Assembly: GCA_016795485.1 (NCBI GenBank) | Contig: JAEUHM010000026.1 | Location: 62,001 to 126,000, forward strand | Length of the DNA: 64,000 bases | Direction: 5' to 3' | Source: Verrucomicrobiaceae bacterium | GTDB lineage: Bacteria > Verrucomicrobiota > Verrucomicrobiia > Verrucomicrobiales > Verrucomicrobiaceae | In this document: positions 1 to 64,000 of the stretch, piece by piece | How positions within the stretch are numbered: the stretch's first letter is position 1 | Layout of the letters: every line of letters starts with the position of its first letter | The notes under the pieces: model-generated | What the model saw: the letters and a program-made list of their open reading frames with translations, nothing else | Databases searched by the model: none | Told to the model about the DNA's origin: nothing | Program-made: the position numbers and the translations under genes

Positions 1-1980
1 TCTCGGCAAGTAGGCCGCCATGCTCCACTCATCATCCGTTGGCAGTTTGTATTGGTGACTTCCGTCGAGTATCTCTTGCGACTGCTCATGGCTAGTGAGC
101 CATGCTGAAAACGATATGGCTTCGGCGCGAGTGACCGATGCAATAGGGAGATCGAGTTCTGACTCGTTTTCCAATTTCCAGTCTGGTAGTGGAGTTAGCT
201 TGGTTACACGGACAAACTCACGGAAGTCCCTGCGTCTGACTTCATGCGCACCGATCATCGCCTTTCCGAGTGGGACAAACTTCATGCCCAAAGTGTTGGT
301 CCAAGGCTTGCCAAAAATGACGGCACGGATGTTTTTCAGTTTCACCGGGAGAGTGAGCGATGTGCCTTTCTTCAAGTCACCTTTGATGAGTTCTGGCTTG
401 TAGCCGGGGTAGCGCACCTCAAACTCAAACTTGCCTGCTCTCACGCGAGGCAAGGTCAGCGGCGTTTGGCCCAGGGGCGTGTCTCCTTCGTAGACTTGTG
501 CAGGAGAGGGTGTGGACTGCACGATGAGAGATCCGTAGCTTGCTTCTTTGACGCGACACTCCACTGCGGCCCAGCCAGGTTTGAGTGGCGGAGATCCTGA
601 TGGACGTTGTACCGTGACTGGTAGCCAGGAATACTCGAGGTTGAGCGGCAGCCGCTTGTTCTTTCGCTCTAGTGCGGTGATCCAAGAGCAGTAATCATCT
701 GCATCTTGAGCAGGAATGATCACCACATATTGCTGACGTTTGCCCACAGTGATTGGGACGATCTCGCCTTCAAATGAGCGCATTTCAGCCTCAAGGAAGC
801 GATTAAACTGCGCCAGATTGAGCAGCGCATCTGCTACGTGCTCTACTTTCTTGAACGTGAACCACTGCCCGTCCGTACCTCTCCAAGGTTGGCCCGGAGT
901 AGGGTAAAGTGCCATCGCGGGTGGTGAAGTTGCCGCAGTAAATGCTACTCGCCACTCGTGGTCAGTGCGATAGGATGCAATGGCAGCCCCGCAAATGAGA
1001 CTACCGAATGTGAACATTGCAGCGCGACTAACCCAGGTGGTCAATTTGGCAACAAGCGTCAGTGGTCGTGTTTCTGTGACGCTTCTGAGAGCCTCAGCAA
1101 ACTCACCAGCGGTCTGAAAACGCTCGCTCAGGTCTGGAGCACACGCACGGCAGATGACCTGATTGAGGTTCTTCCAGAACGGCATCTCCGTTTCATCTAG
1201 GTTGTCTGGAACTTCAGGAAACTCCATGCGGTCTTTGCCGCTGGTCATTTCGTAGACGACTTTGCCCAGGCTGTAGATGTCTGCTTGGGGTGTGCCAGGG
1301 CCTTCCGGCGGCACAAAGCCCTCGGTGCCAACGAATGAACGCTCGCCAAATCCCGCTACCAGACCGATATCGGCCAGTTTGCATACGCCACCGCAGTAAA
1401 TGATGTTGGATGGCTTGATGTCACGGTGGGTGAGTCCGTGATTGTGCATGTAGTGGAGAGCATCGGCCAGGAAGGAGCCTGCTTCTTGGCAGAAATGAAG
1501 ATCCAGCCGTCCGTGCTGACGGAGATCCGTGCCCAACGTGCGGGGCACATATTCCAGCGGATCATCTACATGTGGGCCATGCCCGACATCGTCCGCCAAC
1601 TCCATGACGCAGTAATAATAGCCGCCTTCATCATTCCAGCCCACATGCAAAATGTGCACCAAGCCTGGGTGACCTCGGGAGATAGGCTCAAACTGCTGGA
1701 TGCCTTGGAACTCGCGGTGGAAGGTCTTGGTCAGCTCAAAATCTTCTCGCCAAACGATCTTCACCGCTCGGAGCGCTCCAGTTACGCTCTCGGCCAGCCA
1801 CACTTCACCGTATGCACCTGAGCCAATCCTTTTGATCAGGCGATAGTCTGGTATGTGCACATGCTGCCGGAGCAGTCCAGTAGACGAAGCAACTGAGCCC
1901 TGCACTCCATTCGCCGCCGTAAGCGTCGTTTGTGGCTCGGCCTCGGCATTATGCATGAGTTCTGGCTCATCTCCTGGCAT
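1..1980 (-). CDS. Ser/Thr protein kinase with PEGA and SUMF1-like C-terminal region (3' end outside window)
   Basis: This is a membrane-anchored Hanks-type kinase, read on the minus strand from ATG 1980 and open to the window edge (660 residues visible). The glycine loop IGSGAYGEV (about 52-60), AVKIVW (Lys about 74), HRDIKPSN (about 185-192) and ADIYSLG mark the kinase domain at about 46-300. The usual DFG reads DIG (KLADIGLVAG) and APE reads PPE, so the activation segment is divergent. A hydrophobic span at about 315-336 is a likely membrane segment. A PEGA-like stretch follows (SPAQVYEGDTPLGQTPL). The visible end starts a SUMF1/formylglycine-enzyme-like domain (NTLGMKFVPLGK, then LPTDDEWSMAAYLP). 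The start is the first ATG after an in-frame TAG near 2044. It lies 133 bp downstream of the FHA gene on the same strand, so a shared transcript is likely. The kinase call is firm. Substrates, and any enzymatic role of the SUMF1 part, are unknown. Confidence 0.9.
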   Translation of the reverse strand, partial: MPGDEPELMHNAEAEPQTTLTAANGVQGSVASSTGLLRQHVHIPDYRLIKRIGSGAYGEVWLAESVTGALRAVKIVWREDFELTKTFHREFQGIQQFEPISRGHPGLVHILHVGWNDEGGYYYCVMELADDVGHGPHVDDPLEYVPRTLGTDLRQHGRLDLHFCQEAGSFLADALHYMHNHGLTHRDIKPSNIIYCGGVCKLADIGLVAGFGERSFVGTEGFVPPEGPGTPQADIYSLGKVVYEMTSGKDRMEFPEVPDNLDETEMPFWKNLNQVICRACAPDLSERFQTAGEFAEALRSVTETRPLTLVAKLTTWVSRAAMFTFGSLICGAAIASYRTDHEWRVAFTAATSPPAMALYPTPGQPWRGTDGQWFTFKKVEHVADALLNLAQFNRFLEAEMRSFEGEIVPITVGKRQQYVVIIPAQDADDYCSWITALERKNKRLPLNLEYSWLPVTVQRPSGSPPLKPGWAAVECRVKEASYGSLIVQSTPSPAQVYEGDTPLGQTPLTLPRVRAGKFEFEVRYPGYKPELIKGDLKKGTSLTLPVKLKNIRAVIFGKPWTNTLGMKFVPLGKAMIGAHEVRRRDFREFVRVTKLTPLPDWKLENESELDLPIASVTRAEAISFSAWLTSHEQSQEILDGSHQYKLPTDDEWSMAAYLPR

Positions 1981-2113
1981 CTCATGAACGTAGACGGAAA
2001 CCTCCGGAATGACAATTACCAACCATAGCCCGGAGCAAAGAACCTACTCGATGGCTCCGAGCGGCAAAGTCATGATGGATCGATCGTATCGGGAGATGTG
2101 CCTCACATCGAGA

Positions 2114-3664
2114 TCAGAAATCGAGTGCCAAACCAAGAGGGCGGAACTTGAGATCGAAGTCGTTGAACTGGCGGCGCCAAATCTCGTCTAGAAGAGTGCC
2201 ACCGGGGAGCATCGCACGAAATTGAAGCCCGGAGCGACTCTTGGCGACCTTCGCGTCTGCTACGGTTCCCAGTGACATGAGACGTCCGGCCATGTAGTCG
2301 ACATCTTTGGACCACTCTTCGAACAGGCCCACTTTCAGATGCTCTTCCACAGGCAGAATGACCGCCCCAACTGGCATAGCTTCGAAGTCGACAGTCACCA
2401 GCGGTGCAGCAGTGAGTGGGCTGCGAGCAGCCTCAGCTCCTGTATCCGCCAGGACGCTTGTGCGGACAGAACTCATAAAATCACCACCCCAGGTTTTGGC
2501 CATGGCTGTGATGCCAGTGGGGCGCTTTACCCTGCTCGCTATCTCAAAATGCGCGCTCAGCTTTTCTGCAGACACGTCCGTAACGATGAGGTTGCCTGCC
2601 GAGACCTCTACGATGTGACGCATTTGCCCGGTGGCTGTTTTAAGGCGCATGGCGTTCAAGCCATTCAGTGTGAGGGGTTGAAGCATCGAGTCTCCTACGT
2701 CTTTGAGCACCTCCGTGAGGGTTGGGCGACCTTTGAGAGTCAAGATGACCATTCGGGACGATGGAAGCGCTGCATCGATCAACGACAGTCGCTCCACGTC
2801 CCCTACATTTTGAACGATGGGGCTAAGCGCGCGTATGAGCTGCTTTTCTACGCGTTGCTTCACCCAAGGGCTTTGGGTTTTGGTCATGAAGTCGGCCAGA
2901 GCGATGCTGGCGAACGTCTCCGGCGGCAGGGTGGCCACGAGTTGGACAGCTTTGAAATGGTCTTCCATCTCAGGGGGAAGTGCCTTCGGCTGCACCAAAT
3001 CAATGACGGGCTCCTGCCCAGCACGCCAGACTTTGATTTGTTCAACGAGCAAGGGGCCGTTTTCCCACCAAGCGTAGATCAATGCAATGGCGATCACCGC
3101 CACCCATGTCATTGAAAGCGTACGCACGGCACTTGGCTCAGCATAGGCGCGTTGCTTGGCTCTTTGTTGGGCCTCATACGCGACTTGCTCTTCGTTGATC
3201 GGAGAAGTGTCATCCGCAGAAAGACTGGAGACTGAGATGGAATCGTAATCGGTGGGAAGTTCCCCACCGTCAGCCACCATCGTGCCCCCTCCAGGTCTGA
3301 GGACCTCCTCAATGGCGGAGGAACTCGCCTGGAAAGGGGTCGATGGCTTTGTCTCAAGGAACACAGGATCTTCTTCCCCGGGTTTGTCGTCCATGTAGAG
3401 TAGGGCTAGGTCTCCTGCATGGATCACATCGCCGTCCTTGAGCCAAACTTCTTGCACGGGTTGCCCGTTGACATGGGTCCTACCACCCTCATCGACGTTC
3501 TGGATCATGTAACGTCCTCCATTCTCTACGAGAGTGAACTGGTGGGCCGCCACAACGAATGGCGCACGTATCGGGATGTGGCTACCGGGATCGGAGCCCA
3601 CAGTTACGGCACTGCCGCGAATGCGGATGCCGTGGCGCTGGTCGAGAGTCTTGAGATAGGGCAT
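2114..3664 (-). CDS. FHA-domain single-pass membrane protein
   Basis: A 516-residue protein. The N-terminal 95 residues look like a forkhead-associated domain, a phosphothreonine-binding module (VGSDPGSHI, then GGRTHVNGQPV and LKDGDVIHAGDLALLY). An acidic, low-complexity linker follows (about 96-180), then one hydrophobic segment at about 186-200 (TWVAVIAIALIYAWW). A C-terminal region of some 310 residues has no family I recognise. The inferred topology is a cytoplasmic FHA domain with the large C-terminal part outside the inner membrane. The next gene on the same strand is a Ser/Thr kinase, so the FHA domain plausibly binds a site phosphorylated by that kinase, but this is inference from proximity. 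ATG 3664 has no clear Shine-Dalgarno. A good promoter match lies about 20 bp upstream. Confidence 0.85.
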   Translation of the reverse strand: MPYLKTLDQRHGIRIRGSAVTVGSDPGSHIPIRAPFVVAAHQFTLVENGGRYMIQNVDEGGRTHVNGQPVQEVWLKDGDVIHAGDLALLYMDDKPGEEDPVFLETKPSTPFQASSSAIEEVLRPGGGTMVADGGELPTDYDSISVSSLSADDTSPINEEQVAYEAQQRAKQRAYAEPSAVRTLSMTWVAVIAIALIYAWWENGPLLVEQIKVWRAGQEPVIDLVQPKALPPEMEDHFKAVQLVATLPPETFASIALADFMTKTQSPWVKQRVEKQLIRALSPIVQNVGDVERLSLIDAALPSSRMVILTLKGRPTLTEVLKDVGDSMLQPLTLNGLNAMRLKTATGQMRHIVEVSAGNLIVTDVSAEKLSAHFEIASRVKRPTGITAMAKTWGGDFMSSVRTSVLADTGAEAARSPLTAAPLVTVDFEAMPVGAVILPVEEHLKVGLFEEWSKDVDYMAGRLMSLGTVADAKVAKSRSGLQFRAMLPGGTLLDEIWRRQFNDFDLKFRPLGLALDF

Positions 3665-3685
3665 GCTGATGGGAAGGTTATTGAA

Positions 3686-3713
3686 ATTATAATATTTGCT
3701 TTATTTTTTGCAA
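3686..3713 (-). promoter_or_regulatory. Sigma-70-like promoter for the FHA/kinase genes
   Basis: In a very AT-rich stretch, the minus strand reads TTGCAA (3713-3708), a 16-bp spacer, then a perfect TATAAT (3691-3686). The ATG of the FHA gene begins at 3664, so the leader would be about 15 nt. It is called from the consensus match and position only. Confidence 0.5.
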
Positions 3714-3835
3714 GCGCCGATTTTTCCCTAGGTGATTATCAAGAGACCTGAACGGCTATTTTGTGCCTGTGCGGTCTCGTGCTTTACTTGCAACTTCCCC
3801 TACCGAGTTGGGTTTCTGCCCAGCGTTCCCCCAAA

Positions 3836-5842
3836 ATGAAGAAGCTACTCCTCATTCTCTCAGCTTTTGCCGTCGTGACCGTTATTGGTGGGCGGCTCCT
3901 CCGGGCCCAGCAAGCCAACTCGCAACTCCGGAGTAAGTTTGATGCGTTTGACTCCAACAAGGATGGGGTTCTAACGTCTTCTGAGGTGCCCTCGAAGCTG
4001 TTTGCCAGCCTGGATCTCGACAATGATGGCCGCGTACCGCCCAAAGAAGCGCTTCAGGCAGTCAGGAAAATGGGTGAAGGCGCGACAAACGAGTCCCCAG
4101 CCGCGTCAAAGGAGCCCGGGCCGTTGCCTCCGGCCATTCGCAAGCCTGGGGAGATGGGCATAGGCCGCCTGGTCGAAGATGTGACCATGACCGACCTCGA
4201 AGGTAAGTCGTTGAAAATGAGCGCGTTAGCCAAAAAGGGGAAGGGATTGGTCGTGGCATACACGAGCGCTACTTGTCCTGTCAGTAAGCGATACCTTCCC
4301 GTGCTCGTCAGACTTGCAGATGACCTTGCGCGTCAGGGAATCGCTCTCGTCCTCGTCAATCCGCTGGCCAGCGATAGTGCGGAGCAGATTCGTGCCCAAC
4401 TGGGAAATCTGAAGAGCAGTTCAACTGTCCCCTATATAAGAGACACCTCCTATCAGTTGAGTCGGGCCCTTGAGGCGACCACTACTACTGAGGTCTTCTT
4501 TATCGATTCGACTCGGACCTTGGTGTACCGGGGAGCACTTGATGATCAATATGGCGTCAACTACAGCCTGGATGCCCCAAGGCAGCGCTACTTGCAGGAG
4601 GCGATTCGGGATCATCTGGCTGGTCGCATGCCATTGATTGCCGCTACGGAAGCACCTGGTTGTGAGCTGGACGTGCCAACTGCGGCAAAGTCGCTGCCGG
4701 CCACTGCAATTACTTACCATCAACACGTCTCCCGCATCCTTCAGCAAAACTGTGTGGAATGCCACCACGATGGTGGGATGGCCCCTTTCTCGCTGGATGA
4801 GCCCACCGAAGTGATTGATCGGGCGAAGACTATCCTCAGGGTCGTGAGCGATGGGACCATGCCACCCTGGTTTGCCGATGAGGAAACGGCAAAGAAGCAC
4901 AACATCGCCTACTCCAACGATCGCAGTTTGAGCAAAGCCGACCGAGAGAGCTTGGTGACTTGGCTGCGTTCCACCGACAAGCCCCTTGGTCCCTTGAGCG
5001 ATGCGCCTGTGCCGCTCAGCTTTGACAGTTCGGGATGGACTCACGGAGCACCTGATTTGGTGGTGGGATTTGCCAAACCACAACGAGTCAAGGCCGAGGG
5101 TAAGATGCCCTACGCCAATGTCACTGTGGAAACCGGTATCACTGAGGACAAATGGCTCCAGGGGTATCAAATCCTGCCTGGAGCGAAGGAAGTCGTGCAT
5201 CACGCGCTCGTCTTCGTCATCGATCCAGCCAAAGGGCGCGTCGAAAACTTCCGCGAGCAGGACGGCTTCTTCGCTGCCTATGTTCCAGGTGGTGGGACTG
5301 AACGGCTACCTGCTGGATTTGCCAAAAAGCTGCCCGCCGGAGCTCGCCTTCGATTTCAGATGCACTACACGCCTAATGGCACAGCCACAGACGACCTCAC
5401 ACGCATCGGGTTCTACTTTGCCACCCAACCTCCGGTCAATGAGGTCCATGTGGCTTCCGTCGTGAATACGCGGTTTGCCATACCGGCAGGTGTGGCTAAC
5501 CACGAGGTCATCGCCCAGCGCTCAATACCATCGGATGTTCATGTCATGAGCTTCCTGCCGCACATGCACGTGAGGGGAAAGGCATTCCGATACGAAGTAG
5601 ACGCAGCCGAGGGCACCCGCACACTGCTCGATATTCCCCGCTATGATTTTAACTGGCAACTACAGTATAATCTGAGCCAACCGCTCCTGCTCAAGAAGGG
5701 AACCAAGCTACGTGGCATCGCACATTACGACAACAGCAGCGCCAACCCAGCCAATCCGGACCCCAGCAAGATCGTGAAGTGGGGTCCGCAGACGGAGGAC
5801 GAGATGATGATCGGCTACATCACTTACTACCTGCCATTGTGA
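3836..5842 (+). CDS. Secreted EF-hand / redoxin / CxxCH / copper type II monooxygenase-like fusion
   Basis: A 668-residue exported protein starting at ATG 3836. The in-frame codons upstream do not look like a leader, whereas MKKLLLILSAFAVV does. Domains in order: two EF-hand loops (D39-E50 and D60-E71, with DxNxDG and DxDNDG cores); a thioredoxin-like redoxin domain with SATCPVSKRYLP (Cys147); a CVECH site (Cys306, Cys309, His310) followed by MPPWF, as in cytochrome-like domains of planctomycetes and verrucomicrobia; and a C-terminal PHM/DBH-like copper-dependent monooxygenase region. The expected copper ligands are present: His-His at 455-456, HMH at 576-578 and Met at 657-658. It probably acts outside the cytoplasm as a redox or oxygenase enzyme, with unknown substrate. 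It is divergent from the FHA gene and convergent with the following pair. Confidence 0.85.
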   Translation: MKKLLLILSAFAVVTVIGGRLLRAQQANSQLRSKFDAFDSNKDGVLTSSEVPSKLFASLDLDNDGRVPPKEALQAVRKMGEGATNESPAASKEPGPLPPAIRKPGEMGIGRLVEDVTMTDLEGKSLKMSALAKKGKGLVVAYTSATCPVSKRYLPVLVRLADDLARQGIALVLVNPLASDSAEQIRAQLGNLKSSSTVPYIRDTSYQLSRALEATTTTEVFFIDSTRTLVYRGALDDQYGVNYSLDAPRQRYLQEAIRDHLAGRMPLIAATEAPGCELDVPTAAKSLPATAITYHQHVSRILQQNCVECHHDGGMAPFSLDEPTEVIDRAKTILRVVSDGTMPPWFADEETAKKHNIAYSNDRSLSKADRESLVTWLRSTDKPLGPLSDAPVPLSFDSSGWTHGAPDLVVGFAKPQRVKAEGKMPYANVTVETGITEDKWLQGYQILPGAKEVVHHALVFVIDPAKGRVENFREQDGFFAAYVPGGGTERLPAGFAKKLPAGARLRFQMHYTPNGTATDDLTRIGFYFATQPPVNEVHVASVVNTRFAIPAGVANHEVIAQRSIPSDVHVMSFLPHMHVRGKAFRYEVDAAEGTRTLLDIPRYDFNWQLQYNLSQPLLLKKGTKLRGIAHYDNSSANPANPDPSKIVKWGPQTEDEMMIGYITYYLPL

Positions 5843-5885
5843 GCAATGTTTGACTCAGGAAGCGAGGATGTCAGCTGTCGCACTC

Positions 5886-6590
5886 TCAATTGCCTTTTGC
5901 CGCGACCTTTTGTGCGTGAACCGCCTCACAGATCATCCGCAGTGAGGCTTCCAGATTACCATCTGCAGTTTTGAACGCATCCGCATCAATCGTTAGAGGG
6001 GCGCCCAGCACTACCAGCGGTGCTCCGTACTGAGGGCACTGGATCGCTTGCTCCAGGCTCAGTCCACCTACTGCTTGCACCGGTATATTGACGGCATTGA
6101 CCACTTCACGCAGTTGATCAAGCGGACTTGGCATGCGTAAGCCCGCAGCAGCGATTCCTCGGCGCTCATCGTAGCCGATGTGGTGGATGATGTAGTCACA
6201 CCCGAGGTCCTCCAGAAACTTTGCCCCTGCGATCATGTCAGGACACACCATGTTGTCCCCCATGACTTTGCAGCCGAAGTCCGCCCCGGCTTTTACTACG
6301 CACTTGATCGTTTCCGCATGTGCTCGAGCCATCACCACTACATGGGTTGCCCCTGCTTTGGCCATCATTTCAGCCTCTAGGTAGCCGCCGTCCATGGTCT
6401 TGAGATCAGCCACGATGGGCGTGGATGGGAAAGCTTTTCGTAGCGCGCGCACACCATGCAGTCCTTCTGCTAGGATCAGAGGCGTCCCAGCTTCCAGCCA
6501 GTCCACACCTGCACGCATCGCAATAGCGGCGGTCTCAAGGGCTTCATCAATGTTGGTAAGGTCGAGTGAGATTTGAACAATAGGTTTCAT
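5886..6590 (-). CDS. 3-hexulose-6-phosphate synthase / 3-keto-L-gulonate-6-phosphate decarboxylase family protein
   Basis: A 234-residue TIM-barrel enzyme of the orotidine-5-phosphate decarboxylase suprafamily. The signature D-x-K-x-x-D is Asp62, Lys64, Asp67 in VADLKTMDGG, closer to the hexulose-phosphate synthase form (DLKTMDAG) than to UlaD. Further family marks are VQISLDLTN, HHIGYDERRG and VQAVGGLS. Members either condense formaldehyde with ribulose 5-phosphate (or reverse this) or decarboxylate 3-keto-gulonate 6-phosphate; the sequence alone does not decide. ATG 6590 overlaps the stop of the upstream nitrilase gene by four bases (ATGA), indicating translational coupling. No phosphohexulose isomerase gene is seen nearby, which weakens a classical RuMP role. 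Confidence 0.8.
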   Translation of the reverse strand: MKPIVQISLDLTNIDEALETAAIAMRAGVDWLEAGTPLILAEGLHGVRALRKAFPSTPIVADLKTMDGGYLEAEMMAKAGATHVVVMARAHAETIKCVVKAGADFGCKVMGDNMVCPDMIAGAKFLEDLGCDYIIHHIGYDERRGIAAAGLRMPSPLDQLREVVNAVNIPVQAVGGLSLEQAIQCPQYGAPLVVLGAPLTIDADAFKTADGNLEASLRMICEAVHAQKVAAKGN

Positions 6591-7420
6591 TTTTTCAGGG
6601 CTTGTTCGATGTAAGGAGCAAACTCGCTCCAACTCCAGGCACTTTTTGACATTCCCCAAGCGCTGTCGCGTGGAGCCTGCGGGTCGATCTCGACCGTGAG
6701 AAAATCTTCCACGTGCCTCCGTGTTCTCACCAAGAGCTCCCCACTCGGATCAATCACATACGAGTCACCATAACCAATGCCTTCGGTGCGTGAGATCCCC
6801 GACTTCGAGGCATCCAGTACCACGTTGTTCGCCCTCACAAAGTAAACAGAGTTCTCAATGGCACGCGCTGTGTGGTCCGCTCGCACCTTGGTGAAATGCG
6901 CCAGCAGTCCCTTGTCTGCGATGTAGTTGAAGTGAGGAGCAATGATCAATCTCGCGCCTTTGAGCGCCAAAATGCGTGCGGGCTCGATGTAGCCACCGTC
7001 CGCACAGATCAGAATGCCAAACTTTACTCCGTCACGCTCAAAAATGGGGAACTCACGCCCTTGACGATGAAATTTCATGTAGGCAGCGCACTTGCTGTAG
7101 GTACCAAGCAAGTGTCTGCGGTGTGCTACCAGGGCTGTATTGTAGAGATCATTGCCGCGGATTTCGTTAAACCCCACCACAAGAGTTGGGTCCACATTTG
7201 CGGTCAAATCCAGCACCCTGGCAATCTGTTCTGAGCCCAGAGCGATGGCGCCTGCACGTGCTGCGTCCTCTGTATTTGGGTATCCTGTGAGAAAACACTC
7301 TGGAAACGAAACAATTGCCACCTTCTCCTCATGTGCCCGCACTAAGCCCTCCTTCACCCTCGCCAGATTGTGCTCAAACTCTCCTGCCCAGGACTCAAAC
7401 TGACAGTGCGCGATCTTCAT
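6587..7420 (-). CDS. Carbon-nitrogen hydrolase (nitrilase superfamily)
   Basis: A 277-residue cytoplasmic hydrolase with the nitrilase-superfamily triad: Glu41 in SFPECFLTGYP, Lys110 in GTYSKCAAYMKFH and Cys139 in GILICADGGYIEPAR. These enzymes cleave C-N bonds in amides, carbamoyl groups or nitriles through a cysteine thioester. Length and motif spacing fit the amidase/N-carbamoylase-like branches, but the substrate cannot be read. ATG 7420 gives the conserved MKIAHCQ start; an upstream in-frame TTG at 7432 is less convincing. The stop overlaps the start of the hexulose-phosphate-synthase-like gene by four bases, so the two are probably made together. Confidence 0.88.
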   Translation of the reverse strand: MKIAHCQFESWAGEFEHNLARVKEGLVRAHEEKVAIVSFPECFLTGYPNTEDAARAGAIALGSEQIARVLDLTANVDPTLVVGFNEIRGNDLYNTALVAHRRHLLGTYSKCAAYMKFHRQGREFPIFERDGVKFGILICADGGYIEPARILALKGARLIIAPHFNYIADKGLLAHFTKVRADHTARAIENSVYFVRANNVVLDASKSGISRTEGIGYGDSYVIDPSGELLVRTRRHVEDFLTVEIDPQAPRDSAWGMSKSAWSWSEFAPYIEQALKK

Positions 7421-7616
7421 TCCCAGAGTCAAAAGAGAAAACAGGGTTCAGGAAAGTGAAAAGGCAATAGGAGTGCGCATAATCCACGCGGGAGCGAACT
7501 ACAAAGGTCTATTCCAAGCGCCCAATCGGTGGTGAGTGGATTTGAGCCGATTCCTGTAGCGGGTGGGATATTTGGTCTTGTGCTTGCACCCATCCGCTAA
7601 TTAAACTGCACGGGTT

Positions 7617-8327
7617 ATGGCTAATTACTTCTCCCCAACTGTTGTCGTGCGCATTGTCGCCGCATTGGTCTTGCTGACTTCATTCACGTCCTGCTTTAGC
7701 CCGCAACCGGTCGATGCTGCGTTCAAAGCGAACCGAAAACAACGAGTAGCAGTGGTGACAATGGAGGCACCAAAGGCCTCGGTTCATCATCTGGGTGGGC
7801 AGGGGATACTTGATATGGCATTGAATCAAGCCTTTGCCTCCAAGACTAGGAAGCGGCTGGAGGATTATCCGTCACAAGCAAAGTTGGACGAAGTTGGCCG
7901 TCAGATGGTGGCAAAACTGCGCTCTAACGGCTATCAGGCAGATTTGATGGCTGATCATCCAAAACTAAAGGACTTTGCTCCGATCATCGCCAAGCCGAGC
8001 GACAAAAAGCCAATCCCAGGGCGCGGCACGTATTTGCAGAGTTATGATGCAGTGATCTACATCGCGATGCCTATCGTTGGACAAGTGCAGATGGTCTACG
8101 GCTTCATTCCGTTGTCTGACCGCAACGCCGCTGCGGTTATCAACGGTTCTATGTTTGAAACCCGTACCCAAAAGAGGATTTGGAGATCACCATTGGGAAA
8201 TCCGGCCACGAATAATGTCGATGTCACTGGCGATGGCTCGAACATCGACAACGTCTTCCAAGCGATCGACCGAGCGCTTCAGGCATCAAGTACCACAGTT
8301 ATGGGTCACTTCTTCACGGGATTCTGA
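7617..8327 (+). CDS. Putative exported lipoprotein of unknown function
   Basis: A 236-residue protein with an N-terminal hydrophobic segment (VVVRIVAALVLLTSF) followed by TSC, a weak lipobox with the acceptor Cys at about residue 26. The rest is soluble and has no family I recognise. It contains a long basic region (FKANRKQRVAVV), the phrase YDAVIYIAMPIVGQVQMVYG, and a Gly-Asp rich stretch near the end. It is divergent from the nitrilase pair and convergent with the dehydrogenase gene, so context gives no function. Reading-frame integrity, the leader and codon use support a real gene. Confidence 0.7.
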   Translation: MANYFSPTVVVRIVAALVLLTSFTSCFSPQPVDAAFKANRKQRVAVVTMEAPKASVHHLGGQGILDMALNQAFASKTRKRLEDYPSQAKLDEVGRQMVAKLRSNGYQADLMADHPKLKDFAPIIAKPSDKKPIPGRGTYLQSYDAVIYIAMPIVGQVQMVYGFIPLSDRNAAAVINGSMFETRTQKRIWRSPLGNPATNNVDVTGDGSNIDNVFQAIDRALQASSTTVMGHFFTGF

Positions 8328-8360
8328 GAATCTCCGTGGATTAGCTGATTCCGCTGCTAC

Positions 8361-9389
8361 CTAGACTGGACGCAGCACGCTTTTCACCACTTCGCCTTTG
8401 TGCATTTTCTCAAAGGCTTCGTGCCACTCAGTGACGGGCCAAACACCTCCTATGATTGGACGGACGTCGAGCTGGCCACTGGCGAGGAGTGCGATGACGC
8501 GCTCCCAGACTGGCCAGTTGTGACTGAAGCTGCCTTGCAGGGTGATGTTCTTTTGCACGAGCGGATCAATATTGAACCCCAGCGGCTGTGGTCCCCAGCC
8601 GACTTTGCTGATCCACCCAGCTGGCCGCACCAGATCGAGGGCTATTTTGAGTGTAATGCTTGCACCAGCAGCATCGATCACGCCGTCACAACCGAGCCCG
8701 TCACGCTCTAATGCCCAAGGCTTGGCGTCTCCGATGATGACTTCACATCCGTAATGCTTGCGGGCCAGATCAAGGCGATGCGCATCCTGCTGCAAGCCTA
8801 CAATGGCGACCTGTGCGCCGCATTGACGGGCCATTGCCGCGCACAAGATGCCAATCGTTCCGGGCCCGAGAACTACGACCCGGTCTCCTGGCTCGATACG
8901 CGCGTTCTTCACCACTGCGTTGTAGGCCACACAGCACGGCTCGGTCAGACAGGCTTGCTCGAAGGGCAGTTGATCCGGGACATGATGTAAGATCCTGCTG
9001 GGCACGCGCACATACTTTGTCATGGCACCGTTCACGCCGTAGCCAAAGCCTTTGCGTGTGGGGTCCAGGTTGTAGAGACCTCTTTTGGTCATTGGATTGT
9101 CCTTTGAAATGATCGCAGCCGTTTCCGACACGACACGATCACCTACCTTCCAGTGCTCCACATCTTTTCCTGCTTCAACGATGACCCCGCCAAACTCATG
9201 CCCGAGCACGACGGGGTAGTTCACTGGCCAGGAGTGATCAGCCGTCCACTGATGAAGATCCGAGCCGCAAACACCTACGTTTGCCACTTCCAGCAGCACG
9301 TCTTCTGCTCCGATGGTTGGGGTTTCGATTTCACGGATTTCGACTGAACCTTTGTCTGGTGCGTAATTGACGACTGCGGCGGATTTCAT
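8361..9389 (-). CDS. Zinc-type alcohol/polyol dehydrogenase (MDR family), structural-zinc cysteines missing
   Basis: A 342-residue medium-chain dehydrogenase/reductase. The catalytic zinc site is visible: Cys41 in GVCGSDLHQW and His64-Glu65 in LGHEFGGVI. The NAD(P)-binding Rossmann motif is VVVLGPGTIG. Members oxidise alcohols or polyols such as sorbitol, threonine or galactitol 1-phosphate. In the lobe where most relatives have four closely spaced structural-zinc cysteines, this protein reads GDRVVSETAAIISKDNP, then RGLYNLDP, with none. It therefore belongs to, or has drifted toward, a branch without the structural zinc. The substrate is unresolved. It is divergent from SelO with about 50 bp between the two starts. 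Confidence 0.85.
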   Translation of the reverse strand: MKSAAVVNYAPDKGSVEIREIETPTIGAEDVLLEVANVGVCGSDLHQWTADHSWPVNYPVVLGHEFGGVIVEAGKDVEHWKVGDRVVSETAAIISKDNPMTKRGLYNLDPTRKGFGYGVNGAMTKYVRVPSRILHHVPDQLPFEQACLTEPCCVAYNAVVKNARIEPGDRVVVLGPGTIGILCAAMARQCGAQVAIVGLQQDAHRLDLARKHYGCEVIIGDAKPWALERDGLGCDGVIDAAGASITLKIALDLVRPAGWISKVGWGPQPLGFNIDPLVQKNITLQGSFSHNWPVWERVIALLASGQLDVRPIIGGVWPVTEWHEAFEKMHKGEVVKSVLRPV

Positions 9390-9441
9390 GGGCTGGGATG
9401 TGCAATCAAACCCGGGAATTGGATGTCACAAAGGAAAAGCG

Positions 9442-10941
9442 ATGTCGCATTTCGCAAATCAAGTGGTTGGCTTCAACCCATCTCACCCAATGCCCGAAAA
9501 TGTAACACCTTCAGCCGCCGGCTGGAACTTGCTCCACTCCTACTCACACTTACCTGCAGCCTTTCATGTGCGGGTGGAACCTACTCCAGTGCGCGAGCCT
9601 ACGTTGGTTGTGCTGAATCGTCCACTGGCGACTAAACTGGGGCTGAACCCTGATCTGATGGACGATCCGGCCGTCTTTGCTGGGAATGTGTTGCCCCCCG
9701 GAGCCTTGCCACTGGCTCAGGCGTACGCGGGTCATCAGTATGCCCATTTCACCATGCTCGGAGATGGGAGGGCGATCTTGCTCGGCGAGCAGGTGGCACC
9801 CGATGGACAGCGATACGACATCCAGCTCAAAGGCCCCGGCATTACTCCGTTTTCTCGTCGGGGAGATGGGCGGGCAGCCCTGGGGCCAATGCTGCGTGAA
9901 TACATCATTAGCGAGGCGATGCATGCGCTCGGCATTCCGTCCACTAGGAGCCTCGCTGTGGTTACCACCGGAGAGACAGTCTATCGGCCGGAGCCACTCC
10001 CAGGCGCTGTGCTCACCAGGGTTGCCGCCAGTCACATTCGTGTGGGCACCTTCGAGTACGCTGCTGCTCGTGGAAATATCCCTGACCTTCGTGCTCTGGC
10101 CGATTACACGCTCCAGCGCCACTATCCCGAGCTCACCGTAGCAGAAGAGCCTTATTTGGAACTCTTCAAAGGCATAGCGGCACGTCAGGCTCGGTTACTG
10201 GCTCAATGGCAACTGGTAGGCTTCGTCCATGGCGTGATGAACACGGACAACATGGCCCTCAGTGGAGAGACGATTGACTATGGGCCATGTGCGTTCATGG
10301 ACGCTTACGATCCTGCCACTGTGTTCAGCTCAATTGATCGTTCCGGGCATTATGCCTATGGGCAACAACCAAAGATTGCCCAGTGGAATCTCGCACGTCT
10401 GGCCGAAGCCATGCTCCCTTTGTTACACCCGAACGAGGACAGGGCGATTGAACTGGCTACTCAAGCCGTCGAGGCATATTTACCTCAGTATCAATCTCAC
10501 TGGCTGAACGGAATGCGCCGGAAAGTCGGCCTCTTTAACGAACAAGCGGAAGATGCGGTCCTTATTCAAGACTTGTTGGACTCCATGCAAGACGCAAAGG
10601 CCGACTTTACCAATACGTTTGTTAGTCTCACTAATGCGGTAGACTTGACGTCTGACTCGCCGCCCGTCCTTGCTGAGTGGGCTTCACGTTGGAAGCAGAG
10701 GCTTGATCAGCAAACTCAGTCACGGGCCGTAGTGCGCGTTTTGATGGAGCAGCACAACCCCGCCTTCATTCCACGCAATCACCGTGTGGAAGAAGCCCTT
10801 ACTGCCGCCGAAAATGGTGATCTGAGTGTCATGCATCGCTTGCTGGACGTGATTTCCCGCCCCTACGACCATCAAAGACAAGCTGAAGACTTTCGTCAGC
10901 CTAGTGATAACTCCGATTACCGCACGTTTTGCGGTACGTAG
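9442..10941 (+). CDS. selO: SelO family protein adenylyltransferase (YdiU/UPF0061)
   Basis: A 499-residue pseudokinase-fold protein of the SelO family, which transfers AMP to Ser/Thr/Tyr residues of target proteins. Visible marks are AYAGHQYAHFTMLGDGRA, SRRGDGRAALGPMLREYI, VHGVMNTDN and IDYGPCAFMDAYDP, the family's nucleotide- and metal-binding regions. The C-terminus ends RTFCGT; the Cys stands where eukaryotic SelO has selenocysteine and most bacteria have Cys. ATG 9442 was chosen because AAGGAAAAG precedes it and the length fits the family; longer in-frame starts would overlap the divergent dehydrogenase gene. It ends 20 bp before the convergent kinase gene. Confidence 0.93.
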   Translation: MSHFANQVVGFNPSHPMPENVTPSAAGWNLLHSYSHLPAAFHVRVEPTPVREPTLVVLNRPLATKLGLNPDLMDDPAVFAGNVLPPGALPLAQAYAGHQYAHFTMLGDGRAILLGEQVAPDGQRYDIQLKGPGITPFSRRGDGRAALGPMLREYIISEAMHALGIPSTRSLAVVTTGETVYRPEPLPGAVLTRVAASHIRVGTFEYAAARGNIPDLRALADYTLQRHYPELTVAEEPYLELFKGIAARQARLLAQWQLVGFVHGVMNTDNMALSGETIDYGPCAFMDAYDPATVFSSIDRSGHYAYGQQPKIAQWNLARLAEAMLPLLHPNEDRAIELATQAVEAYLPQYQSHWLNGMRRKVGLFNEQAEDAVLIQDLLDSMQDAKADFTNTFVSLTNAVDLTSDSPPVLAEWASRWKQRLDQQTQSRAVVRVLMEQHNPAFIPRNHRVEEALTAAENGDLSVMHRLLDVISRPYDHQRQAEDFRQPSDNSDYRTFCGT

Positions 10942-10961
10942 TTCTATGTTGTGGGAGAGGG

Positions 10962-12851
10962 CTACTTCGGGTCAGGTCCAGCAAGTTCCAATACCATGCG
11001 GAAGCCAGTGTTTGCCACCCGTTTGGTAGGATGTACCAGCCGCATGTAGCCAAAGGCGGCTGATTCAGGAGTGCCGTCGGCATAGGAGGGACCACGAGCG
11101 CGAAGTGTGTGTCGAGCGCGGAGAGGGACTTGTTCCCACGTCAGGTCAGGCTCGTCATTGACCCACTCCGCCACATTGCCGGACATATCATGCAAGCCAT
11201 AGAGTTCAGTGGGGAAGGAGCCTACAGGGGCTGTGCGTGGATACGCATCCGGCGTTTCAAAGGTGGGCATGTCCTTTGGCCACAGACCCTCGCGTGCCTC
11301 GGGGCCTGCAAGATTGCCGGGGCTCACTGGCTTGTCGATGTCACCACTGGCCTTCCGCCACTCGGCATCAGTAGGAAGACGATAGCGTTGATCTGGCTTC
11401 AGGCGCCCTTCCTGCCGCTCTTTCCACGTGAGCCAGCGGCACATGTTGGTGGCATCGACGGCAGATGCGAAGATTACAGGGTGCTCTGGAGTCACTGGCC
11501 AGCCAGGATCATCAAAACTGAAGTTGGTCCAAGTGCCATCAGCACTTTGGTAGTTCCAGAGTGACCGATTGAACGCTTGCATGCGGCGGGAGAACTCATT
11601 GTCCAGCCACGGAATCTCCAACTTCTCTTCCATGGCTAGCACAAATGCTTTTGCCTCTCTCCGCCGTGTCTCATACACCGAGAAAAGCACCTTCGTCCCA
11701 GGTACGGGCACGAACTTCATGCCAAGGCTATTCACAAATGGAGCCTGCACGCTGGCTGCTGTGGGATCAGGATAGACGACTGGCTTTGGCTTCATGCGCT
11801 CTTGCTGCCACCATGCTCCTGCCACGGCCGTGATCGCTAGTAGCAAAACCCCAGCTGCCAAAGCTAACGCGCGGCGGATTTTTTTAGCACGCAGTGTGCC
11901 CTCAGAGAAATCTCGCCAAAGACTCATCACGCGCTGATGCATGTCTTTGGCTTCTTGAATCCGTTTGGCTGGATCTGCCTCCAATGCCTCGGCAACGATG
12001 GCATCCATTTGCTTCGGTAAGCCCGTGAGCGCTGATACGAGTTGATAGTTGCCCAGTGGCATCTGCCCGGTCAGTAGATGGTAGAGCAGCACGCCGAGGG
12101 AGTAGACATCCATGGCCGCTTCCGCATGCGTTTCACCAATCATGCGCTCTGGCGCCAAATAGTAGGCTGTGCCAAACTGATCCGTGGTGGCGGTCAGTCC
12201 ACCGATGATGGACACACCGCCTTCTTCATCCGCCGCTCTCGCTAAGCCGAAGTCTGCTAGCTTCACTTCCCCTTCACGTCCGACTAGAATGTTCGACGGC
12301 TTGATGTCGCGATGGATCAATCCATGCTCGTGGGCGTGCTCCACTGCCGAACAGACTTTATCAAAGATCTCCAGCGCGCGTTGGTGGCTTAGTTTCTCGG
12401 CACGCAGCAATCGCGCAAGGTCACAGCCCTGGACCAGTTCTGTTACTAGGCAGAGTTGGCCATCATTGGTCTCTGTAGTCTCGATGAGACGCACAATGTT
12501 AGGATGGTCCAGTTGTTGCAGCAGGCGCGCTTCATTTTGGAAGCGAGCTTCCATCGCGGGATCATCGGACCAACGCTGATCTAGCACTTTGATGGCCGCT
12601 GCACTGCCATCTGCCTCTGACTCAGCCTGGTAGACGCGGCCCATACCACCAGCACCCAGGGTGCCGATGATCTTCCAGCCGTCGATCTGCGGCAGCTCGC
12701 TGCTTTGGGAGGGCGTTGCGTGCGATTGCGACAGCCAGCCGGTGCCTTGATTCAGCGCACTGCGTGCCAAGCACTTGGCACAGAGTCCGTCGATGTCTGG
12801 CAGCGAGCTGCCACACTTCGGGCACATGGCTGCTTCAACTGGTGCGTTCAT
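10962..12851 (-). CDS. Ser/Thr protein kinase with N-terminal zinc ribbon and C-terminal SUMF1-like domain
   Basis: A 629-residue membrane protein. Order: a zinc-ribbon-like CPKCG...CAKC (Cys10, 13, 24, 27); a Hanks-type kinase (LGAGGMGRVYQA, AAIKVL with Lys88, HRDIKPSNIL with Asp182, ADFGLARA, MDVYSLGVLLYHLLTG); a membrane segment near 335-355 (ALAAGVLLLAITAVAGAWW); and a SUMF1/formylglycine-enzyme-like domain (NSLGMKFVPVPGTKV, YRLPTDAEWRKASG, GNVAEWVNDEP, NTGFRMV). In this architecture the SUMF1 fold is usually regarded as a non-enzymatic extracytoplasmic domain. ATG 12851 lies inside the end of the sigma factor gene (17-bp overlap), so the two are coupled and may form one sensing and transcription unit. 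Its C-terminal part resembles that of the truncated kinase at the left edge. Confidence 0.93.
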   Translation of the reverse strand: MNAPVEAAMCPKCGSSLPDIDGLCAKCLARSALNQGTGWLSQSHATPSQSSELPQIDGWKIIGTLGAGGMGRVYQAESEADGSAAAIKVLDQRWSDDPAMEARFQNEARLLQQLDHPNIVRLIETTETNDGQLCLVTELVQGCDLARLLRAEKLSHQRALEIFDKVCSAVEHAHEHGLIHRDIKPSNILVGREGEVKLADFGLARAADEEGGVSIIGGLTATTDQFGTAYYLAPERMIGETHAEAAMDVYSLGVLLYHLLTGQMPLGNYQLVSALTGLPKQMDAIVAEALEADPAKRIQEAKDMHQRVMSLWRDFSEGTLRAKKIRRALALAAGVLLLAITAVAGAWWQQERMKPKPVVYPDPTAASVQAPFVNSLGMKFVPVPGTKVLFSVYETRRREAKAFVLAMEEKLEIPWLDNEFSRRMQAFNRSLWNYQSADGTWTNFSFDDPGWPVTPEHPVIFASAVDATNMCRWLTWKERQEGRLKPDQRYRLPTDAEWRKASGDIDKPVSPGNLAGPEAREGLWPKDMPTFETPDAYPRTAPVGSFPTELYGLHDMSGNVAEWVNDEPDLTWEQVPLRARHTLRARGPSYADGTPESAAFGYMRLVHPTKRVANTGFRMVLELAGPDPK

Positions 12852-13581
12852 GGGCAAGAGATTGTACGAGGTAACGCAACTCCGCATCGATCTCAGCCGA
12901 GGTTGCAGCTGGTCCCAGTGTAGCTGCTACCTCCGCACGCAGCCGGTCGGCCATCCGGCGGCGTAAGCGATGGACTTCAATGCGTATTTGCTGTTCTCCC
13001 ACGCCAAACTGAGAACCGATTTGCACTGAAGGTTGCATCTCATCTGGAGAAATCAGCGCGGGTTTCAGTGCCGCAAACAACTCCCCTTTGCCGCGGCTGG
13101 CATAAGACTCCGCCAGGGCCGTCATTGATCTTTGGAAGAGAGTCCAGGCCCAATGTTGATCAAAGGCTTCATCTGTCGCCATATCCGAGACCGGAGCCTG
13201 ATCATCATGGAGTTGGTCCGTGCTCAGCACTCCCACACCGCCTCCACGCTTCTGTCGCGACTGATCTCGGAAGTGGTTGGCCAGCGCATTGCGGGCTGCT
13301 GCTTTGAAAAAATGCCGCAGCCTGCCTTGCGCGCGATCCACGGTCTCTATCCAGCCGTCAGTGCAGAAGTTGGCCAGGATGCTCTGCGTGAGATCCTCTG
13401 CATAGCCAGCGTCCATGCCGAGTGTTTTTAGATAAGAGCATACCGGCTGCCAGTATGCCTTGCACACCGCTTCCCGCGCCTCCCGTGCCGTGGCAGAAGA
13501 TGGATCGCGTGCAGCCAACAGCACTGTCCACGCCGTAGGCGGGAAACTGCGGTCATGCGAGCGCTGATCGGGGGCAAACAT
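12835..13581 (-). CDS. ECF-type RNA polymerase sigma factor
   Basis: A 248-residue protein with sigma-70 region 2-like sequence (YAEDLTQSILANFC, then GRLRHFFKAAARNALANHFRD) and a C-terminal helix-turn-helix-like region (QFGVGEQQIRIEVHRLRRRM). Length and sequence fit the ECF sigma factors of planctomycetes and verrucomicrobia that are commonly encoded next to a Ser/Thr kinase. The ATG at 13581 is preferred over an upstream TTG. The gene overlaps the start of the kinase gene downstream by 17 bp, which suggests that the kinase modulates this sigma factor or its regulon. It is divergent from the giant DUF5650-like gene, a possible target given the shared upstream region; that last point is inference. 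Confidence 0.88.
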   Translation of the reverse strand: MFAPDQRSHDRSFPPTAWTVLLAARDPSSATAREAREAVCKAYWQPVCSYLKTLGMDAGYAEDLTQSILANFCTDGWIETVDRAQGRLRHFFKAAARNALANHFRDQSRQKRGGGVGVLSTDQLHDDQAPVSDMATDEAFDQHWAWTLFQRSMTALAESYASRGKGELFAALKPALISPDEMQPSVQIGSQFGVGEQQIRIEVHRLRRRMADRLRAEVAATLGPAATSAEIDAELRYLVQSLAHERTS

Positions 13582-13694
13582 TGGCAAAAACTAGCCCACA
13601 ACTTTACTCCATGCAGCGGGCTGCTGAAAAAACTTCATCTCGGGTGCAACTTCGGCGGCTGAATGGTTCTCAGGGCAATGAATCCGCCCATTCC

Positions 13695-16600
13695 ATGAGA
13701 CATTTTCTTTTTTGCTTCTTCGTTGTCGTCTCGTCTCTTCGTGCCGCCATTCCGGTCGACATTGAAGGGCCCGCAGGCAGCGGCGCGTTCGGTACTTTTG
13801 CTGTAGTGTTGCCCAATGGCAATGTCGTCGTCACTGACCCTCTTTTTGATCGACAGATTCCCGTCGTGGCCGATGTGGGCGCGGTATATCTCTATCGGCC
13901 GGATGGTACGCTCGTCAGTCGCATTACTGGCACTTCAGCGGGAGATCAGGTGGGCAGCGGCGGCGTGGTCGTCCTCGGTTCCGGGCACTTCGTGGTGCAG
14001 AGTCCGCTTTGGGACAATGCAGGTACTGTCGATGCGGGTGCGCTTAGTTTTGGCAATGCGGACACCGGTTTTGATGTTGGAGTGCTGGAGAATGTTACTT
14101 CCGCCAACTCGTTGGTGGGCACTCATACTAACGACATGGTGGGCGGCTCACGGCCTTACCCTTTGCCAAATGGGCACTACGTTGCTTTGACCTCCCGCTG
14201 GGATAACGGTGCTGCTACCGATGCCGGAGCAGTGACTTGGGGCGATGGATGGGAAGGCGTGAGTGGTGCCGTGTCTGCCGGGAACTCCCTGGTGGGCAGC
14301 ACCACGAATGACCGCGTTGGTATTGTTGGAATGCAGGCATTGAGCAGTGGAAACTATGTCGTCCCTGTGGAGGGCTGGGATGACGGTCCTACCGTAGACG
14401 TGGGAGCTGTGGTTCTGTGCCGTGGCTCCGCTAGCACGGTCGGCACCATCACCAGCGCTAATGCGCTCATTGGCAGCACCGCTGGGGATAGCGTTGGCAG
14501 TGGCGGCATCTGGATTTTGAAGAATGGCAACTTTGTAGTGTCCAGTCCTGAGTGGGACAACGGTACCGCAGTGAATGCTGGTGCTGCTACTCTCGTGGAC
14601 GGCGTCTTGGGCCTTGTTGGCAACGTGAGTGACTCAAACTCGCTCGTGGGCAGTGCCACAGACGACTACATTTCTACCGATGGCATACTGTCTTTGGCCA
14701 ATGGCCACTATGCTGTTTTTAGCTCCGTCTGGGATGGCGCTGCTGTCGATGTGGGCGCTGTTACTTGGGGTGACGGCTTTGCTGGAGTCACGGGGCCTGT
14801 TTCAGCCGCCAACTCGATTGTCGGTAGCACGGCGAGCGACCAGATTGGGCAGGCACGTGGCACTGCGCTCTCCAACGGCCACTACGTGATCAACTCTCCA
14901 AGTTGGGACAATGGTGGAATCGTCAACGCAGGAGCCGTAACATGGGCTAACGGAAATGGACCCACCACAAGTGTCGTCTCCACGGCCAACTCCCTCCACG
15001 GCACAACCAACTCCGACGAAGTGGGCAGCTATCAGGTGCTTGGGCTCAATAATGGCAATTACATCGTTCCATCTCCCATTTGGGACAACGGCAGCGCGGT
15101 GGACGCTGGCGCGGTGACATGGTGCAACGGCTCCAAGGGCCTCTCAGGACCTGTTAGCAGTGCCAACTCTCTTGTCGGAACCACTTCATTCGATCGCATC
15201 GGCTCTCAGTCGACCAATCTCATCAATGGAAACTATGTGGTCAGCAGCGAGTCGTGGGACAACGGTTCCGTCGTTGACGCGGGGGCAGTCACCTGGGGCA
15301 GCGGCACGAAGGGAGTGAAAGGCCCCGTCTCAAAGTCCAACTCCCTCGTCGGCACCTCCGATCAAGACGGTGTTGGCCAGGCGATCTACGCACTCCGCAA
15401 CGGCAACTACGTCACGCTCAGCACCAAATGGCATAACGGTAGCCCGAACAACGTCGGCGCGGTCACCTGGGGCAACGGTATGAGCGGGGTAAAAGGCGCC
15501 GTCTCAGCTGCCAACTCGCTCATTGGTGAGCGCGACTCCGACTTCGACAATCCCCGCGTTACGCCCCTCTCCGGCGGCCATTACGTGGTGGTATCAGAGA
15601 CGTGGAATGACGGCAGAGGCTCTGTCACTTGGTGCGATGGCACCGCTGCGACCAAGGGCGTTGTGAGTGCCACCAACTCACTCATCGGCAACCTCACCAC
15701 TGACGAGTTGGGAAGCGGCGGAGTGGTCCCGCTTGCCAACGGCAACTACAGTGTCAACAGCCCAAGCGTCAGCCAACTCGGCGTCTCGGAGGTGGGAGCG
15801 GTTACGTTAGGGAACGGAGTCTCGGGCACGGTCGGTCTCGTTTCTCCGCAGAACTCTGTTTTTGGCCAGACGGCGCTAGGTGGGCTGTCCGTCAGGTCCG
15901 CACGGTCGGCGAATGTCTCCTCACAAACCCTGGTCGTCACCAGACAGCTTGAAAACATCATCACGCTCTTTGGCACTCACTTCCCCCGCTCACTCGCCAG
16001 GACCACTGCTGCTGCACCGGGCGCTCAGGACATCGCCTATTCCGCGCTCGGCAGCGCGGCTGTCAGTGCTGCTGGCAGCGCGCTCTTTGACGGTACCCTC
16101 ACAGGTGCCGGGTCCAAGGCAGGCAAAAACAAAGGCGTGTTCGCCACACCCTGGTATGACGCACCCATAGACATGGTCCTGCAGAGCGGAGCCGTGGTGG
16201 GTGGTTATGATGATGTTAGGGAAATCAATGCCACAGCCACCGGTTTCAGCAGTCTCCTCAACCTCCAATACGGGCGCGGCGTCTTTCAAGGCACTCTCAG
16301 TGGCTCCGGCATCACCAGTAGTAACAACAAAACCATTCTCGTCGACAGCGGTGCTTACGTCATGCCCATCTTCCAAACCGGCCAGCCCACGCCGGGCTTG
16401 GGTAGTGCAAAAGTCTCCACTATCAGGGAACTCCTCCAGGCGGAACGCACTGACATGCTAGTCCTCAGCTACACCCTGGCTACCAGTACCGGCGTCAATA
16501 GCAGCAACGACTCAGGCATTCTCATCCTAAGCCACGGCGGCGGCATCAATCCCAATGCCACGATCGCCAGAGAAGGCAGCGCGGCCTTCGGTGGTGGCAC

Positions 16601-17549
16601 GCTCGGGCAGCTTTCGGGAAAAGCTGCAGCCGGGCAGGACGTCATTCACTTCACCTCAAGCTTCAAACCCTCCTCCGGCTCTACAGCAGATGCCATTTTC
16701 CGTTTTGATAGCGATGGAACCAGTGCAAGCCGTGTCGCACTCGTTGGCGAGTCACCACCCGACATCACTGGCGACTCCGATGCTGCTACGGTGAAGTTCT
16801 CCAGCTTCCCCGCCCTCAGCAAGCACACCGGTTTAAGCAGCGATGATGCCCTGTTCAAAGCCATCCTGAAAAGCGGTGATTCAGCACGCAACGAAGGCAT
16901 TTGGCGACTGCCCAACACCGATACCCCCACAGACCAACGCCTAGCCCGCAAGGGCGACCAAGTCACCGGCCTGCCCACAGGAGTTGTCTTCAGCAGCTTC
17001 ACACGATTCTGGCCCGCAGATCGAGATCAAGTCATCATCCAGGCAAAGATCTCCGGCCCAGGTGTATCATCATCTAACAATCAAGTGTTAGCCCTTAGAC
17101 AAGCAGATGGGAACTTCCTCGTTCTCATGCGCACAGGTGACAGCCCCGATGGAATCGGCACCGCCAAGATAACCACCTTCTCCGCCGTGGAGGTAGAGCC
17201 GGACAACGGCATCTACGTCGTCCTTACCTCTCTCAGCGGAGCGCCAACCAACGCCAACCAAGTCCTCTGGATTGGGGCAACCGGGGCCGGAGCAGATAGT
17301 CCGGCCGATAAGCAAGCCCTCCGCCTTCCCCAGGTGCGTCTCCGCAAGGGCGAGCGCTACAGCTCGCCTCAGACGACCAGCGCGGTGATTAAGAGCATCA
17401 GCATGAAACCCTTCACCGACTCCACGGGAGCCGGAGGCCGCGGCCTCTCCCGCTGCATTTCCTCTGTAGGCAGCATAGCCGTCCACCTCCTCACCGACCG
17501 CAACACCACCGAGCTTGTCCTACTCCCTCCGCTGTTTGCCGCTGATTGA
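13695..17549 (+). CDS. Giant secreted protein with DUF5650-like repeats
   Basis: A 1284-residue exported protein. ATG 13695 gives a clear signal peptide (MRHFLFCFFVVVSSLRAA); the longer in-frame start at 13581 does not. Residues about 70-730 are some 11 tandem units of roughly 60 residues built on NSLVGSTxxDxVG, LxNGNYVVxSPxWDNG and AGAVTWGDG, the pattern of the DUF5650 repeat. They probably form a beta-propeller or beta-solenoid. The last 500 residues change to another repeating beta-rich pattern with SGxGxxSSNNxxxL and FQTGQPTPGLGSA. No PEP-CTERM, LPXTG or autotransporter barrel is visible at the end (LVLLPPLFAAD). The role is likely surface or adhesion, by family style only. Directly behind the stop comes the first 21-bp repeat array. 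Confidence 0.85.
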   Translation: MRHFLFCFFVVVSSLRAAIPVDIEGPAGSGAFGTFAVVLPNGNVVVTDPLFDRQIPVVADVGAVYLYRPDGTLVSRITGTSAGDQVGSGGVVVLGSGHFVVQSPLWDNAGTVDAGALSFGNADTGFDVGVLENVTSANSLVGTHTNDMVGGSRPYPLPNGHYVALTSRWDNGAATDAGAVTWGDGWEGVSGAVSAGNSLVGSTTNDRVGIVGMQALSSGNYVVPVEGWDDGPTVDVGAVVLCRGSASTVGTITSANALIGSTAGDSVGSGGIWILKNGNFVVSSPEWDNGTAVNAGAATLVDGVLGLVGNVSDSNSLVGSATDDYISTDGILSLANGHYAVFSSVWDGAAVDVGAVTWGDGFAGVTGPVSAANSIVGSTASDQIGQARGTALSNGHYVINSPSWDNGGIVNAGAVTWANGNGPTTSVVSTANSLHGTTNSDEVGSYQVLGLNNGNYIVPSPIWDNGSAVDAGAVTWCNGSKGLSGPVSSANSLVGTTSFDRIGSQSTNLINGNYVVSSESWDNGSVVDAGAVTWGSGTKGVKGPVSKSNSLVGTSDQDGVGQAIYALRNGNYVTLSTKWHNGSPNNVGAVTWGNGMSGVKGAVSAANSLIGERDSDFDNPRVTPLSGGHYVVVSETWNDGRGSVTWCDGTAATKGVVSATNSLIGNLTTDELGSGGVVPLANGNYSVNSPSVSQLGVSEVGAVTLGNGVSGTVGLVSPQNSVFGQTALGGLSVRSARSANVSSQTLVVTRQLENIITLFGTHFPRSLARTTAAAPGAQDIAYSALGSAAVSAAGSALFDGTLTGAGSKAGKNKGVFATPWYDAPIDMVLQSGAVVGGYDDVREINATATGFSSLLNLQYGRGVFQGTLSGSGITSSNNKTILVDSGAYVMPIFQTGQPTPGLGSAKVSTIRELLQAERTDMLVLSYTLATSTGVNSSNDSGILILSHGGGINPNATIAREGSAAFGGGTLGQLSGKAAAGQDVIHFTSSFKPSSGSTADAIFRFDSDGTSASRVALVGESPPDITGDSDAATVKFSSFPALSKHTGLSSDDALFKAILKSGDSARNEGIWRLPNTDTPTDQRLARKGDQVTGLPTGVVFSSFTRFWPADRDQVIIQAKISGPGVSSSNNQVLALRQADGNFLVLMRTGDSPDGIGTAKITTFSAVEVEPDNGIYVVLTSLSGAPTNANQVLWIGATGAGADSPADKQALRLPQVRLRKGERYSSPQTTSAVIKSISMKPFTDSTGAGGRGLSRCISSVGSIAVHLLTDRNTTELVLLPPLFAAD

Positions 17550-17577
17550 GGTCAACCTTGCAGACGTTGACCACCGC

Positions 17578-17894
17578 AGCCCCGAGCGCTCAAGGGACGC
17601 CCTTTTTGGGGCGGAGGGATGGTTTCTTGCGGCAGGGGACAGACTTTTTGTGGGAGGAGACGAAGTTTTTGCGGCTGGAGACGCCGTTTCTGCGGCTGGG
17701 GACCGAGATTTTTGAGTTTGGAGGCGTGTCTCCTGTGGCAGGGGACTGAGTTTTTGCGGCTCGAGACGTGTCCCCTGTGGTTGGAGACTGAGTTTTGTGT
17801 GGTTGGGGACGTGTCTCCTGCCTCAGGGGCCCGCGCTTTCGCCGCTGGAGACTGCGCTTCTGCGGCTGGAGATTTGTCTCCTGAGACAGGAAAA
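17578..17894. repeat. 21-bp tandem repeat array 1
   Basis: About 15 head-to-tail units fill the space between two convergent giant genes (stops at 17549 and 17979). Unit boundaries after each GGAGAC or GGGGAC fall at 17598, 17619, 17640, 17661, 17682, 17703, 17725, 17746, 17767, 17788, 17810, 17831, 17852, 17873 and 17894. All units are therefore 21 bp, except two of 22 bp. The commonest form ends GTTTTTGCGGCTGGAGAC. Every few units a GTGTCTCCTGTGGCAGGGGAC form appears, which is close to palindromic. Units are diverged (about two thirds alike by eye). There are no unique spacers, so it is not a CRISPR. The remaining bases up to 17978 show nothing recognisable. Confidence 0.9.
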
Positions 17895-17978
17895 TCGGGT
17901 TCTAGGCGGCTGGCCCGGTCTCTGGTGGGGCAGGAGCGCCTAGACGCGGCGGTGGCACTGTGGTTTGCCGTGGGGGCT

Positions 17979-20900
17979 TCAGCGGGTGAAGAGGATCTCC
18001 AGGGAGGTCTTGTCGCTTGTTGGGCCTCCGGGAAGCGGGGCGAGCATGAAGTGGCCGTCTCCTACGACGTTGTCCAGGGCGGCAGGTGGCTGGCGCAGGA
18101 CGCCGCTGAAGCTGACGGTGCGCTTGGTGCCGCCATCGTTGAGTTCAAAACTGCCGGTGAAGGTTCCTTTGCTGGCGCTGTGGCTCATGGTCCACTTGGT
18201 GTTGTTAACAAGGGGTGTGATCTTGGTGGTGACGGTGCCGCCGGTGGGTAGATCTGCCTGGGAGAGGCTGCCAGTGGCTCCGTGCGTGAATGTGAGGGCG
18301 TTGGCACCGAGCATGGTGCTGAGGGGTAGGGCACCAGTGGGCGGAATCCATGGGTCTACGGTGAGGACGGTGCCGACGGGACCGAAGTCTGTGAGGTAGG
18401 AGGTGTCTGCAGGGATGGCGAGTTTCCGCCAAGTCATGGCGGCGGCTGGGACGTAGCGGCGATTGGCTAGGATGGGGTGTGGAAGCATCCTAACGAGGCC
18501 GGCGAGGTAACTCTGGGTGCGCGCTATGATGTAAGGCTGGACGAAAAGGCGATAGGCTGGGTCGTCATCGACATCTGGCTTCAAGGTGGTGGTGAAAGCG
18601 GTGCCATCGGCAAACTTTCCGCTGATGACGGCTACTCCGAAGCTGTCGATGGCGATTTTTGCCCAACCTGCTCCAGCGGGGACCGTGGGTGAGGCGGGTG
18701 TGGCTGGCTCTAACACGGCGGTGTGGGCACCTGCAAAGAGGACCTTGCTGTTGGCGCGGAGTTTGCGGCCGTCCGTGGCGCTGCCGAGAGGGATTGTGTT
18801 CCGCGTGGCACTGGCGGTGACGTCTCCGTATAGGGGCAGGACGAAGGTGGCGGTGTAGGTGATGCTGTTCTTGATGAGGGTGACGTTTCCGCCGCCGGTC
18901 TCACTGCCTACGTTGGGGGTGAGGGTGCCTGAGAGCGGCACGGCTGATTTCTCTGCGGAGGAGTAGAGTTTAGCTGTGAAGCTCTTGTTAGTGGAGGGGA
19001 CAGTGATGCTGAGCTTGCCCACGGGGACGTTGCTGCCGTCTACCAGCAGCGCCTCATAGGCTCCAGCAAAGGTCTCTACCACGAGTGTGCCGCGTCCTCG
19101 GATGAGGCTGTAGTTTACAGAAGCACCTCCACTGCTGGTGATGGGGTAAAGTCCACCTGGGCTGCTCGTGGTGGCTGTGGTGGAGAGAGTGGGCTCCTTG
19201 GACAAGGCGTTCCCGGCGGTATCACCAACCATGAAACCGATGTAGGTTGGGGTCGGGAATGGTGGATTGGCTAGACCAGCAAACTTGCGCATGTCTTGAG
19301 GCATGATGGTGAGCGGTGCTTTGGCGATGACTAGCGTGCCGGTCTTTGTGGTCGTGCCAGCTTGTGCCTTCACGGAATAGGTTCCGGCGTCTGTGGGTGG
19401 TCCAGCAAGCGTGGCAGATCCCTTCTTGTAGGTGATGGTTACGGGATCCGTCGTGCCGACCACTCCAACAGAGCGCGGGGTCTTGTTGTACACTTGGTTG
19501 AGCTGGATTAGCGTCAAAGTGGTAGGTTCTGCCTTAACGGTAATGGTTTTGGTGACGGAGGATGCTGGGAGGTAGTTCCCGCTGCCTGCTTGAGTGGCCT
19601 TGACCTTGATGACTCCAGGTGTGGCAAAGGTGAGTGTGCTGCCAGCAAGGCTGGCGGTGCCTGACACGAGCTCAAAGCTTACTGGTAGGCCCGAGGTGGC
19701 CTGTGCATCGAGTGCAAAGGGACTCTGGCTGGGATAAAGGACCGGTGGAGGTGAGAAGTTGATGCTTTGAGCTAACATGGGACTGAGCTTCCCGAATCCG
19801 CGCAATGAGAATGTGTAGGGGCTGGTGTTGGGGTCATCGGTGACGATGGTGACGTCCACCAGACGCTCCCCAGGCAGAGCGGGGTCAAAGGTGACTTCAA
19901 ACGTGGTGCTGTCTCCGACGGCGATGACATCACTGGGCAGCGCGGTCACATCAAACTCTGCTGAACTCGCCCCACTGACTTCGATGCGCGGCATGCCTTG
20001 CAGGTTGAGCGGTGCATCGCCGTCGTTGCGAATGGTGAAGGTGGCCTTCCGCTGGGTGTTCAACGTGGCTACCTCGCCGAAGTCGGTCAGGTCTCCGGTA
20101 GATGGGGTGACGTCACCATCAGCGATGTCTACGCTGGCGCCAGAGACGACCATCTCTGGGACAAGGCCGGTGCCTTGGATTTGGAAGAGGAAAGGCGCCT
20201 CGTCTGGATCATCGTTCGCTATGCTGACTACGGCGCTTCGGGTGCCCTGCTGGGTGGGATTGAACTCAACGGTGAAGACGGTGGAGATACCGATGTTCAA
20301 CGTGCTGCTGGGCTGTGTGTTGACGACGAAGTCAGGGTCGCCTGAGAGCAACACTCTGGGTGTGCCGGAGAGGTTCAGTGTCGCTGATCCATCGTTCTGA
20401 ATGGTGAAGGTGCGGGTGATGGTTCCGCCATTGACGGCGGTGCTCTCGAAGTCGGTATGATCGGCGGTGGATGGGGTGACGTCGTTGTGGCTGATGCCGG
20501 TGCTGTTGCCTAACAAGGTAATGTCCGGTGCCACACCAGTGCCGACGATAGAGAAGACGTAGGGGTTCTCGTCCAGATCACTGTTGGCGATGCTTACGGT
20601 AGCACTGCGGGTGCCCAGACCCGTAGGATCAAACTGAATGGTCATGGGACTTGTGTCACCGGGTGCAATGCTGTTTGCAGGGCTCGAGGTGACAGTGAAG
20701 TCCGCAGCGTTGGAACCGCCAATGGAGACTCTGGGGTCACCACCGAGTATGAGCGAGGCTGTGCCAGTGTTCTCAATGTCCAGAGAGATGGATTGAGTGC
20801 CACCCACGAGCAGCACATTGCCAAAGTTCACTCCACTGCTGCCGGGAATATCTATCTCGGGTGAAACACCAGTGCCTTGAACGGCAAAGGTGTAGGGACT

Positions 20901-23900
20901 TTCATCCGGGTCGTTGCTGGAGATTGTCACTGTAGCATCGCGCGTTCCGAGACTGCTCGGCACAAACCGTATTTGAAAGGAAACGCTGCTTGCGGCACCC
21001 ACAACAGAAGCTGGCTGAGTGAGCACCGAGAAATCTGCCGCATGAGAGCCAGTGATCTGCACCCTGGGAGAGTTGGTCAGCGAAAGCGTGCCCGTGCCGG
21101 TGTTTTCGATAAAGAAGCCGTTAATCGGAGCATTGCCCAAGAGAACATTTCCATACTGGGTGCCGTCAAACGTACTGGGCGTGATGTCACCAGATACGAT
21201 ATCGGTGCTGCCACCCTTGAGATTGATGTCCGGTGTCACGCCCGTGCCTTGGATGCTGAACGTGAAGGGGTTCTCATCCAAATCATCGTTAGCGATGCTC
21301 AGTGTGGCCGTGCGCAAACCATTGGCGCTGGGATTGAACTCCACCTGGAAAGTGGTGTTGCCTGTGTTGGCTGCCACTGGTGTGCTGGGCAGTGCGGTGA
21401 CCGTGAAGTCAGCGGCATGAGTGCCACCCACTTGTACGCGTGGTGATCCGGTTAGATTCAGAGCGCCAGCACCTGTGTTTGAAATGGTGAAGGTCCTGGT
21501 GAGAGTGCCGCCATTGACCAAGACACTGCCAAACTCTGTGTGGTCTGTTGCGGAGGGAGTGGTATCTCCATTGATGATGTTGGCTGAGTTCCCGGTGAGG
21601 GCTATCTCTGAAGGAGGGGTGAAGGTGAACTCGATTCTGGGTGGATCAGTAAAGCCGCCAGTGGTGGCCGCTAGTCCACCTGCTGACAAAGCCTGATGCA
21701 TGCCAGGGATGCTGGGTGAAGCATCAATGTATTTGGCGTCCACCCCATTGCCGGAGTGACGGACAGTGACCAACAGATTCCCGCCCGTGTAGACGTAAGG
21801 TGTGGTGAAGTTGATGGTTGGTCCGTTGACACCTGGCACATAGCTGTTTGGGCTGATGCTGAGTGAGCCGCTGCGGACTGTGACGGCGTCTGGCCCCAGG
21901 TTGGTGGCAAAGCTAGTGCTCAGGGAGCCGGGTGCGGCGGCTACAGAACTGAGTTGGATGTCAAATGTCGTGAATGTCCGTGTGGAAGCCGGCCAGGACG
22001 ACTCAAACGAGCCCAGTCGATAAGCCAAAGAGGTGATCTTTGATCCTATGGGTATGTAACGAAGCAAGTGTGAGCTGTAAGCATACTGCATGGACACGGC
22101 TGAGGTAAAGAGTACGCCGTTGTGTCCCCAGCTTTGGTCGAGTTGATGAGGTACTCGGAGGTTTTGGCTAGTTCCCTCGCGTGTCACGGCGATGGTGTAA
22201 GACTTCACCGATCCATCCATCGCAGTAACCGAAGCTTGGGCCAGATTAACACCAACGAGAAGCGGTAGTGAAGCAGACGGTTGCCCAGAAGTAGCGGGTA
22301 AAGTCTCGCCAGCGACGATGCCGACATCCAAGAAGCTCTGCGGGTCCTCCGCCGTGCCCGTCAGTGTGATAGACGACACGCCGTTGGGCACCACCAAACT
22401 GTATGCTTGGACGCCGCTAGAAAATGCAGGAGTTAGCGTGCCATGAGAAGGCACCAAGTTGGTCAGGTTTTTGACGGAAGAAGGAAGAATGATGGGTGAG
22501 AACGTGAGCGCCGCTGCCGTGATAGTGCCAGCGTCTGGAGACGCCGCGTCTCGTGCTTCAATCGTCCATGTTCCATTCGCTTGGGCAGGTGTTAGACCCG
22601 AAAAAGTAGTGTTGATGCTCGTCACGGGTGCGGGGTTCACTTGTCCAGCCCCACCTGCTGCCACGGTGCGATAGCGACCAGCAGGAAGCGCGCCTGTGGA
22701 GGCTGTTACCCAGAAGCTGGAAGTGGCGGTGTCTGTGAATACGTAGCTTCCGCTGACTGCTGCGCCGAAGCCGAAACCACCCGCTGTGGTCGCACCGACC
22801 CGACCAAATAGGAGGTGAGAGCGAGTGCCGCCAGGGGACTTCAATGTGAGTTCCAAGTCGCCAATGTAAGCGTGTGACATCGTAACAGACACATGCACCT
22901 CAGTGACGTTGGAAGAGAGGCCACTGACGGGCACGTTGACTACTAAAGGCGCACCAAATGCTGGTGGAGTGCCCGCCGTCCCGTCAGGAATGCTGCCGGT
23001 ATTGGTCTGGTTGAATGGGAATGGAGGGCTTCCAATGGCCAAGTTGATGCCATGCCGTCTTACAAACCCAGAGGTCGTGTTGGTGAATGTTAGGGTGTCC
23101 GCATAGCTGCCTGGCAGCAGAGTAGTAGCTGAAGCCGCGAGCGAGCATGTGACGGTCGTGGAGGCGCCAGCGAGAAGCGTCCCTCCAGACGAGGTTAGTG
23201 TGCTCCAGGACGCAGTCTTACTCACCGTCCAGTTGATTGGCGCACCACTCGTGTTGGTCAGCGTGTAGACCGCTGAGTTACCAGCAAAGGGTCCACCCAA
23301 AGGACCGGTGGAGTTCAGCCCTGGACTCGTGACCGTAAGCACGTCCGGAGACGTAGCCGCCGTCATCGATTGGAGTGCCATCGCGATGCCCGAGCCTGAG
23401 TCGCGGTCTACGCCCCCCGCTTCGATGTCCAGTGCGGTCGATGTGAGCAGCGTTCTAACTTGTGCTGGAGTGAGAGCGGGATTGTAGGCCTTGAGCATTC
23501 CAGCAATGGCCGCCACGTGTGGTGCCGCGGCGGACGTGCCGAAAAAGGTGGTGAATCCCGGCACCGAAGTCACTCCACCATCAGCACCCGTGATGTCAGG
23601 TTTGCTCAGGAGGAGACCGCCGGTAGCGGAAACATCACCCGGCGTAAATGGAGTGCCATTTGATTCATAAAACATCCGCCTCGGGCCATCACTGCTAAAG
23701 GTCTCTACAGGATTGGTAACGCCACCGACGAAGAAGTTGGGCGTGGGCGAGTTCCCCACCCAGCTAGCCGCCACACAGAAGGCATTTTCAGCGCCAGAGG
23801 CATTGTGCCCGGTGATCACGCCCGGCGTGCTCACCGTCAAGCGGGCGCGGCCAGTGGTCATGTGTAGGAAGCGGCCCGCAGCTCCAGTTTTCTTCACGAT

Positions 23901-25109
23901 CACGATGCGCTCACCCACATTCAACGTGCTAACAGCTTCATACGGGTTTTGCGTGCCACTTTGAATGTTCGTAGAGCTTCTCGCGATCGCTGTGCCCGTG
24001 GAGTTGAGCACAAATAGGTCGTAGTCGTTGCTGGACGCGCCCAAGGGGTCCGACCAGAAGAGATCGACTCGTCGGCTACTTCCACCGCTCGCCACCGTGT
24101 TGTAGTTCACCCCGCCGAAGTCATGCAAATCACCCACCGTCGTCACTGGCGCTGCCGCCGCGCCACCGCTCAGGAAATCACCTTCCCACGCGCCAGACGT
24201 GGCGTCATTTTTGTTCCCTGAGTTACCCGCAGACGAGAAATAGAGAACACCAGCGTCTGACACGGTCTTGACTGCTTGAGAGATGACCATGTCCTGAAAA
24301 GGGGACTCATTGAAGTAAGTGATATCGTCCACGATCACCGAACAGCCCGCTTTTTGCAGGTTGATGATGTTCTTGGCAAAGCTGGCATCACCACTGAAGG
24401 CTGTGGCGAAGTAAATCTCTGCCCCAGGCAGCAGATCTTGCACGATCTCCATCATCGCCGTTCCTTCGTCGCCCGTTCCTGCCTGCCCGGCCAATGCACG
24501 AGCTCGCCCATTGAGTTCGCCAGTGGCTTTGGACGTGGCAAGCGATGTCACACCGTCCGAGAGCACACCTATCTTGATCCCGGCACCGTCCACACCAAAC
24601 GTGGAGCGTGCAGTGTCAGCCCGGTGTGTGCGATCACCTTCACTCAGCACAGGTCCTAGATTCGTCGTCGCTTGCACCGCAGGTTCCACCAGTGTCACCT
24701 CTGGCCTAGCTGCCACCGCCTCCAGAGCATTCTCGGGCAGCAGGGCACGCACGGTATTGAACTCAGGCACTTCAACGATCAGGGTGCCGCCATTCGCCTG
24801 AATGAAGTCCGTCAGCCCTTTTCCCACTCGGCCACGGATGTCCACAAGGATGCGATTGTCTGGCTCTCGCTTCACATCCGCCTGGAATTGATTTAACCGA
24901 TTGAATGCTGCCGGGCTGGCCTTTTTCCTCACCAGATAGACCAACTGAGAGTCCATCTTTAGTTGAGCAGCATTACGCGTGGCCTTTTCATCTACCAGTT
25001 GCGTTATCTGTTCCCGAACTTCTGCTGGCAACTCAGGAAGATTCTGTGCCAGACCCACAGACAGCGGAAGAGCTGCTGCACCAATGAGGATGCGAAAGGA
25101 GAGATGCAT
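17979..25109 (-). CDS. Giant secreted subtilase-like protease with P-domain, choice-of-anchor D repeats and MBG-like domains
   Basis: A 2376-residue exported protein; ATG 25109 opens a signal peptide (LSFRILIGAAALPLSVGLAQ). A peptidase S8 fold spans about 170-560: Asp185 in KIGVLSDGV, SSAGNSGNK with the oxyanion Asn295, and Ser526 in FFGTSAAAPHVAAIAG. At the catalytic His position it reads DEGTAMMEIV (Glu215), so the set is Asp/Glu/Ser. A proprotein-convertase P-domain-like stretch follows (SHAYIGDLELTLKSPGG), then a cadherin-like beta-sandwich (SGVQAYSLVVPNGVSSI). Six or so choice-of-anchor D units come next (NTGxGxLxLxGxPRV, HAADFTV, GTRSATVSIAND), then MBG-like units (YNKTPRSVGV, PTDAGTYSVKA). 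The C-terminal module resembles that of the FG-GAP protein 2 kb away. It is probably a cell-surface or secreted protease. The 3' end faces repeat array 1. Confidence 0.9.
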   Translation of the reverse strand: MHLSFRILIGAAALPLSVGLAQNLPELPAEVREQITQLVDEKATRNAAQLKMDSQLVYLVRKKASPAAFNRLNQFQADVKREPDNRILVDIRGRVGKGLTDFIQANGGTLIVEVPEFNTVRALLPENALEAVAARPEVTLVEPAVQATTNLGPVLSEGDRTHRADTARSTFGVDGAGIKIGVLSDGVTSLATSKATGELNGRARALAGQAGTGDEGTAMMEIVQDLLPGAEIYFATAFSGDASFAKNIINLQKAGCSVIVDDITYFNESPFQDMVISQAVKTVSDAGVLYFSSAGNSGNKNDATSGAWEGDFLSGGAAAAPVTTVGDLHDFGGVNYNTVASGGSSRRVDLFWSDPLGASSNDYDLFVLNSTGTAIARSSTNIQSGTQNPYEAVSTLNVGERIVIVKKTGAAGRFLHMTTGRARLTVSTPGVITGHNASGAENAFCVAASWVGNSPTPNFFVGGVTNPVETFSSDGPRRMFYESNGTPFTPGDVSATGGLLLSKPDITGADGGVTSVPGFTTFFGTSAAAPHVAAIAGMLKAYNPALTPAQVRTLLTSTALDIEAGGVDRDSGSGIAMALQSMTAATSPDVLTVTSPGLNSTGPLGGPFAGNSAVYTLTNTSGAPINWTVSKTASWSTLTSSGGTLLAGASTTVTCSLAASATTLLPGSYADTLTFTNTTSGFVRRHGINLAIGSPPFPFNQTNTGSIPDGTAGTPPAFGAPLVVNVPVSGLSSNVTEVHVSVTMSHAYIGDLELTLKSPGGTRSHLLFGRVGATTAGGFGFGAAVSGSYVFTDTATSSFWVTASTGALPAGRYRTVAAGGAGQVNPAPVTSINTTFSGLTPAQANGTWTIEARDAASPDAGTITAAALTFSPIILPSSVKNLTNLVPSHGTLTPAFSSGVQAYSLVVPNGVSSITLTGTAEDPQSFLDVGIVAGETLPATSGQPSASLPLLVGVNLAQASVTAMDGSVKSYTIAVTREGTSQNLRVPHQLDQSWGHNGVLFTSAVSMQYAYSSHLLRYIPIGSKITSLAYRLGSFESSWPASTRTFTTFDIQLSSVAAAPGSLSTSFATNLGPDAVTVRSGSLSISPNSYVPGVNGPTINFTTPYVYTGGNLLVTVRHSGNGVDAKYIDASPSIPGMHQALSAGGLAATTGGFTDPPRIEFTFTPPSEIALTGNSANIINGDTTPSATDHTEFGSVLVNGGTLTRTFTISNTGAGALNLTGSPRVQVGGTHAADFTVTALPSTPVAANTGNTTFQVEFNPSANGLRTATLSIANDDLDENPFTFSIQGTGVTPDINLKGGSTDIVSGDITPSTFDGTQYGNVLLGNAPINGFFIENTGTGTLSLTNSPRVQITGSHAADFSVLTQPASVVGAASSVSFQIRFVPSSLGTRDATVTISSNDPDESPYTFAVQGTGVSPEIDIPGSSGVNFGNVLLVGGTQSISLDIENTGTASLILGGDPRVSIGGSNAADFTVTSSPANSIAPGDTSPMTIQFDPTGLGTRSATVSIANSDLDENPYVFSIVGTGVAPDITLLGNSTGISHNDVTPSTADHTDFESTAVNGGTITRTFTIQNDGSATLNLSGTPRVLLSGDPDFVVNTQPSSTLNIGISTVFTVEFNPTQQGTRSAVVSIANDDPDEAPFLFQIQGTGLVPEMVVSGASVDIADGDVTPSTGDLTDFGEVATLNTQRKATFTIRNDGDAPLNLQGMPRIEVSGASSAEFDVTALPSDVIAVGDSTTFEVTFDPALPGERLVDVTIVTDDPNTSPYTFSLRGFGKLSPMLAQSINFSPPPVLYPSQSPFALDAQATSGLPVSFELVSGTASLAGSTLTFATPGVIKVKATQAGSGNYLPASSVTKTITVKAEPTTLTLIQLNQVYNKTPRSVGVVGTTDPVTITYKKGSATLAGPPTDAGTYSVKAQAGTTTKTGTLVIAKAPLTIMPQDMRKFAGLANPPFPTPTYIGFMVGDTAGNALSKEPTLSTTATTSSPGGLYPITSSGGASVNYSLIRGRGTLVVETFAGAYEALLVDGSNVPVGKLSITVPSTNKSFTAKLYSSAEKSAVPLSGTLTPNVGSETGGGNVTLIKNSITYTATFVLPLYGDVTASATRNTIPLGSATDGRKLRANSKVLFAGAHTAVLEPATPASPTVPAGAGWAKIAIDSFGVAVISGKFADGTAFTTTLKPDVDDDPAYRLFVQPYIIARTQSYLAGLVRMLPHPILANRRYVPAAAMTWRKLAIPADTSYLTDFGPVGTVLTVDPWIPPTGALPLSTMLGANALTFTHGATGSLSQADLPTGGTVTTKITPLVNNTKWTMSHSASKGTFTGSFELNDGGTKRTVSFSGVLRQPPAALDNVVGDGHFMLAPLPGGPTSDKTSLEILFTR

Positions 25110-25227
25110 AACTAGGCAGGTAAAACGAACTAACGAGAGGCTCGGTCCGGAATCGGCCTTTTCAATCACTTCCTTGTCTACTGTTAGAGATATTTGAAGA
25201 TAGGGCTGAGGGTGATGCGCCGTTCGG

Positions 25228-27213
25228 TCAGTTCGGCGGCTCCGTTGCGGGGTAGTATTCGTCTGGTTCGCGCCCCATGAGCTGGCAGAGAGTTGGGAGC
25301 GTTCTGTAGGCGTTGTGGTAGAGGCCTTGCTCGTTCACCATAGCGTAAATGCGGTAGGTGGCGGCTAATGGATGGCCATAAGGATCGTCCCAAAAGCTTG
25401 GCGGTGGCTCTGGTGGAGGTGCGATCGCGATGTCGGAGTTATCATCGCTGTCATCATCATCGCCTGTTGGGTTCTGTTCCTGTTCGTCAAAGGGCTTGAG
25501 ACTAAAGTCAGGATTTTCTTCGTTCTCGTTGTTGGTGGGCTGTCCGTTTGGATTGACCAACTGGCCTCCGAGGGTCTCTCCGCTGAGGATCTCCGGGACA
25601 TCAAACTCTTCTGGATCAAGTTCCTCGCCAGCGTCTTCACTCGCACGGATGCGGTACTGGGTCTCAAGGATATGCTTTTGAGTCGCAGACCATTTCTTCA
25701 TGTGCTCGTCGTCGAAGTCGTCCAGACTGTCCTGCTTCATTTCATCTAGCCACCTCTTCTGGTCCGCGCTCATGTGCTCATATCGGATGCGGAGGTTGAC
25801 GCTGAGGTGAATCAACCAGTCCGTATGCCGTGCGTATGCGAGTTGCTGACGGATCGCCTCCACGACCTCGGGGAGGCGTCTAGCGGCATCAATGGACTCG
25901 ATGGAAAGGTTGAGCACCCTCCCGTAGCGGTACGTGTGAGTGGGAGTATAGATGGCTGAAAACGCGGTTTCGTCATCCACGAGCGTTTTGCCCAAAGCCC
26001 GTAGGCGTTTGAACATCCAGATGAGTTCGAGCACGAAGCGTTGGGGATGCTTGGTATAGTCGGGATGCTCTGTGTCCGAAGAAACGGGCAGGGCGCTGGT
26101 ATCTCCACCATGGTCAACGGCAATGAACCGCAAGGGCTGGAGAGGGCGGGGCACCGGCAGGGAGAAATGCATGTCCCAAGACGGCAGTGCGGCATTGATG
26201 GCTGCGACATCGAGGGCGACGATGGGGCAGCCAGTGACTTCGAGTTGGCACAGCTTCGGCGCACCGGATAGCGGCCAGTAGTTGCGCGGACATTCGCCAG
26301 TGAAGCGTACCCACTCTAACGCAGGGAGAGTTGTGAGGGGCTCTAGTCGACGTGGCCACCCCTGACCAGTGCACACCTCCAAGCAGTCCAGATGCTGTAG
26401 TGAGGGCAGGTCCCCAAAGTCGCGTAGTGAGCCTCTAACAATAAGATGGCGCAACTCGGGATAACGTTGAATGCCACGGAGGCTCTGTACTCCTGACAGG
26501 GTGAGAAAGCGAAGTGCAGGCATGTCTGGTAAAGTGGTGCAGTCGCGTTGCACGCAGCGTTCGCCACCAAAAGAAGCCGTAGTGAGTTTGGGGAAGCGCA
26601 GAGCAGATAGAGCGGCTGGGTTGGGGCTGAAGGTTAGGCTCTCCAACGCCACGAGTGCTGCGAGTGGGGACGTATCCAGCCAGAACAAAGGTGGCGCATA
26701 ATGAGGTGCGCCTTCACCACTCAGTCCCAAGCTCAGGCGTTTGAGATGGGTGCAATGGACAAACGGGCTAAGGTCTTCCAACTCTCCCGAGTTGATCTGG
26801 AACTCGACAAGATGGGTCAGGCTCTCCAAAAACGAGATGTCCTTCATGGAGGTGGAACCTAGTGCCAATGTCTCCAGCGCTGGAAAGAAACGCAGGACTG
26901 AGCCAGCTTCACCAATGGCCCGCTCTGAGTAGGAGATAGGCGAGATAAAGCTGGTCAAGTGGGGTGCCACCTCCGCAAGAAGTGCAGCATTCCCCAGGCT
27001 CAACCTCGGAAGCTCCAGAGGTGTCAGTTGTGCCTGCTTCCTCTCACGGAAGCCCATGATTTGAACCAAAGTTGGAGGGCGTTCGCTGGTTGGAGTCTCC
27101 AGGTACCGATGTTGACGACAGGCGTCCGTTAACAAAAGCAGCAGGTAGCGTTCATCTAAAGTGCGCTCTGGATCGAGTGCCCAGGCGGCTAAGTCAGTCA
27201 GCGTGGTTGCCAT
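25228..27213 (-). CDS. Leucine-rich-repeat protein with acidic tail
   Basis: A 661-residue protein without a signal peptide, probably cytoplasmic. Residues about 70-340 carry irregular leucine-rich repeats (FFPALETLALGSTSMKDISF, LTHLVEFQI, CTHLKRLSLGLSG, MPALRFLTLSGVQSLRG, PSLQHLDCLEVCTG). The middle part, 340-520, has no match I know. Residues 520-600 are strongly acidic and Asn/Asp rich (GDDDDSDDNSDI), then a proline stretch (APPPEPPPSFW). The layout recalls the SMI1/KNR4-neighbour or TIGR02996-type LRR proteins common in planctomycetes, but no function can be given. It sits between two giant surface-protein genes, with 118 bp to the protease start and 153 bp to the divergent FG-GAP gene. 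Confidence 0.75.
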   Translation of the reverse strand: MATTLTDLAAWALDPERTLDERYLLLLLTDACRQHRYLETPTSERPPTLVQIMGFRERKQAQLTPLELPRLSLGNAALLAEVAPHLTSFISPISYSERAIGEAGSVLRFFPALETLALGSTSMKDISFLESLTHLVEFQINSGELEDLSPFVHCTHLKRLSLGLSGEGAPHYAPPLFWLDTSPLAALVALESLTFSPNPAALSALRFPKLTTASFGGERCVQRDCTTLPDMPALRFLTLSGVQSLRGIQRYPELRHLIVRGSLRDFGDLPSLQHLDCLEVCTGQGWPRRLEPLTTLPALEWVRFTGECPRNYWPLSGAPKLCQLEVTGCPIVALDVAAINAALPSWDMHFSLPVPRPLQPLRFIAVDHGGDTSALPVSSDTEHPDYTKHPQRFVLELIWMFKRLRALGKTLVDDETAFSAIYTPTHTYRYGRVLNLSIESIDAARRLPEVVEAIRQQLAYARHTDWLIHLSVNLRIRYEHMSADQKRWLDEMKQDSLDDFDDEHMKKWSATQKHILETQYRIRASEDAGEELDPEEFDVPEILSGETLGGQLVNPNGQPTNNENEENPDFSLKPFDEQEQNPTGDDDDSDDNSDIAIAPPPEPPPSFWDDPYGHPLAATYRIYAMVNEQGLYHNAYRTLPTLCQLMGREPDEYYPATEPPN

Positions 27214-27366
27214 GGGTGTGGAGTTTGCGGATTGCGTTCTGTAAACACCAGCAAAAAAGCAGAATCAGTATTGGTGAAACCTCAACTCCCGGCCCGATGT
27301 TTGCTTCACACTCGTCGTTGCTTTTGGCTGGGCTGCTTGTTAGGTCCGCGCGCTTCTCATTTCTGC

Positions 27367-30300
27367 ATGAAATCCTATTCCCGCTTCTTCTGGTCACTAG
27401 CTGTTTGCCTGTTAGCCTCTGCACCGCTTCTGGCTGTTGCCCAGGGCCCTCTGGCCCAGGTGGCTTATGTGAAACCTAGTGTGGTTGACCCGAACTTCAG
27501 CTTTGGTTCTTCGGTGGCGATCTCTGGGGACACGGCGGTAGTGGGAGCCTACCAAAGGAACAATGAAACTGGGGCTGTGTTTGTGTATGTGCGGGCCGGT
27601 GATGGCACTTGGTCGGAGCAGGCCATCTTGCAGGCCGGAGTGCCGGGATACATGAACCAGTTTGGCTGGAGAGTGGCGATCTCTGGCGACACGCTCGTGG
27701 TGGGTGCTCCTGGAGAGGGCAGTGGGGTCACTGGGATCAATGGTAACGAGAATGATCAATCGTCGTTCTTTGCCGGAGCTGCCTATGTTTTCACCCGCAC
27801 GGCGGGCGTCTGGACGAAGCAGGCCTATCTCAAAGCCAGCAACACAGGCTTTGTGGATCGGTTTGGCTCGTCGGTGGCGATTGATGGGGATACGATCGTT
27901 GTGGGTGCTGAGGGTGAGTCCAGCAGTGCCACCGGTGTGGGTGGTGACGAAAACGATGACAGTGCCTCCAATGCAGGCGCGGCGTATGTCTTTACCCGCA
28001 CGGCGGGGACGTGGAGCCAGCAGGCTTATCTGAAGTCCATCACTCGCCATACGACCTCGGGTTACGGTGACAAGTTTGGCTCGGCAGTGGCGATCTCGGG
28101 TGACACCATCGTGGTGGGTGCTCAGCATGAAGGCAGCAGCGCTACAGGTGTGGACGGCGACCACGCGGTGGGAAATGCGTCTCAATCGGGTGCTGCTTAT
28201 GTTTATCTCCGCACAGCAGGAGTTTGGGCAGGGCAGGCTTATCTCAAGGCCAGCAATACCGGTGTGGGAGATAAGTTCGGCTACTCCGTCTCCATCGCTG
28301 GTGACAGCATTGTCGTGGGTGCTCCCTTTGAAGACAGCATCGCGACCGGGATGAATGGAAATCAAGCGGACAACAGCTTTGACGCATCAGGCGCGGCTTA
28401 CCTTTTTGAACGTACGGGTGCGGCTTGGGCTCAGCAGGCTTACGTGAAGACCAGTCAGCACATGCAGAATCAGCAGTTTGGTGTCTCCACCAGCATGTCA
28501 GGTGACCAGATGGTCATAGGCGCTCAACGTGATAGTAGTATGGCACTCGGAGTGGGTGGTGCACAGAACGTCTTGGCAGGCGAAAACGTGGGTGCCGCTC
28601 ATCACTTTAAGCGTGCAGCCGGTGTGTGGGGATTTGCCCATTACATAAAGGCGAACATCCCCAGTGACAACGATCTCTTCGGCATCTCGGTGGCCATCTC
28701 TGGCGATACCATCGTAGCAGGTGCCCAGGGCGAGGACAGCAGCACTTCAGGCATCAACAACCCGCCCACCGGGTTCCGTATACCCGGTCTTGGAGCAGCC
28801 TACATTTACTCTCCGGTGAACGTGACGCCTTCCGTTGTGCAACTTCCTGACATCACGGTGAACACCATCGGCCAGCGCGGCGGCAAAGGAGGCACGGTGA
28901 CGGGTGCGGATAACATCCGCGGCTTTGGCTCGTCCAGCAGCACGGCCTTCTCGGGTGCTACCGTTTATGCAGGCGATACCGTCCGAGTCCGCATCAAGCC
29001 TCCTGCGGGCAAAAACTTCCGCCTTGAGCCAGGCTACGGGTTCGTGGTGGCAGAGGCAGAGTTTGGCATTCAAATGCTGCCGCGTGATGTAGGTGGGGCT
29101 ACCTTCAACTTCAATGTGACCAGCGGCCCAGGATTCACACCTGTGTTTGGAGATAGCCGGTGGAGCATCAGCAACAGTGGCATTGGCATGACAGCGATCA
29201 GCTACAGTCAACCTTCAGCCGCCATCACGGCCAACTACGTCGACGTGAGCTTCACTTCAACTGTGTCTGCTCCTTTGCCTGCCAAGCCGTTTGCGACTCT
29301 GGTTTTCTACACTTCAGGCTCTACCAACTACCCCTACCTCAGCCTCGTGGATGCAGTAGCACCCGCCAACAACGCTCCCACTAACATCGCTCTGAGCAAC
29401 GCCACCCTGGCAGAAAACAATGCTCCGGGTGCCACCGTGGGCACGCTGACCGCTACGGATGCGGATGCTGGCGATACCCACACGTTTTCGTTAGCAGGTG
29501 GAGCGGATGACAGCGCGTTTACCATCACCGGAACCACCTTGAGCCTCAACGGAAGTGCCGACTACGAGACGAAGAGCAGCTACAGCATCCGAGTGCGGGC
29601 AACTGACAGTGGTGTGGGCAATCTCTTCTTTGAAAAAGACTTCACTGTGACCATCCTGGATGTGGATCAGCCCCAGAGCATCACTTTCAACCTCCCTGCC
29701 TCCGCTTTGCCCACGGATACGGTCACGCTGACTGCCACAGGTGGCCCGAGCGGCAATCCGGTGACGTTCCAGGTCGTTAGCGGCCCAGGCTCCATCACGG
29801 CGGGCGTGCTGAGCTTCACGGCTAGAGGGGATGTGGTTGTGCGCGCCTCTCAGTTAGGCTCTGGCGACTACACCGCTGCACCAGATGTGGAGAAGACAAT
29901 CACCGTGCTCAATCGCGCTCCTGTGGCGGAGGATGACTTTGTTACCTCAAATCTGGCCACCGTGGTCATCTCTCCTCTTGGCAATGACAGCGATCCTGAT
30001 GGCGATACGCTCACCATCATCGACGTGGGTGATCCTGGCACCGGAAGTGTGACCACGGATGGCACCACCATCACCTATGTGAAGGACACGACCACGTTCG
30101 ACGACCAAGACGGCTTCACCTACACGGTCAGTGATGGCATGGGCGGCACCAGCACCGCTGCGGTGATCCTCGCCACCTATGGCAGCCTAGCAGGTAGCTA
30201 CACCGGACTGCTCGATGACGGCAATGGTCGTGCGGATGGCATGTATCGAGCCACGGTGGGCACTACGGGCATCGTTACCGCACGTTGTTTCATCAATGGC

Positions 30301-31212
30301 CGCTCGCTGGCGATGAATGGACGCTTGGATACCAATGGATTCGATACTCTCTCCAGCGGCGGTGTGGATTTCACCTTACAAGCCCAGGCAGCCAACGCCA
30401 TTCCAGGTGAGCCGCGTCAGCATCTGCAAGTTACTGCACTGGACACGGGTGTGACTTACACGGGCAATGCCATCGCCCATCTCTACTCCAACAGCAGTCA
30501 GGTTCCTCCGGCACAAATCGGCAACTACAACACCGCCCAGACCGCTGTGGCAGGTCAGAGCGGCCTGCCAGCATCACCAGGATGGCTGCGGGTACTTGTT
30601 ACCAAGAATGGCAACGTGACCATCAGTGGTCGTGCACCGGATGTGCTGCCTGTGAGCGCGGCGTCTGCCATCGTGGAAGGCGGCGAGATCGCCTTCTATG
30701 CCAATGCTGTCGGCTCCAATCCGAAGAGCGAGTATGGTGGCCAGTTGAGCATCACCCTCGGCGGTGCGGTGACTGGAGCACTCACTTTTGACAAAACCGT
30801 GCAAAGTGTGGCCAAGGGCGCATTCCATGCCACCGGGTTCAGCGGCAACTACGAGACCAGCGGTGGCTTTTACATCGTACCTGCTGCTGGGGAGCGCATC
30901 CTGACCACCAACGGAGCCGGGGGAGTGACCGCCACGTTCACGGGAGCAGGTTACGCCTCGCCATTCAGCAAGAGCCTCACCCTGACCACCAGCAACACCT
31001 TTACCGCTCTACCCAGCCCCCCATTGAGCGCACTGACGCTGCGTACTGCCTCCGGCATCCTTGGCGGCAGCGTGAAGTCACCAACGAACACCACCATGGT
31101 CATCACTGGGCTGGCAGTGCCCACCGGCGGCAGCGTGCAAGCCATCGGCTGCTTCCTTTACACCACGGGAGCCTATGAAGGTGGCGAGGTAAAGGTCATC
31201 GCGGCACCGTGA
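27367..31212 (+). CDS. Giant secreted FG-GAP repeat protein with cadherin-like domains
   Basis: A 1281-residue exported protein; ATG 27367 starts a signal peptide (MKSYSRFFWSLAVCLLASA). The first 460 residues hold seven FG-GAP units of about 65 residues (FGSSVAISGDTIVVGAxxE, then GAAYVFTRTAGxW), with DGDxxxx acidic loops typical of a calcium-binding seven-bladed propeller. Next comes a stretch of unknown fold, then a cadherin-like domain (NIALSNATLAENNAPG, DADAGDTHTFSL), an Ig/Big-like unit (ITFNLPASALPTDTVTL) and a cadherin_5/Big_9-like unit (DSDPDGDTLTII, FTYTVSDGMGG). The final 400 residues form a beta-rich module also seen at the end of the subtilase. It is likely a surface adhesin or matrix protein. 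A palindrome and repeat array 2 lie directly downstream. Confidence 0.88.
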   Translation: MKSYSRFFWSLAVCLLASAPLLAVAQGPLAQVAYVKPSVVDPNFSFGSSVAISGDTAVVGAYQRNNETGAVFVYVRAGDGTWSEQAILQAGVPGYMNQFGWRVAISGDTLVVGAPGEGSGVTGINGNENDQSSFFAGAAYVFTRTAGVWTKQAYLKASNTGFVDRFGSSVAIDGDTIVVGAEGESSSATGVGGDENDDSASNAGAAYVFTRTAGTWSQQAYLKSITRHTTSGYGDKFGSAVAISGDTIVVGAQHEGSSATGVDGDHAVGNASQSGAAYVYLRTAGVWAGQAYLKASNTGVGDKFGYSVSIAGDSIVVGAPFEDSIATGMNGNQADNSFDASGAAYLFERTGAAWAQQAYVKTSQHMQNQQFGVSTSMSGDQMVIGAQRDSSMALGVGGAQNVLAGENVGAAHHFKRAAGVWGFAHYIKANIPSDNDLFGISVAISGDTIVAGAQGEDSSTSGINNPPTGFRIPGLGAAYIYSPVNVTPSVVQLPDITVNTIGQRGGKGGTVTGADNIRGFGSSSSTAFSGATVYAGDTVRVRIKPPAGKNFRLEPGYGFVVAEAEFGIQMLPRDVGGATFNFNVTSGPGFTPVFGDSRWSISNSGIGMTAISYSQPSAAITANYVDVSFTSTVSAPLPAKPFATLVFYTSGSTNYPYLSLVDAVAPANNAPTNIALSNATLAENNAPGATVGTLTATDADAGDTHTFSLAGGADDSAFTITGTTLSLNGSADYETKSSYSIRVRATDSGVGNLFFEKDFTVTILDVDQPQSITFNLPASALPTDTVTLTATGGPSGNPVTFQVVSGPGSITAGVLSFTARGDVVVRASQLGSGDYTAAPDVEKTITVLNRAPVAEDDFVTSNLATVVISPLGNDSDPDGDTLTIIDVGDPGTGSVTTDGTTITYVKDTTTFDDQDGFTYTVSDGMGGTSTAAVILATYGSLAGSYTGLLDDGNGRADGMYRATVGTTGIVTARCFINGRSLAMNGRLDTNGFDTLSSGGVDFTLQAQAANAIPGEPRQHLQVTALDTGVTYTGNAIAHLYSNSSQVPPAQIGNYNTAQTAVAGQSGLPASPGWLRVLVTKNGNVTISGRAPDVLPVSAASAIVEGGEIAFYANAVGSNPKSEYGGQLSITLGGAVTGALTFDKTVQSVAKGAFHATGFSGNYETSGGFYIVPAAGERILTTNGAGGVTATFTGAGYASPFSKSLTLTTSNTFTALPSPPLSALTLRTASGILGGSVKSPTNTTMVITGLAVPTGGSVQAIGCFLYTTGAYEGGEVKVIAAP

Positions 31213-31260
31213 GGACCGGTAAGGGCCGCAGCTAATCCCGCGCCCGCAGCACCCAGAGCG

Positions 31261-31293
31261 GCAGGCGACAAATCCCGAGCGGGATTTGCCTGC
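31261..31293 (+). terminator. Strong palindrome 49 bp behind the FG-GAP gene, possible terminator
   Basis: CAAATCCCG (31269-31277) pairs perfectly with CGGGATTTG (31280-31288) around a 2-base gap. It is extended outward, after three unpaired bases, by GCAGG (31261-31265) and CCTGC (31289-31293). No U-tract follows at once (TGCGGTAACGTTTTAGC), so factor-independent termination is uncertain. The position just behind a stop and just before array 2 favours a 3'-end function. Confidence 0.5.
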
Positions 31294-31313
31294 TGCGGTA
31301 ACGTTTTAGCGCG

Positions 31314-31607
31314 GTCTCCAGCGCCAGAAGCGCAGTCTCCTGTGGCAAGAGACACGTCTCCAGCGCCAGAAGCGCAGTCCCCTGCGGCAGGAGACACGTC
31401 TCCAGCGGCAAAAACGCTGTCCCCTGCGGCAAGAGACACGTCTCCAGCGGCAAAAACGCCGTCCCCTGCGGCAAGAGACACGTCTCCAGCGGCAAAAACG
31501 CTGTCCCCTGGGGCAAGAGACGCGTCTCCAGCGACAAAAGCGCCGTCCCCTGCGGCAGAAAAAGCGTCTCCAGCGGCAAAAACCGCGTCCCGTGGCGAAG
31601 ATGAGTT
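31314..31607. repeat. 21-bp tandem repeat array 2, perfectly phased, 42-bp higher-order period
   Basis: Fourteen units begin with GTC at 31314, 31335, 31356, 31377, 31398, 31419, 31440, 31461, 31482, 31503, 31524, 31545, 31566 and 31587: every step is exactly 21 bp. Two unit types alternate strictly: GTCTCCAGCGGCAAAAACG (odd) and GTCCCCTGCGGCAAGAGAC (even). The even type is near-palindromic, best at 31377-31395. The core is the reverse complement of the array 1 unit. Identity between like units is high, much higher than in array 1, suggesting recent amplification or homogenisation. It lies between the FG-GAP gene and the deacetylase gene. The bases from 31608 to 31719 are AT-rich and probably hold the deacetylase promoter. 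Confidence 0.95.
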
Positions 31608-31719
31608 GCCCCAAGGATGGGCGAGGCACCGGCCTACCGGGTGATCGCGGATTGCACTTATGGAGGATAAGGAGTTGATATCACCATCAAAAAGTATATT
31701 TTCCATAACTTAATCAACA

Positions 31720-32805
31720 ATGCCACTTCAAGGACTCAGTGCGGGTGTGTTTGCTTCACACCTGATGGCCCGGAGCGGGTTGTCGGCGCTTCTGAGGCGC
31801 TGGCGGCACGGTGAGGCCTGCGTGTTGACGTTTCACGGCCTGCGGGAGCATGAGTCGGGCGCGGGTCTCTTGGACCTCGCCTGCCACAGTTGGGCGGAGC
31901 ATTTTCGCAAGTTGTGCCTGCATTTGCGGAAGAGCTACCGGGTGATCGCTGCCCGGGAGCTGGTGGATGCCTTGCAGATGGGCGAGGAGGTGCCGGAGCG
32001 GGCTGTCGTGCTGACGTTTGATGACGGGTATGCCTCCAACTATCACCTAGCACTACAGATTCTTCATGAGCTAGACCTCCCGGCAACGATCTTTGTGACG
32101 ACCGGGTATGTGGATGGGGCCATGCTGCCCTGGTTTGTGAGGCTGGAGTCGGCTTTGGCCCGCTCAGACAAGGCGGAGCTGACTTTGGGGCGCGAGGTGT
32201 TGCATTTGAGAAATGAAACCGAGCGCCGTGAGGCCTATGGGTTGCTCTGTGCGGAGTGGAAACGCCAGCCCCATGAGCAAGCGATGGCCTGGCTGGCAGA
32301 CCTTGAGCGCTCTCTGGCCGTTGCGACCGCGAAAGTAGCCGAGCTTCCACCGCATTTGCAGCCGATGACATGGGACATGTGCCGCGAGATGAAGGCGGGT
32401 GGGCTAGCGGACTTTGGCGGCCACACGCACACGCATCCGGTGCTAGCACGCATGGATGAAGCGAATCAGCGCACGGAACTACAAAACTGTGCGGCACGTT
32501 TGAAGACGGAGCTCGGGGCAGGGGGCGGGTTGTTCGCCTACCCGAATGGCAAGCAAGGCGACTTTGGCCCAGGGACTCTGCTAGAACTGAAAGCAGCAGG
32601 CTTCACGGCGGCCTTCACCATGAACGAAGGGCTGGTGCAGCGTGCCGATGAGCTGCTCCAACTCCCGCGCTACGGCAGCCCGGAAGATGTAGTGATGCTG
32701 GAGGCTACCGCGAGCGGCGGTGTGGCCTATCTTCAGAGAGCTAAGGCGATGCTGAAGCCTCTGCCACGGAACTCGCATGTGTCATGCGGCGAACGCCCCG
32801 AATGA
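31720..32805 (+). CDS. Polysaccharide deacetylase family protein
   Basis: A 361-residue NodB-homology (CE4) protein. Marks are VLTFHGLREHES, the metal-site motif AVVLTFDDGYASN, ATIFVTTGYVDG, the HxxxH-like GGHTHTHPVL and a C-terminal FAYPNGKQGDF. These enzymes remove acetyl (or formyl) groups from N-acetylated sugars using a divalent metal. No signal peptide is evident, so it may act on intracellular or lipid-linked sugars during export-polymer assembly. Its stop overlaps the start of a GT4 glycosyltransferase gene (ATGA at 32802-32805), which supports a polysaccharide biosynthesis role. The pairing with a GT4, and with acyl-ligase/decarboxylase genes nearby, recalls exosortase-type exopolysaccharide loci. 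Confidence 0.88.
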   Translation: MPLQGLSAGVFASHLMARSGLSALLRRWRHGEACVLTFHGLREHESGAGLLDLACHSWAEHFRKLCLHLRKSYRVIAARELVDALQMGEEVPERAVVLTFDDGYASNYHLALQILHELDLPATIFVTTGYVDGAMLPWFVRLESALARSDKAELTLGREVLHLRNETERREAYGLLCAEWKRQPHEQAMAWLADLERSLAVATAKVAELPPHLQPMTWDMCREMKAGGLADFGGHTHTHPVLARMDEANQRTELQNCAARLKTELGAGGGLFAYPNGKQGDFGPGTLLELKAAGFTAAFTMNEGLVQRADELLQLPRYGSPEDVVMLEATASGGVAYLQRAKAMLKPLPRNSHVSCGERPE

Positions 32806-33986
32806 GCATGCCCTACCGCAACGGAGCTCTCAAATCGCAGCACTCGTACACGGTGCTCCATGTTATTCCTGGACTGGGAGGTGGTGGCGCGGAGAACTTT
32901 TTGCGCAATCTCGCATCAGCCATGCGGCACAGCCACTGGCGCACGGTGATCGTGGTTGCCGACGTGGGTTCCTATCATGGATTTGCAGATGAACTCCGCA
33001 GTCTCGGCTGCACCGTTTACGATCTAGGCTGCCCGTATTTGTTACAGTTCAAGCTGTGGAAAAAAGTGTGGAAGCTGATCCAAGCGGAGCGTCCAGACGT
33101 GCTTCAGTCGTGGATGCATCACGCGGATGTGCTGGGCAGTGTGACGGGAACTCTCGCGGGTGTGCCAAACATCGTTTGGGGAGTGCGCGCTTCAGAGATT
33201 CATCGCAATCCCACAGACGGCAGGCTCAAGACATATCTTTTTCATCAAGCGCTGAAGTGGGGCTCCCGTCTGGTGCCGCGTGTGATCGTGACTAACTCCG
33301 AGCAGGCACGGAAGGCGCACTTGAAGATGGGCTACCGTGAAGATGTGTGGGTGCGTGTGCCCAACGGTGTAGATTATCGCCGGTTCGTGCCGGACGAACA
33401 GGCGCGGCGTGAAGTGAGGCAAGAACTGGACCTAGCGATGGACCGCCCAGTGATTGGTTTTGTGGGCAGGTTTCACCCGGTGAAGGATCTGGAGTGCTTC
33501 TTCCGCGCGGTGAAGCACTATCAGCAGCAGCGGAAGGATGTTCAGTATTTACTCGTCGGCGGGAAGCCGGAGGACCTCTGTGCAGAAGCCCGCCAGGCGT
33601 GGAATGAGGTGCCAGATAAGTCTGGGGTGAAGTATGTGCCATTCGCCAGCCAGATGGAACGCTATTATCCGGCCATGGACGTCTTCACGCTATGCTCGCG
33701 GTCAGAAGCCTTTCCTAACGTGGTGCTGGAGGCGATGTCTTGTGGACTCCCTTGCGTGACAACTGATGCAGGTGACTGCCAAATCATGCTGGATGGTCTC
33801 GGCGTCGTAGTTCCCTGCCGAGATGCAGTTGCCTTGGCAGCAGGTTGGGAACGCAAACTCTCTCTCAACCCGGAGCGGCGCGCTGAGATTGTGCACAACG
33901 GTCGTTTGCGCATTCAGCAGGAGTACACGCTAAGCCAAGCAGCCGAGAAGTTTATCCAACTCTACGATACGCTCGTGACAGGCTGA
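32802..33986 (+). CDS. Family 4 glycosyltransferase
   Basis: A 394-residue GT-B fold sugar transferase. The N-terminal glycine-rich acceptor motif is VIPGLGGGGAENFL and the C-terminal donor region has GRFHPVKDLECFFRA, FTLCSRSEAFPNVVLEAMSCG and GDCQIMLDG, with the EX7E-like spacing of GT4 retaining enzymes. ATG 32802 overlaps the upstream stop by four bases; an in-frame ATG at 32784 is possible but less economical. It probably adds a sugar to a lipid-linked oligosaccharide on the cytoplasmic face. Its 3' end overlaps the convergent membrane glycosyltransferase gene by 25 bp. Confidence 0.92.
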   Translation: MSMPYRNGALKSQHSYTVLHVIPGLGGGGAENFLRNLASAMRHSHWRTVIVVADVGSYHGFADELRSLGCTVYDLGCPYLLQFKLWKKVWKLIQAERPDVLQSWMHHADVLGSVTGTLAGVPNIVWGVRASEIHRNPTDGRLKTYLFHQALKWGSRLVPRVIVTNSEQARKAHLKMGYREDVWVRVPNGVDYRRFVPDEQARREVRQELDLAMDRPVIGFVGRFHPVKDLECFFRAVKHYQQQRKDVQYLLVGGKPEDLCAEARQAWNEVPDKSGVKYVPFASQMERYYPAMDVFTLCSRSEAFPNVVLEAMSCGLPCVTTDAGDCQIMLDGLGVVVPCRDAVALAAGWERKLSLNPERRAEIVHNGRLRIQQEYTLSQAAEKFIQLYDTLVTG

Positions 33987-35275
33987 GGATTTTCAGCGGC
34001 TCGCTCAAGAAGCGCCGACCAGCGTGCCTTTGACAAGAGAGTGAAGGTCAACAACACCACAATGGGCATGATGCCCAAGAAGTAGCGCGGCTGGGTGGAA
34101 AGCAGAGTGTTGCTGCCGAGGTAGATCATGGTGGGCAAGAGCAGCAACCCCAGCACGATGGGCAGAGTCTGCTTTCGCAGCAGCGCGATGACGATGCCCA
34201 TAGCCAATGCCGCTAGCAGCAGACCATTGTAAAACAACAGCACGAGAGTGGAGACGCGCTCGTGCTCTAAGGAACGCGGAAAGCCGAAGAAGAAGCGGCA
34301 CCAGTTGCACAAGTAGTTGTAAGCCGTGGCGGAGGGATTGGCTTTTGCGCGGCGGAAGGCCTCGTGGAGCATGAGCTGGTCGCACTCAAGTTGCGGCTTC
34401 TGATAAACTTCGCGCAGATAAGGCCCGTGGCGGGCATTGAGCACTGGATCGTTGAAGACCATGTCGTCGGAGTACCAGTGACCGTTCTCGCCATCCTCAG
34501 CACTGGTCATCCAGTAGGCGAGTTCACCCGTAAGAGAAGTCCAGAGCAGGGGACGGCCCGTCTTGACATAAGTGTAATGCAAAAATGGCACACAGAGCAC
34601 CATCACACCCGACATCACGAGGAGCAGCGTGCGTGCTGGCTTCCTCCAAGTGGGCAAGATCATGAATAGAGGACCGAGAAGCAGGGTGACCATCATCACC
34701 GGACCCCAGACCGTACGCACCATCGTGAGGACGAAATAGGCCAGCATGGCTCCCCAATGCCATTTGCTCCACCACCGAGCAGACTGAACGGCATGAATGA
34801 CGCACCAAAGAAAAATAGACATGAAAAGATGAGCAAGAGGCTCTGGCATGAGGTGCCAGCCCTGGTGCATGAGGCTGGGATGAAACGAACATATGCCTGC
34901 AACACCTAACGCCCAGCGTTGAGGCATGAACTGGCGCGCGGCTAGAAAGAGAAACAATGCGGCTGCCGCCACCGACAGAGGCGCGTGCAGGCGCATAACC
35001 CAATCTGGAGCGTCGTTGATCACGAAAGGATACAGCACGAGCGGCAACCCTGGCCCATTGTAGAGACGCGGGTGAGCGGAGTCGATGAATCCGGCTGTTT
35101 GCATCCTCAGCACGTCATCCCGGTAGCGGAGTTCATCGCCTTCCAACGGATCTCGTCCATTCAACACCAGCAAAGCCACATAAACGAGTAACACGGCACC
35201 TGCCATGAGCCAGGCTGCTGCTGGCAGGCGTGTGTTCGCTGTCGCGGGTTGGGCGTTGGACGTGGAGAATCCCAT
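33962..35275 (-). CDS. GT39-like integral membrane glycosyltransferase
   Basis: A 437-residue protein with about nine hydrophobic segments. Near the N-terminus, after the first membrane span, it has DPLEGDELRYRDDVLRMQ, the acidic D-E loop typical of dolichyl/undecaprenyl-phosphate-sugar dependent transferases (PMT/ArnT-like). Spans include AGAVLLVYVALLVLNG and LVLLFYNGLLLAALAMGIV. Family members move a sugar from a polyprenyl phosphate to an acceptor on the outer face of the membrane. ATG 35275 was chosen because the preceding in-frame region is not membrane-like and overlaps the divergent GNAT gene. It ends inside the 3' end of the GT4 gene. The acceptor is unknown. Confidence 0.82.
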   Translation of the reverse strand: MGFSTSNAQPATANTRLPAAAWLMAGAVLLVYVALLVLNGRDPLEGDELRYRDDVLRMQTAGFIDSAHPRLYNGPGLPLVLYPFVINDAPDWVMRLHAPLSVAAAALFLFLAARQFMPQRWALGVAGICSFHPSLMHQGWHLMPEPLAHLFMSIFLWCVIHAVQSARWWSKWHWGAMLAYFVLTMVRTVWGPVMMVTLLLGPLFMILPTWRKPARTLLLVMSGVMVLCVPFLHYTYVKTGRPLLWTSLTGELAYWMTSAEDGENGHWYSDDMVFNDPVLNARHGPYLREVYQKPQLECDQLMLHEAFRRAKANPSATAYNYLCNWCRFFFGFPRSLEHERVSTLVLLFYNGLLLAALAMGIVIALLRKQTLPIVLGLLLLPTMIYLGSNTLLSTQPRYFLGIMPIVVLLTFTLLSKARWSALLERAAENPQPVTSVS

Positions 35276-35353
35276 TTTCACCAAAAGGTACGGTCTTTCC
35301 GTTGGATTGTCCTTTGTTTTTCTGCGGACCGGCTGCGAGATTATCAGGTATTC

Positions 35354-36283
35354 ATGTCCATTTCGCCCACGTGCCAGTTGCAGCCATATGCAGACTCCCC
35401 GAAGAGCCGGGAGGAGTTGGTGCGTTGGCTTGTGGCCACTGAAGGAAGCCCCGTGGAGCCAGCCTGGTGGCACGCGCGGCTCAAGCACTGGTGGGATGAG
35501 AACCCCTGGAGCGCATTTGTCCCGGAGCGTGGTTGGCTGCTCACGTCTGGTAGCCGTGTCGTTGGCTTCCAAGGGCTCATTCCCGCTGGCTACTCAGTGT
35601 TGGGTGAGCAGAAGCAGGCCTGTATTTCCTCTACATGGCGCGTGGAGCCAGAGCATCGCAACCAAAGCGTAGCAATGCTCATGCAACTGCGGCGAATGGG
35701 TGCGGGACGCTTGCTGATAGACTCCACACCCACCGAAGAGGTGCAGTCGCTGCTGCAAAAGACCGGATGGGTAGCGCAAAGAGAAGTCACGCAGTTCATC
35801 GTCGTCCCGCAGTGGCTCACACGTGCCAAGCTTCCTCAAGAGAAGCGCGTGACGATGAATCTCGATGAGGTGAGAAGCATCCGGTCGCCTTTTGTTTCAC
35901 CGCACGGGGTAGAGCGATGGATCACTCCTGAGTATCTCCGCTGGTATGCGCGCTCGGTGACGCGAAAGCACGTTTTCGCTGGTGTGGTCGATGCCGATGG
36001 ATGTCTCAGCAGCTACGTGTTCCTCACACCCTCAAGCCTTGGTAGTTGGACAGAGGTGGATCACTTCTCGACGGAGAATCGGGAGGAACTGCACGCATTG
36101 ATTGCTGCCATCCGTGGCAAGTGGTGGATCAAGCTTCATGCTTTCCCTGGAGATGAAACCTGGAAGGGCGCGCGGACACTCTATCAGCGTCCCGTCCAAG
36201 TTTGTCACCACTTCATCCTCCCCCCCGTCATGCAGGAAGTGCCAAGACGCACCGTGCTTGCCGAAGGAGACTGGGGTCTATGA
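35354..36283 (+). CDS. GNAT-type acetyltransferase
   Basis: A 309-residue protein. The N-terminal half has GNAT-like sequence: a strand RVVGFQGLIPAGYSVLG, ISSTWRVEPEHRNQSVAMLM (close to the acetyl-CoA-binding V-x-P-x-x-R-x-x-G/A turn), and MGAGRLLIDSTPTEEVQSLL. The C-terminal half resembles no specific family, although FemAB/GNAT-like double domains are common in exopolysaccharide clusters. ATG 35354 is used; the longer upstream frame has no support. It is probably an N-acyltransferase acting on a sugar or an amine. It ends 6 bp into the convergent acyl-carrier-protein gene. Confidence 0.6.
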   Translation: MSISPTCQLQPYADSPKSREELVRWLVATEGSPVEPAWWHARLKHWWDENPWSAFVPERGWLLTSGSRVVGFQGLIPAGYSVLGEQKQACISSTWRVEPEHRNQSVAMLMQLRRMGAGRLLIDSTPTEEVQSLLQKTGWVAQREVTQFIVVPQWLTRAKLPQEKRVTMNLDEVRSIRSPFVSPHGVERWITPEYLRWYARSVTRKHVFAGVVDADGCLSSYVFLTPSSLGSWTEVDHFSTENREELHALIAAIRGKWWIKLHAFPGDETWKGARTLYQRPVQVCHHFILPPVMQEVPRRTVLAEGDWGL

Positions 36284-36526
36284 CGAAGCCTTGCGAATGA
36301 CTTCCAGAAGGTGATCTCCCGTGGAGAAGGTATCCACAGTGATCATCTCATCTGGAATGCTGACGCCGAGCCCAGACTCGATGTCCATGAGCAAGTCGAT
36401 GGTGGCCATGGAGTCCAAGCCAAGCTCACCGAGGTTGCGATCCATGGGCACCGGTTCATGGGGTCCGAGAAAACGAAGCTTGGGCCTAAGGATGTCCTGA
36501 AGGCCAGTAGAGAGGTCATTGGTCAT
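36278..36526 (-). CDS. Acyl carrier protein
   Basis: An 82-residue carrier protein. The phosphopantetheine attachment motif is ELGLDSMATIDLL with Ser39, and the helix VSIPDEMITVDTFSTGDHLL is typical of ACPs. It is clearly a dedicated ACP, distant from fatty-acid AcpP and encoded with an acyl-CoA-ligase-like gene and a PLP decarboxylase. ATG 36526 lies inside the 3' end of the decarboxylase gene (11-bp overlap), so these genes are co-translated. The likely role is to carry an aminoacyl or acyl group activated by the ligase and passed on to a surface sugar. Confidence 0.9.
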   Translation of the reverse strand: MTNDLSTGLQDILRPKLRFLGPHEPVPMDRNLGELGLDSMATIDLLMDIESGLGVSIPDEMITVDTFSTGDHLLEVIRKASS

Positions 36527-37694
36527 GAGGGATGGAAAAATATGGAATCTCGGGCGGGAGTTCGTGGCTGAGAAATCGGGTGAGGCTGGCCGTGAGACCA
36601 TAAGCACCGACATTGGGGATGGCCAGCACATCTCCCGGCTCCAATGGTGGCAATTTGATGCCGCGAGCGAGGCAATCCAACGGACTGCACAGTGGGCCGG
36701 CGATATCCACCGTCACTTCACCAGTGCGCTGAGCCGTGAGATTGTGAAACGTCATGGCCGAACGCGGGATGCGGCCCAGTCCAGCCATGCCTCCTAGATG
36801 ATGAATGCCAGTATCAAGGACAACAAAGGTCTTTTGCCCGGCCTGCTTCACATCCAGCACAGTCGTCAGCAAAGTTCCTGAACTGGCGCACAAAAAGCGG
36901 CCAGACTCGAACGCCAAACTGGCCGCAGCGCTCAATGGCGATGCCTGCCAAGCTTCAGTGAGTGCTTGTTTAAGCCCTGCTAGGCTGGGTGGAGGTGCCT
37001 CATGGGCATACGGCCAGGGAAAGCCACCGCCGACGTTCACGGTTTGCACTTCTATGCTTAGGTTCTCGGCTACTCGCTCAGCAGTGGCCAGTGCGCACTC
37101 GGTATTCCGCCGCAAAGCGTCCACAGAGGCCACCTGAGTCCCAAAGTATACATGCACGCCGTTCCAACGAATGCCTGGCAGTGCAAGCCTAGGCTTGGCT
37201 TCTGCGATTAGCAGGGCCTCATCAAATCCAAACTGGCTCTCAACACCGCTCATGGCCAGTCTTGCATCGGGAGCTTGAGACGGATTCACCCGAATGACTG
37301 CTGAAACTTCGACTCCTGCCTCCTGAGCAGCTTGGGATATGCGTTTGGCATCTTGAAATGACTCACAAGAAAACTTTCGCACGCCATGCTCCAGCATCTT
37401 CAACAAGGTACGCATGGTTTTGCCAGGACCGCCACCTACCATGCCATCTCGATAGCCTGCGGCGAGTGCTGCATCGAGTTCACCCGTAGAAGTGATCTCA
37501 GCCAGTATGCCGTGTTCACGCAAGGTTGAGGCGATGGCAGGGAAGGGATTAGCTTTGAATGAGTAATAGAGCCGTGCACGATCTGGCAGACTGCTTAGCA
37601 GCTCGTCTGCACGAGCAGACACGGACGCTAGGTCGTAAGCATAAAGCGGCGAGCCATGCTGGGCGATGAGTTTATGAGCGAGGGCGATGTTCAT
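36516..37694 (-). CDS. PLP-dependent decarboxylase, type III (DapDC/ODC fold), exosortase-cluster type
   Basis: A 392-residue alanine-racemase-fold decarboxylase. The PLP lysine is Lys47 in YYSFKANPFP; other marks are GEL-DAALAAGY, NVGGGFPWPY (phosphate binding), FESGRFLCASSG and CSPLDCLARG, which carries the active-site Cys. Relatives decarboxylate diaminopimelate, ornithine, lysine or arginine. The pairing with an acyl-CoA ligase and an ACP matches the decarboxylase of exosortase A-type loci, not lysine biosynthesis. ATG 37694 overlaps the ligase stop by four bases. It probably makes an amine, or modifies an amino acid held on the ACP; the substrate is not determined. Confidence 0.85.
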   Translation of the reverse strand: MNIALAHKLIAQHGSPLYAYDLASVSARADELLSSLPDRARLYYSFKANPFPAIASTLREHGILAEITSTGELDAALAAGYRDGMVGGGPGKTMRTLLKMLEHGVRKFSCESFQDAKRISQAAQEAGVEVSAVIRVNPSQAPDARLAMSGVESQFGFDEALLIAEAKPRLALPGIRWNGVHVYFGTQVASVDALRRNTECALATAERVAENLSIEVQTVNVGGGFPWPYAHEAPPPSLAGLKQALTEAWQASPLSAAASLAFESGRFLCASSGTLLTTVLDVKQAGQKTFVVLDTGIHHLGGMAGLGRIPRSAMTFHNLTAQRTGEVTVDIAGPLCSPLDCLARGIKLPPLEPGDVLAIPNVGAYGLTASLTRFLSHELPPEIPYFSIPHDQ

Positions 37695-39160
37695 GCGAGG
37701 AACGCCCGCAGGGCTTTGCGATCCACTTTCTGGTTGGCCGTGCGCGGAAGATCTGTCAGGATGCGAACGACATCTGGCACCTTGGCGGGTTCAAGTATTC
37801 GACTGAGCTCTTGCCGGATCGCTTGTGGCTCAAGCGTTGCCGGACTGCTGATAAAGAGGCACAACAAGTCGCGCTGATCATCTTTGACGCAGCCTGCATC
37901 GGTCACGCCAGCCAGAGTGCATGCCGCTTCTTCAATCTCCGCCGGACTCATGCGGAAACCTCGGTGCTTGATCACAAAGTCTGCCCGTCCGCTCAAAAAG
38001 ATGAATCCTTCATCATCGACGTGCCCGAAGTCACCAGAGAACAGCACACGCTTGCCCTGAATGATGCGATACCGTTTGGCAGTCTCCTCCGGTGCGCGCC
38101 AGTAACCCGCTGCAAGGTGCGGCCCAGTGATACCAAGCTCGCCCTTGGTGCCTGGGGGCATCCGGTTGCCTATTTCATCCATAGCGAACACCTCAGTGCC
38201 ATCCAAAGCACGACCCACCGAGCCTGGTTTATTTTCTAACTCGTCTGGGAGCAGTATGGATACTCGTTTGCATTCCGTGAGACCATACATGGGAAATACA
38301 GATGCTTGCGGAAACAAGTCGCGCAGTTGGCTGATATGGCTCTGAGCCAGATGATCGCCAGTGCTGGTGATCGCACGCAGCCGAGGCAACGAAACCGGCC
38401 TGAAGCGCTGCATTTTGATGAGTCCAGCCAGCAACGTAGGGACCGCTGGCAGCACGGTGATGCCTTCCGTAGCTAAAATGCGTCCTAGCTCGGGACCAGC
38501 CTGCTCTGGACGACCCAAAAACAAGGTGCAGCCACGCATGAGACTAAAGAAGAGCTGGTAGAGTCCCACATCGAACGACAGCGGTAGAAAAACACCCACA
38601 TGATCATCTTCGCGATAGTCCAGCCGCGCCTGGATGGCTTCGGATACGAATCGCACGCCTTCATGCATCAACATCACACCACGCGGAGTGCCGGTAGAGC
38701 CCGAGGTGAAAACAAGAAAAGCCGGTGCCTCAGGAAGTGCATCCACAGGGCGTAACTCACTTAGCGGAAGAGATTGTTCCGCCATCAAAATAGGTAGTTT
38801 ACCAAACTCTGCGGCCAAACTGGCTGTGGATTGGTCGAGCACAGCCGCGACTGGCTCAGTTTGATCAATAATACGTCGCAGCCCCTCGGGCTTGGTTTGA
38901 GGATGAAGGACCACAGCGGTGCCACCTGCCAGCATTGCGGCAAAAAAGAGCAGCACACCCTCCAGGCGATTCTCTGTCAGAATGATGAGTCGTCCCCCCG
39001 GAGTAAGTCCAAGCTCCTGCAAGCCTCCTGCCAGTGCTTGCACTTGTTTCCAGGCGGCCTCGAACGTCACCTCGCGCTCACCGGAACGAATCCAACAACG
39101 ATCCGGCCAGCGTCTGGCGGCTTCTTGAAGCCAGCAAGGGAGGGTGAAAGCGGAAATCAT
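37691..39160 (-). CDS. AMP-forming acyl-CoA ligase / aminoacyl-ACP ligase, exosortase-cluster type
   Basis: A 489-residue adenylate-forming enzyme (ANL superfamily). The core P-loop is FLVFTSGSTGTPRGVML (A3), MYGLTECKRVSI (A5), LFSGDFGHVDDEGF (A7) and GRADFVIKHRGFRMSPAEIEE (A8), with the catalytic Lys near the end in RTANQKVDRKALRAFL (A10). It activates a carboxylic or amino acid as an adenylate and loads a thiol carrier. The co-translated decarboxylase and ACP form a three-gene unit, and the nearest known arrangement is the exosortase A-associated ligase/decarboxylase pair. ATG 39160 is preferred over an upstream in-frame start. Confidence 0.9.
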   Translation of the reverse strand: MISAFTLPCWLQEAARRWPDRCWIRSGEREVTFEAAWKQVQALAGGLQELGLTPGGRLIILTENRLEGVLLFFAAMLAGGTAVVLHPQTKPEGLRRIIDQTEPVAAVLDQSTASLAAEFGKLPILMAEQSLPLSELRPVDALPEAPAFLVFTSGSTGTPRGVMLMHEGVRFVSEAIQARLDYREDDHVGVFLPLSFDVGLYQLFFSLMRGCTLFLGRPEQAGPELGRILATEGITVLPAVPTLLAGLIKMQRFRPVSLPRLRAITSTGDHLAQSHISQLRDLFPQASVFPMYGLTECKRVSILLPDELENKPGSVGRALDGTEVFAMDEIGNRMPPGTKGELGITGPHLAAGYWRAPEETAKRYRIIQGKRVLFSGDFGHVDDEGFIFLSGRADFVIKHRGFRMSPAEIEEAACTLAGVTDAGCVKDDQRDLLCLFISSPATLEPQAIRQELSRILEPAKVPDVVRILTDLPRTANQKVDRKALRAFLA

Positions 39161-39215
39161 GTGGTGAGTCGGCAAATCTCACCGATTTTGCTATATTTTC
39201 AATAAATAGGGACCT

Positions 39216-40931
39216 TCACTTAGCTTCGAGGAGCCGTTTTTCGCCGCCAACCTGAACTTCATACCAGCCAGGAAATCCACGCCACGAAATCTTGCCTTCT
39301 GCATCAGTGGTGAGGTCCAACTCGGTGTGCCAGCGCTTGGTGATGAGGTCTTCTAGCACAGCACCGCGTGCACGTGGATGCCAATCCTTGGTCCATGAAG
39401 CAGCTTCCGGTTTCCAGTGGGAGCCTTCCCAAAATCCCCACAGCAAGAAACTGGTATAGGCAGGGTGACTGAACGTAGCGATGAGGATGTCGCGCGTGTA
39501 GTCAGCCGCTAGTTGTTCGTCCTCAGTCGTGACGATATCAAACTCCGTGATGGATTGATGCTGCACGACGGTGGCAAAGCGATCAGTGACAGCAAGCATG
39601 TGCTCTGGGGTCGGAATGTGAGACTCGTGGACATGCGCTTGGTTACCCAGTCCTGCAACGTCAAGGCCTGCATTCTGGAGCGCTTGGATGTAAGCGAACG
39701 TTTCGTCGCATTGCGGTCCAGGTCTGAATACTTGATCCTCATTCACAAAGAATGGCAATTGGGTGAGAGTGCGGGCCAGAATGAATACATCGCGGTCAAG
39801 CTGCTCTAGACCTGGACGTTTGTTGAGCATGTCTGCCCCTGACCATGCAATCGGGTGGTTGATCACATCCCACTCAACCACGCGATTCTTTACAAATCTA
39901 AGTCGCTCCTCGACGCTACCGAGCACCCGCGCACGGATGTCCGCAGGCTCCTTGATGTCGTGGAGGTTGTAAGGCGTAGCCACTTGCATGAGGTAGTGTC
40001 CGCGAATGCCGATGTGGCGCTGGCTCAACCAGTCTATTGCGGTATTGAGCTCGGCATTTCGCTGTTGTCGACGATCTGCGGGCAGGTCAGGAGCCCATTG
40101 ACCATCTTTAAGGTCGTTTTCAAAAACAACGATGCTGAAGAGACGGTCCACGAGTTCGCGATACTTTTGATCATCCACAGAAGAGCCGGAGAAACGTTTG
40201 GCTACCACTGCTGAGCCAAAACCGAAGGCGTGACGTCGAAGTTTTATGTGCACATCAATGTTCACGAGGGGATTGCCTTCTTTTCCGTTCACTGTGAGCT
40301 CCAAATCTGCCTTCCGATGGCGCTCAATGCGCTCAAGAGCCAGTCTTCGCCATTGGGCATCAGGTTCACGCCCCTCGTAAGTGCGTGGGACGGGTTTCAG
40401 TTTGGGAAACACCGCAGGATCCGTTGATTGTGGGAACTTCAAAACCTGAACGCTCTCTACTTCTAAAGTCTGCTTTTTGTGACCGCAAAGAAGCACGATA
40501 GCAGCCGTTCCAGGTGCAATGTCGCGATCTGCCGTGAAAAGAATGGGCAGCGTGATCCAAGTCGGGTGAACCCCGATGGCTCTGCTCTCAGCAAACGCCG
40601 TGTAGGGCGCGGATTTGAGCTGGAGCTTGGCCATCACTTCTCCGGACGGTGCATCGGACGCCCATGCTTTGACTAAAGCCAAGACAATCTCACCCTTTTC
40701 CACACCGCCGTGGAGCGGTTGGGTGAACTGCGCGCCAAAAATCTTTGCCGCATTTGGTGAGGTAATGCTGATTCGTTGGCCAGTCGGTTCCCTTGCAGTG
40801 GCGCTACCAGATTCAGGAGAAGCGCTGGATTGCAAGGGCTGTCCCTCCGTGAGATCGGTGCCGCCGTCTGGCAGATCCGCTGCCATTGAAGTGCAGACTA
40901 TGCCGAACAAAAAGAAGATGATTCGCTTCAC
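39216..40931 (-). CDS. GH10-like (endo-1,4-beta-xylanase family) secreted protein with altered acid/base residue
   Basis: A 571-residue exported protein. It starts with GTG at 40931, giving the leader MKRIIFFLFGIVCTSMA. Residues 50-190 are a beta-rich carbohydrate-binding-like region; 200-550 are GH10-like (HAFGFGSAVV, FENDLKDGQW, HIGIRGHYLM). The nucleophile Glu463 sits in ITEFDIV and the aromatic wall in LLWGFWEGSHW. The acid/base motif, usually WDVxNE, reads WDVINHP, so His359 stands in for Glu. The protein may be catalytically altered, or may act as a binding protein. The GTG overlaps the stop of the upstream HAD gene by four bases (GTGA). The glycan target is unknown. Confidence 0.82.
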   Translation of the reverse strand: MKRIIFFLFGIVCTSMAADLPDGGTDLTEGQPLQSSASPESGSATAREPTGQRISITSPNAAKIFGAQFTQPLHGGVEKGEIVLALVKAWASDAPSGEVMAKLQLKSAPYTAFAESRAIGVHPTWITLPILFTADRDIAPGTAAIVLLCGHKKQTLEVESVQVLKFPQSTDPAVFPKLKPVPRTYEGREPDAQWRRLALERIERHRKADLELTVNGKEGNPLVNIDVHIKLRRHAFGFGSAVVAKRFSGSSVDDQKYRELVDRLFSIVVFENDLKDGQWAPDLPADRRQQRNAELNTAIDWLSQRHIGIRGHYLMQVATPYNLHDIKEPADIRARVLGSVEERLRFVKNRVVEWDVINHPIAWSGADMLNKRPGLEQLDRDVFILARTLTQLPFFVNEDQVFRPGPQCDETFAYIQALQNAGLDVAGLGNQAHVHESHIPTPEHMLAVTDRFATVVQHQSITEFDIVTTEDEQLAADYTRDILIATFSHPAYTSFLLWGFWEGSHWKPEAASWTKDWHPRARGAVLEDLITKRWHTELDLTTDAEGKISWRGFPGWYEVQVGGEKRLLEAK

Positions 40932-41809
40932 GTAAAGTGTGGTGCTGCCACCATTCCATCTTCAATCTCGGCGCGCTTGCGGCGGACGATGCCATTTGCC
41001 ACTTCCATCACCATCTCTTCCAAGAGCAGCCTCAAATGGCTTCCTGCACGGTAGTCAGCAGGAGCGATGTGCTTGAGCCGGTCAGCGTGGGCAGAGAGTT
41101 GATAGCACTTGCGGAAAGACGAGCGATTGGCCTCGTCCGGATTGTAGACAGCCAGAGCGTGGCCCCCGTATTTCTTCATCAAAGTGAAGCAGGGCACGTC
41201 TGTTGGGCCATCGCCCACATAAACCATGTGATTGAAAGGGATCGGCCGCAGTTCTGGCGGCATGTGATCGTTCACATCGTCCGTCGGCTCCAACATGCCC
41301 TTGTTGATGCGGAAGATGTATTGGGTCTTCGTGGTGTGGGAGATTACTCGCTTCGGGAAGGTGATGCGGCCTTCTTTATCTTCTCCAAACTCGCAGCCAA
41401 AGATTCGCTTCACATAGGGAGCCAGTTTGCTGCCATCCAGCAGGACTTTTAGCCCCGAAGAGACGATGTAGTGCTCAATCTTAACGCCGTAGAGTTTGTG
41501 CTCGTCGTTGAGCATGGCGTCCATCTCGGTGAACATCTCGGGTAGGCCCGGATAGAACTTGAGCCCTGCACCCAGTGCGCGCAGTTCAGCGTTGGTCGGG
41601 CGGTCCAACTCCAAATAGTCGAGCATCGTCTTCAGATAAGCGAGTTCGCCATCGTAGCCGTCTTCATCCACCAGTTGACGGCTCTTTTTCCAGAACTGGC
41701 CTGGGTTGATACCGAAGCGGGGGAAGAGCACCTCGTCCTGCATGTAAATGGGACTGAGAGTCTGATCGTAATCGTAGATGATGCCGATGGTGGTCTGGGA
41801 CGCTGCCAT
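40928..41809 (-). CDS. HAD-superfamily hydrolase
   Basis: A 293-residue haloacid-dehalogenase-fold phosphatase. Motif I is YDYDQTLSP (nucleophile Asp), motif II is HYIVSSGLK, and motif IV is VYVGDGPTDVPCF with the metal-binding Asp pair. The cap region lies between motifs I and II. HAD phosphatases of this size act on small phosphorylated metabolites; no substrate can be read. ATG 41809 is chosen (MAASQTTIGII). Its stop overlaps the start of the GH10-like gene. It is divergent from the SGNH hydrolase gene. Confidence 0.85.
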   Translation of the reverse strand: MAASQTTIGIIYDYDQTLSPIYMQDEVLFPRFGINPGQFWKKSRQLVDEDGYDGELAYLKTMLDYLELDRPTNAELRALGAGLKFYPGLPEMFTEMDAMLNDEHKLYGVKIEHYIVSSGLKVLLDGSKLAPYVKRIFGCEFGEDKEGRITFPKRVISHTTKTQYIFRINKGMLEPTDDVNDHMPPELRPIPFNHMVYVGDGPTDVPCFTLMKKYGGHALAVYNPDEANRSSFRKCYQLSAHADRLKHIAPADYRAGSHLRLLLEEMVMEVANGIVRRKRAEIEDGMVAAPHFT

Positions 41810-41894
41810 AGTTTTAAGTCCGAGACTGTCCGTCACTCTGGGATGTTTTGCCACCGGGAAAGTACGTGAACTGTAGGGTCGTTCTCAGGCAACC

Positions 41895-42602
41895 ATGAAA
41901 AGACTACTCGTTGCTCTCCTCGCACTGACAACCCTCTGTAGCGCCCAAACCAAGGCCCCTGCTACCAAGAAGCGAGCTCCTAACCCGGCTTTTGCCAAAG
42001 TAGAAGACGTAGCTGGGCTGCCACGTGTCCTTTTGATCGGCGACAGCATATCTATCGGTTACACAAACGACGTTCGTGATCTGCTCAAAGGCAAAGCCAA
42101 CCTCCATCGCATCCCTACCAATGGAGGGCCTACCACTCGAGGTCTGACTGAGTTGTCGAAGTGGCTTGGCGACTCCAAGTGGGATGTCATCCACTTCAAT
42201 TGGGGGCTGCACGACCTCAAATACATCACCAACGACCCCTCCAAGCGCGCAGACCCCAAAGATCCGACTGCTCATCCACAGGTGGACTTGGCATCTTATG
42301 AGAAAAACCTCACAGCCCTTGTCGCCCAACTCAAAGCCACTGGTGCAAAGCTCATCTGGTGCAACACGACGCCTGTTCCCTCAGGAAGTGACGGACGGAT
42401 CGAAGGAGACGAGCAAAAGTACAACGCAGCAGCCGAGCGAGTCATGAAAGGGGCCGGTATCCCCATCAACGATCTTTGCAGTCACTCAAAAGCGGGCCCC
42501 AAAGACGCCCAATTGCCCGCAAACGTCCACTACACACCCGCCGGCTCAAAATACCTCGCCCAAAAAGTAGCGTCCGAGATTGAAGCCCTGCTCGGGAAGT
42601 AG
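41895..42602 (+). CDS. Secreted SGNH/GDSL-family hydrolase
   Basis: A 235-residue exported esterase-fold protein with the leader MKRLLVALLALTTLCSAQ. SGNH blocks: block I RVLLIGDSISIGY (nucleophile Ser), block II with Gly in TNGGPTTRGL, block III HFNWGLHDLKY (Asn), and block V VHYTPAGSKYL (His, with Asp/Asn just before in LPANVHY). These enzymes hydrolyse acyl esters, commonly acetyl groups on polysaccharides. The neighbouring GH10-like gene makes a glycan-linked role plausible but unproven. The gene is convergent with mutM (18 bp between stops). Confidence 0.88.
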   Translation: MKRLLVALLALTTLCSAQTKAPATKKRAPNPAFAKVEDVAGLPRVLLIGDSISIGYTNDVRDLLKGKANLHRIPTNGGPTTRGLTELSKWLGDSKWDVIHFNWGLHDLKYITNDPSKRADPKDPTAHPQVDLASYEKNLTALVAQLKATGAKLIWCNTTPVPSGSDGRIEGDEQKYNAAAERVMKGAGIPINDLCSHSKAGPKDAQLPANVHYTPAGSKYLAQKVASEIEALLGK

Positions 42603-42620
42603 TTCCAAGGCACCTCGTCC

Positions 42621-43436
42621 TCACTTCTGGCATTTTGGGCAGAAGAAGGTGGAGCGTTGGGCTTGGATTTGGCGTTTGATGGCTGTTTGGCAGGCTCGGC
42701 AGGGCTCTCCTTCGCGGTCGTAGACACGCAGACTTTGTTTGAAATACCCTGGCTCGCCGTTCTCGCGTAGAAAATCCCGCAAGGTGGTTCCACCTTGCTT
42801 GATAGACGCGGAAAGCACTTCCTTGATGGCGTCGACAAGACGGATGAGTGCGTCCATCTTCACTTTGCTTGCTCGTTTGGATGGCTTGATTCCTGCCGTG
42901 AAGAGTGCTTCACAGGCGTAGATGTTGCCAACTCCAACGACGACGTGGGCGTCCATGATGACAGTCTTGATGGTTGCAGACTTACCTTTGCACAACTCGT
43001 GTAGAACGTCGGCGGTGAAGGTTTCGCTGAGTGGCTCGGGACCTAAATCCTTTAGGAGCTTATGTTGAGCGGCTTCTTGCTTGTCGAGTAGCAGTGCGGC
43101 TCCGAAACGCCGTGGATCATGGAGACGCATTTGCATTCCATTGTCTAGTTCGAGGGCGAAGTGATCATGTTTGCGCCATGGCGTTGACTTTGGGACGATC
43201 CGAAGGCTTCCCGACATGCCCAAGTGGATGAGGAGCACTCCGCACATGGTTTCAAAGAGAAGGTATTTTGCCCTGCGAGTGCCGTTTATGACGGTGGAAC
43301 CTTCAAGGCGCTCAACGCTCTCGGGGATTGGCCAACGGAGTCTGCGATCTCTCACAATGACCGCATTGATGCGCTCGTTCAATAAATGAGGCATTACCCC
43401 ACGGAGAGTGGTTTCGACTTCGGGCAGTTCAGGCAT
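42621..43436 (-). CDS. mutM: Formamidopyrimidine-DNA glycosylase (Fpg/MutM)
   Basis: A 271-residue base-excision repair glycosylase and AP lyase that removes 8-oxoguanine and formamidopyrimidines. ATG 43436 gives the obligatory N-terminus MPELPEVETTLRG, whose Pro2 is the catalytic amine and Glu3 the second key residue. VGVGNIYACEALF is the helix-two-turn-helix and CRACQTAIKRQIQ...FFCPKC is the C-terminal zinc finger. Full length for the family. The longer in-frame start upstream is rejected because Pro2 must be N-terminal. The start overlaps the stop of the RNA methyltransferase gene by eight bases. Confidence 0.96.
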   Translation of the reverse strand: MPELPEVETTLRGVMPHLLNERINAVIVRDRRLRWPIPESVERLEGSTVINGTRRAKYLLFETMCGVLLIHLGMSGSLRIVPKSTPWRKHDHFALELDNGMQMRLHDPRRFGAALLLDKQEAAQHKLLKDLGPEPLSETFTADVLHELCKGKSATIKTVIMDAHVVVGVGNIYACEALFTAGIKPSKRASKVKMDALIRLVDAIKEVLSASIKQGGTTLRDFLRENGEPGYFKQSLRVYDREGEPCRACQTAIKRQIQAQRSTFFCPKCQK

Positions 43437-44532
43437 GTTCTTTGCGGCGGATTTGCGCCAGGACTTCCACGTGATGCGTTTGTGGAAAGAAGTCAAAGGG
43501 CAGCAACCGCTCCACTTGATAGCCGGCAGCCTCCAATACAGCGAGATCGCGCCCCAGGGTGCCCGCGCTACAGGACAGATAGGCGATTCGATCTACGGCA
43601 GGCTCGTTTGCAAGCCAATTGAGCACTCCAGGCTCCAATCCTGATCTCGGAGGGTTGATGTAGGTTTGAATAGCAGAAGGTTTTTGTTCTGACAGCCAAT
43701 TGCGCACTTGAGGTAGACGTTGGTTACACGGACCTCGAAGGATTTGGGCGTGAGGGGCATTCAGTTGAGCGCATGCTACAGCTTCACCATCGAACTCCAC
43801 GCCGATGGCGCGCTTCCATCGTCGGAGACTAGCGCCGATGCCTGAATAGAGATCTACGACAGCATCTCTTTCAGTTGGGGCCAGAAATTGGTCTGCGTGG
43901 ACCAACGAGTCTTCATGCAACTCGGGTATCAGTTGGCTAAATGATCCCGGGCCATGCCAGAGGCCTCGGGAGTCTTGCACACGAGCTTTCCCCCAAAGGC
44001 AACGCCATCCTTTTTCGGCAAAAAGAATGCGACCTGAGGCTGGATGAAGATTGGCGTGAAGACCCTCGATCCCCAGGGCTCTCAATCCTTGGGTGAGTGA
44101 GTCTGTGATCCAGTGTGTCGGTGGCAGCGCTTTGTCTTTGATGATCAGAGTGATAAGCGAACCGTTTTGCACGATGTAGCGGAGGGCCATCCCGGGCAGG
44201 TGGGGCTTAAGCAATGCAAATGCTTCGTTGACGCGTTGAGATTGGACAGGGCAGTCTGGCAGTGGAACAAAATCTCCCACCGGCTCCATTCCAAACTCCC
44301 ATCGCCCATCGTAACAGCGTGCGCTAAGCTTGACTTTCTCGCGATATCCCCAGCGGCGGTCAGACGCTGGCCCCTGGATCGGTGAAAGGCGGTCTACCCA
44401 TGGTGCGAGGGTCTTTTGGAGAAACTCCATTTTCTGTGTGTGGCTTGCTTCTTCTGTCCACTGGCGATGTCGGCACGAGCGGCAGGCTTTCACGCAGCCC
44501 TGCGGCAGAGGAATGGTGGCGTTCAACAACAT
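43429..44532 (-). CDS. RumA/TrmA-family RNA (uracil-5-)-methyltransferase
   Basis: A 367-residue (from ATG 44532) SAM-dependent methyltransferase for 5-methyluridine in RNA. The SAM-binding core is VDLYSGIGASLRRW, then AIGVEFDGEAVACAQ, IQTYINPPRSGLEPG and YLSCSAGTLGRDL with the catalytic Cys. The N-terminus carries Cys-rich CVKACRSCRHRQW, consistent with the 4Fe-4S cluster of RumA/RlmD-type enzymes. An in-frame TTG at 44571 could extend it by 13 residues. No TRAM domain is evident. Whether tRNA U54 or a 23S rRNA uridine is the target cannot be decided here. It is coupled to mutM by an eight-base overlap. Confidence 0.9.
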   Translation of the reverse strand: MLLNATIPLPQGCVKACRSCRHRQWTEEASHTQKMEFLQKTLAPWVDRLSPIQGPASDRRWGYREKVKLSARCYDGRWEFGMEPVGDFVPLPDCPVQSQRVNEAFALLKPHLPGMALRYIVQNGSLITLIIKDKALPPTHWITDSLTQGLRALGIEGLHANLHPASGRILFAEKGWRCLWGKARVQDSRGLWHGPGSFSQLIPELHEDSLVHADQFLAPTERDAVVDLYSGIGASLRRWKRAIGVEFDGEAVACAQLNAPHAQILRGPCNQRLPQVRNWLSEQKPSAIQTYINPPRSGLEPGVLNWLANEPAVDRIAYLSCSAGTLGRDLAVLEAAGYQVERLLPFDFFPQTHHVEVLAQIRRKEHA

Positions 44533-44629
44533 GCTTTTGTGATCTATTTCACGAATCGGGGTTCCCTGCAAAAGTGTTAGGTTAAACAGATTGAAAGCTG
44601 TGAGTGTGATCTCTATAGCCTGGCCTGTT

Positions 44630-45688
44630 ATGAGAGAGACGATACATCAAGCACTGCAATCCTTGTCGAAAAGAAGACCTGTATTTCATTCGGAGGCTGA
44701 TATGCAACATGAACTCGCCATGGAGTTGCGCCAAATGGATCGCCATTTGAGCATCAGATTAGAAGTACCTTTTCAACTCGACGGTCAGAGGCGCTACATG
44801 GACATGATCATCCGCTCAGCTGATGCTCTTGCGTATGTCGAACTCAAGTACAAGATTCGAACGGCGAGGATCGTGCACAACAATGAAGTCTTTGAGCTGA
44901 GAGATCAAGGCGCGGTGGATCAAGGGGCTTACGACATTCTGAAAGACATTCAGCGGATTGAGGGTGTCGTTGACGGGGCCAAGAATGCCGAAGGATTTGT
45001 TATCGTGGTCAGTAACGATCCACGCTATTGGTCGGCACCTGTTCCCCGTGGAAAGCCCTATCTCGATGAAGCGTTCAAGCTAACCGAAGGCCGAGTCATA
45101 GGAGGCAAACTGGGCTGGCATTCATCTGCTTCTGCTGGCAGCATGAAAGGCCGTGAGTCTGACATTCGACTGCGATCTTCCTATCGGGCTACGTGGGAAG
45201 AGTATGCACTCGAACCAAGCCATTTCCGGATGCTGTGCTTCCACGTGACTCTGGATTCCACGAATCAATTTTCCTCACGGCAGGACGAAGACGACTCTGT
45301 TCCACCAGCGTTGACAGCGGAAAAGCCTCATCAGGCCTCCAGTGCCCCACAAGTAAAGCGTCTGCCGAACTGGCAGAGGGTTCTGGATGCGCTCGTGGCG
45401 TTGGGGGGGCGGGCAAGTCTTGACCGAGTGCGCACGAAGTTTGCGTTGGATAATCCGGATCGAAATCCCATCAATGTGCGGCATGAACTCGTGCTGATGT
45501 GCGTGAATCACCCAAAGCGTATCCACTACGGACAGGCGCAGAAGCCACGATTGACGAACACAGGCCATCCTGTGGACAAGGTGTTCATGCGTCAGGATGG
45601 CGACTTCGAGTTGTACGATCCTGGGCACCACGGCGTTTGGGAGATCTTCTTGAATCGGGATGGCAAACCCGACATCCGTCAGGTATAG
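44630..45688 (+). CDS. PD-(D/E)XK-like protein with C-terminal winged-helix-like domain, function unknown
   Basis: A 352-residue protein with no close family I recognise. Residues 20-75 show a nuclease-like pattern: HSEADMQHELAMEL (Glu22), strand IRLEVPFQL, RRYMDMIIR (Asp58), then AYVELKYK (Glu71, Lys73). This is the D-x(n)-E-x-K order of the restriction-endonuclease fold. A variable middle with YWSAPVPRGKPYLDEA follows. The last 100 residues (WQRVLDALVALGGRASLDRV, then NVRHELVLMCVNHP) look like a winged helix of the kind found on restriction enzymes and their partners. ATG 44630 is used; a TTG at 44591 could add 13 residues. The role may be restriction or defence, but no partner methylase is seen, so the protein may be a stand-alone nuclease. 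It is divergent from the RNA methyltransferase. Confidence 0.65.
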   Translation: MRETIHQALQSLSKRRPVFHSEADMQHELAMELRQMDRHLSIRLEVPFQLDGQRRYMDMIIRSADALAYVELKYKIRTARIVHNNEVFELRDQGAVDQGAYDILKDIQRIEGVVDGAKNAEGFVIVVSNDPRYWSAPVPRGKPYLDEAFKLTEGRVIGGKLGWHSSASAGSMKGRESDIRLRSSYRATWEEYALEPSHFRMLCFHVTLDSTNQFSSRQDEDDSVPPALTAEKPHQASSAPQVKRLPNWQRVLDALVALGGRASLDRVRTKFALDNPDRNPINVRHELVLMCVNHPKRIHYGQAQKPRLTNTGHPVDKVFMRQDGDFELYDPGHHGVWEIFLNRDGKPDIRQV

Positions 45689-45715
45689 CCAGGGTCTGCA
45701 CGACCAAGTTGCATC

Positions 45716-47350
45716 ATGAGTTCCCGGCACCGCACCCGATTGTTTCGCTTCAGCAGAGATATTCCATTCTTGCTGAAGTGTGCCATCGGCGTGTCGTTAC
45801 TTGGGTTAATCGCTGCCTGGCTCATTGTGAAGTTCGAGGAACCAGACCTTGATACGCATCTGGCCCGCGCCAGAGCGATCGAGACAGAGGAGGCTCGGAT
45901 CGTTGAAGAGCAGTTGGAGAACCTGAAGCGCCTGCTGGCCGAGGGTGAAGAGCAAGTTTCTTCGCCTAGAGTGCTGCTGAAGCGCGTGCATGTTCTTTTG
46001 GAGACTACTGACCTAGAGACGGATGATCGGCGGAGAATCGTGGTGGATGAGGCGCTAAACTTGGTGCGCAAGTCTGGTGTCTCTGAACCGGCTGGTGCTC
46101 TTATCAGCGATTACATCGTGGCGCGTCTTGGAGTGGATGAAAGTGAAGTGGCGGCGGCCGCAGCTCGGATTCGTGCTGCCACTGAAGTGAAAAGTGCGGA
46201 TGGGAAGTCCCGCCCACTCAGTCAGCAGATCACCGGCTATCTATTTTTAGCGGGAGGAGATTTGGAAAGTGCTCGGCGTGCGTTTCAAGAGGAAGGTCGG
46301 CATGATGATGCAAGCTTGGCCCGTGAAGAGGCAGTGAGTCTGGCTCTGGAGATGGAGGACGCTGAGTTACTTCGACGATTGATCCAAGATTCAGCCTATC
46401 GTCAGGCAATCCGCGTGCATGATCGACATCGTGTGGGTGTTTTGGTCGGTGATGCCTGGTTACAGTGGACAGGTATTTTGCTGGATCAGTGGGCCACGGC
46501 CTCTTCCTATGGAATCGCGTTGGGTCTTTTGGCTTCCACTCTCTGGTTTGTCGTTCTCGTTCGCCACGGTGACAGAACACGTTGGCGATGGGTTTGGCCA
46601 GTGCTGCCAGTGCTTGCTGGTGTGGCCAGCATCTGGTGCACGCTTCTACTGCTGGATTATCAGGAGCAAACACTCGGAATGCGTGAGAGTGATGTATTTC
46701 CTGACGATCTCATTTACGAAGTCATTGGAGTTGGGGCGCGTGAGGAGGTGGCCAAGCTTCTCGGTTTCTGTTTGTTTCTTCCTTGGCTGTTGAGACGCAG
46801 AGATGCTGGTTTGGCAACTCTCACGGGTGCGTTTGTGGGGCTCGGTTTCTCATTAGAGGAAAACATTGGCTACATCTCTGCTGGGGCAGATACTTGGGGA
46901 CGGCTCCTTACCGCCAGCTTTCTGCATGTGGCACTGACGGGAATGACGGGACATGCGCTCTACACCATGATCCGTACTCGGTTTGGCTCGGCTGGGCATT
47001 TTCTGGCAACATTGGTGGGAGCGGTGGTGCTTCATGGTCTTTACAACTGGGCACCTAGTGCATCCTCGCGCCTTGAGTATGCCCAAGACCTCGATCTCAT
47101 CTCACTTGTCCTACTAGCAGCGTTAGCGCATCAGTTTTACTCCTTGGTGGCACTGCATTTCCAGCGGAGAGATGGCATGGTGTCGACGGTTGGCATCTTT
47201 GTGATTGGGTCGGGTGTTCTCATTGCCAGCGGATTTGTGTTGGTGGCGCTCAACACGCTGCTTTGGGCGCCAGTGACGCAGTTTGGTATCGTGGCGCTTG
47301 GTTATGTGCCAATCGCCGTGTTTCACGTGCGGCAGTTTGGTCAGCAATGA
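45716..47350 (+). CDS. PrsW-family intramembrane metalloprotease with N-terminal helical extension
   Basis: A 544-residue membrane protein. A first membrane span (about 20-38) is followed by a long, mostly helical soluble stretch (40-250, TPR-like by eye, GDLESARRAFQEEGRHDDAS). The catalytic domain of at least six spans comes next. PrsW motifs: GAREEVAKLLGF (Glu343-Glu344), SLEENIGYI (Glu381-Glu382-Asn383), SFLHVALTG (His404) and GHALYTM (His413), the expected zinc-binding set. PrsW proteases cut membrane-bound anti-sigma factors or other single-span proteins. Its stop overlaps the start of the tatD-like gene by four bases, and a site-2 protease gene follows, so three hydrolases are grouped here. 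Confidence 0.9.
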   Translation: MSSRHRTRLFRFSRDIPFLLKCAIGVSLLGLIAAWLIVKFEEPDLDTHLARARAIETEEARIVEEQLENLKRLLAEGEEQVSSPRVLLKRVHVLLETTDLETDDRRRIVVDEALNLVRKSGVSEPAGALISDYIVARLGVDESEVAAAAARIRAATEVKSADGKSRPLSQQITGYLFLAGGDLESARRAFQEEGRHDDASLAREEAVSLALEMEDAELLRRLIQDSAYRQAIRVHDRHRVGVLVGDAWLQWTGILLDQWATASSYGIALGLLASTLWFVVLVRHGDRTRWRWVWPVLPVLAGVASIWCTLLLLDYQEQTLGMRESDVFPDDLIYEVIGVGAREEVAKLLGFCLFLPWLLRRRDAGLATLTGAFVGLGFSLEENIGYISAGADTWGRLLTASFLHVALTGMTGHALYTMIRTRFGSAGHFLATLVGAVVLHGLYNWAPSASSRLEYAQDLDLISLVLLAALAHQFYSLVALHFQRRDGMVSTVGIFVIGSGVLIASGFVLVALNTLLWAPVTQFGIVALGYVPIAVFHVRQFGQQ

Positions 47351-48150
47351 AGCTATTTGATGCGCACAATCATCTGCAAGACGAGCGATTGATTCCTCAT
47401 CTTGAACAAATCACTTCGGAGCTGCCAAAGTTGGGTTTGGTTGAGTCTGTTGTGGCGGGGTCTGGGGCTGAGGACTGGCCTGAGGTCGAAGCTTTGGCGA
47501 ATCATTACTCTTGGGTTCGCCCATCCTTTGGAGTGCATCCTTGGTATGTCAGTGAACAGCCCGGGAATTGGCAACAGATTCTAGTCCAGTTTCTTGAGGC
47601 AAGCCCTAACGCCATGGTGGGTGAGATCGGTCTGGACCGGTGGATCAAAGACGCTGATGTGCCTTTACAACTTCGCTTTTTCAAAACCCAGCTACAAATG
47701 GCAGCTGATTTGAAGCGCACTCCCACAGTTCATTGTTTACAGGCTTGGGGACTGCTTTTGGAGACCATCAAATCGGCTCCTCGACAGGCTCGTGGTTTTT
47801 TGTTGCACTCGTATGGCGGTCCTTCGGAGATGGTCTCAGAGTTTGTTAAACTAGGTGCCCACTTTTCCGTCTCGCCCTATTTTCTTCATGCTCGAAAGGC
47901 GGCTCAACTGAACACCTTTCTTCAGGTGATCCCCATCGAGCGGTTGCACCTAGAGACTGATGCGCCGGACATGTGGCCGCCGCCCGAGCGTTGCCCGTAT
48001 CCGTTGCTTGATCCAGCAGGCCGTCCCATCAATGACCCGAGAAACATCACTTGGTTTTATGACGAGTTTGCCAAACTCAAGAACTTGAACGCTGAGGATC
48101 TGGCCGCAATCTTGGAGCAAAATCACCGACAGCTGTTTGGAGGAGCCTAA
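47347..48150 (+). CDS. TatD-family metal-dependent deoxyribonuclease
   Basis: A 267-residue amidohydrolase-fold hydrolase. Metal-site residues are visible in order: FDAHNHLQD (His-x-His), MVGEIGLDR (Glu), VHCLQAWGLLL (His), LLHSYGG (His) and LETDAPDMWPP (Asp). TatD proteins are 3'-5' exonucleases acting on DNA or RNA ends and damaged DNA. ATG 47347 forms ATGA with the stop of the PrsW gene. A longer frame beginning at 47263 would run inside the PrsW gene and lacks family similarity. Related family members number several in most genomes, so the exact paralogue is open. Confidence 0.92.
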   Translation: MKLFDAHNHLQDERLIPHLEQITSELPKLGLVESVVAGSGAEDWPEVEALANHYSWVRPSFGVHPWYVSEQPGNWQQILVQFLEASPNAMVGEIGLDRWIKDADVPLQLRFFKTQLQMAADLKRTPTVHCLQAWGLLLETIKSAPRQARGFLLHSYGGPSEMVSEFVKLGAHFSVSPYFLHARKAAQLNTFLQVIPIERLHLETDAPDMWPPPERCPYPLLDPAGRPINDPRNITWFYDEFAKLKNLNAEDLAAILEQNHRQLFGGA

Positions 48151-48206
48151 AGACAATTTTCTCAACTCCCGCGGGCGTTTCAGCGTAATCTGGGGCAGAG
48201 TTAGCC

Positions 48207-49319
48207 ATGAAATGGTCTTATCATATCGCCACGATAGCGGGCACGGAAGTTCGTATCCACGCCACGTTTGCACTTCTTCTCGGGTTTGTTGCCTGGGAGA
48301 CTAGCAGCGCTGGTGGCGAGCTGTCCCATGTTCTTCAGGCGCTGCTGCTCGTGTGTGCCATGTTTCTTTGCGTCCTGCTGCATGAGTTTGGTCATGTCAC
48401 TGCGGCTTGTTGGTATGGGATTCGTACGCCAGATATCACGCTTCTGCCGATCGGTGGTGTGGCCAGACTGGAGCGCATGCCGCGAAAGCCATCGGAGGAG
48501 CTTGTGGTGGCTCTTTGTGGCCCGTTGGTCAACGTGATCATCGCGGGCGTGCTCGCGCTCATCTTTGGTCTGCCAACGTCTCTCGAGGACTTGATGAACG
48601 ACCTCAGCCAACTGCGGCAGGGAGCTTGGACCCTGATGGGTTGGAATGTGATGATGGTGGCGTTCAACATGGTGCCTGCATTCCCAATGGATGGCGGACG
48701 AGTGTTGCGTGCGCTGCTAGCCCTCTTCACTGGAGATTACGTCAAAGCTACCCGCTGGGCCGCTACTCTGGGCCAAGCCATCGCTGTGCTGGTCGTTGTG
48801 GGGATGGTCTTTGGCGGATGGTTTGATAGGAGCCCCATGTTGCTCCTGATTGCATTCTTTGTTTTCATAGCGGCGGGTCGCGAGGCGCAAATGGTAGCGC
48901 AGGAGGACCATGTAAGAGGATTGCGTGTTGCGGACGGCATGATGACTGAGTTTCATACTTTGCGAGAGGACTCCACGCTTCGTCATGCCGTGGATTTGCT
49001 TCGTGCGAGCAGTCAGCAAGATTTCCCGGTGCTGAATGACTCAGGCACGGTGTCAGGCATGCTGTTTCGGATGGAGCTTATCTCATCGTTGGCGGATCAT
49101 GGTCCCGCTCATCGAGTCCGGGAGTCAATGTATGCCTCACCGCTCATTTTAGAGCCCGATTTGCCTCTTAACGAAGGGCTGAGCGCCTTGCAGCAATCCA
49201 GCATGCCCACTCTTCCCGTGGTTGATCCCGTGACTGGCATCATTGTTGGCATGTTCACTGCGGAAAATGTGCATGAAGTCGTTCTCATCCGCTCCGCTTT
49301 AAGGAGGCAGATGATTTAG
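48207..49319 (+). CDS. Site-2 protease family (SpoIVFB-like) with C-terminal CBS pair
   Basis: A 370-residue intramembrane metalloprotease. HEFGH (His59, Glu60, His63) gives the zinc site, and NMVPAFPMDGGRVL gives the second, Asp-containing site. The catalytic core has four to six spans in the first 230 residues. Residues 240-365 are a tandem CBS domain (VADGMMTEFHTLREDSTL, FPVLNDSGTVSG, TLPVVDPVTGIIVGMF). CBS domains of SpoIVFB-like proteases bind ATP or other nucleotides and gate activity. It probably cleaves a membrane-bound transcription factor or anti-sigma factor. Convergent with purF (20 bp apart). Confidence 0.93.
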   Translation: MKWSYHIATIAGTEVRIHATFALLLGFVAWETSSAGGELSHVLQALLLVCAMFLCVLLHEFGHVTAACWYGIRTPDITLLPIGGVARLERMPRKPSEELVVALCGPLVNVIIAGVLALIFGLPTSLEDLMNDLSQLRQGAWTLMGWNVMMVAFNMVPAFPMDGGRVLRALLALFTGDYVKATRWAATLGQAIAVLVVVGMVFGGWFDRSPMLLLIAFFVFIAAGREAQMVAQEDHVRGLRVADGMMTEFHTLREDSTLRHAVDLLRASSQQDFPVLNDSGTVSGMLFRMELISSLADHGPAHRVRESMYASPLILEPDLPLNEGLSALQQSSMPTLPVVDPVTGIIVGMFTAENVHEVVLIRSALRRQMI

Positions 49320-49338
49320 CGTGGGCTGGGTCTCGGTG

Positions 49339-51315
49339 CTACAAAAGCACTTCGCCGTATGCGCGGCCTTCGTGACCCTTCATGAAGTTCAGGAACGAGC
49401 GGTTCACCACGGCAAAGCCGCCTGGGGTGGGATAGTCACCACTGAAATACCAGTCCCCAGACTCCATTCCGAGTGCTTCATGCAGGCCAGAGATCGTCTG
49501 GTAAATCACCTTGAGCTCGCCGCGCCAGTTGGTGTTCTCTGGGTAGACAAGTTGGGCGACTTTCGCTGATATTTCGTCGGCTGAGAACGGAGCGTAGATG
49601 GCTTTCACGGCGTTCTGCATCTGTTCTTTCGGCTTCCGAAGCTCGGCCAAGGCTTGCTCTTGAGTCTCGGCAATGATGCGAGTCATTCCACGCTCTTTGA
49701 GAAGGCTGATGGCTGCTTGGAATGCGATGAACTTGCCCAACTCCGCCATGTCGATGCCATAGCAGTCTGGATAGCGAATCTGAGGAGCTGTGGAGACGAC
49801 GATGATGCGTTTTGGATGCGTGCGGGCCAAGATGCGTAGGAGGGAAGTCTTGAGTGTGGTTCCACGCACGATGGAATCATCAATCACCACAAGGCTATCT
49901 TTCGGCGTCACGACACCATAGGTTACGTCATAGACGCTCGACACCATTTTGTCTCGTCCAGACTCTTGCGCGATGAATGTGCGCATCTTGATGTCTTTGT
50001 GAGCGATCTTTTCCGGCCTGGGTGCATTCTTCACCACAAGTTCTTCGATCTTCTCCGGCGTGAGTTTTCCGGCCTGAAGCAGTTCGACGAGTTGAGCTCT
50101 CACTGTCTCGCGGCGCTCAACACGCAGGCCATCCAGCAGGCCGTAGTAGGCTGTCTCTGCGGTGTTAGGGATGAAGCTGAGGACCGTGTTCTCGAAGTCA
50201 CTTCCCATGAATCTGAGCAGTTGCGGCACAAGTGCCCTGCCCAGGCGCTTGCGCTGCTCGTAGATGATGTGGTCATTGCCGCGCGAGAAGTAGATGCGCT
50301 CAAATGAGCAAGGCTTTGCCTCGAGTTGAGCCGTGAAGGGCTCTATCTGCGTTTGCCCATCGGCCTTAATCACACAAACATGCGCGGCGGGTAGTTCTCG
50401 AATCTCTTCCGCCTCTTTCTCCAGCACACTCATGAGCGCCACTCGCTCCGAGGCAGCGACAAAGATGTCCTCGTCCTCGTAGTAGTAGCAAGGGCGGATG
50501 CCGTGAGGGTCGCGCATGATGAAAACATCGCCATTGCCGATGGTTCCCACAATGGTGTAACCGCCGTCCCACATTGCGGACGACTTTTTGATAACATCCA
50601 CCACGTCAAGCTTTCGGCTGATGTGACCTGGAATGTCCGGGCCGCTCACTCCTGAGTCCCGCAGCTTGTGGTAAAGCTCTGTGTGAGCTTCATCTAATTG
50701 AAAACCGATTTCCTCCAGCACGCTTTGCGTATCCGTTCCAAAGACCGGGTGCTGACCGCGTTTGATCATGATACGGTTCAGCTCTTCCGTGTTGGTGAGG
50801 TTGAAGTTGCCCATCACCATCAGGCTGCGTGTAGGCCACGTGCTGCGGCGCATATACGGATGCAGGCTGCCCTTGCCGAACTCACCCGAGGTGCCGTAGC
50901 GGAGGTGGCCCATGTAGATCTCGCCTGCGAGTTCGAACTCGCGTTTGATCGCGTCTGGATCTTCCTCAAACGGAACGAAGTCGACCCCATACTCGTCGCG
51001 CTCGTGCTTGCGTTGCTTGTCGATACGACGTGCGATTCTCTTAAACTCCTTCATTTCCGCACCGAACACCTCGTCGATTCGGTCTGCGGAGACCATTTCT
51101 CGCACGCGGAACATGTAGGGCAAGCCTGTGGCCATGCCCAGCTTCGTACAGCCCAAGCCCACGCCATCCTGGCCGCGGTTGCGCTGTTTAGTCATCAGGG
51201 ATTCTAGCAAGCGGAGGCCATACAGCGTGCCCCTGCCTGATTCATGATAGTAGGCCAGCGGCTTTTTCAGCCGCACGACGGCTATGCCGCACTCGTGCTT
51301 GATCGGGTCGCTCAT
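49339..51315 (-). CDS. purF: Amidophosphoribosyltransferase (PurF), long form
   Basis: A 658-residue enzyme for the first step of purine synthesis (PRPP + Gln to phosphoribosylamine). The N-terminal nucleophile Cys9 sits in KHECGIAVV, implying removal of an eight-residue propeptide. Glutaminase landmarks are RGQDGVGLG, MGHLRYGT, NFNLTN and YTIVGTIGNGD. The PRPP site is VVIDDSIVRGTTLKTS, and YGIDMAELGKFIAF follows. It is about 150 residues longer than B. subtilis or E. coli PurF, with inserts at residues 85-130 and at the C-terminus, as in several Bacteroidetes/verrucomicrobial enzymes. No CxxC set of the Fe-S type is obvious. It is a single gene here, not clustered with other pur genes. Confidence 0.92.
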   Translation of the reverse strand: MSDPIKHECGIAVVRLKKPLAYYHESGRGTLYGLRLLESLMTKQRNRGQDGVGLGCTKLGMATGLPYMFRVREMVSADRIDEVFGAEMKEFKRIARRIDKQRKHERDEYGVDFVPFEEDPDAIKREFELAGEIYMGHLRYGTSGEFGKGSLHPYMRRSTWPTRSLMVMGNFNLTNTEELNRIMIKRGQHPVFGTDTQSVLEEIGFQLDEAHTELYHKLRDSGVSGPDIPGHISRKLDVVDVIKKSSAMWDGGYTIVGTIGNGDVFIMRDPHGIRPCYYYEDEDIFVAASERVALMSVLEKEAEEIRELPAAHVCVIKADGQTQIEPFTAQLEAKPCSFERIYFSRGNDHIIYEQRKRLGRALVPQLLRFMGSDFENTVLSFIPNTAETAYYGLLDGLRVERRETVRAQLVELLQAGKLTPEKIEELVVKNAPRPEKIAHKDIKMRTFIAQESGRDKMVSSVYDVTYGVVTPKDSLVVIDDSIVRGTTLKTSLLRILARTHPKRIIVVSTAPQIRYPDCYGIDMAELGKFIAFQAAISLLKERGMTRIIAETQEQALAELRKPKEQMQNAVKAIYAPFSADEISAKVAQLVYPENTNWRGELKVIYQTISGLHEALGMESGDWYFSGDYPTPGGFAVVNRSFLNFMKGHEGRAYGEVLL

Positions 51316-51393
51316 TCTATGGCATTAAAACCCCATCTTGGGCAGGGTGAGCGAGTGCGCAAGAGCTTGGGCAGCAAAACATGCATGAGATAT

Positions 51394-52170
51394 TCACAAG
51401 AACGCATCTGGACGCACTTCAGCAGCACTTGTCAGCACTTCAGTGCTCCCGTCCACACGCTCTAGCACCAAATGCCCCTCGTGATTGAGTTCGCGAACGC
51501 GCCCATGCACAATGCGCTCTTCCACACGAGCCCGGATGGTGCGCCCCAGTAGCATGCTTCGTTCCCGCACGGTCATCAATGCTTGTTCAAAGCCCGCTTC
51601 CCATTGGCCAAGTCGTTCAGTAAGACGATTTAGCAAAGCTGCAGCCACGGGCACACGCGGAACAGGTGTGCCCACTTCGTTTGCGAGTGAAGTTGCGAGA
51701 TTGGCCAGTTCTGGTGGGAAGTCCCTCGTGTTCACATTGAGGCCGATTCCAAGAATGATGAAGGGTTGTTTGCCGAAAACGGTCTCTGCAAGCAGTCCGC
51801 AGACTTTTCGCTGGCCGATGTAGACGTCATTAGGCCATTTGATCAGTGCTTTCACCGGACAGACGTCCTCAATCGCTTCAGCACTCGCCAATGCAGCGAG
51901 AGTTGTGAGGCGCGGCCAGAGATTTACCGGCACGGTGGGTCGCAAAAGTACCGAGAGCATGATGTCTAGCCCACGGGGCGTGACCCAACGGTTGCTCCGT
52001 TGCCCTCGGCCTGCCGTTTGGGCCTCTGCAAGCACAGCAAGACAGGCATCTTCGCCTTGAAGGCCCAGGCTCCTTGCCACGTCATTGGTGGATCTTACTT
52101 CATCAAAAACCTGAACACGCCAGCCAGGAGCGAGCGCCTCTATCTCGCGTTGGTCGAGCGGTTGTGTCAT
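51394..52170 (-). CDS. birA: Biotin--[acetyl-CoA-carboxylase] ligase
   Basis: A 258-residue class I biotin protein ligase. Key motifs: EVRSTNDVARSLG, AEAQTAGRGQRSNRWV (the biotinyl-AMP binding GRGxxxxxW loop), KWPNDVYIGQRKVCGLLAE and the C-terminal beta domain. It makes biotinyl-AMP and transfers biotin to a lysine of carboxyl carrier proteins. There is no N-terminal helix-turn-helix, so it is monofunctional and not an operon repressor. ATG 52170 overlaps the stop of the CDF transporter gene by four bases. Confidence 0.95.
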   Translation of the reverse strand: MTQPLDQREIEALAPGWRVQVFDEVRSTNDVARSLGLQGEDACLAVLAEAQTAGRGQRSNRWVTPRGLDIMLSVLLRPTVPVNLWPRLTTLAALASAEAIEDVCPVKALIKWPNDVYIGQRKVCGLLAETVFGKQPFIILGIGLNVNTRDFPPELANLATSLANEVGTPVPRVPVAAALLNRLTERLGQWEAGFEQALMTVRERSMLLGRTIRARVEERIVHGRVRELNHEGHLVLERVDGSTEVLTSAAEVRPDAFL

Positions 52171-53087
52171 GATTCTTCGCCGTTGGGATGCATTTCATCG
52201 TGATCGCCCGCGCACTCCATGTGGCTAGTAATCATCACTCTTCGTCCCACGGTCGCCTTGACGGCTACTTCGATCTCTGTGGTGAGCTTGTGGGCTTCTT
52301 TGAGTGAGATTTCATCGGGAAACATCAGATGCACATCGACCCAGTGGACAGACCCAGAGTCTCTGTGCCTCAGTGCATGAAACGTTACCCCCCGCGCGGC
52401 AGTCTCCCGTGCCAGGGCTTCATCCAAGGCACGATTCATTGCGGGATCCGCAATGTCCATGAGGCCACCTACACTCTTGGACACAAGCCCGTAGCCTGTG
52501 ATGAGGATGTTGCCCGCCATCAGCAGACCGCATATCGGGTCCCAGCCCGGCCACCCGGTCCAGTGCATCAATCCAAGCCCAAGTAGGGCACCAAGACTCG
52601 TCCACGCATCCGTAAGAACGTGATGCCCATTCGAGACGAGGATGAGCGACTGGGAGCGCTTCCCGGTGCGGATCAAAACGGCGCCCAGCACCCCATTGAT
52701 CGCGATCGTGGCCAGGATGAGCGCTACACCTGTCCCCAAGTGCCCCGGTGTGCTGCCACTGACCCATTTGCGGATGGATTCAAAGATGATGAACACCGCG
52801 GCAATCATGATGAGGCCGCCTTCCACACCTGCGGAGAAGAACTCCACCTTGCTGTGGCCGTAGCGATGTTCTTCGTCGGCGGGCTTGCCCACCAAAGCTA
52901 AGCTGTAGGCCGCAAACATCACGGCTGCCACATGCACAATCGATTCGGCGGCATCACCCAGAATGGCTGCTGAGCCCGTGAGCACGTAGGCACCCACTTT
53001 GAGCACCAGCATGACAAATCCCAGCACCAAGGAGGCACGCATAGCGTTCCTAGCCTGCTGATTCTTGTCACTGGAGGCCGCCAGCAT
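52167..53087 (-). CDS. Cation diffusion facilitator family metal transporter
   Basis: A 306-residue inner-membrane transporter with six predicted spans (VLGFVMLVLKVGAYVLTGSA, HVAAVMFAAYSLAL, GGLIMIAAVFIIFESI, GVALILATIAINGVL and so on) and a cytoplasmic C-terminal domain. The HxxxD site is in NGHHVLTDAWTS, and the helix 2 site reads ILGDAAESIVH where most CDF proteins have an aspartate pair, which may alter metal preference. Zn or Fe/Mn efflux against proton influx is the usual reaction. It lies between cobA-hemD (14 bp upstream) and birA (four-base overlap), an operon-like cluster. Confidence 0.88.
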   Translation of the reverse strand: MLAASSDKNQQARNAMRASLVLGFVMLVLKVGAYVLTGSAAILGDAAESIVHVAAVMFAAYSLALVGKPADEEHRYGHSKVEFFSAGVEGGLIMIAAVFIIFESIRKWVSGSTPGHLGTGVALILATIAINGVLGAVLIRTGKRSQSLILVSNGHHVLTDAWTSLGALLGLGLMHWTGWPGWDPICGLLMAGNILITGYGLVSKSVGGLMDIADPAMNRALDEALARETAARGVTFHALRHRDSGSVHWVDVHLMFPDEISLKEAHKLTTEIEVAVKATVGRRVMITSHMECAGDHDEMHPNGEES

Positions 53088-53101
53088 CTCTGAACCTCGC
53101 T

Positions 53102-54628
53102 TTAGGCAAAATACTTCCGGATCGCTGCCACTAGTCCAGGAATGCTGAACTCAGTCGCTTCGATGTCGATCTTTACCCCACGTGCACGCAGGGTTTGGCT
53201 CGTGATGGGGCCAATGCTCGCCACTTTGATCCCAGCTGGCAACTCCAGACCCAAGTCAAAGAAGCAGTCCACGGTGGATGAACTGGTAAATGTGATGACA
53301 TCCGCACCTTCTTCCTTCAGCCGTGCAATCGCTCCCGCATTGTCCTCACGTTCTGGGATTGTTCGGTAAGCGATGCCTTCATCCACAATGGCGCGGGCTT
53401 TGTTGAGCTCTTTCGCGATGACTTCACGCGCACCTTCTGCCCGCACCCAAAGGATGAGTTGGTTCTCCACATCTTTCTCAATGAGCGCCTTCACCAGGCT
53501 TTCCGCCACATACTTCTCTGGCATCAAATCCACTGCTAAGTGATATTGCTTCACCTTATCGGCGGTGCCGGGGCCAATGGCCGCGATTTTGGCTCCACCG
53601 ATCGCCCTAGCGTCATCGTAGAGCTTGAAGAACATCTCAAAAAACGCATCCACGCCATTTGGACTTGTGAACACAATCCACTCGAACTTGTGGCAGTCCT
53701 GAACCAACTGGCCGAACTCCATCAGGTTGGCTGGGGGCACGATTTTGATCGTTGGAAGCTCAATCACGTCTGCACCTAGTTGGCTTAGCTCCTTCGTCAG
53801 CCCACCAGCTTGATGGCGGGTGCGAGTGACCACGATGCGCTTGCCAAACAATGGGCGATCTTCAAACCAGTTGATGCGCTCACGTTCTTTTACCACGTCT
53901 CCGATCACACACACAGCGGGTGCTTTGAACCCGGTTGCCTTGACCTTCTCCGCGATGTCCCCCAGGGTTCCCGTCAGCGTCTGTTGATTGCCCCTGGTGG
54001 CCCAGCGAACGAGAGCCACGGGCGTGTCTGACGCTGCTCCGTGCTTCATGAGTTCGCCAGTGATCTCCATCATCCGCTCCACACCCATCAACATCACTCT
54101 TGTTCCAGGTGTGCGGGCCAGATGAGCGTAATCCAGGCTGCTTTCTGTCTTTGTAGGGTCCTCGTGCCCAGTGAAAATCGTCAACTGGGACGCATGTGAG
54201 CGATGGGTGACCGGAATCCCGGCGTAAATCGGTCCTGCAATCGATGAAGACACCCCTGGCACGATTTCATAGCGAACGCCCGCCGCTGCCAGCTCAGCAG
54301 CCTCTTCTGCACCCCGGCCGAACAACACAGGGTCGCCACCTTTGAGGCGGGTGACGATCTTGCCCTCCTTAGCCTTCTCCACGATCAGCGCATTGATTTG
54401 ATCCTGAGTCAGCGTGTGGTCCTTGGCCTTCTTTCCCGCATAAATCTTCTCCGCGTCCGCCCGCGCCAACCGTAGGAACTCAGCGTTGCTCAAGTAATCG
54501 TAGACCAGCACATCCGCCATCTCGATACACTCCTTGCCACGAACAGTCAGAAGCCCCGGATCACCTGGCCCAGCGCCTACGAGGTAAACGATGCCTTCGG
54601 TTCGGGTGCAGGTGGACTTTTTACTCAT
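53102..54628 (-). CDS. Uroporphyrinogen-III C-methyltransferase / uroporphyrinogen-III synthase fusion
   Basis: A 508-residue two-domain enzyme for siroheme/cobalamin and heme precursors. Residues 10-250 are the SAM-dependent C-methyltransferase (VYLVGAGPGDPGLLTVRG, RLKGGDPVLFGRG, VPGVSSSIAGP, GIPVTHR). Residues 255-508 are HemD-like (GKRIVVTRTRHQAGGLTKEL, FTSPNGVDAFFEMF, AIGPGTADKV, FTSSSTVDCFF, SIGPITSQTL). The first converts uroporphyrinogen III to precorrin-2; the second closes hydroxymethylbilane. The fusion is a known architecture in many phyla. No Fe chelatase or precorrin-2 dehydrogenase gene is adjacent. Confidence 0.95.
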   Translation of the reverse strand: MSKKSTCTRTEGIVYLVGAGPGDPGLLTVRGKECIEMADVLVYDYLSNAEFLRLARADAEKIYAGKKAKDHTLTQDQINALIVEKAKEGKIVTRLKGGDPVLFGRGAEEAAELAAAGVRYEIVPGVSSSIAGPIYAGIPVTHRSHASQLTIFTGHEDPTKTESSLDYAHLARTPGTRVMLMGVERMMEITGELMKHGAASDTPVALVRWATRGNQQTLTGTLGDIAEKVKATGFKAPAVCVIGDVVKERERINWFEDRPLFGKRIVVTRTRHQAGGLTKELSQLGADVIELPTIKIVPPANLMEFGQLVQDCHKFEWIVFTSPNGVDAFFEMFFKLYDDARAIGGAKIAAIGPGTADKVKQYHLAVDLMPEKYVAESLVKALIEKDVENQLILWVRAEGAREVIAKELNKARAIVDEGIAYRTIPEREDNAGAIARLKEEGADVITFTSSSTVDCFFDLGLELPAGIKVASIGPITSQTLRARGVKIDIEATEFSIPGLVAAIRKYFA

Positions 54629-54765
54629 GGGGCAGGGAGCATTAGTCAGCGAATCCGCCCATGCAACGAATGACCTGCTGTCCTGATGGATGATGCGACC
54701 TGTTCTTCATCAGGTTGAGAAAGTCGCAGTGGAGCATTTCGATCTCACGTTGCCAATACAAACAG

Positions 54766-54797
54766 AAAACCCCCGTAAGTTGCCTCACGGGGGTTCA
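54766..54797 (-). terminator. Rho-independent terminator behind the WDD-repeat gene
   Basis: AACCCCCGT (54768-54776) and ACGGGGGTT (54787-54795) form a perfect nine-base-pair stem with a 10-base loop. On the minus strand it is followed by TTTTCTGTTT. It sits 17 bp behind the stop at 54812. The interval up to 54628, upstream of the cobA-hemD start, shows no further structure. Confidence 0.85.
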
Positions 54798-54811
54798 ACT
54801 TGGAGATTAGC

Positions 54812-55873
54812 CTAACTGCCGGAGCCCTGAGGAATACTTAGTGTATGTCGGATCGCGGTGTTGAACTTCTTCACCCGCAACTGACGCCTTGGGAATAGCG
54901 AAAGACCAGGGGCCGGAACGGTCAGGAGAGCATAGCTACCCTCACAACTGTAACGGTCATCCCACTCGTTGGAGCGATCGCGGATTCCGCCTTTGTATTT
55001 GACTTCAATCGACGTCTTCTGGGGATCGTTGGTGACGGTGTCCAGTGAGACGCCAGAGACAATACGGTGCAGGAAGTGATCACCCTGGGTGTAGGCGCAC
55101 TTGAAGCCCGTCATGCCAACGAAGACACGCTCTTTGGCGACGTCTTGTTGAACGAAGTGGGTGGACTCGGCACTGACGGGTCCTTCGTTGACGCCGGTGA
55201 CAGAAATCCTCCCGGTATCGGTCCCAAACCGTCCGGTGGGGAACCAGAGCGAGTTGAAGTAAACTGCGCCTTGGTAAGAATCGTCCCAGAAGCCCGAGTC
55301 ATCACGTAGGCCTAGACGGCTCTCGACAGAGTCAAAACGCGTCCCGGCAGCCTCAATGGTCTGACTTTCCACTCCACAGCCGATCTCAAGAACGTTGTGA
55401 TCTGACGTCTCGTACGAGATGTCGAAGCCGCTGAGAAAGGCTATGCCAGTGTGGTTTGGTTGGTTGAGCGTGACCAAAGTATCGGTAGTTGCAGGGCCTC
55501 GTCCTCGTCTGGGGTCAAACTGGCCGGAGCCGCTGAACACGGTTGTCTGATCGTCGTCAACGATGATGATTCCCACGCGGATTTTGCCCTCGAACTTGTC
55601 GTCCCACTCTCCGCTGTCATCGCGCAGTGCGAGTCTCAGTTTAACGGGCACTCTTGTGGTGAACGGCCCAAAACCGACAACTTCAGCTCTTACCATCAAC
55701 CGGAGTAGTCGATGCTCGGCATCGGTGTAACGAACGTCAAATGACTGTAAAGCCACAACGGCGCGCGCATTTGGACTTGGGTTTGGTCGTGTGATGTCGA
55801 CATCGAATGTGGTGGAGAACGGCCCATCTTTGGTGGCGGGCACGTCGACGGTGTGTGTTTTGAATGTTAGCAT
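54812..55873 (-). CDS. Three-repeat beta-rich protein with WDD motif, lectin-like by style
   Basis: A 353-residue protein with three tandem units of about 85-100 residues (around 38-125, 143-232, 252-338). Each unit has [SG]FxxxYxxxxH (SFDVRYTDAEH; GFDISYETSDH; GFKCAYTQGDH), then an Arg-rich acidic turn followed by WDD (LRDDSGEWDDKFEG; LRDDSGFWDDSYQG; IRDRSNEWDDRYSC), with a mixed beta strand between. No signal peptide or membrane span is seen. I do not recognise the family with certainty. The repeated His/Trp/Asp pattern suggests a carbohydrate- or metal-binding beta-propeller or beta-trefoil. It is a single gene with its own terminator and a 380-bp empty region upstream, so it is probably regulated separately. 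Confidence 0.75.
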   Translation of the reverse strand: MLTFKTHTVDVPATKDGPFSTTFDVDITRPNPSPNARAVVALQSFDVRYTDAEHRLLRLMVRAEVVGFGPFTTRVPVKLRLALRDDSGEWDDKFEGKIRVGIIIVDDDQTTVFSGSGQFDPRRGRGPATTDTLVTLNQPNHTGIAFLSGFDISYETSDHNVLEIGCGVESQTIEAAGTRFDSVESRLGLRDDSGFWDDSYQGAVYFNSLWFPTGRFGTDTGRISVTGVNEGPVSAESTHFVQQDVAKERVFVGMTGFKCAYTQGDHFLHRIVSGVSLDTVTNDPQKTSIEVKYKGGIRDRSNEWDDRYSCEGSYALLTVPAPGLSLFPRRQLRVKKFNTAIRHTLSIPQGSGS

Positions 55874-56255
55874 GGTTCTGATGTGGTTTGGTATTGTTGT
55901 GTTTAAAGACCTGCCAAGGCGTGTAGGTGCGCTATGACAAGTCTAAAAGTGATTGCCTCGTGCTTGGCGGGAAAGCTGGCATCGAGAGGCTAGGGATGCC
56001 GGGGCGCTCTTCTTGATGGGTGCTGCGGCTAGTGCTATTGCGCGAGCAGAGCGATGAAGATCGCGTTGCTGCATAGAAGGATGATTCGGTCGAACTCATG
56101 ATTCATTTCTTTCTCGGAACAGGGAGTTCCGGAGCAGAATCAGGAGTTGCAAAAAAGTTTACGAATCAGCTCCCCAGGGCAGGTGGAGTGGTAGCTCCAT
56201 TGCCGGCATTTAGAGCGCGTTCGTGTATTAACGAGGCCGATTAATGCAGGTTGGG
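55874..56255. other. Gene-free interval
   Basis: The interval between the WDD-repeat gene start and the TVP38 gene stop holds no open reading frame with a start, leader or motif I trust. There is no strong palindrome apart from short AT-rich patches. It probably contains the promoter of the WDD-repeat gene. Confidence 0.6.
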
Positions 56256-56984
56256 TTATCGGCTCTCTGGGCGCGATGTCCCTTCTGCGGGCTCATCACG
56301 CTCGACTTCCAATCGGCGGCGGACTCGGATGATGATGAAGGTGATGGCGGCGAGTCCGATCATGCCTGCGGCTACGAGGGACATGGCGTTGGTGGCGTTG
56401 TCTTTGCCGAGGGCGCTGCCGAGGGCGACTACGACTGCGTTGCTGGGCAGGTAACCGAGGAAGGTGCCCCAGAGAAACTTGCGGTGCGGGGTTTTGAGGA
56501 GCCCTAGCAACACGTTGGGCACGACGGCGGGCAGCGGCAGTTGGCGCACGAAGAAAATGTGGAGCACGGAGGGATGTTCTAGGAGTTTGCGCACGGACTC
56601 GGACACGTTTTTGATTCGCTCACGCAGTTTTGCTGAGCTACCTCCCCTGGCGGCAACAAACGTGGCGTAGGATCCGCTCAATCCGGTGATCATGGCGAGC
56701 GCAAAGCCCTCTTTGAAGGCGAAAAGCGTGCCAGCGATCACTGCGAGCAAGAGCCTAGGCACCCCGACGGCGATGGCCAGAACACTGACGATGATGAACC
56801 CGACGTGGGCCTTCCATCCGAACTCATCGACGTATTTTTTCCAAGACTGAACGTCTTCCAGCCAAGCCTTCAGCGGTGTAAACTGAAGTACAGCCACAAG
56901 TGCGGCCACGACGATGCCCAGATACACGAGGCGGCGTGTCTCTTTGTTGGGGTCCTCTGGGGGATGGGCGGTGGCGCTGGACAT
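56256..56984 (-). CDS. TVP38/TMEM64-family inner-membrane protein
   Basis: A 242-residue membrane protein with five or six spans (LVYLGIVVAALVAVLQF, GFIIVSVLAIAVGVPRLLL, VIAGTLFAFKEGF, FLGYLPSNAVVVALGSAL, AMSLVAAGMIGLAAITFIII). It has the DedA/SNARE-associated signature: GVPRLLLAVIAGTLFAF, the Gly-rich ITGLSGSYATFVAARGG, and a PLPAVVPNVLLG turn. Such proteins are half-transporters for lipids or act in envelope maintenance. ATG 56984 was chosen because upstream residues are not membrane-like. The gene is divergent from the Tat-exported DUF3500-like gene. Confidence 0.85.
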   Translation of the reverse strand: MSSATAHPPEDPNKETRRLVYLGIVVAALVAVLQFTPLKAWLEDVQSWKKYVDEFGWKAHVGFIIVSVLAIAVGVPRLLLAVIAGTLFAFKEGFALAMITGLSGSYATFVAARGGSSAKLRERIKNVSESVRKLLEHPSVLHIFFVRQLPLPAVVPNVLLGLLKTPHRKFLWGTFLGYLPSNAVVVALGSALGKDNATNAMSLVAAGMIGLAAITFIIIRVRRRLEVERDEPAEGTSRPESR

Positions 56985-57076
56985 CGAATGGGGCGCAGTG
57001 CTTACCGCAAATAAGTGACGCTCGCACAGAAAAACTTCCCCCAACTCCCAGCGTTTGATAAAACACTACTTAACTT

Positions 57077-58057
57077 ATGAACACACCTCTCAACTCCTCA
57101 CTTTCCCGCCGCCAGTTTATTCTCGGAGCTGCAAGCGGCGGACTTTCTGCCGCAGCGCTTCTGGCGGAGTCCTCTGGCAAGGCTACCCAGGGTGAAACGT
57201 TGGTGCAGCAGCTTTATACCAGCTTGAGTGAGCCGCAGAAGAAGGAGATCTGTTTTGAGTTTGATCATCCGCTGCGGTCTAAGGTGGACAACAACTGGCA
57301 CATCACCAAGGCGCGGGTGGGGAGTCTGCTAAACAAAGATCAGCAGGATTTGGTGAAGCAGATATTCGATAGCTTGCACAGTGATGAGTATCGCAGCGAG
57401 GTGATGCGGCAGTTCCGAGAGGACAGTGGAAAAGAAGGGTTCGAGGGGGCGTCCGTGGCGTTGTTTGGCCAGCCAGGGAGCGGAAAGTTCGAGTTTGTGT
57501 TCACCGGCAGGCACTGCACTCGCAGGTGCGATGGTGACAGCGTGGAAGGTGCGGCCTTCGGTGGGCCTATCTTCTACGGACATGCTTCCAAGTCTTTCAA
57601 CGAGGGACCCTCACACGAGGGCAACGTCTACTGGTTTCAGGCAAAGCGAGCCAACGAGGTGTTTAAGGCGCTGGATGGCAAGCAACGTGAGGCAGCGCTC
57701 CTCGGCACTGGCCGAGAGGAGGACGGAACGGATACGGTTAAATTGAGTGGAAAAGCACGCGGTTTATCCGGCATTGCGGTTAGTCAATTGGCGGCAGACC
57801 AGAAGGGCCTTGTTCGTGCCGTGGTTGCTGACTTACTCAAGCCTTTCCGGAAGGGAGATGCTGATGAGGCGATGAAAATGATCGAGGCTGGTGGCTTCGA
57901 TAATCTGCACATGGCTTTCTACAAGAATCAGGATGTGGGCAAGGACGGCGTGTGGGATGTGTGGCAGTTGGAAGGCCCGAACATGGTTTGGTACTTCCGA
58001 GGTGACCCGCATGTGCACTGCTGGGCGCACATTCGCTCTCCCAAAAGCGCGGTTTGA
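57077..58057 (+). CDS. Tat-exported DUF3500-like protein
   Basis: A 326-residue protein. The N-terminus carries a twin-arginine leader: SRRQFILGAASGGLSAAALL, then an AxA-type end near residue 36. The mature part has DHPLRSKVDNNWHI, FVFTGRHCTRRCDGD, AAFGGPIFYGHAS and a HCWAHIR end, features I associate with DUF3500, whose function is not established. Tat export implies folding in the cytoplasm, often with a cofactor; two Cys in HCTRRC might bind metal. It is the first of a same-strand pair with the CxxCH/SHD1 gene (45 bp apart). Confidence 0.78.
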   Translation: MNTPLNSSLSRRQFILGAASGGLSAAALLAESSGKATQGETLVQQLYTSLSEPQKKEICFEFDHPLRSKVDNNWHITKARVGSLLNKDQQDLVKQIFDSLHSDEYRSEVMRQFREDSGKEGFEGASVALFGQPGSGKFEFVFTGRHCTRRCDGDSVEGAAFGGPIFYGHASKSFNEGPSHEGNVYWFQAKRANEVFKALDGKQREAALLGTGREEDGTDTVKLSGKARGLSGIAVSQLAADQKGLVRAVVADLLKPFRKGDADEAMKMIEAGGFDNLHMAFYKNQDVGKDGVWDVWQLEGPNMVWYFRGDPHVHCWAHIRSPKSAV

Positions 58058-58101
58058 TTCCTCTCTTGCCTAGATTGTTCCCCATCGTTAATCTGATAGC
58101 C

Positions 58102-58677
58102 ATGCTCCGCCTAAAAACCCTTATGCTGTCCACCGTCCTCGGTGGTGTTGTTGCTGTGCCTGCCCACGCCGTTGATTTCGCACGGCAGGTGTTCCCCATT
58201 TTGAAAAGTAAATGCGGCAAGTGCCACACCGTCGGCAAGGAAGAGAAGGGGGACTTTGCGGTAGATCGCAAGGAAGATATGCAGAAGCAGGTGAAGGCAG
58301 GTTCGCCTGACGCTAGCAGCCTTATCATCACGATCACTCTTCCTGATGATGATGATGATGTCATGCCGCCAAAAGGAAAGGGCACGCGCGTGAGCCCGCA
58401 GGAGGTGGCTCTGATTAAGCAGTGGATCACGGAAGGAGCCAGTTTTGAAGCAGGTGGCGCCAAGCCCGCAGCACCTGCTCCTGCCCCGGCAACCGCTGGC
58501 GGTGGAGCCGGCAATACCTGGACCAACACCGCTGGCAAGACGCTGACGGCTGACTTTGATCGCATGGAGGGCGATGCGGTCGTGGTCAAGGGTGCTGACG
58601 GCACCTACTACAAGATTCCTTTGGCTAATCTGTCCCCAGAGAGCCAAGCCCAGGCAAAGAAAGCCGCTGGGATGTGA
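58102..58677 (+). CDS. Exported cytochrome-c-like CxxCH protein with SHD1 domain
   Basis: A 191-residue exported protein; ATG 58102 gives the leader MLRLKTLMLSTVLGGVVAVP. Residues 25-120 are a planctomycete-type cytochrome C domain with KCGKCH (Cys38, Cys41, His42), an acidic DDDDDVMPPKGKG stretch and LIKQWITEGASF. An Ala/Pro-rich linker (PAAPAPAPATAGGG) follows, then an SHD1 domain (about 136-191: TWTNTAGKTLTADF, ADGTYYKIPLANLS). SHD1 is a Sla1-homology module frequent in planctomycete and verrucomicrobial exported proteins. Heme attachment is expected but not shown. It lies 45 bp behind the Tat-exported gene. Confidence 0.85.
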   Translation: MLRLKTLMLSTVLGGVVAVPAHAVDFARQVFPILKSKCGKCHTVGKEEKGDFAVDRKEDMQKQVKAGSPDASSLIITITLPDDDDDVMPPKGKGTRVSPQEVALIKQWITEGASFEAGGAKPAAPAPAPATAGGGAGNTWTNTAGKTLTADFDRMEGDAVVVKGADGTYYKIPLANLSPESQAQAKKAAGM

Positions 58678-58695
58678 TGCGTTGAGTAGCGCATT

Positions 58696-58772
58696 CGTAG
58701 CGGCTAACGTGAGGAAGCCTTAGCGGTGGGCTTCATTTGCGCACAGGGGAGCCTCGTTACCTCGGCTGCTAC
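58696..58772. repeat. REP doublet (77 bp), left copy
   Basis: A 77-bp element repeated at 59411-59487 with 73 of 77 positions identical (differences at element positions 11, 16, 35 and 46). It begins with GTAG plus a GGCT...AGCC hairpin (ACGTGAGG between). It ends with the reverse complement of a second GTAG-headed hairpin (GGAGCCTCGTTACCTCGGCTGCTAC). Two inverted REP-like units therefore form one doublet. The 5' GTAG tetranucleotide is the recognition head used by RAYT transposases. Confidence 0.8.
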
Positions 58773-58822
58773 GGTGTTGAATCTTCTATTTGCAGTTCGC
58801 ACCTACGGCTTTATCCAGCCGA

Positions 58823-59422
58823 ATGTCTGCTCCGGGCGGAAATGAGGATATCTCCAGTCGTCGACAATGCGTGAACCGGGGTTACTTACCAAGGCTATCT
58901 GCAGACGCCTACAAAGGGACCGCGAAAGTTCACTGGACGCTCCCGATTTCACAAAAGCGATCCGGGTGGTTGAGTGATGTTTTCCATCTCCGCTTCAGAG
59001 AGGTGCTTTTGCACACCCAAGCCCGCTATGGATTGATCTGCCCTGTTTATTGCATGATGCCTGACCACATCCATCTTGTTTGGATGGGAACGGGCGCGGA
59101 TTCGGATCAACGCAAGGGGATGGTGTTTCTGCGCACTTACACAGAGCGTCTCTTTCCGCCGGGTTATCGATTCCAGCATCAGGCCCATGATCATGTCCTG
59201 CGTCCGAGTGAAGGTGATGAGGATGCGTTTCAAAGCGCGTGCTACTACATTGCGCTGAATCCCGTGCGAAAGGGGCTGGTAGAAGACTGGAGAAACTGGA
59301 ACTACTCTGGGTGCTTGGTGACGGGTTATCCCAAGCTAGATCCGAGAGACACTGGGTATTGGGAACTTCTTTGGCGCATTTATTTCGGAATGTGTGAAAG
59401 CAGTGCCAAACGTAGCGGCTGA
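58823..59422 (+). CDS. REP-associated tyrosine transposase (RAYT, Y1 HUH family)
   Basis: A 199-residue single-strand transposase-like protein. The HUH motif is MPDHIHLVW (His82 and His84), and the nucleophile Tyr is likely within the Tyr141-Tyr142 pair in ACYYIALNPVRKGLV, the typical RAYT spacing and context. RAYTs cut at GTAG-headed REP hairpins and are usually single-copy, domesticated genes. Here the gene is bracketed by two 77-bp REP doublets in direct orientation. The stop codon lies inside the right doublet (CGTAGCGGCTGA supplies the last residues RSG and TGA). ATG 58823 is used; a TTG at 58790 is possible. Confidence 0.92.
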   Translation: MSAPGGNEDISSRRQCVNRGYLPRLSADAYKGTAKVHWTLPISQKRSGWLSDVFHLRFREVLLHTQARYGLICPVYCMMPDHIHLVWMGTGADSDQRKGMVFLRTYTERLFPPGYRFQHQAHDHVLRPSEGDEDAFQSACYYIALNPVRKGLVEDWRNWNYSGCLVTGYPKLDPRDTGYWELLWRIYFGMCESSAKRSG

Positions 59423-59487
59423 CGTTAGGAAGCCTTAGCGGTGGACTTCATTTGCACACAGGGGAGCCTCGTTACCTCGGCTGCTAC
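59411..59487. repeat. REP doublet (77 bp), right copy
   Basis: Direct repeat of the element at 58696-58772, with 73 of 77 positions alike. Its first 12 bp are part of the RAYT reading frame including the stop codon. The left copy would supply TAA at the corresponding point. Confidence 0.8.
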
Positions 59488-59513
59488 AGGGCCGTGGTGG
59501 GGAAGCGCTTGTA

Positions 59514-59554
59514 TAAAAAAATCGGCACAGACAGCATCTGCCGTCTGTGCCGAT
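59514..59554 (-). terminator. Rho-independent terminator of the PQQ-propeller gene
   Basis: ATCGGCACAGAC (59521-59532) pairs with GTCTGTGCCGAT (59543-59554), a perfect 12-bp stem with a 10-base loop. On the minus strand the stem is followed by TTTTTTATAC. It lies 19 bp behind the stop at 59573. Confidence 0.93.
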
Positions 59555-59572
59555 CATTGAGATAATCTGTTC

Positions 59573-61150
59573 TTACTGAGCCAGTGGCTTGCCGCCTTCT
59601 TTGAAGGCGTAGAGGTGAGTGTGAGTGCTGATGTACATCACACCATTGGAGGCCACTGGGGTGCCCATGACAGGGCTGGGGAACTCCACAGTGCCGAGTT
59701 CCTTCATTTCTTTGCCTTCAGCCAGGATGAAGAGCTCGCCTTCTTCGTTGCCGAGGTAGATTTTGCCATCAACCACCAGTGGGTTCGACCAAATGTGGCC
59801 TTTGGTGTCGAACTTCCACAGCTCTTTGCCGGTCTTGGCCTCAAAGCAGAACAGGCGGCCTGTGTAGTCGGGCATGTAGCAAAGGCCATCCTTTACGGCT
59901 GGGCTGCTGATCGTGCGCTCGATGCCTTTGAACGTCCAAGCAGCTTTTCCGGTGAGGTCACCAGTGCCATTTGGGTCAATGGCACTCATCATGCCAACGC
60001 CTTCACCGTGTTCTGGGTCTTGGCCGATAGCAATAAAGACGAGCCCTTCCGCAAACACCGGTGTGCTGATGATTTCGCTGGGGCCGTCGTATTCAGCATA
60101 CTTGCGCTTCTCGCCCTTCTCGTCCTCACGGTATTCTTTGGGGCAGGCGTTGTATTTCCAGATGAGAGGAAGCTCGCTGATCTCGTCGTCGATCTTGTTC
60201 TTCTTGTCGGCGGTGCCGAAGGCGTAAACCCAGCCATCGCCTGCACCGAAGATGATTTGTTTGCTGCCGTCTTTGGCCGTTGCGAGGCAGGGAGATGCCC
60301 AGTTGCAGTGCATGATGTTCTCAGACACTTCCAGGTCGGCAGGGATCTCTGCTTCATACTTTCCAGTCTCGGCATCGAGGCACACGAAGCTTGGAGCGGT
60401 CGGAGCAGGGAGGTTGGTGTGGGACCAATCCACTCCGTTTGATGTGGCGGCGTAAACTTTGCCATCCACGACGAGAGGGTAGTTGGAAGCGATGTTGTGT
60501 GGGAACACGCCAAGCTCAGAACGCATGTCGTAGATCCAAAGGATGTCCGCATCGGTGCTATCAGGCTCAACAGGAGTGATCTTCCCGTCTTTGTCAGGCA
60601 CGGCCATGTATTTGGCTTCATCGGCATAGCCTTGGTTGCCGTCTTCGAGGCCCTTCAGGTCGATGCACATGATCTCGCAGCGGTTGGTGACCACGTAGCC
60701 CTTGTCACCCACGATGGTGGGGGTGGAGCACATGCCGAGGAACTCCCAGTCGGACACTTTACCTGCACCGAGCTTCGGAGCAGCGAGCTGCCATTTGAAG
60801 GCACCGGTCTTCTCGTCGAAGCACATCACGATACCGCGGTCCCCGATGTGTTTTGGGCTGCGTGGGTTCTCGTTGTTGGTGCCGACGAGGATTTTGCCGT
60901 TGGACACGGTGCAGGTGCCGTAGGCTTGAGAGCCGAGCTTGGCCACCCAGAGGCAGTTTTCGGTGGTGGACATGTCGATGTCCTCGCTGCCCTTCTTCTT
61001 TTTACCGGGATTCATCTTCACCGGCATGTTCTTCTCGCTGGAGATGAAGTTTCGTTCATTCTGACCGCCCCATTGGGTCCAGTCAGCATTTACGGATGCA
61101 GCACTGGCGAGAGCTGCGGCTAGCAGGGTTGTTTTGGTCAACGTGGTCAT
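59573..61150 (-). CDS. Secreted PQQ-like beta-propeller protein
   Basis: A 525-residue exported protein (leader LLAAALASAASVNADW). Propeller blades are visible as repeated AxxGKELW/AxTGAFKW motifs: FDEKTGAFKWQLAAP, LDAETGKYEAEIPAD, FEAKTGKELWKFDTKG and NEEGELFILAEGKEM, around a WTQWGGQNERNF start. These PQQ_2-type propellers are common in planctomycetes and verrucomicrobia. They lack evidence of bound PQQ, and roles range from dehydrogenase-like proteins to structural or assembly factors. It is second in a two-gene operon, 43 bp behind the longer PQQ gene, and ends in a strong terminator. Confidence 0.92.
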   Translation of the reverse strand: MTTLTKTTLLAAALASAASVNADWTQWGGQNERNFISSEKNMPVKMNPGKKKKGSEDIDMSTTENCLWVAKLGSQAYGTCTVSNGKILVGTNNENPRSPKHIGDRGIVMCFDEKTGAFKWQLAAPKLGAGKVSDWEFLGMCSTPTIVGDKGYVVTNRCEIMCIDLKGLEDGNQGYADEAKYMAVPDKDGKITPVEPDSTDADILWIYDMRSELGVFPHNIASNYPLVVDGKVYAATSNGVDWSHTNLPAPTAPSFVCLDAETGKYEAEIPADLEVSENIMHCNWASPCLATAKDGSKQIIFGAGDGWVYAFGTADKKNKIDDEISELPLIWKYNACPKEYREDEKGEKRKYAEYDGPSEIISTPVFAEGLVFIAIGQDPEHGEGVGMMSAIDPNGTGDLTGKAAWTFKGIERTISSPAVKDGLCYMPDYTGRLFCFEAKTGKELWKFDTKGHIWSNPLVVDGKIYLGNEEGELFILAEGKEMKELGTVEFPSPVMGTPVASNGVMYISTHTHLYAFKEGGKPLAQ

Positions 61151-61193
61151 GGGGTAGAGTGCTAAAACGTGCTTTTGGAAGTTGATCTGGCTA

Positions 61194-63551
61194 TCAGTTG
61201 TTTGGGGTGACCTTCACGTTGTCGATGAAGATGCGCTTCTGGTTTTGTGGAGTGAATCCAAAGATGCCCGGTGAGCCTTCTGTGTGAACAGGGTTGGTCT
61301 TCTCGCTCAAGGTCCACTCGGCAGGCTCAGGTTGGCCTTTTTCCCAAACTTTTGCCATCACCGTGCCATTGACGCCGTCGGCATCGACTTTGACCTGCGT
61401 CTTCATCGTATACCACTTGTTAGCTTCGATCTTCATTTCCTTCACGCGCTTGAAGCGGTCGTAGTTGGAACTGATCTCCAGCTCGTTGGCGTTGCCCTTG
61501 AGCACGAACGCATAGCGCTGATTGATAAGGCCCACGTCCGACTTCGAGCGGCGATTGCCATCTGTCATCACATCGGCTTCCACGGTGTAGTTGCTCATGT
61601 CAGCGGTACCAATGAAGACCGTGCCGCGTTGGAAGAGCAGGCGGTCAAAACTTTTGCCAAAGACCTTCTCACCGTCTTTGTCCATGACTTGGAACTTGAA
61701 GCGCGCACCGATCCAAGGAAGCGGCGGGTAAGCGAACTTGTATTCAGGGTTCACCGTCTCGGCAGCGAACGTTTCCGTCAGCTCGTATTGATTGAAGTCC
61801 GCGGTGAAAGGTGGCTTCAGCATCACGCGAGCGCGTACGGTGCCGAAGATGGGATCGCCCTTGGCGTTCTTGACGGTGGGATCGACGCACTTGAAGGCAC
61901 CAGCACCGAGTTTGGCATCGGCGTTGGCTACCAGTTCATTGTTATCATTGAAAGCAGCGTCCTTGATCTCGGCGCGCACTTTTGCGGTCACGGGGATGAA
62001 GGTTTCCCACTTCACGGTCTTCGATTCGCCCACGACATTGCCGGCGGCATCCACCTGACGGACCTTGACGGCGACTTTCTCACCAGGGAAGACGACAACT
62101 TCCGCAGGAATGACCTGTAGAGCGGCGGGCTTGCCTTTGGCGATGGGCGCTGTAGCTGGCACTTCGCCATCTTTGAAGCTGGAGGCGTTGATTTTGAACT
62201 GATAGAGCTTCTCGAGCGTGTGGACATACACATTGCCGTTAGCGATGCAGGCCGCTCCGATGCATTGGCCTTCGACCTTGATTTGCTGGATCAGCTTGCC
62301 GGTTTTGACGTCTAGCACGTTCAGGCCGTCGTCCATGATCGGCGCAAACACATACCCATCTGCATAAGCTGGAGATGAGTGGGTGTTACCTGCACCGACC
62401 TTGGTGTTCCACTTAACCTCACCGGAGGCTACATCCACTGCCACCACGCTGCCGGTGTCGGTGATTTGGATTGCAACGCCATCAACCAAAATCGGGCTGC
62501 CGGAGCCGGAGCTGAATGGGTGACGCCAGACTTCGTTGGCCTTCCATGCCGCAGCGTCGATTGCCGGGTCGAACACGATTTGGTCAGGATAAGGATTGGT
62601 CGCAATCGGAGGCAGCGGCGCGTTGAACTTGGTGGGAAGCTTCACTCCCAGCATCCGACCCTTGTCAGCGGTGTCCAGGTTCTCGTCACCATGGATGGCA
62701 ACGGCCACACCTGCTTTTTGATCAATGAGCACGGTGGCGTTGGCACCTGCTTTGGCGAACTTGTGACGCCACAGCGGCTTGCCCGTCAGTGCATTGGCGC
62801 ACACAATGTTACCGCAGCCTGTAGCGGCGAAATACACGCGCTTCCCGTCGATGTTGGCAAAGATCGGGTGGCTGAAGGAGCTGTCTTGAGGAGGGCTTTC
62901 ACCTGGAGTGGAGACATAGATTTGCTCGCCAGTGATCTTGTCGAAAGCATAGAAACGATCTGCGGGAGGGCCGTCACCGCCCCAGTTGGCTGTGATGCCG
63001 CGCACGATGACGTAGTCACCCTCAATGGCAGGAGCGCCTACCTTGGAGTTGGGGAAGGTCATGCGGCCAAACTTCTCCATCATGCTGATGCGCCACTGCT
63101 CTTTGCCTTCGAAATCCCAGCAGCCGAACACACCGTATGCGGTCAGCAAGTAGACGCGCTTGGTCGTGGGGTCCACGACGGGTGCGCCGATGGCGTAGCG
63201 ATTGTAAACGGTGTCCGAGATGTAGTCCTTGATTTGGACCTCCCAGAGCTTCTTGCCGCTCTTCTCATCCAGGCAGGTAAGCACTTCCACGAGCTCCTCT
63301 TTGACGCCCAGGTAGCCAAAAGCGAACACTTTGCCGTCACAAATCACGGGGCAACCGCGGGACTGGCTGTCATAAGTCCACGCTGGTGTCTCGGCCAGGA
63401 CCTTGCCTGCTTTCATGTCTGCACTGGCCTCGTAGGTCTCTACGCTGACGCCAGTCTGGAGCGGGCCACGCCAGGACAGCCAGTCGGCAGCATGATTGAT
63501 GGCAGGAGCCGACAGGGCGGCCATAATGAGGACAGGAAGACGCATTTTCAT
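61194..63551 (-). CDS. Secreted PQQ-like beta-propeller protein with C-terminal concanavalin-like domain
   Basis: A 785-residue exported protein from ATG 63551 (leader MKMRLPVLIMAALSAPA). Blades include ADWLSWRGPLQTGV, LDEKSGKKLWEVQI, CWDFEGKEQWRIS, NALTGKPLWRHKF and DVASGEVKWNTKVG, then an Ig-like interdomain (KVRQVDAAGNVVGESKTVKW). The last 190 residues are beta-sandwich-like (GTVFIGTADMSNYTVEADVM, NKWYTMKTQVKVDADGVNG, IFIDNVKV), as in DUF1080/LamG-type glycan-binding domains. The frame is open to 63968 only because it runs through the 21-bp repeat array; those 139 extra codons have no leader and are rejected. It is the first gene of the two-gene PQQ operon. Confidence 0.88.
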   Translation of the reverse strand: MKMRLPVLIMAALSAPAINHAADWLSWRGPLQTGVSVETYEASADMKAGKVLAETPAWTYDSQSRGCPVICDGKVFAFGYLGVKEELVEVLTCLDEKSGKKLWEVQIKDYISDTVYNRYAIGAPVVDPTTKRVYLLTAYGVFGCWDFEGKEQWRISMMEKFGRMTFPNSKVGAPAIEGDYVIVRGITANWGGDGPPADRFYAFDKITGEQIYVSTPGESPPQDSSFSHPIFANIDGKRVYFAATGCGNIVCANALTGKPLWRHKFAKAGANATVLIDQKAGVAVAIHGDENLDTADKGRMLGVKLPTKFNAPLPPIATNPYPDQIVFDPAIDAAAWKANEVWRHPFSSGSGSPILVDGVAIQITDTGSVVAVDVASGEVKWNTKVGAGNTHSSPAYADGYVFAPIMDDGLNVLDVKTGKLIQQIKVEGQCIGAACIANGNVYVHTLEKLYQFKINASSFKDGEVPATAPIAKGKPAALQVIPAEVVVFPGEKVAVKVRQVDAAGNVVGESKTVKWETFIPVTAKVRAEIKDAAFNDNNELVANADAKLGAGAFKCVDPTVKNAKGDPIFGTVRARVMLKPPFTADFNQYELTETFAAETVNPEYKFAYPPLPWIGARFKFQVMDKDGEKVFGKSFDRLLFQRGTVFIGTADMSNYTVEADVMTDGNRRSKSDVGLINQRYAFVLKGNANELEISSNYDRFKRVKEMKIEANKWYTMKTQVKVDADGVNGTVMAKVWEKGQPEPAEWTLSEKTNPVHTEGSPGIFGFTPQNQKRIFIDNVKVTPNN

Positions 63552-63753
63552 AAAGCGGGGGAAGACGAAAGCACAGTTCTGGTTTTGGGGGAGTGAAAAA
63601 ACGGTGGCTGGGGAAGGGTCTTTCTCCCGGCGATGGAGCCTCGATCTGTGATAGGCAGTAACACTTAGCCAACGCACGCCATTGAGTGGCCCCGGTGCAG
63701 TGAGGCGTTGAGCTGTGGTCTCCGCCTTCAGAGGCACTGGATTGGCTCTGGAC

Positions 63754-64000
63754 ACAGATTTCCTGCGGCAGGAGACAGATTTTTTGCCTCTGGAGACGAG
63801 ATTTCTGTCGTTGGAGACGAAGTTTTTACCGTTTGGGACAAGGTTTTTGCCGCTGGAGACAGGTTTTTTGCCATTGGGGACAAGGTTTCTGCCGCTGGAG
63901 ACGTGTCCCTTGCCGCAGGAGACCGAGTTTTTTTCCGTTTCGGGCAACGTTTTTGCCGTTGGAGACACGTCCCCTGGCGTTGGAGACTTGTCCCCTGCCG
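63754..64000. repeat. 21-bp tandem repeat array 3 (runs off the right edge)
   Basis: Unit ends (GGAGAC/GGGGAC and variants) fall at 63753, 63776, 63797, 63818, 63839, 63860, 63881, 63902, 63923, 63945, 63966 and 63987. The steps are 23, 21, 21, 21, 21, 21, 21, 21, 22, 21 and 21 bp; a further unit is cut by the window end. Units read GTTTTTGCCGCTGGAGAC or GTCCCTTGCCGCAGGAGAC, the same family and orientation as array 1. It lies upstream of the longer PQQ gene (start 63551). The 200 bp between 63552 and 63753 show no gene and probably hold its promoter. Confidence 0.9.

Follow-up and report, generated by a model that had tools for sequence, protein, structure and literature searches.

The array A2 is related to a class of arrays with a 21-bp phase, which most often lie upstream of genes of one family, the MKPLTWD family, and are enriched in dyads; where they are gene-linked, they avoid stop codons, mainly on the sense strand of the downstream gene. 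A2 itself has a homogenised core. Tentatively, and with somewhat less than even confidence, we propose that the gene-linked arrays are transcribed, translation-permissive leaders with helically phased dyad sites, and that A2 is a dispersed, gene-less copy. The class is apparently undescribed, as no description of it was found in the open-access literature. A2 is located in the window, i.e., the whole stretch of 64,000 nucleotides that was analyzed (C35:62001-126000), which is part of a source genome of 6.5 Mb in 61 contigs. The features are collected in Table 1.

Table 1. Positions of A2, its relatives and adjoining genes (window coordinates unless a contig is named)
Feature	Position	Strand	Remarks
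Array A2	31314..31607	+	14 units, starts 31314, 31335, ... 31587; 42-bp alternation of half-dyad/A-tract unit, then full-dyad unit; no indels; between co-directional genes
Homogenised A2 core	31398..31523	+	three near-identical 42-bp repeats, 39-41/42 identical
Hairpin + T-run (terminator-like) motifs in A2	31418..31557	-	5 found vs 0.8 expected
Gene 5' of A2, FG-GAP/cadherin/Big_9 protein	27232..31212	+	ORF from first start codon; true start likely further in
Gene 3' of A2, polysaccharide deacetylase (PF01522)	31720..32805	+	29 orthologues in relatives lack an upstream array
Array A1	17622..17894	-	~13-14 units; A2-type motif; two steps of 22 bp; flanking genes convergent
Array A3	63755..64008	-	~13 units; passes window end at 64000; between divergent genes (PQQ-like, FG-GAP)
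Array A4	C14:335492-335764		~13-14 units; just 5' of FN3-domain (MKPLTWD family) gene; co-directional
22/44-bp-period arrays	C14:40071, 92352, 230861, 361461; C46:1, 64054, 184086, 256344; C47:242956		own genome

Structure of A2 and its relatives

All 13 spacings between the units of A2 are exactly 21 bp, and indels are absent. The fourteen starts in exact phase over 294 bp, which a sequence-only reading had described, were thus reproduced, and the strict 42-bp alternation was also seen. Unit position 7 alternates between A and T across all 14 units, and the agreement between units amounts to 18.2 of 21 positions when their parity is equal and to 12.9 when it is opposite. TRF reported a 42-bp unit in 6.6 copies (score 391), and the self-identity at lag 42 was 0.92; the regularity is not due to chance. 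The two consensus units of the sequence-only reading fit only the centre of the array (31398-31523): variant sequences occupy units 1-4, unit 12 is a hybrid of the even and the odd type, and unit 14 is degenerate. As stated before, the even unit is nearly self-complementary, and its two C.A mismatches on the plus strand are G.U wobbles on the minus strand. The A-tract was indeed located in the odd units; it is peculiar to the sub-family of A2.

The identity of the 42-mers of A2 declines with their distance (36.5, 35.6, 33.8, 33.0, 29.5, and 25.0 of 42 positions), the centre is homogeneous, and the edges have diverged (down to 25/42). Such a decrease from centre to edges is the usual mark of slippage or unequal exchange that is recent and proceeds in steps of 42 bp. 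A2 has therefore probably been homogenised in this way, one of the two alternatives that had been offered for its regularity. In this homogenisation A2 agrees with prokaryotic satellites or minisatellites, and likewise in its internal regularity and in its unit length and number, as such arrays consist of four or more tandem units of 10-200 nt. A CRISPR array was ruled out, because the units are contiguous and no unique spacers of fixed length separate them; the neighbours are the FG-GAP and deacetylase genes, and cas genes are not among them.

A sequence-profile search with A2-type units revealed only four arrays in the genome, A1 to A4. A1, A2, and A3 are situated in or at the edge of the window, and A4 on another contig. 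A1, the "Array 1" of the sequence-only reading, and A3, a third array, are thus relatives of A2. The four arrays differ in their gene settings (Table 1), there is no homology between their flanks, and the likeness stops at the array edges. Free indels, which the sequence-only reading had named as the result that would speak against its view, do occur, but rarely: a few +1 or +2 steps are present in A1, A3, and A4, and none in A2. When the unit of this genome was searched as an exact pattern in the genomes of 84,980 species, only four scattered single matches in unrelated bacteria turned up, so the unit sequence is lineage-specific. The same is true for the A2 site, because a 21-bp array was found upstream of none of 29 orthologues of the neighbouring deacetylase gene in other genera. 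The genes beside A1, A2, and A3 (window 13581-17549 and 27232-31212; L097 6120-8828) encode large repeat proteins with DUF5650, FG-GAP, DUF7453, and cadherin-like domains, and the surroundings are possibly a surface-protein region.

The layout of A2 was also found, with drifted sequence, in one genome of genus g10 (G009) and two of genus g9 (G044 and G053). In these arrays 10-12 half-sites of one strand follow each other at exactly 21 bp, and those of the opposite strand mostly recur every 42 bp. The G044 array is located between a Ser/Thr kinase gene and a MKTLFWD-type gene at a contig start, which is the position of A4, and the G053 array directly precedes a homologue of A4's neighbour with 66% identity. 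Since place and layout are the same across genera and the sequence has drifted, the 21/42-bp layout is older than the present unit sequences. The other earlier suggestion, selection on spacing, is thus supported by the retained layout and by the 21-bp multiples that recur, independent of unit sequence, in front of one gene family described below. Arrays of genus g4 (GTCTCC...ACGCC) showed a superficial likeness to A2-type arrays. In another genus, 21-bp arrays of the type GTCTCCCACCCCGGTCACGCC were found (G013 C202, C237, and C255, G019 C75; L103-L107); some of these are capped by the hairpin GGATTCGGCAAATCCGCCCTCGGATTTGCCGAATCC, and several are at contig ends. An array on G004 C76 was rejected as a relative, because it is a Ser/Pro coding array.

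Arrays upstream of an FN3-domain gene family

The neighbour of A4 encodes a protein of 286 aa, which is a member of the multicopy MKPLTWD family. The family has 17 matches in the own genome, is present in 33 of 68 genomes of the bacterial family, which by its gene content resembles Verrucomicrobiaceae, and is sporadic outside of it. The protein has no assignment in Pfam, NCBIfam, or PADLOC and no convincing PHROG match, and phage homologues of the gene were not found. In the AlphaFold2 model (pLDDT 90) a small beta leader is followed by a helical domain, and an FN3 domain forms the C-terminus. In fold searches with this model only the FN3 domain matched known structures, the helical domain had no standout match, and no DNA-binding fold was detected.

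The Trp-rich N-terminal leader (MKPLxWD..NPxTGxPYTWDDPNLRWGDPSYxLEPGDPGF; L096:8616-9476 and homologues; L253) is also fused to unrelated ORFs. A Met before the motif KRQxYYPSR is invariant in all 36 family sequences compared, and thus this internal Met may be the true start. Many family copies are situated at contig ends (in the own genome C53, C25, C31, C41, C47, C18, C19, and C42), which suggests that the assembly breaks at the locus or at its array, and the copy number is therefore perhaps underestimated.

Upstream of the family genes the strongest autocorrelation was at 21, 42, or 63 bp at 36 of 44 loci, which are the best protein matches with enough upstream DNA rather than a random sample, and related loci among them are not independent. 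Downstream of the same 44 loci there was essentially no signal at these lags, at most a weak one. The deacetylase orthologues, used as control gene, contrast with this value by their 0 of 29 upstream arrays. With array borders drawn with lag 21 in mind, there are usually 50-120 bp between the end of a gene-linked array and the start codon of the FN3 gene. The unit sequence is specific for each locus, but it is common to related proteins across genomes (L216/L219/L223 and L235/L246), and the paralogues on C41 and C47 share both unit and gene.

A helix-turn-helix gene of the XRE or LuxR type was found upstream of the array at at least 13 loci, and downstream at none. Regulator genes are present at only about a third of the loci and are of differing types. 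At A4 and G044 a kinase gene takes the place of the helix-turn-helix gene, and at G044 an ECF-sigma-like gene was recognized by eye beyond the kinase.

In motif and layout A2 matches the gene-linked arrays A4, G044, and G053. Motifs common to gene-linked and gene-free arrays within one genome were found twice, namely for A4 with A1-A3 and for C4:222k with C4:120k. Relics of a MKPLTWD-family gene were not detected near A1-A3. As these three arrays have no adjacent family gene, A2 is a relative of the gene-linked class and not a full member.

Period, dyads and reading frames

A scan of 1.27 Mb of the 6.5-Mb genome revealed windows of at least 50% self-identity mainly at two series of lags, i.e., 21, 42, and 63 bp (13, 13, and 14 windows) and 22, 44, and 66 bp (6, 8, and 5 windows). 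The remaining lags between 13 and 69 had 0-4 windows each, and most lags that are not multiples never reached 0.5. The units of the 13 period-21 arrays are largely unrelated in sequence. The second, intergenic class with a period of 22/44 bp is exemplified by GGGTATCGG...GGGGTG / ATACCC...GAGGGGTA, and some of its arrays have dyads. A length of 21-22 bp corresponds to two helical turns and 21 bp to seven codons, and both fit the period; the helix is the better fit, since there is also a class of 22 bp.

Dyads were evaluated against a null in which the unit columns were permuted, which keeps composition and repetition and breaks symmetry. A significant dyad (p<=0.05) was present in 24 of 42 arrays, while 2 were expected; some very homogeneous arrays had none. 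On each strand 23 of 39 arrays folded better than the null, with nearly the same z on both (-2.02 vs -2.15), and mismatches in the dyad arms were about equally G.T (118) and A.C (129). The row of hairpins that had been proposed for RNA or single-stranded DNA of A2 thus finds its counterpart in the class-wide dyads, but a strand preference or a mismatch bias of the RNA type was absent. Because no strand is favoured and G.T and A.C are balanced, a role of the dyads at the DNA level would fit at least as well as a role in RNA.

The sense strand of the gene-linked arrays contained 111 stop codons, compared with 270 expected, and the antisense strand 208 compared with 318. An open sense frame was present in all 34 gene-linked arrays (25.6 expected), and the antisense strand had no excess. 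Based on the stop depletion and the open frames, the gene-linked leaders look translation-permissive. The stop-codon test reopened the initial non-coding reading, which was derived from the +1 steps and the 22-bp arrays. A2 itself is open in five of six frames and is uninformative on coding.

Explanations and known systems

According to the explanation that we tentatively prefer, the class has its home just 5' of MKPLTWD-family genes, in a putative leader that is often bordered on its other side by a regulator gene. Transcription would run through the gene-linked array, whose dyads would lie on the same face of the DNA at intervals of two helical turns and form a multivalent binding site. This site would tune how strongly the FN3 gene is expressed, and ribosomes would still have access to the leader. 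Through turnover in steps of 21/42 bp, caused by unequal exchange or slippage, the sequence would change and the phase persist. A2 would have arrived between the FG-GAP and the deacetylase genes in this lineage only, and would either give the deacetylase gene the same input or be a passive by-product. Several results argue against this explanation. The family protein has no DNA-binding fold in its model, and a binding protein is only putative. The regulators at a third of the loci differ in type, and at A4 the neighbour is a kinase. A leader makes no sense between the convergent genes at A1, and stop avoidance suggests translation, which a pure operator does not need. Some very homogeneous arrays lack a significant dyad, and the A2 site is not conserved, so that any function of A2 itself is hypothetical. 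It is rather doubtful that this is a previously undescribed module of the Verrucomicrobiota, composed of a regulator gene, a translation-open, locus-specific dyad array with 21-bp helical phase, and the gene of a leader-helical-FN3 protein. In such a module the array sequence would drift fast with period and dyad kept, and the arrays could seed gene-less copies like A2 that bring new genes under the same control.

The main and strong rival is plain satellite turnover, followed by a heptapeptide-coding ORF. As plain satellites, the arrays would be functionless by-products of slippage or unequal exchange at hairpin-prone DNA that were copied around, and the linkage to the FN3 gene would be due to co-duplication. 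The textbook homogenisation and the lineage-specific site of A2, gene-free arrays in convergent, divergent, and co-directional gaps, and the C41/C47 paralogues are all in line with this; still, we regard it as unlikely on the whole, as it leaves unexplained the one fixed period across unrelated units, the dyad excess, the open-frame excess on the sense strand only, and the layout of the A4 locus retained across genera after sequence drift. The heptapeptide repeats (21 bp = 7 codons) would belong to a small upstream ORF that extends to the FN3 start with an ATGA or TAATG junction and is translationally coupled, and the phase would reflect frame maintenance. Apart from the open frames in all 34 arrays, this would account for the favoured frame f1, which reaches the start codon at many loci and has 5 stops compared with 42 and 28 in the other frames (p ~0.01 taking loci as independent). 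The third positions of f1 are slightly more variable (p 0.025), and when A-type units are pooled, conservation is lower in one of the codon-position classes. Nevertheless, orthologous array pairs had no third-position excess, +1/+2 steps break the frame in A1, A3, and A4, several frames are open simultaneously with unclear start codons, and 22-bp arrays exist, which makes the coding explanation quite improbable. Least probable is an RNA element, i.e., a transcribed row of small hairpins that acts as antitoxin-like RNA, stability element, or tandem terminators. A2 folds better than its shuffles (z -4.0 on the plus and -6.3 on the minus strand), its minus strand carries the five motifs with T-runs, and an array placed in front of a protein gene is reminiscent of toxI-toxN. 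Against it stand the absence of strand preference and G.U bias and the confinement of the T-tracts to the sub-family of A2, where they are antisense to co-directional neighbours. Furthermore, the FN3 protein matched no toxin or defence family, and Rfam had no match near the gathering score, only chance-like ones below threshold.

In type III toxin-antitoxin systems (toxI-toxN) a tandem array with units of about 35-45 nt is located directly upstream of a protein gene. In contrast, the units here have 21 bp, an RNA strand bias is absent, and so is a recognised toxin; this system was rejected, as the FN3 protein, without a match in the databases named above, is not recognizable as a toxin of the ToxN/CptN/TenpN type. 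Iterons and phased operator arrays consist of repeats about two helical turns apart, have dyads, and are found beside the gene of a regulator or of a target. The spacing of two turns, the dyads, and the nearby regulator or target gene are shared with the arrays described here, which differ in that no replication or partition gene was seen nearby, many unit sequences exist per genome, and binding is putative.

REP/BIME elements are short intergenic palindromes, sometimes in tandem, and are present in some Verrucomicrobia (PMC3733652). The arrays differ from them by the strict tandem 21-bp phase, in place of scattered singles or pairs of 20-40 bp, and by the locus-specific sequence. Among the genes adjoining A1-A4 there was no transposase, such as the RAYT that accompanies GTAG/CGTC-tagged palindromes. 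Prokaryotic satellites have tandem units of 10-200 nt, dispersed copies, and concerted change (Subirana and Messeguer 2019, PMC6749651), and dispersed intergenic families are present in Leptospira interrogans; dispersed non-coding families with long repeats were found in that survey only in Leptospira and Methanocella. The arrays share the tandem short units, the dispersed copies, and the concerted change. They differ by one period of 21, also 22, bp over unrelated sequences, by their dyads, and by the position upstream of one gene family. The class also draws attention to the FN3 protein family, which is unclassified and deserves study. Satellites of bacteria are usually regarded either as noise from mutation or as markers for typing. 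A constant period combined with variable sequence and one gene family raises the question whether the spacing or the dyad, and not the sequence, is selected, and the many linked and unlinked arrays per genome are natural replicates for the birth, homogenisation, and co-option of satellites.
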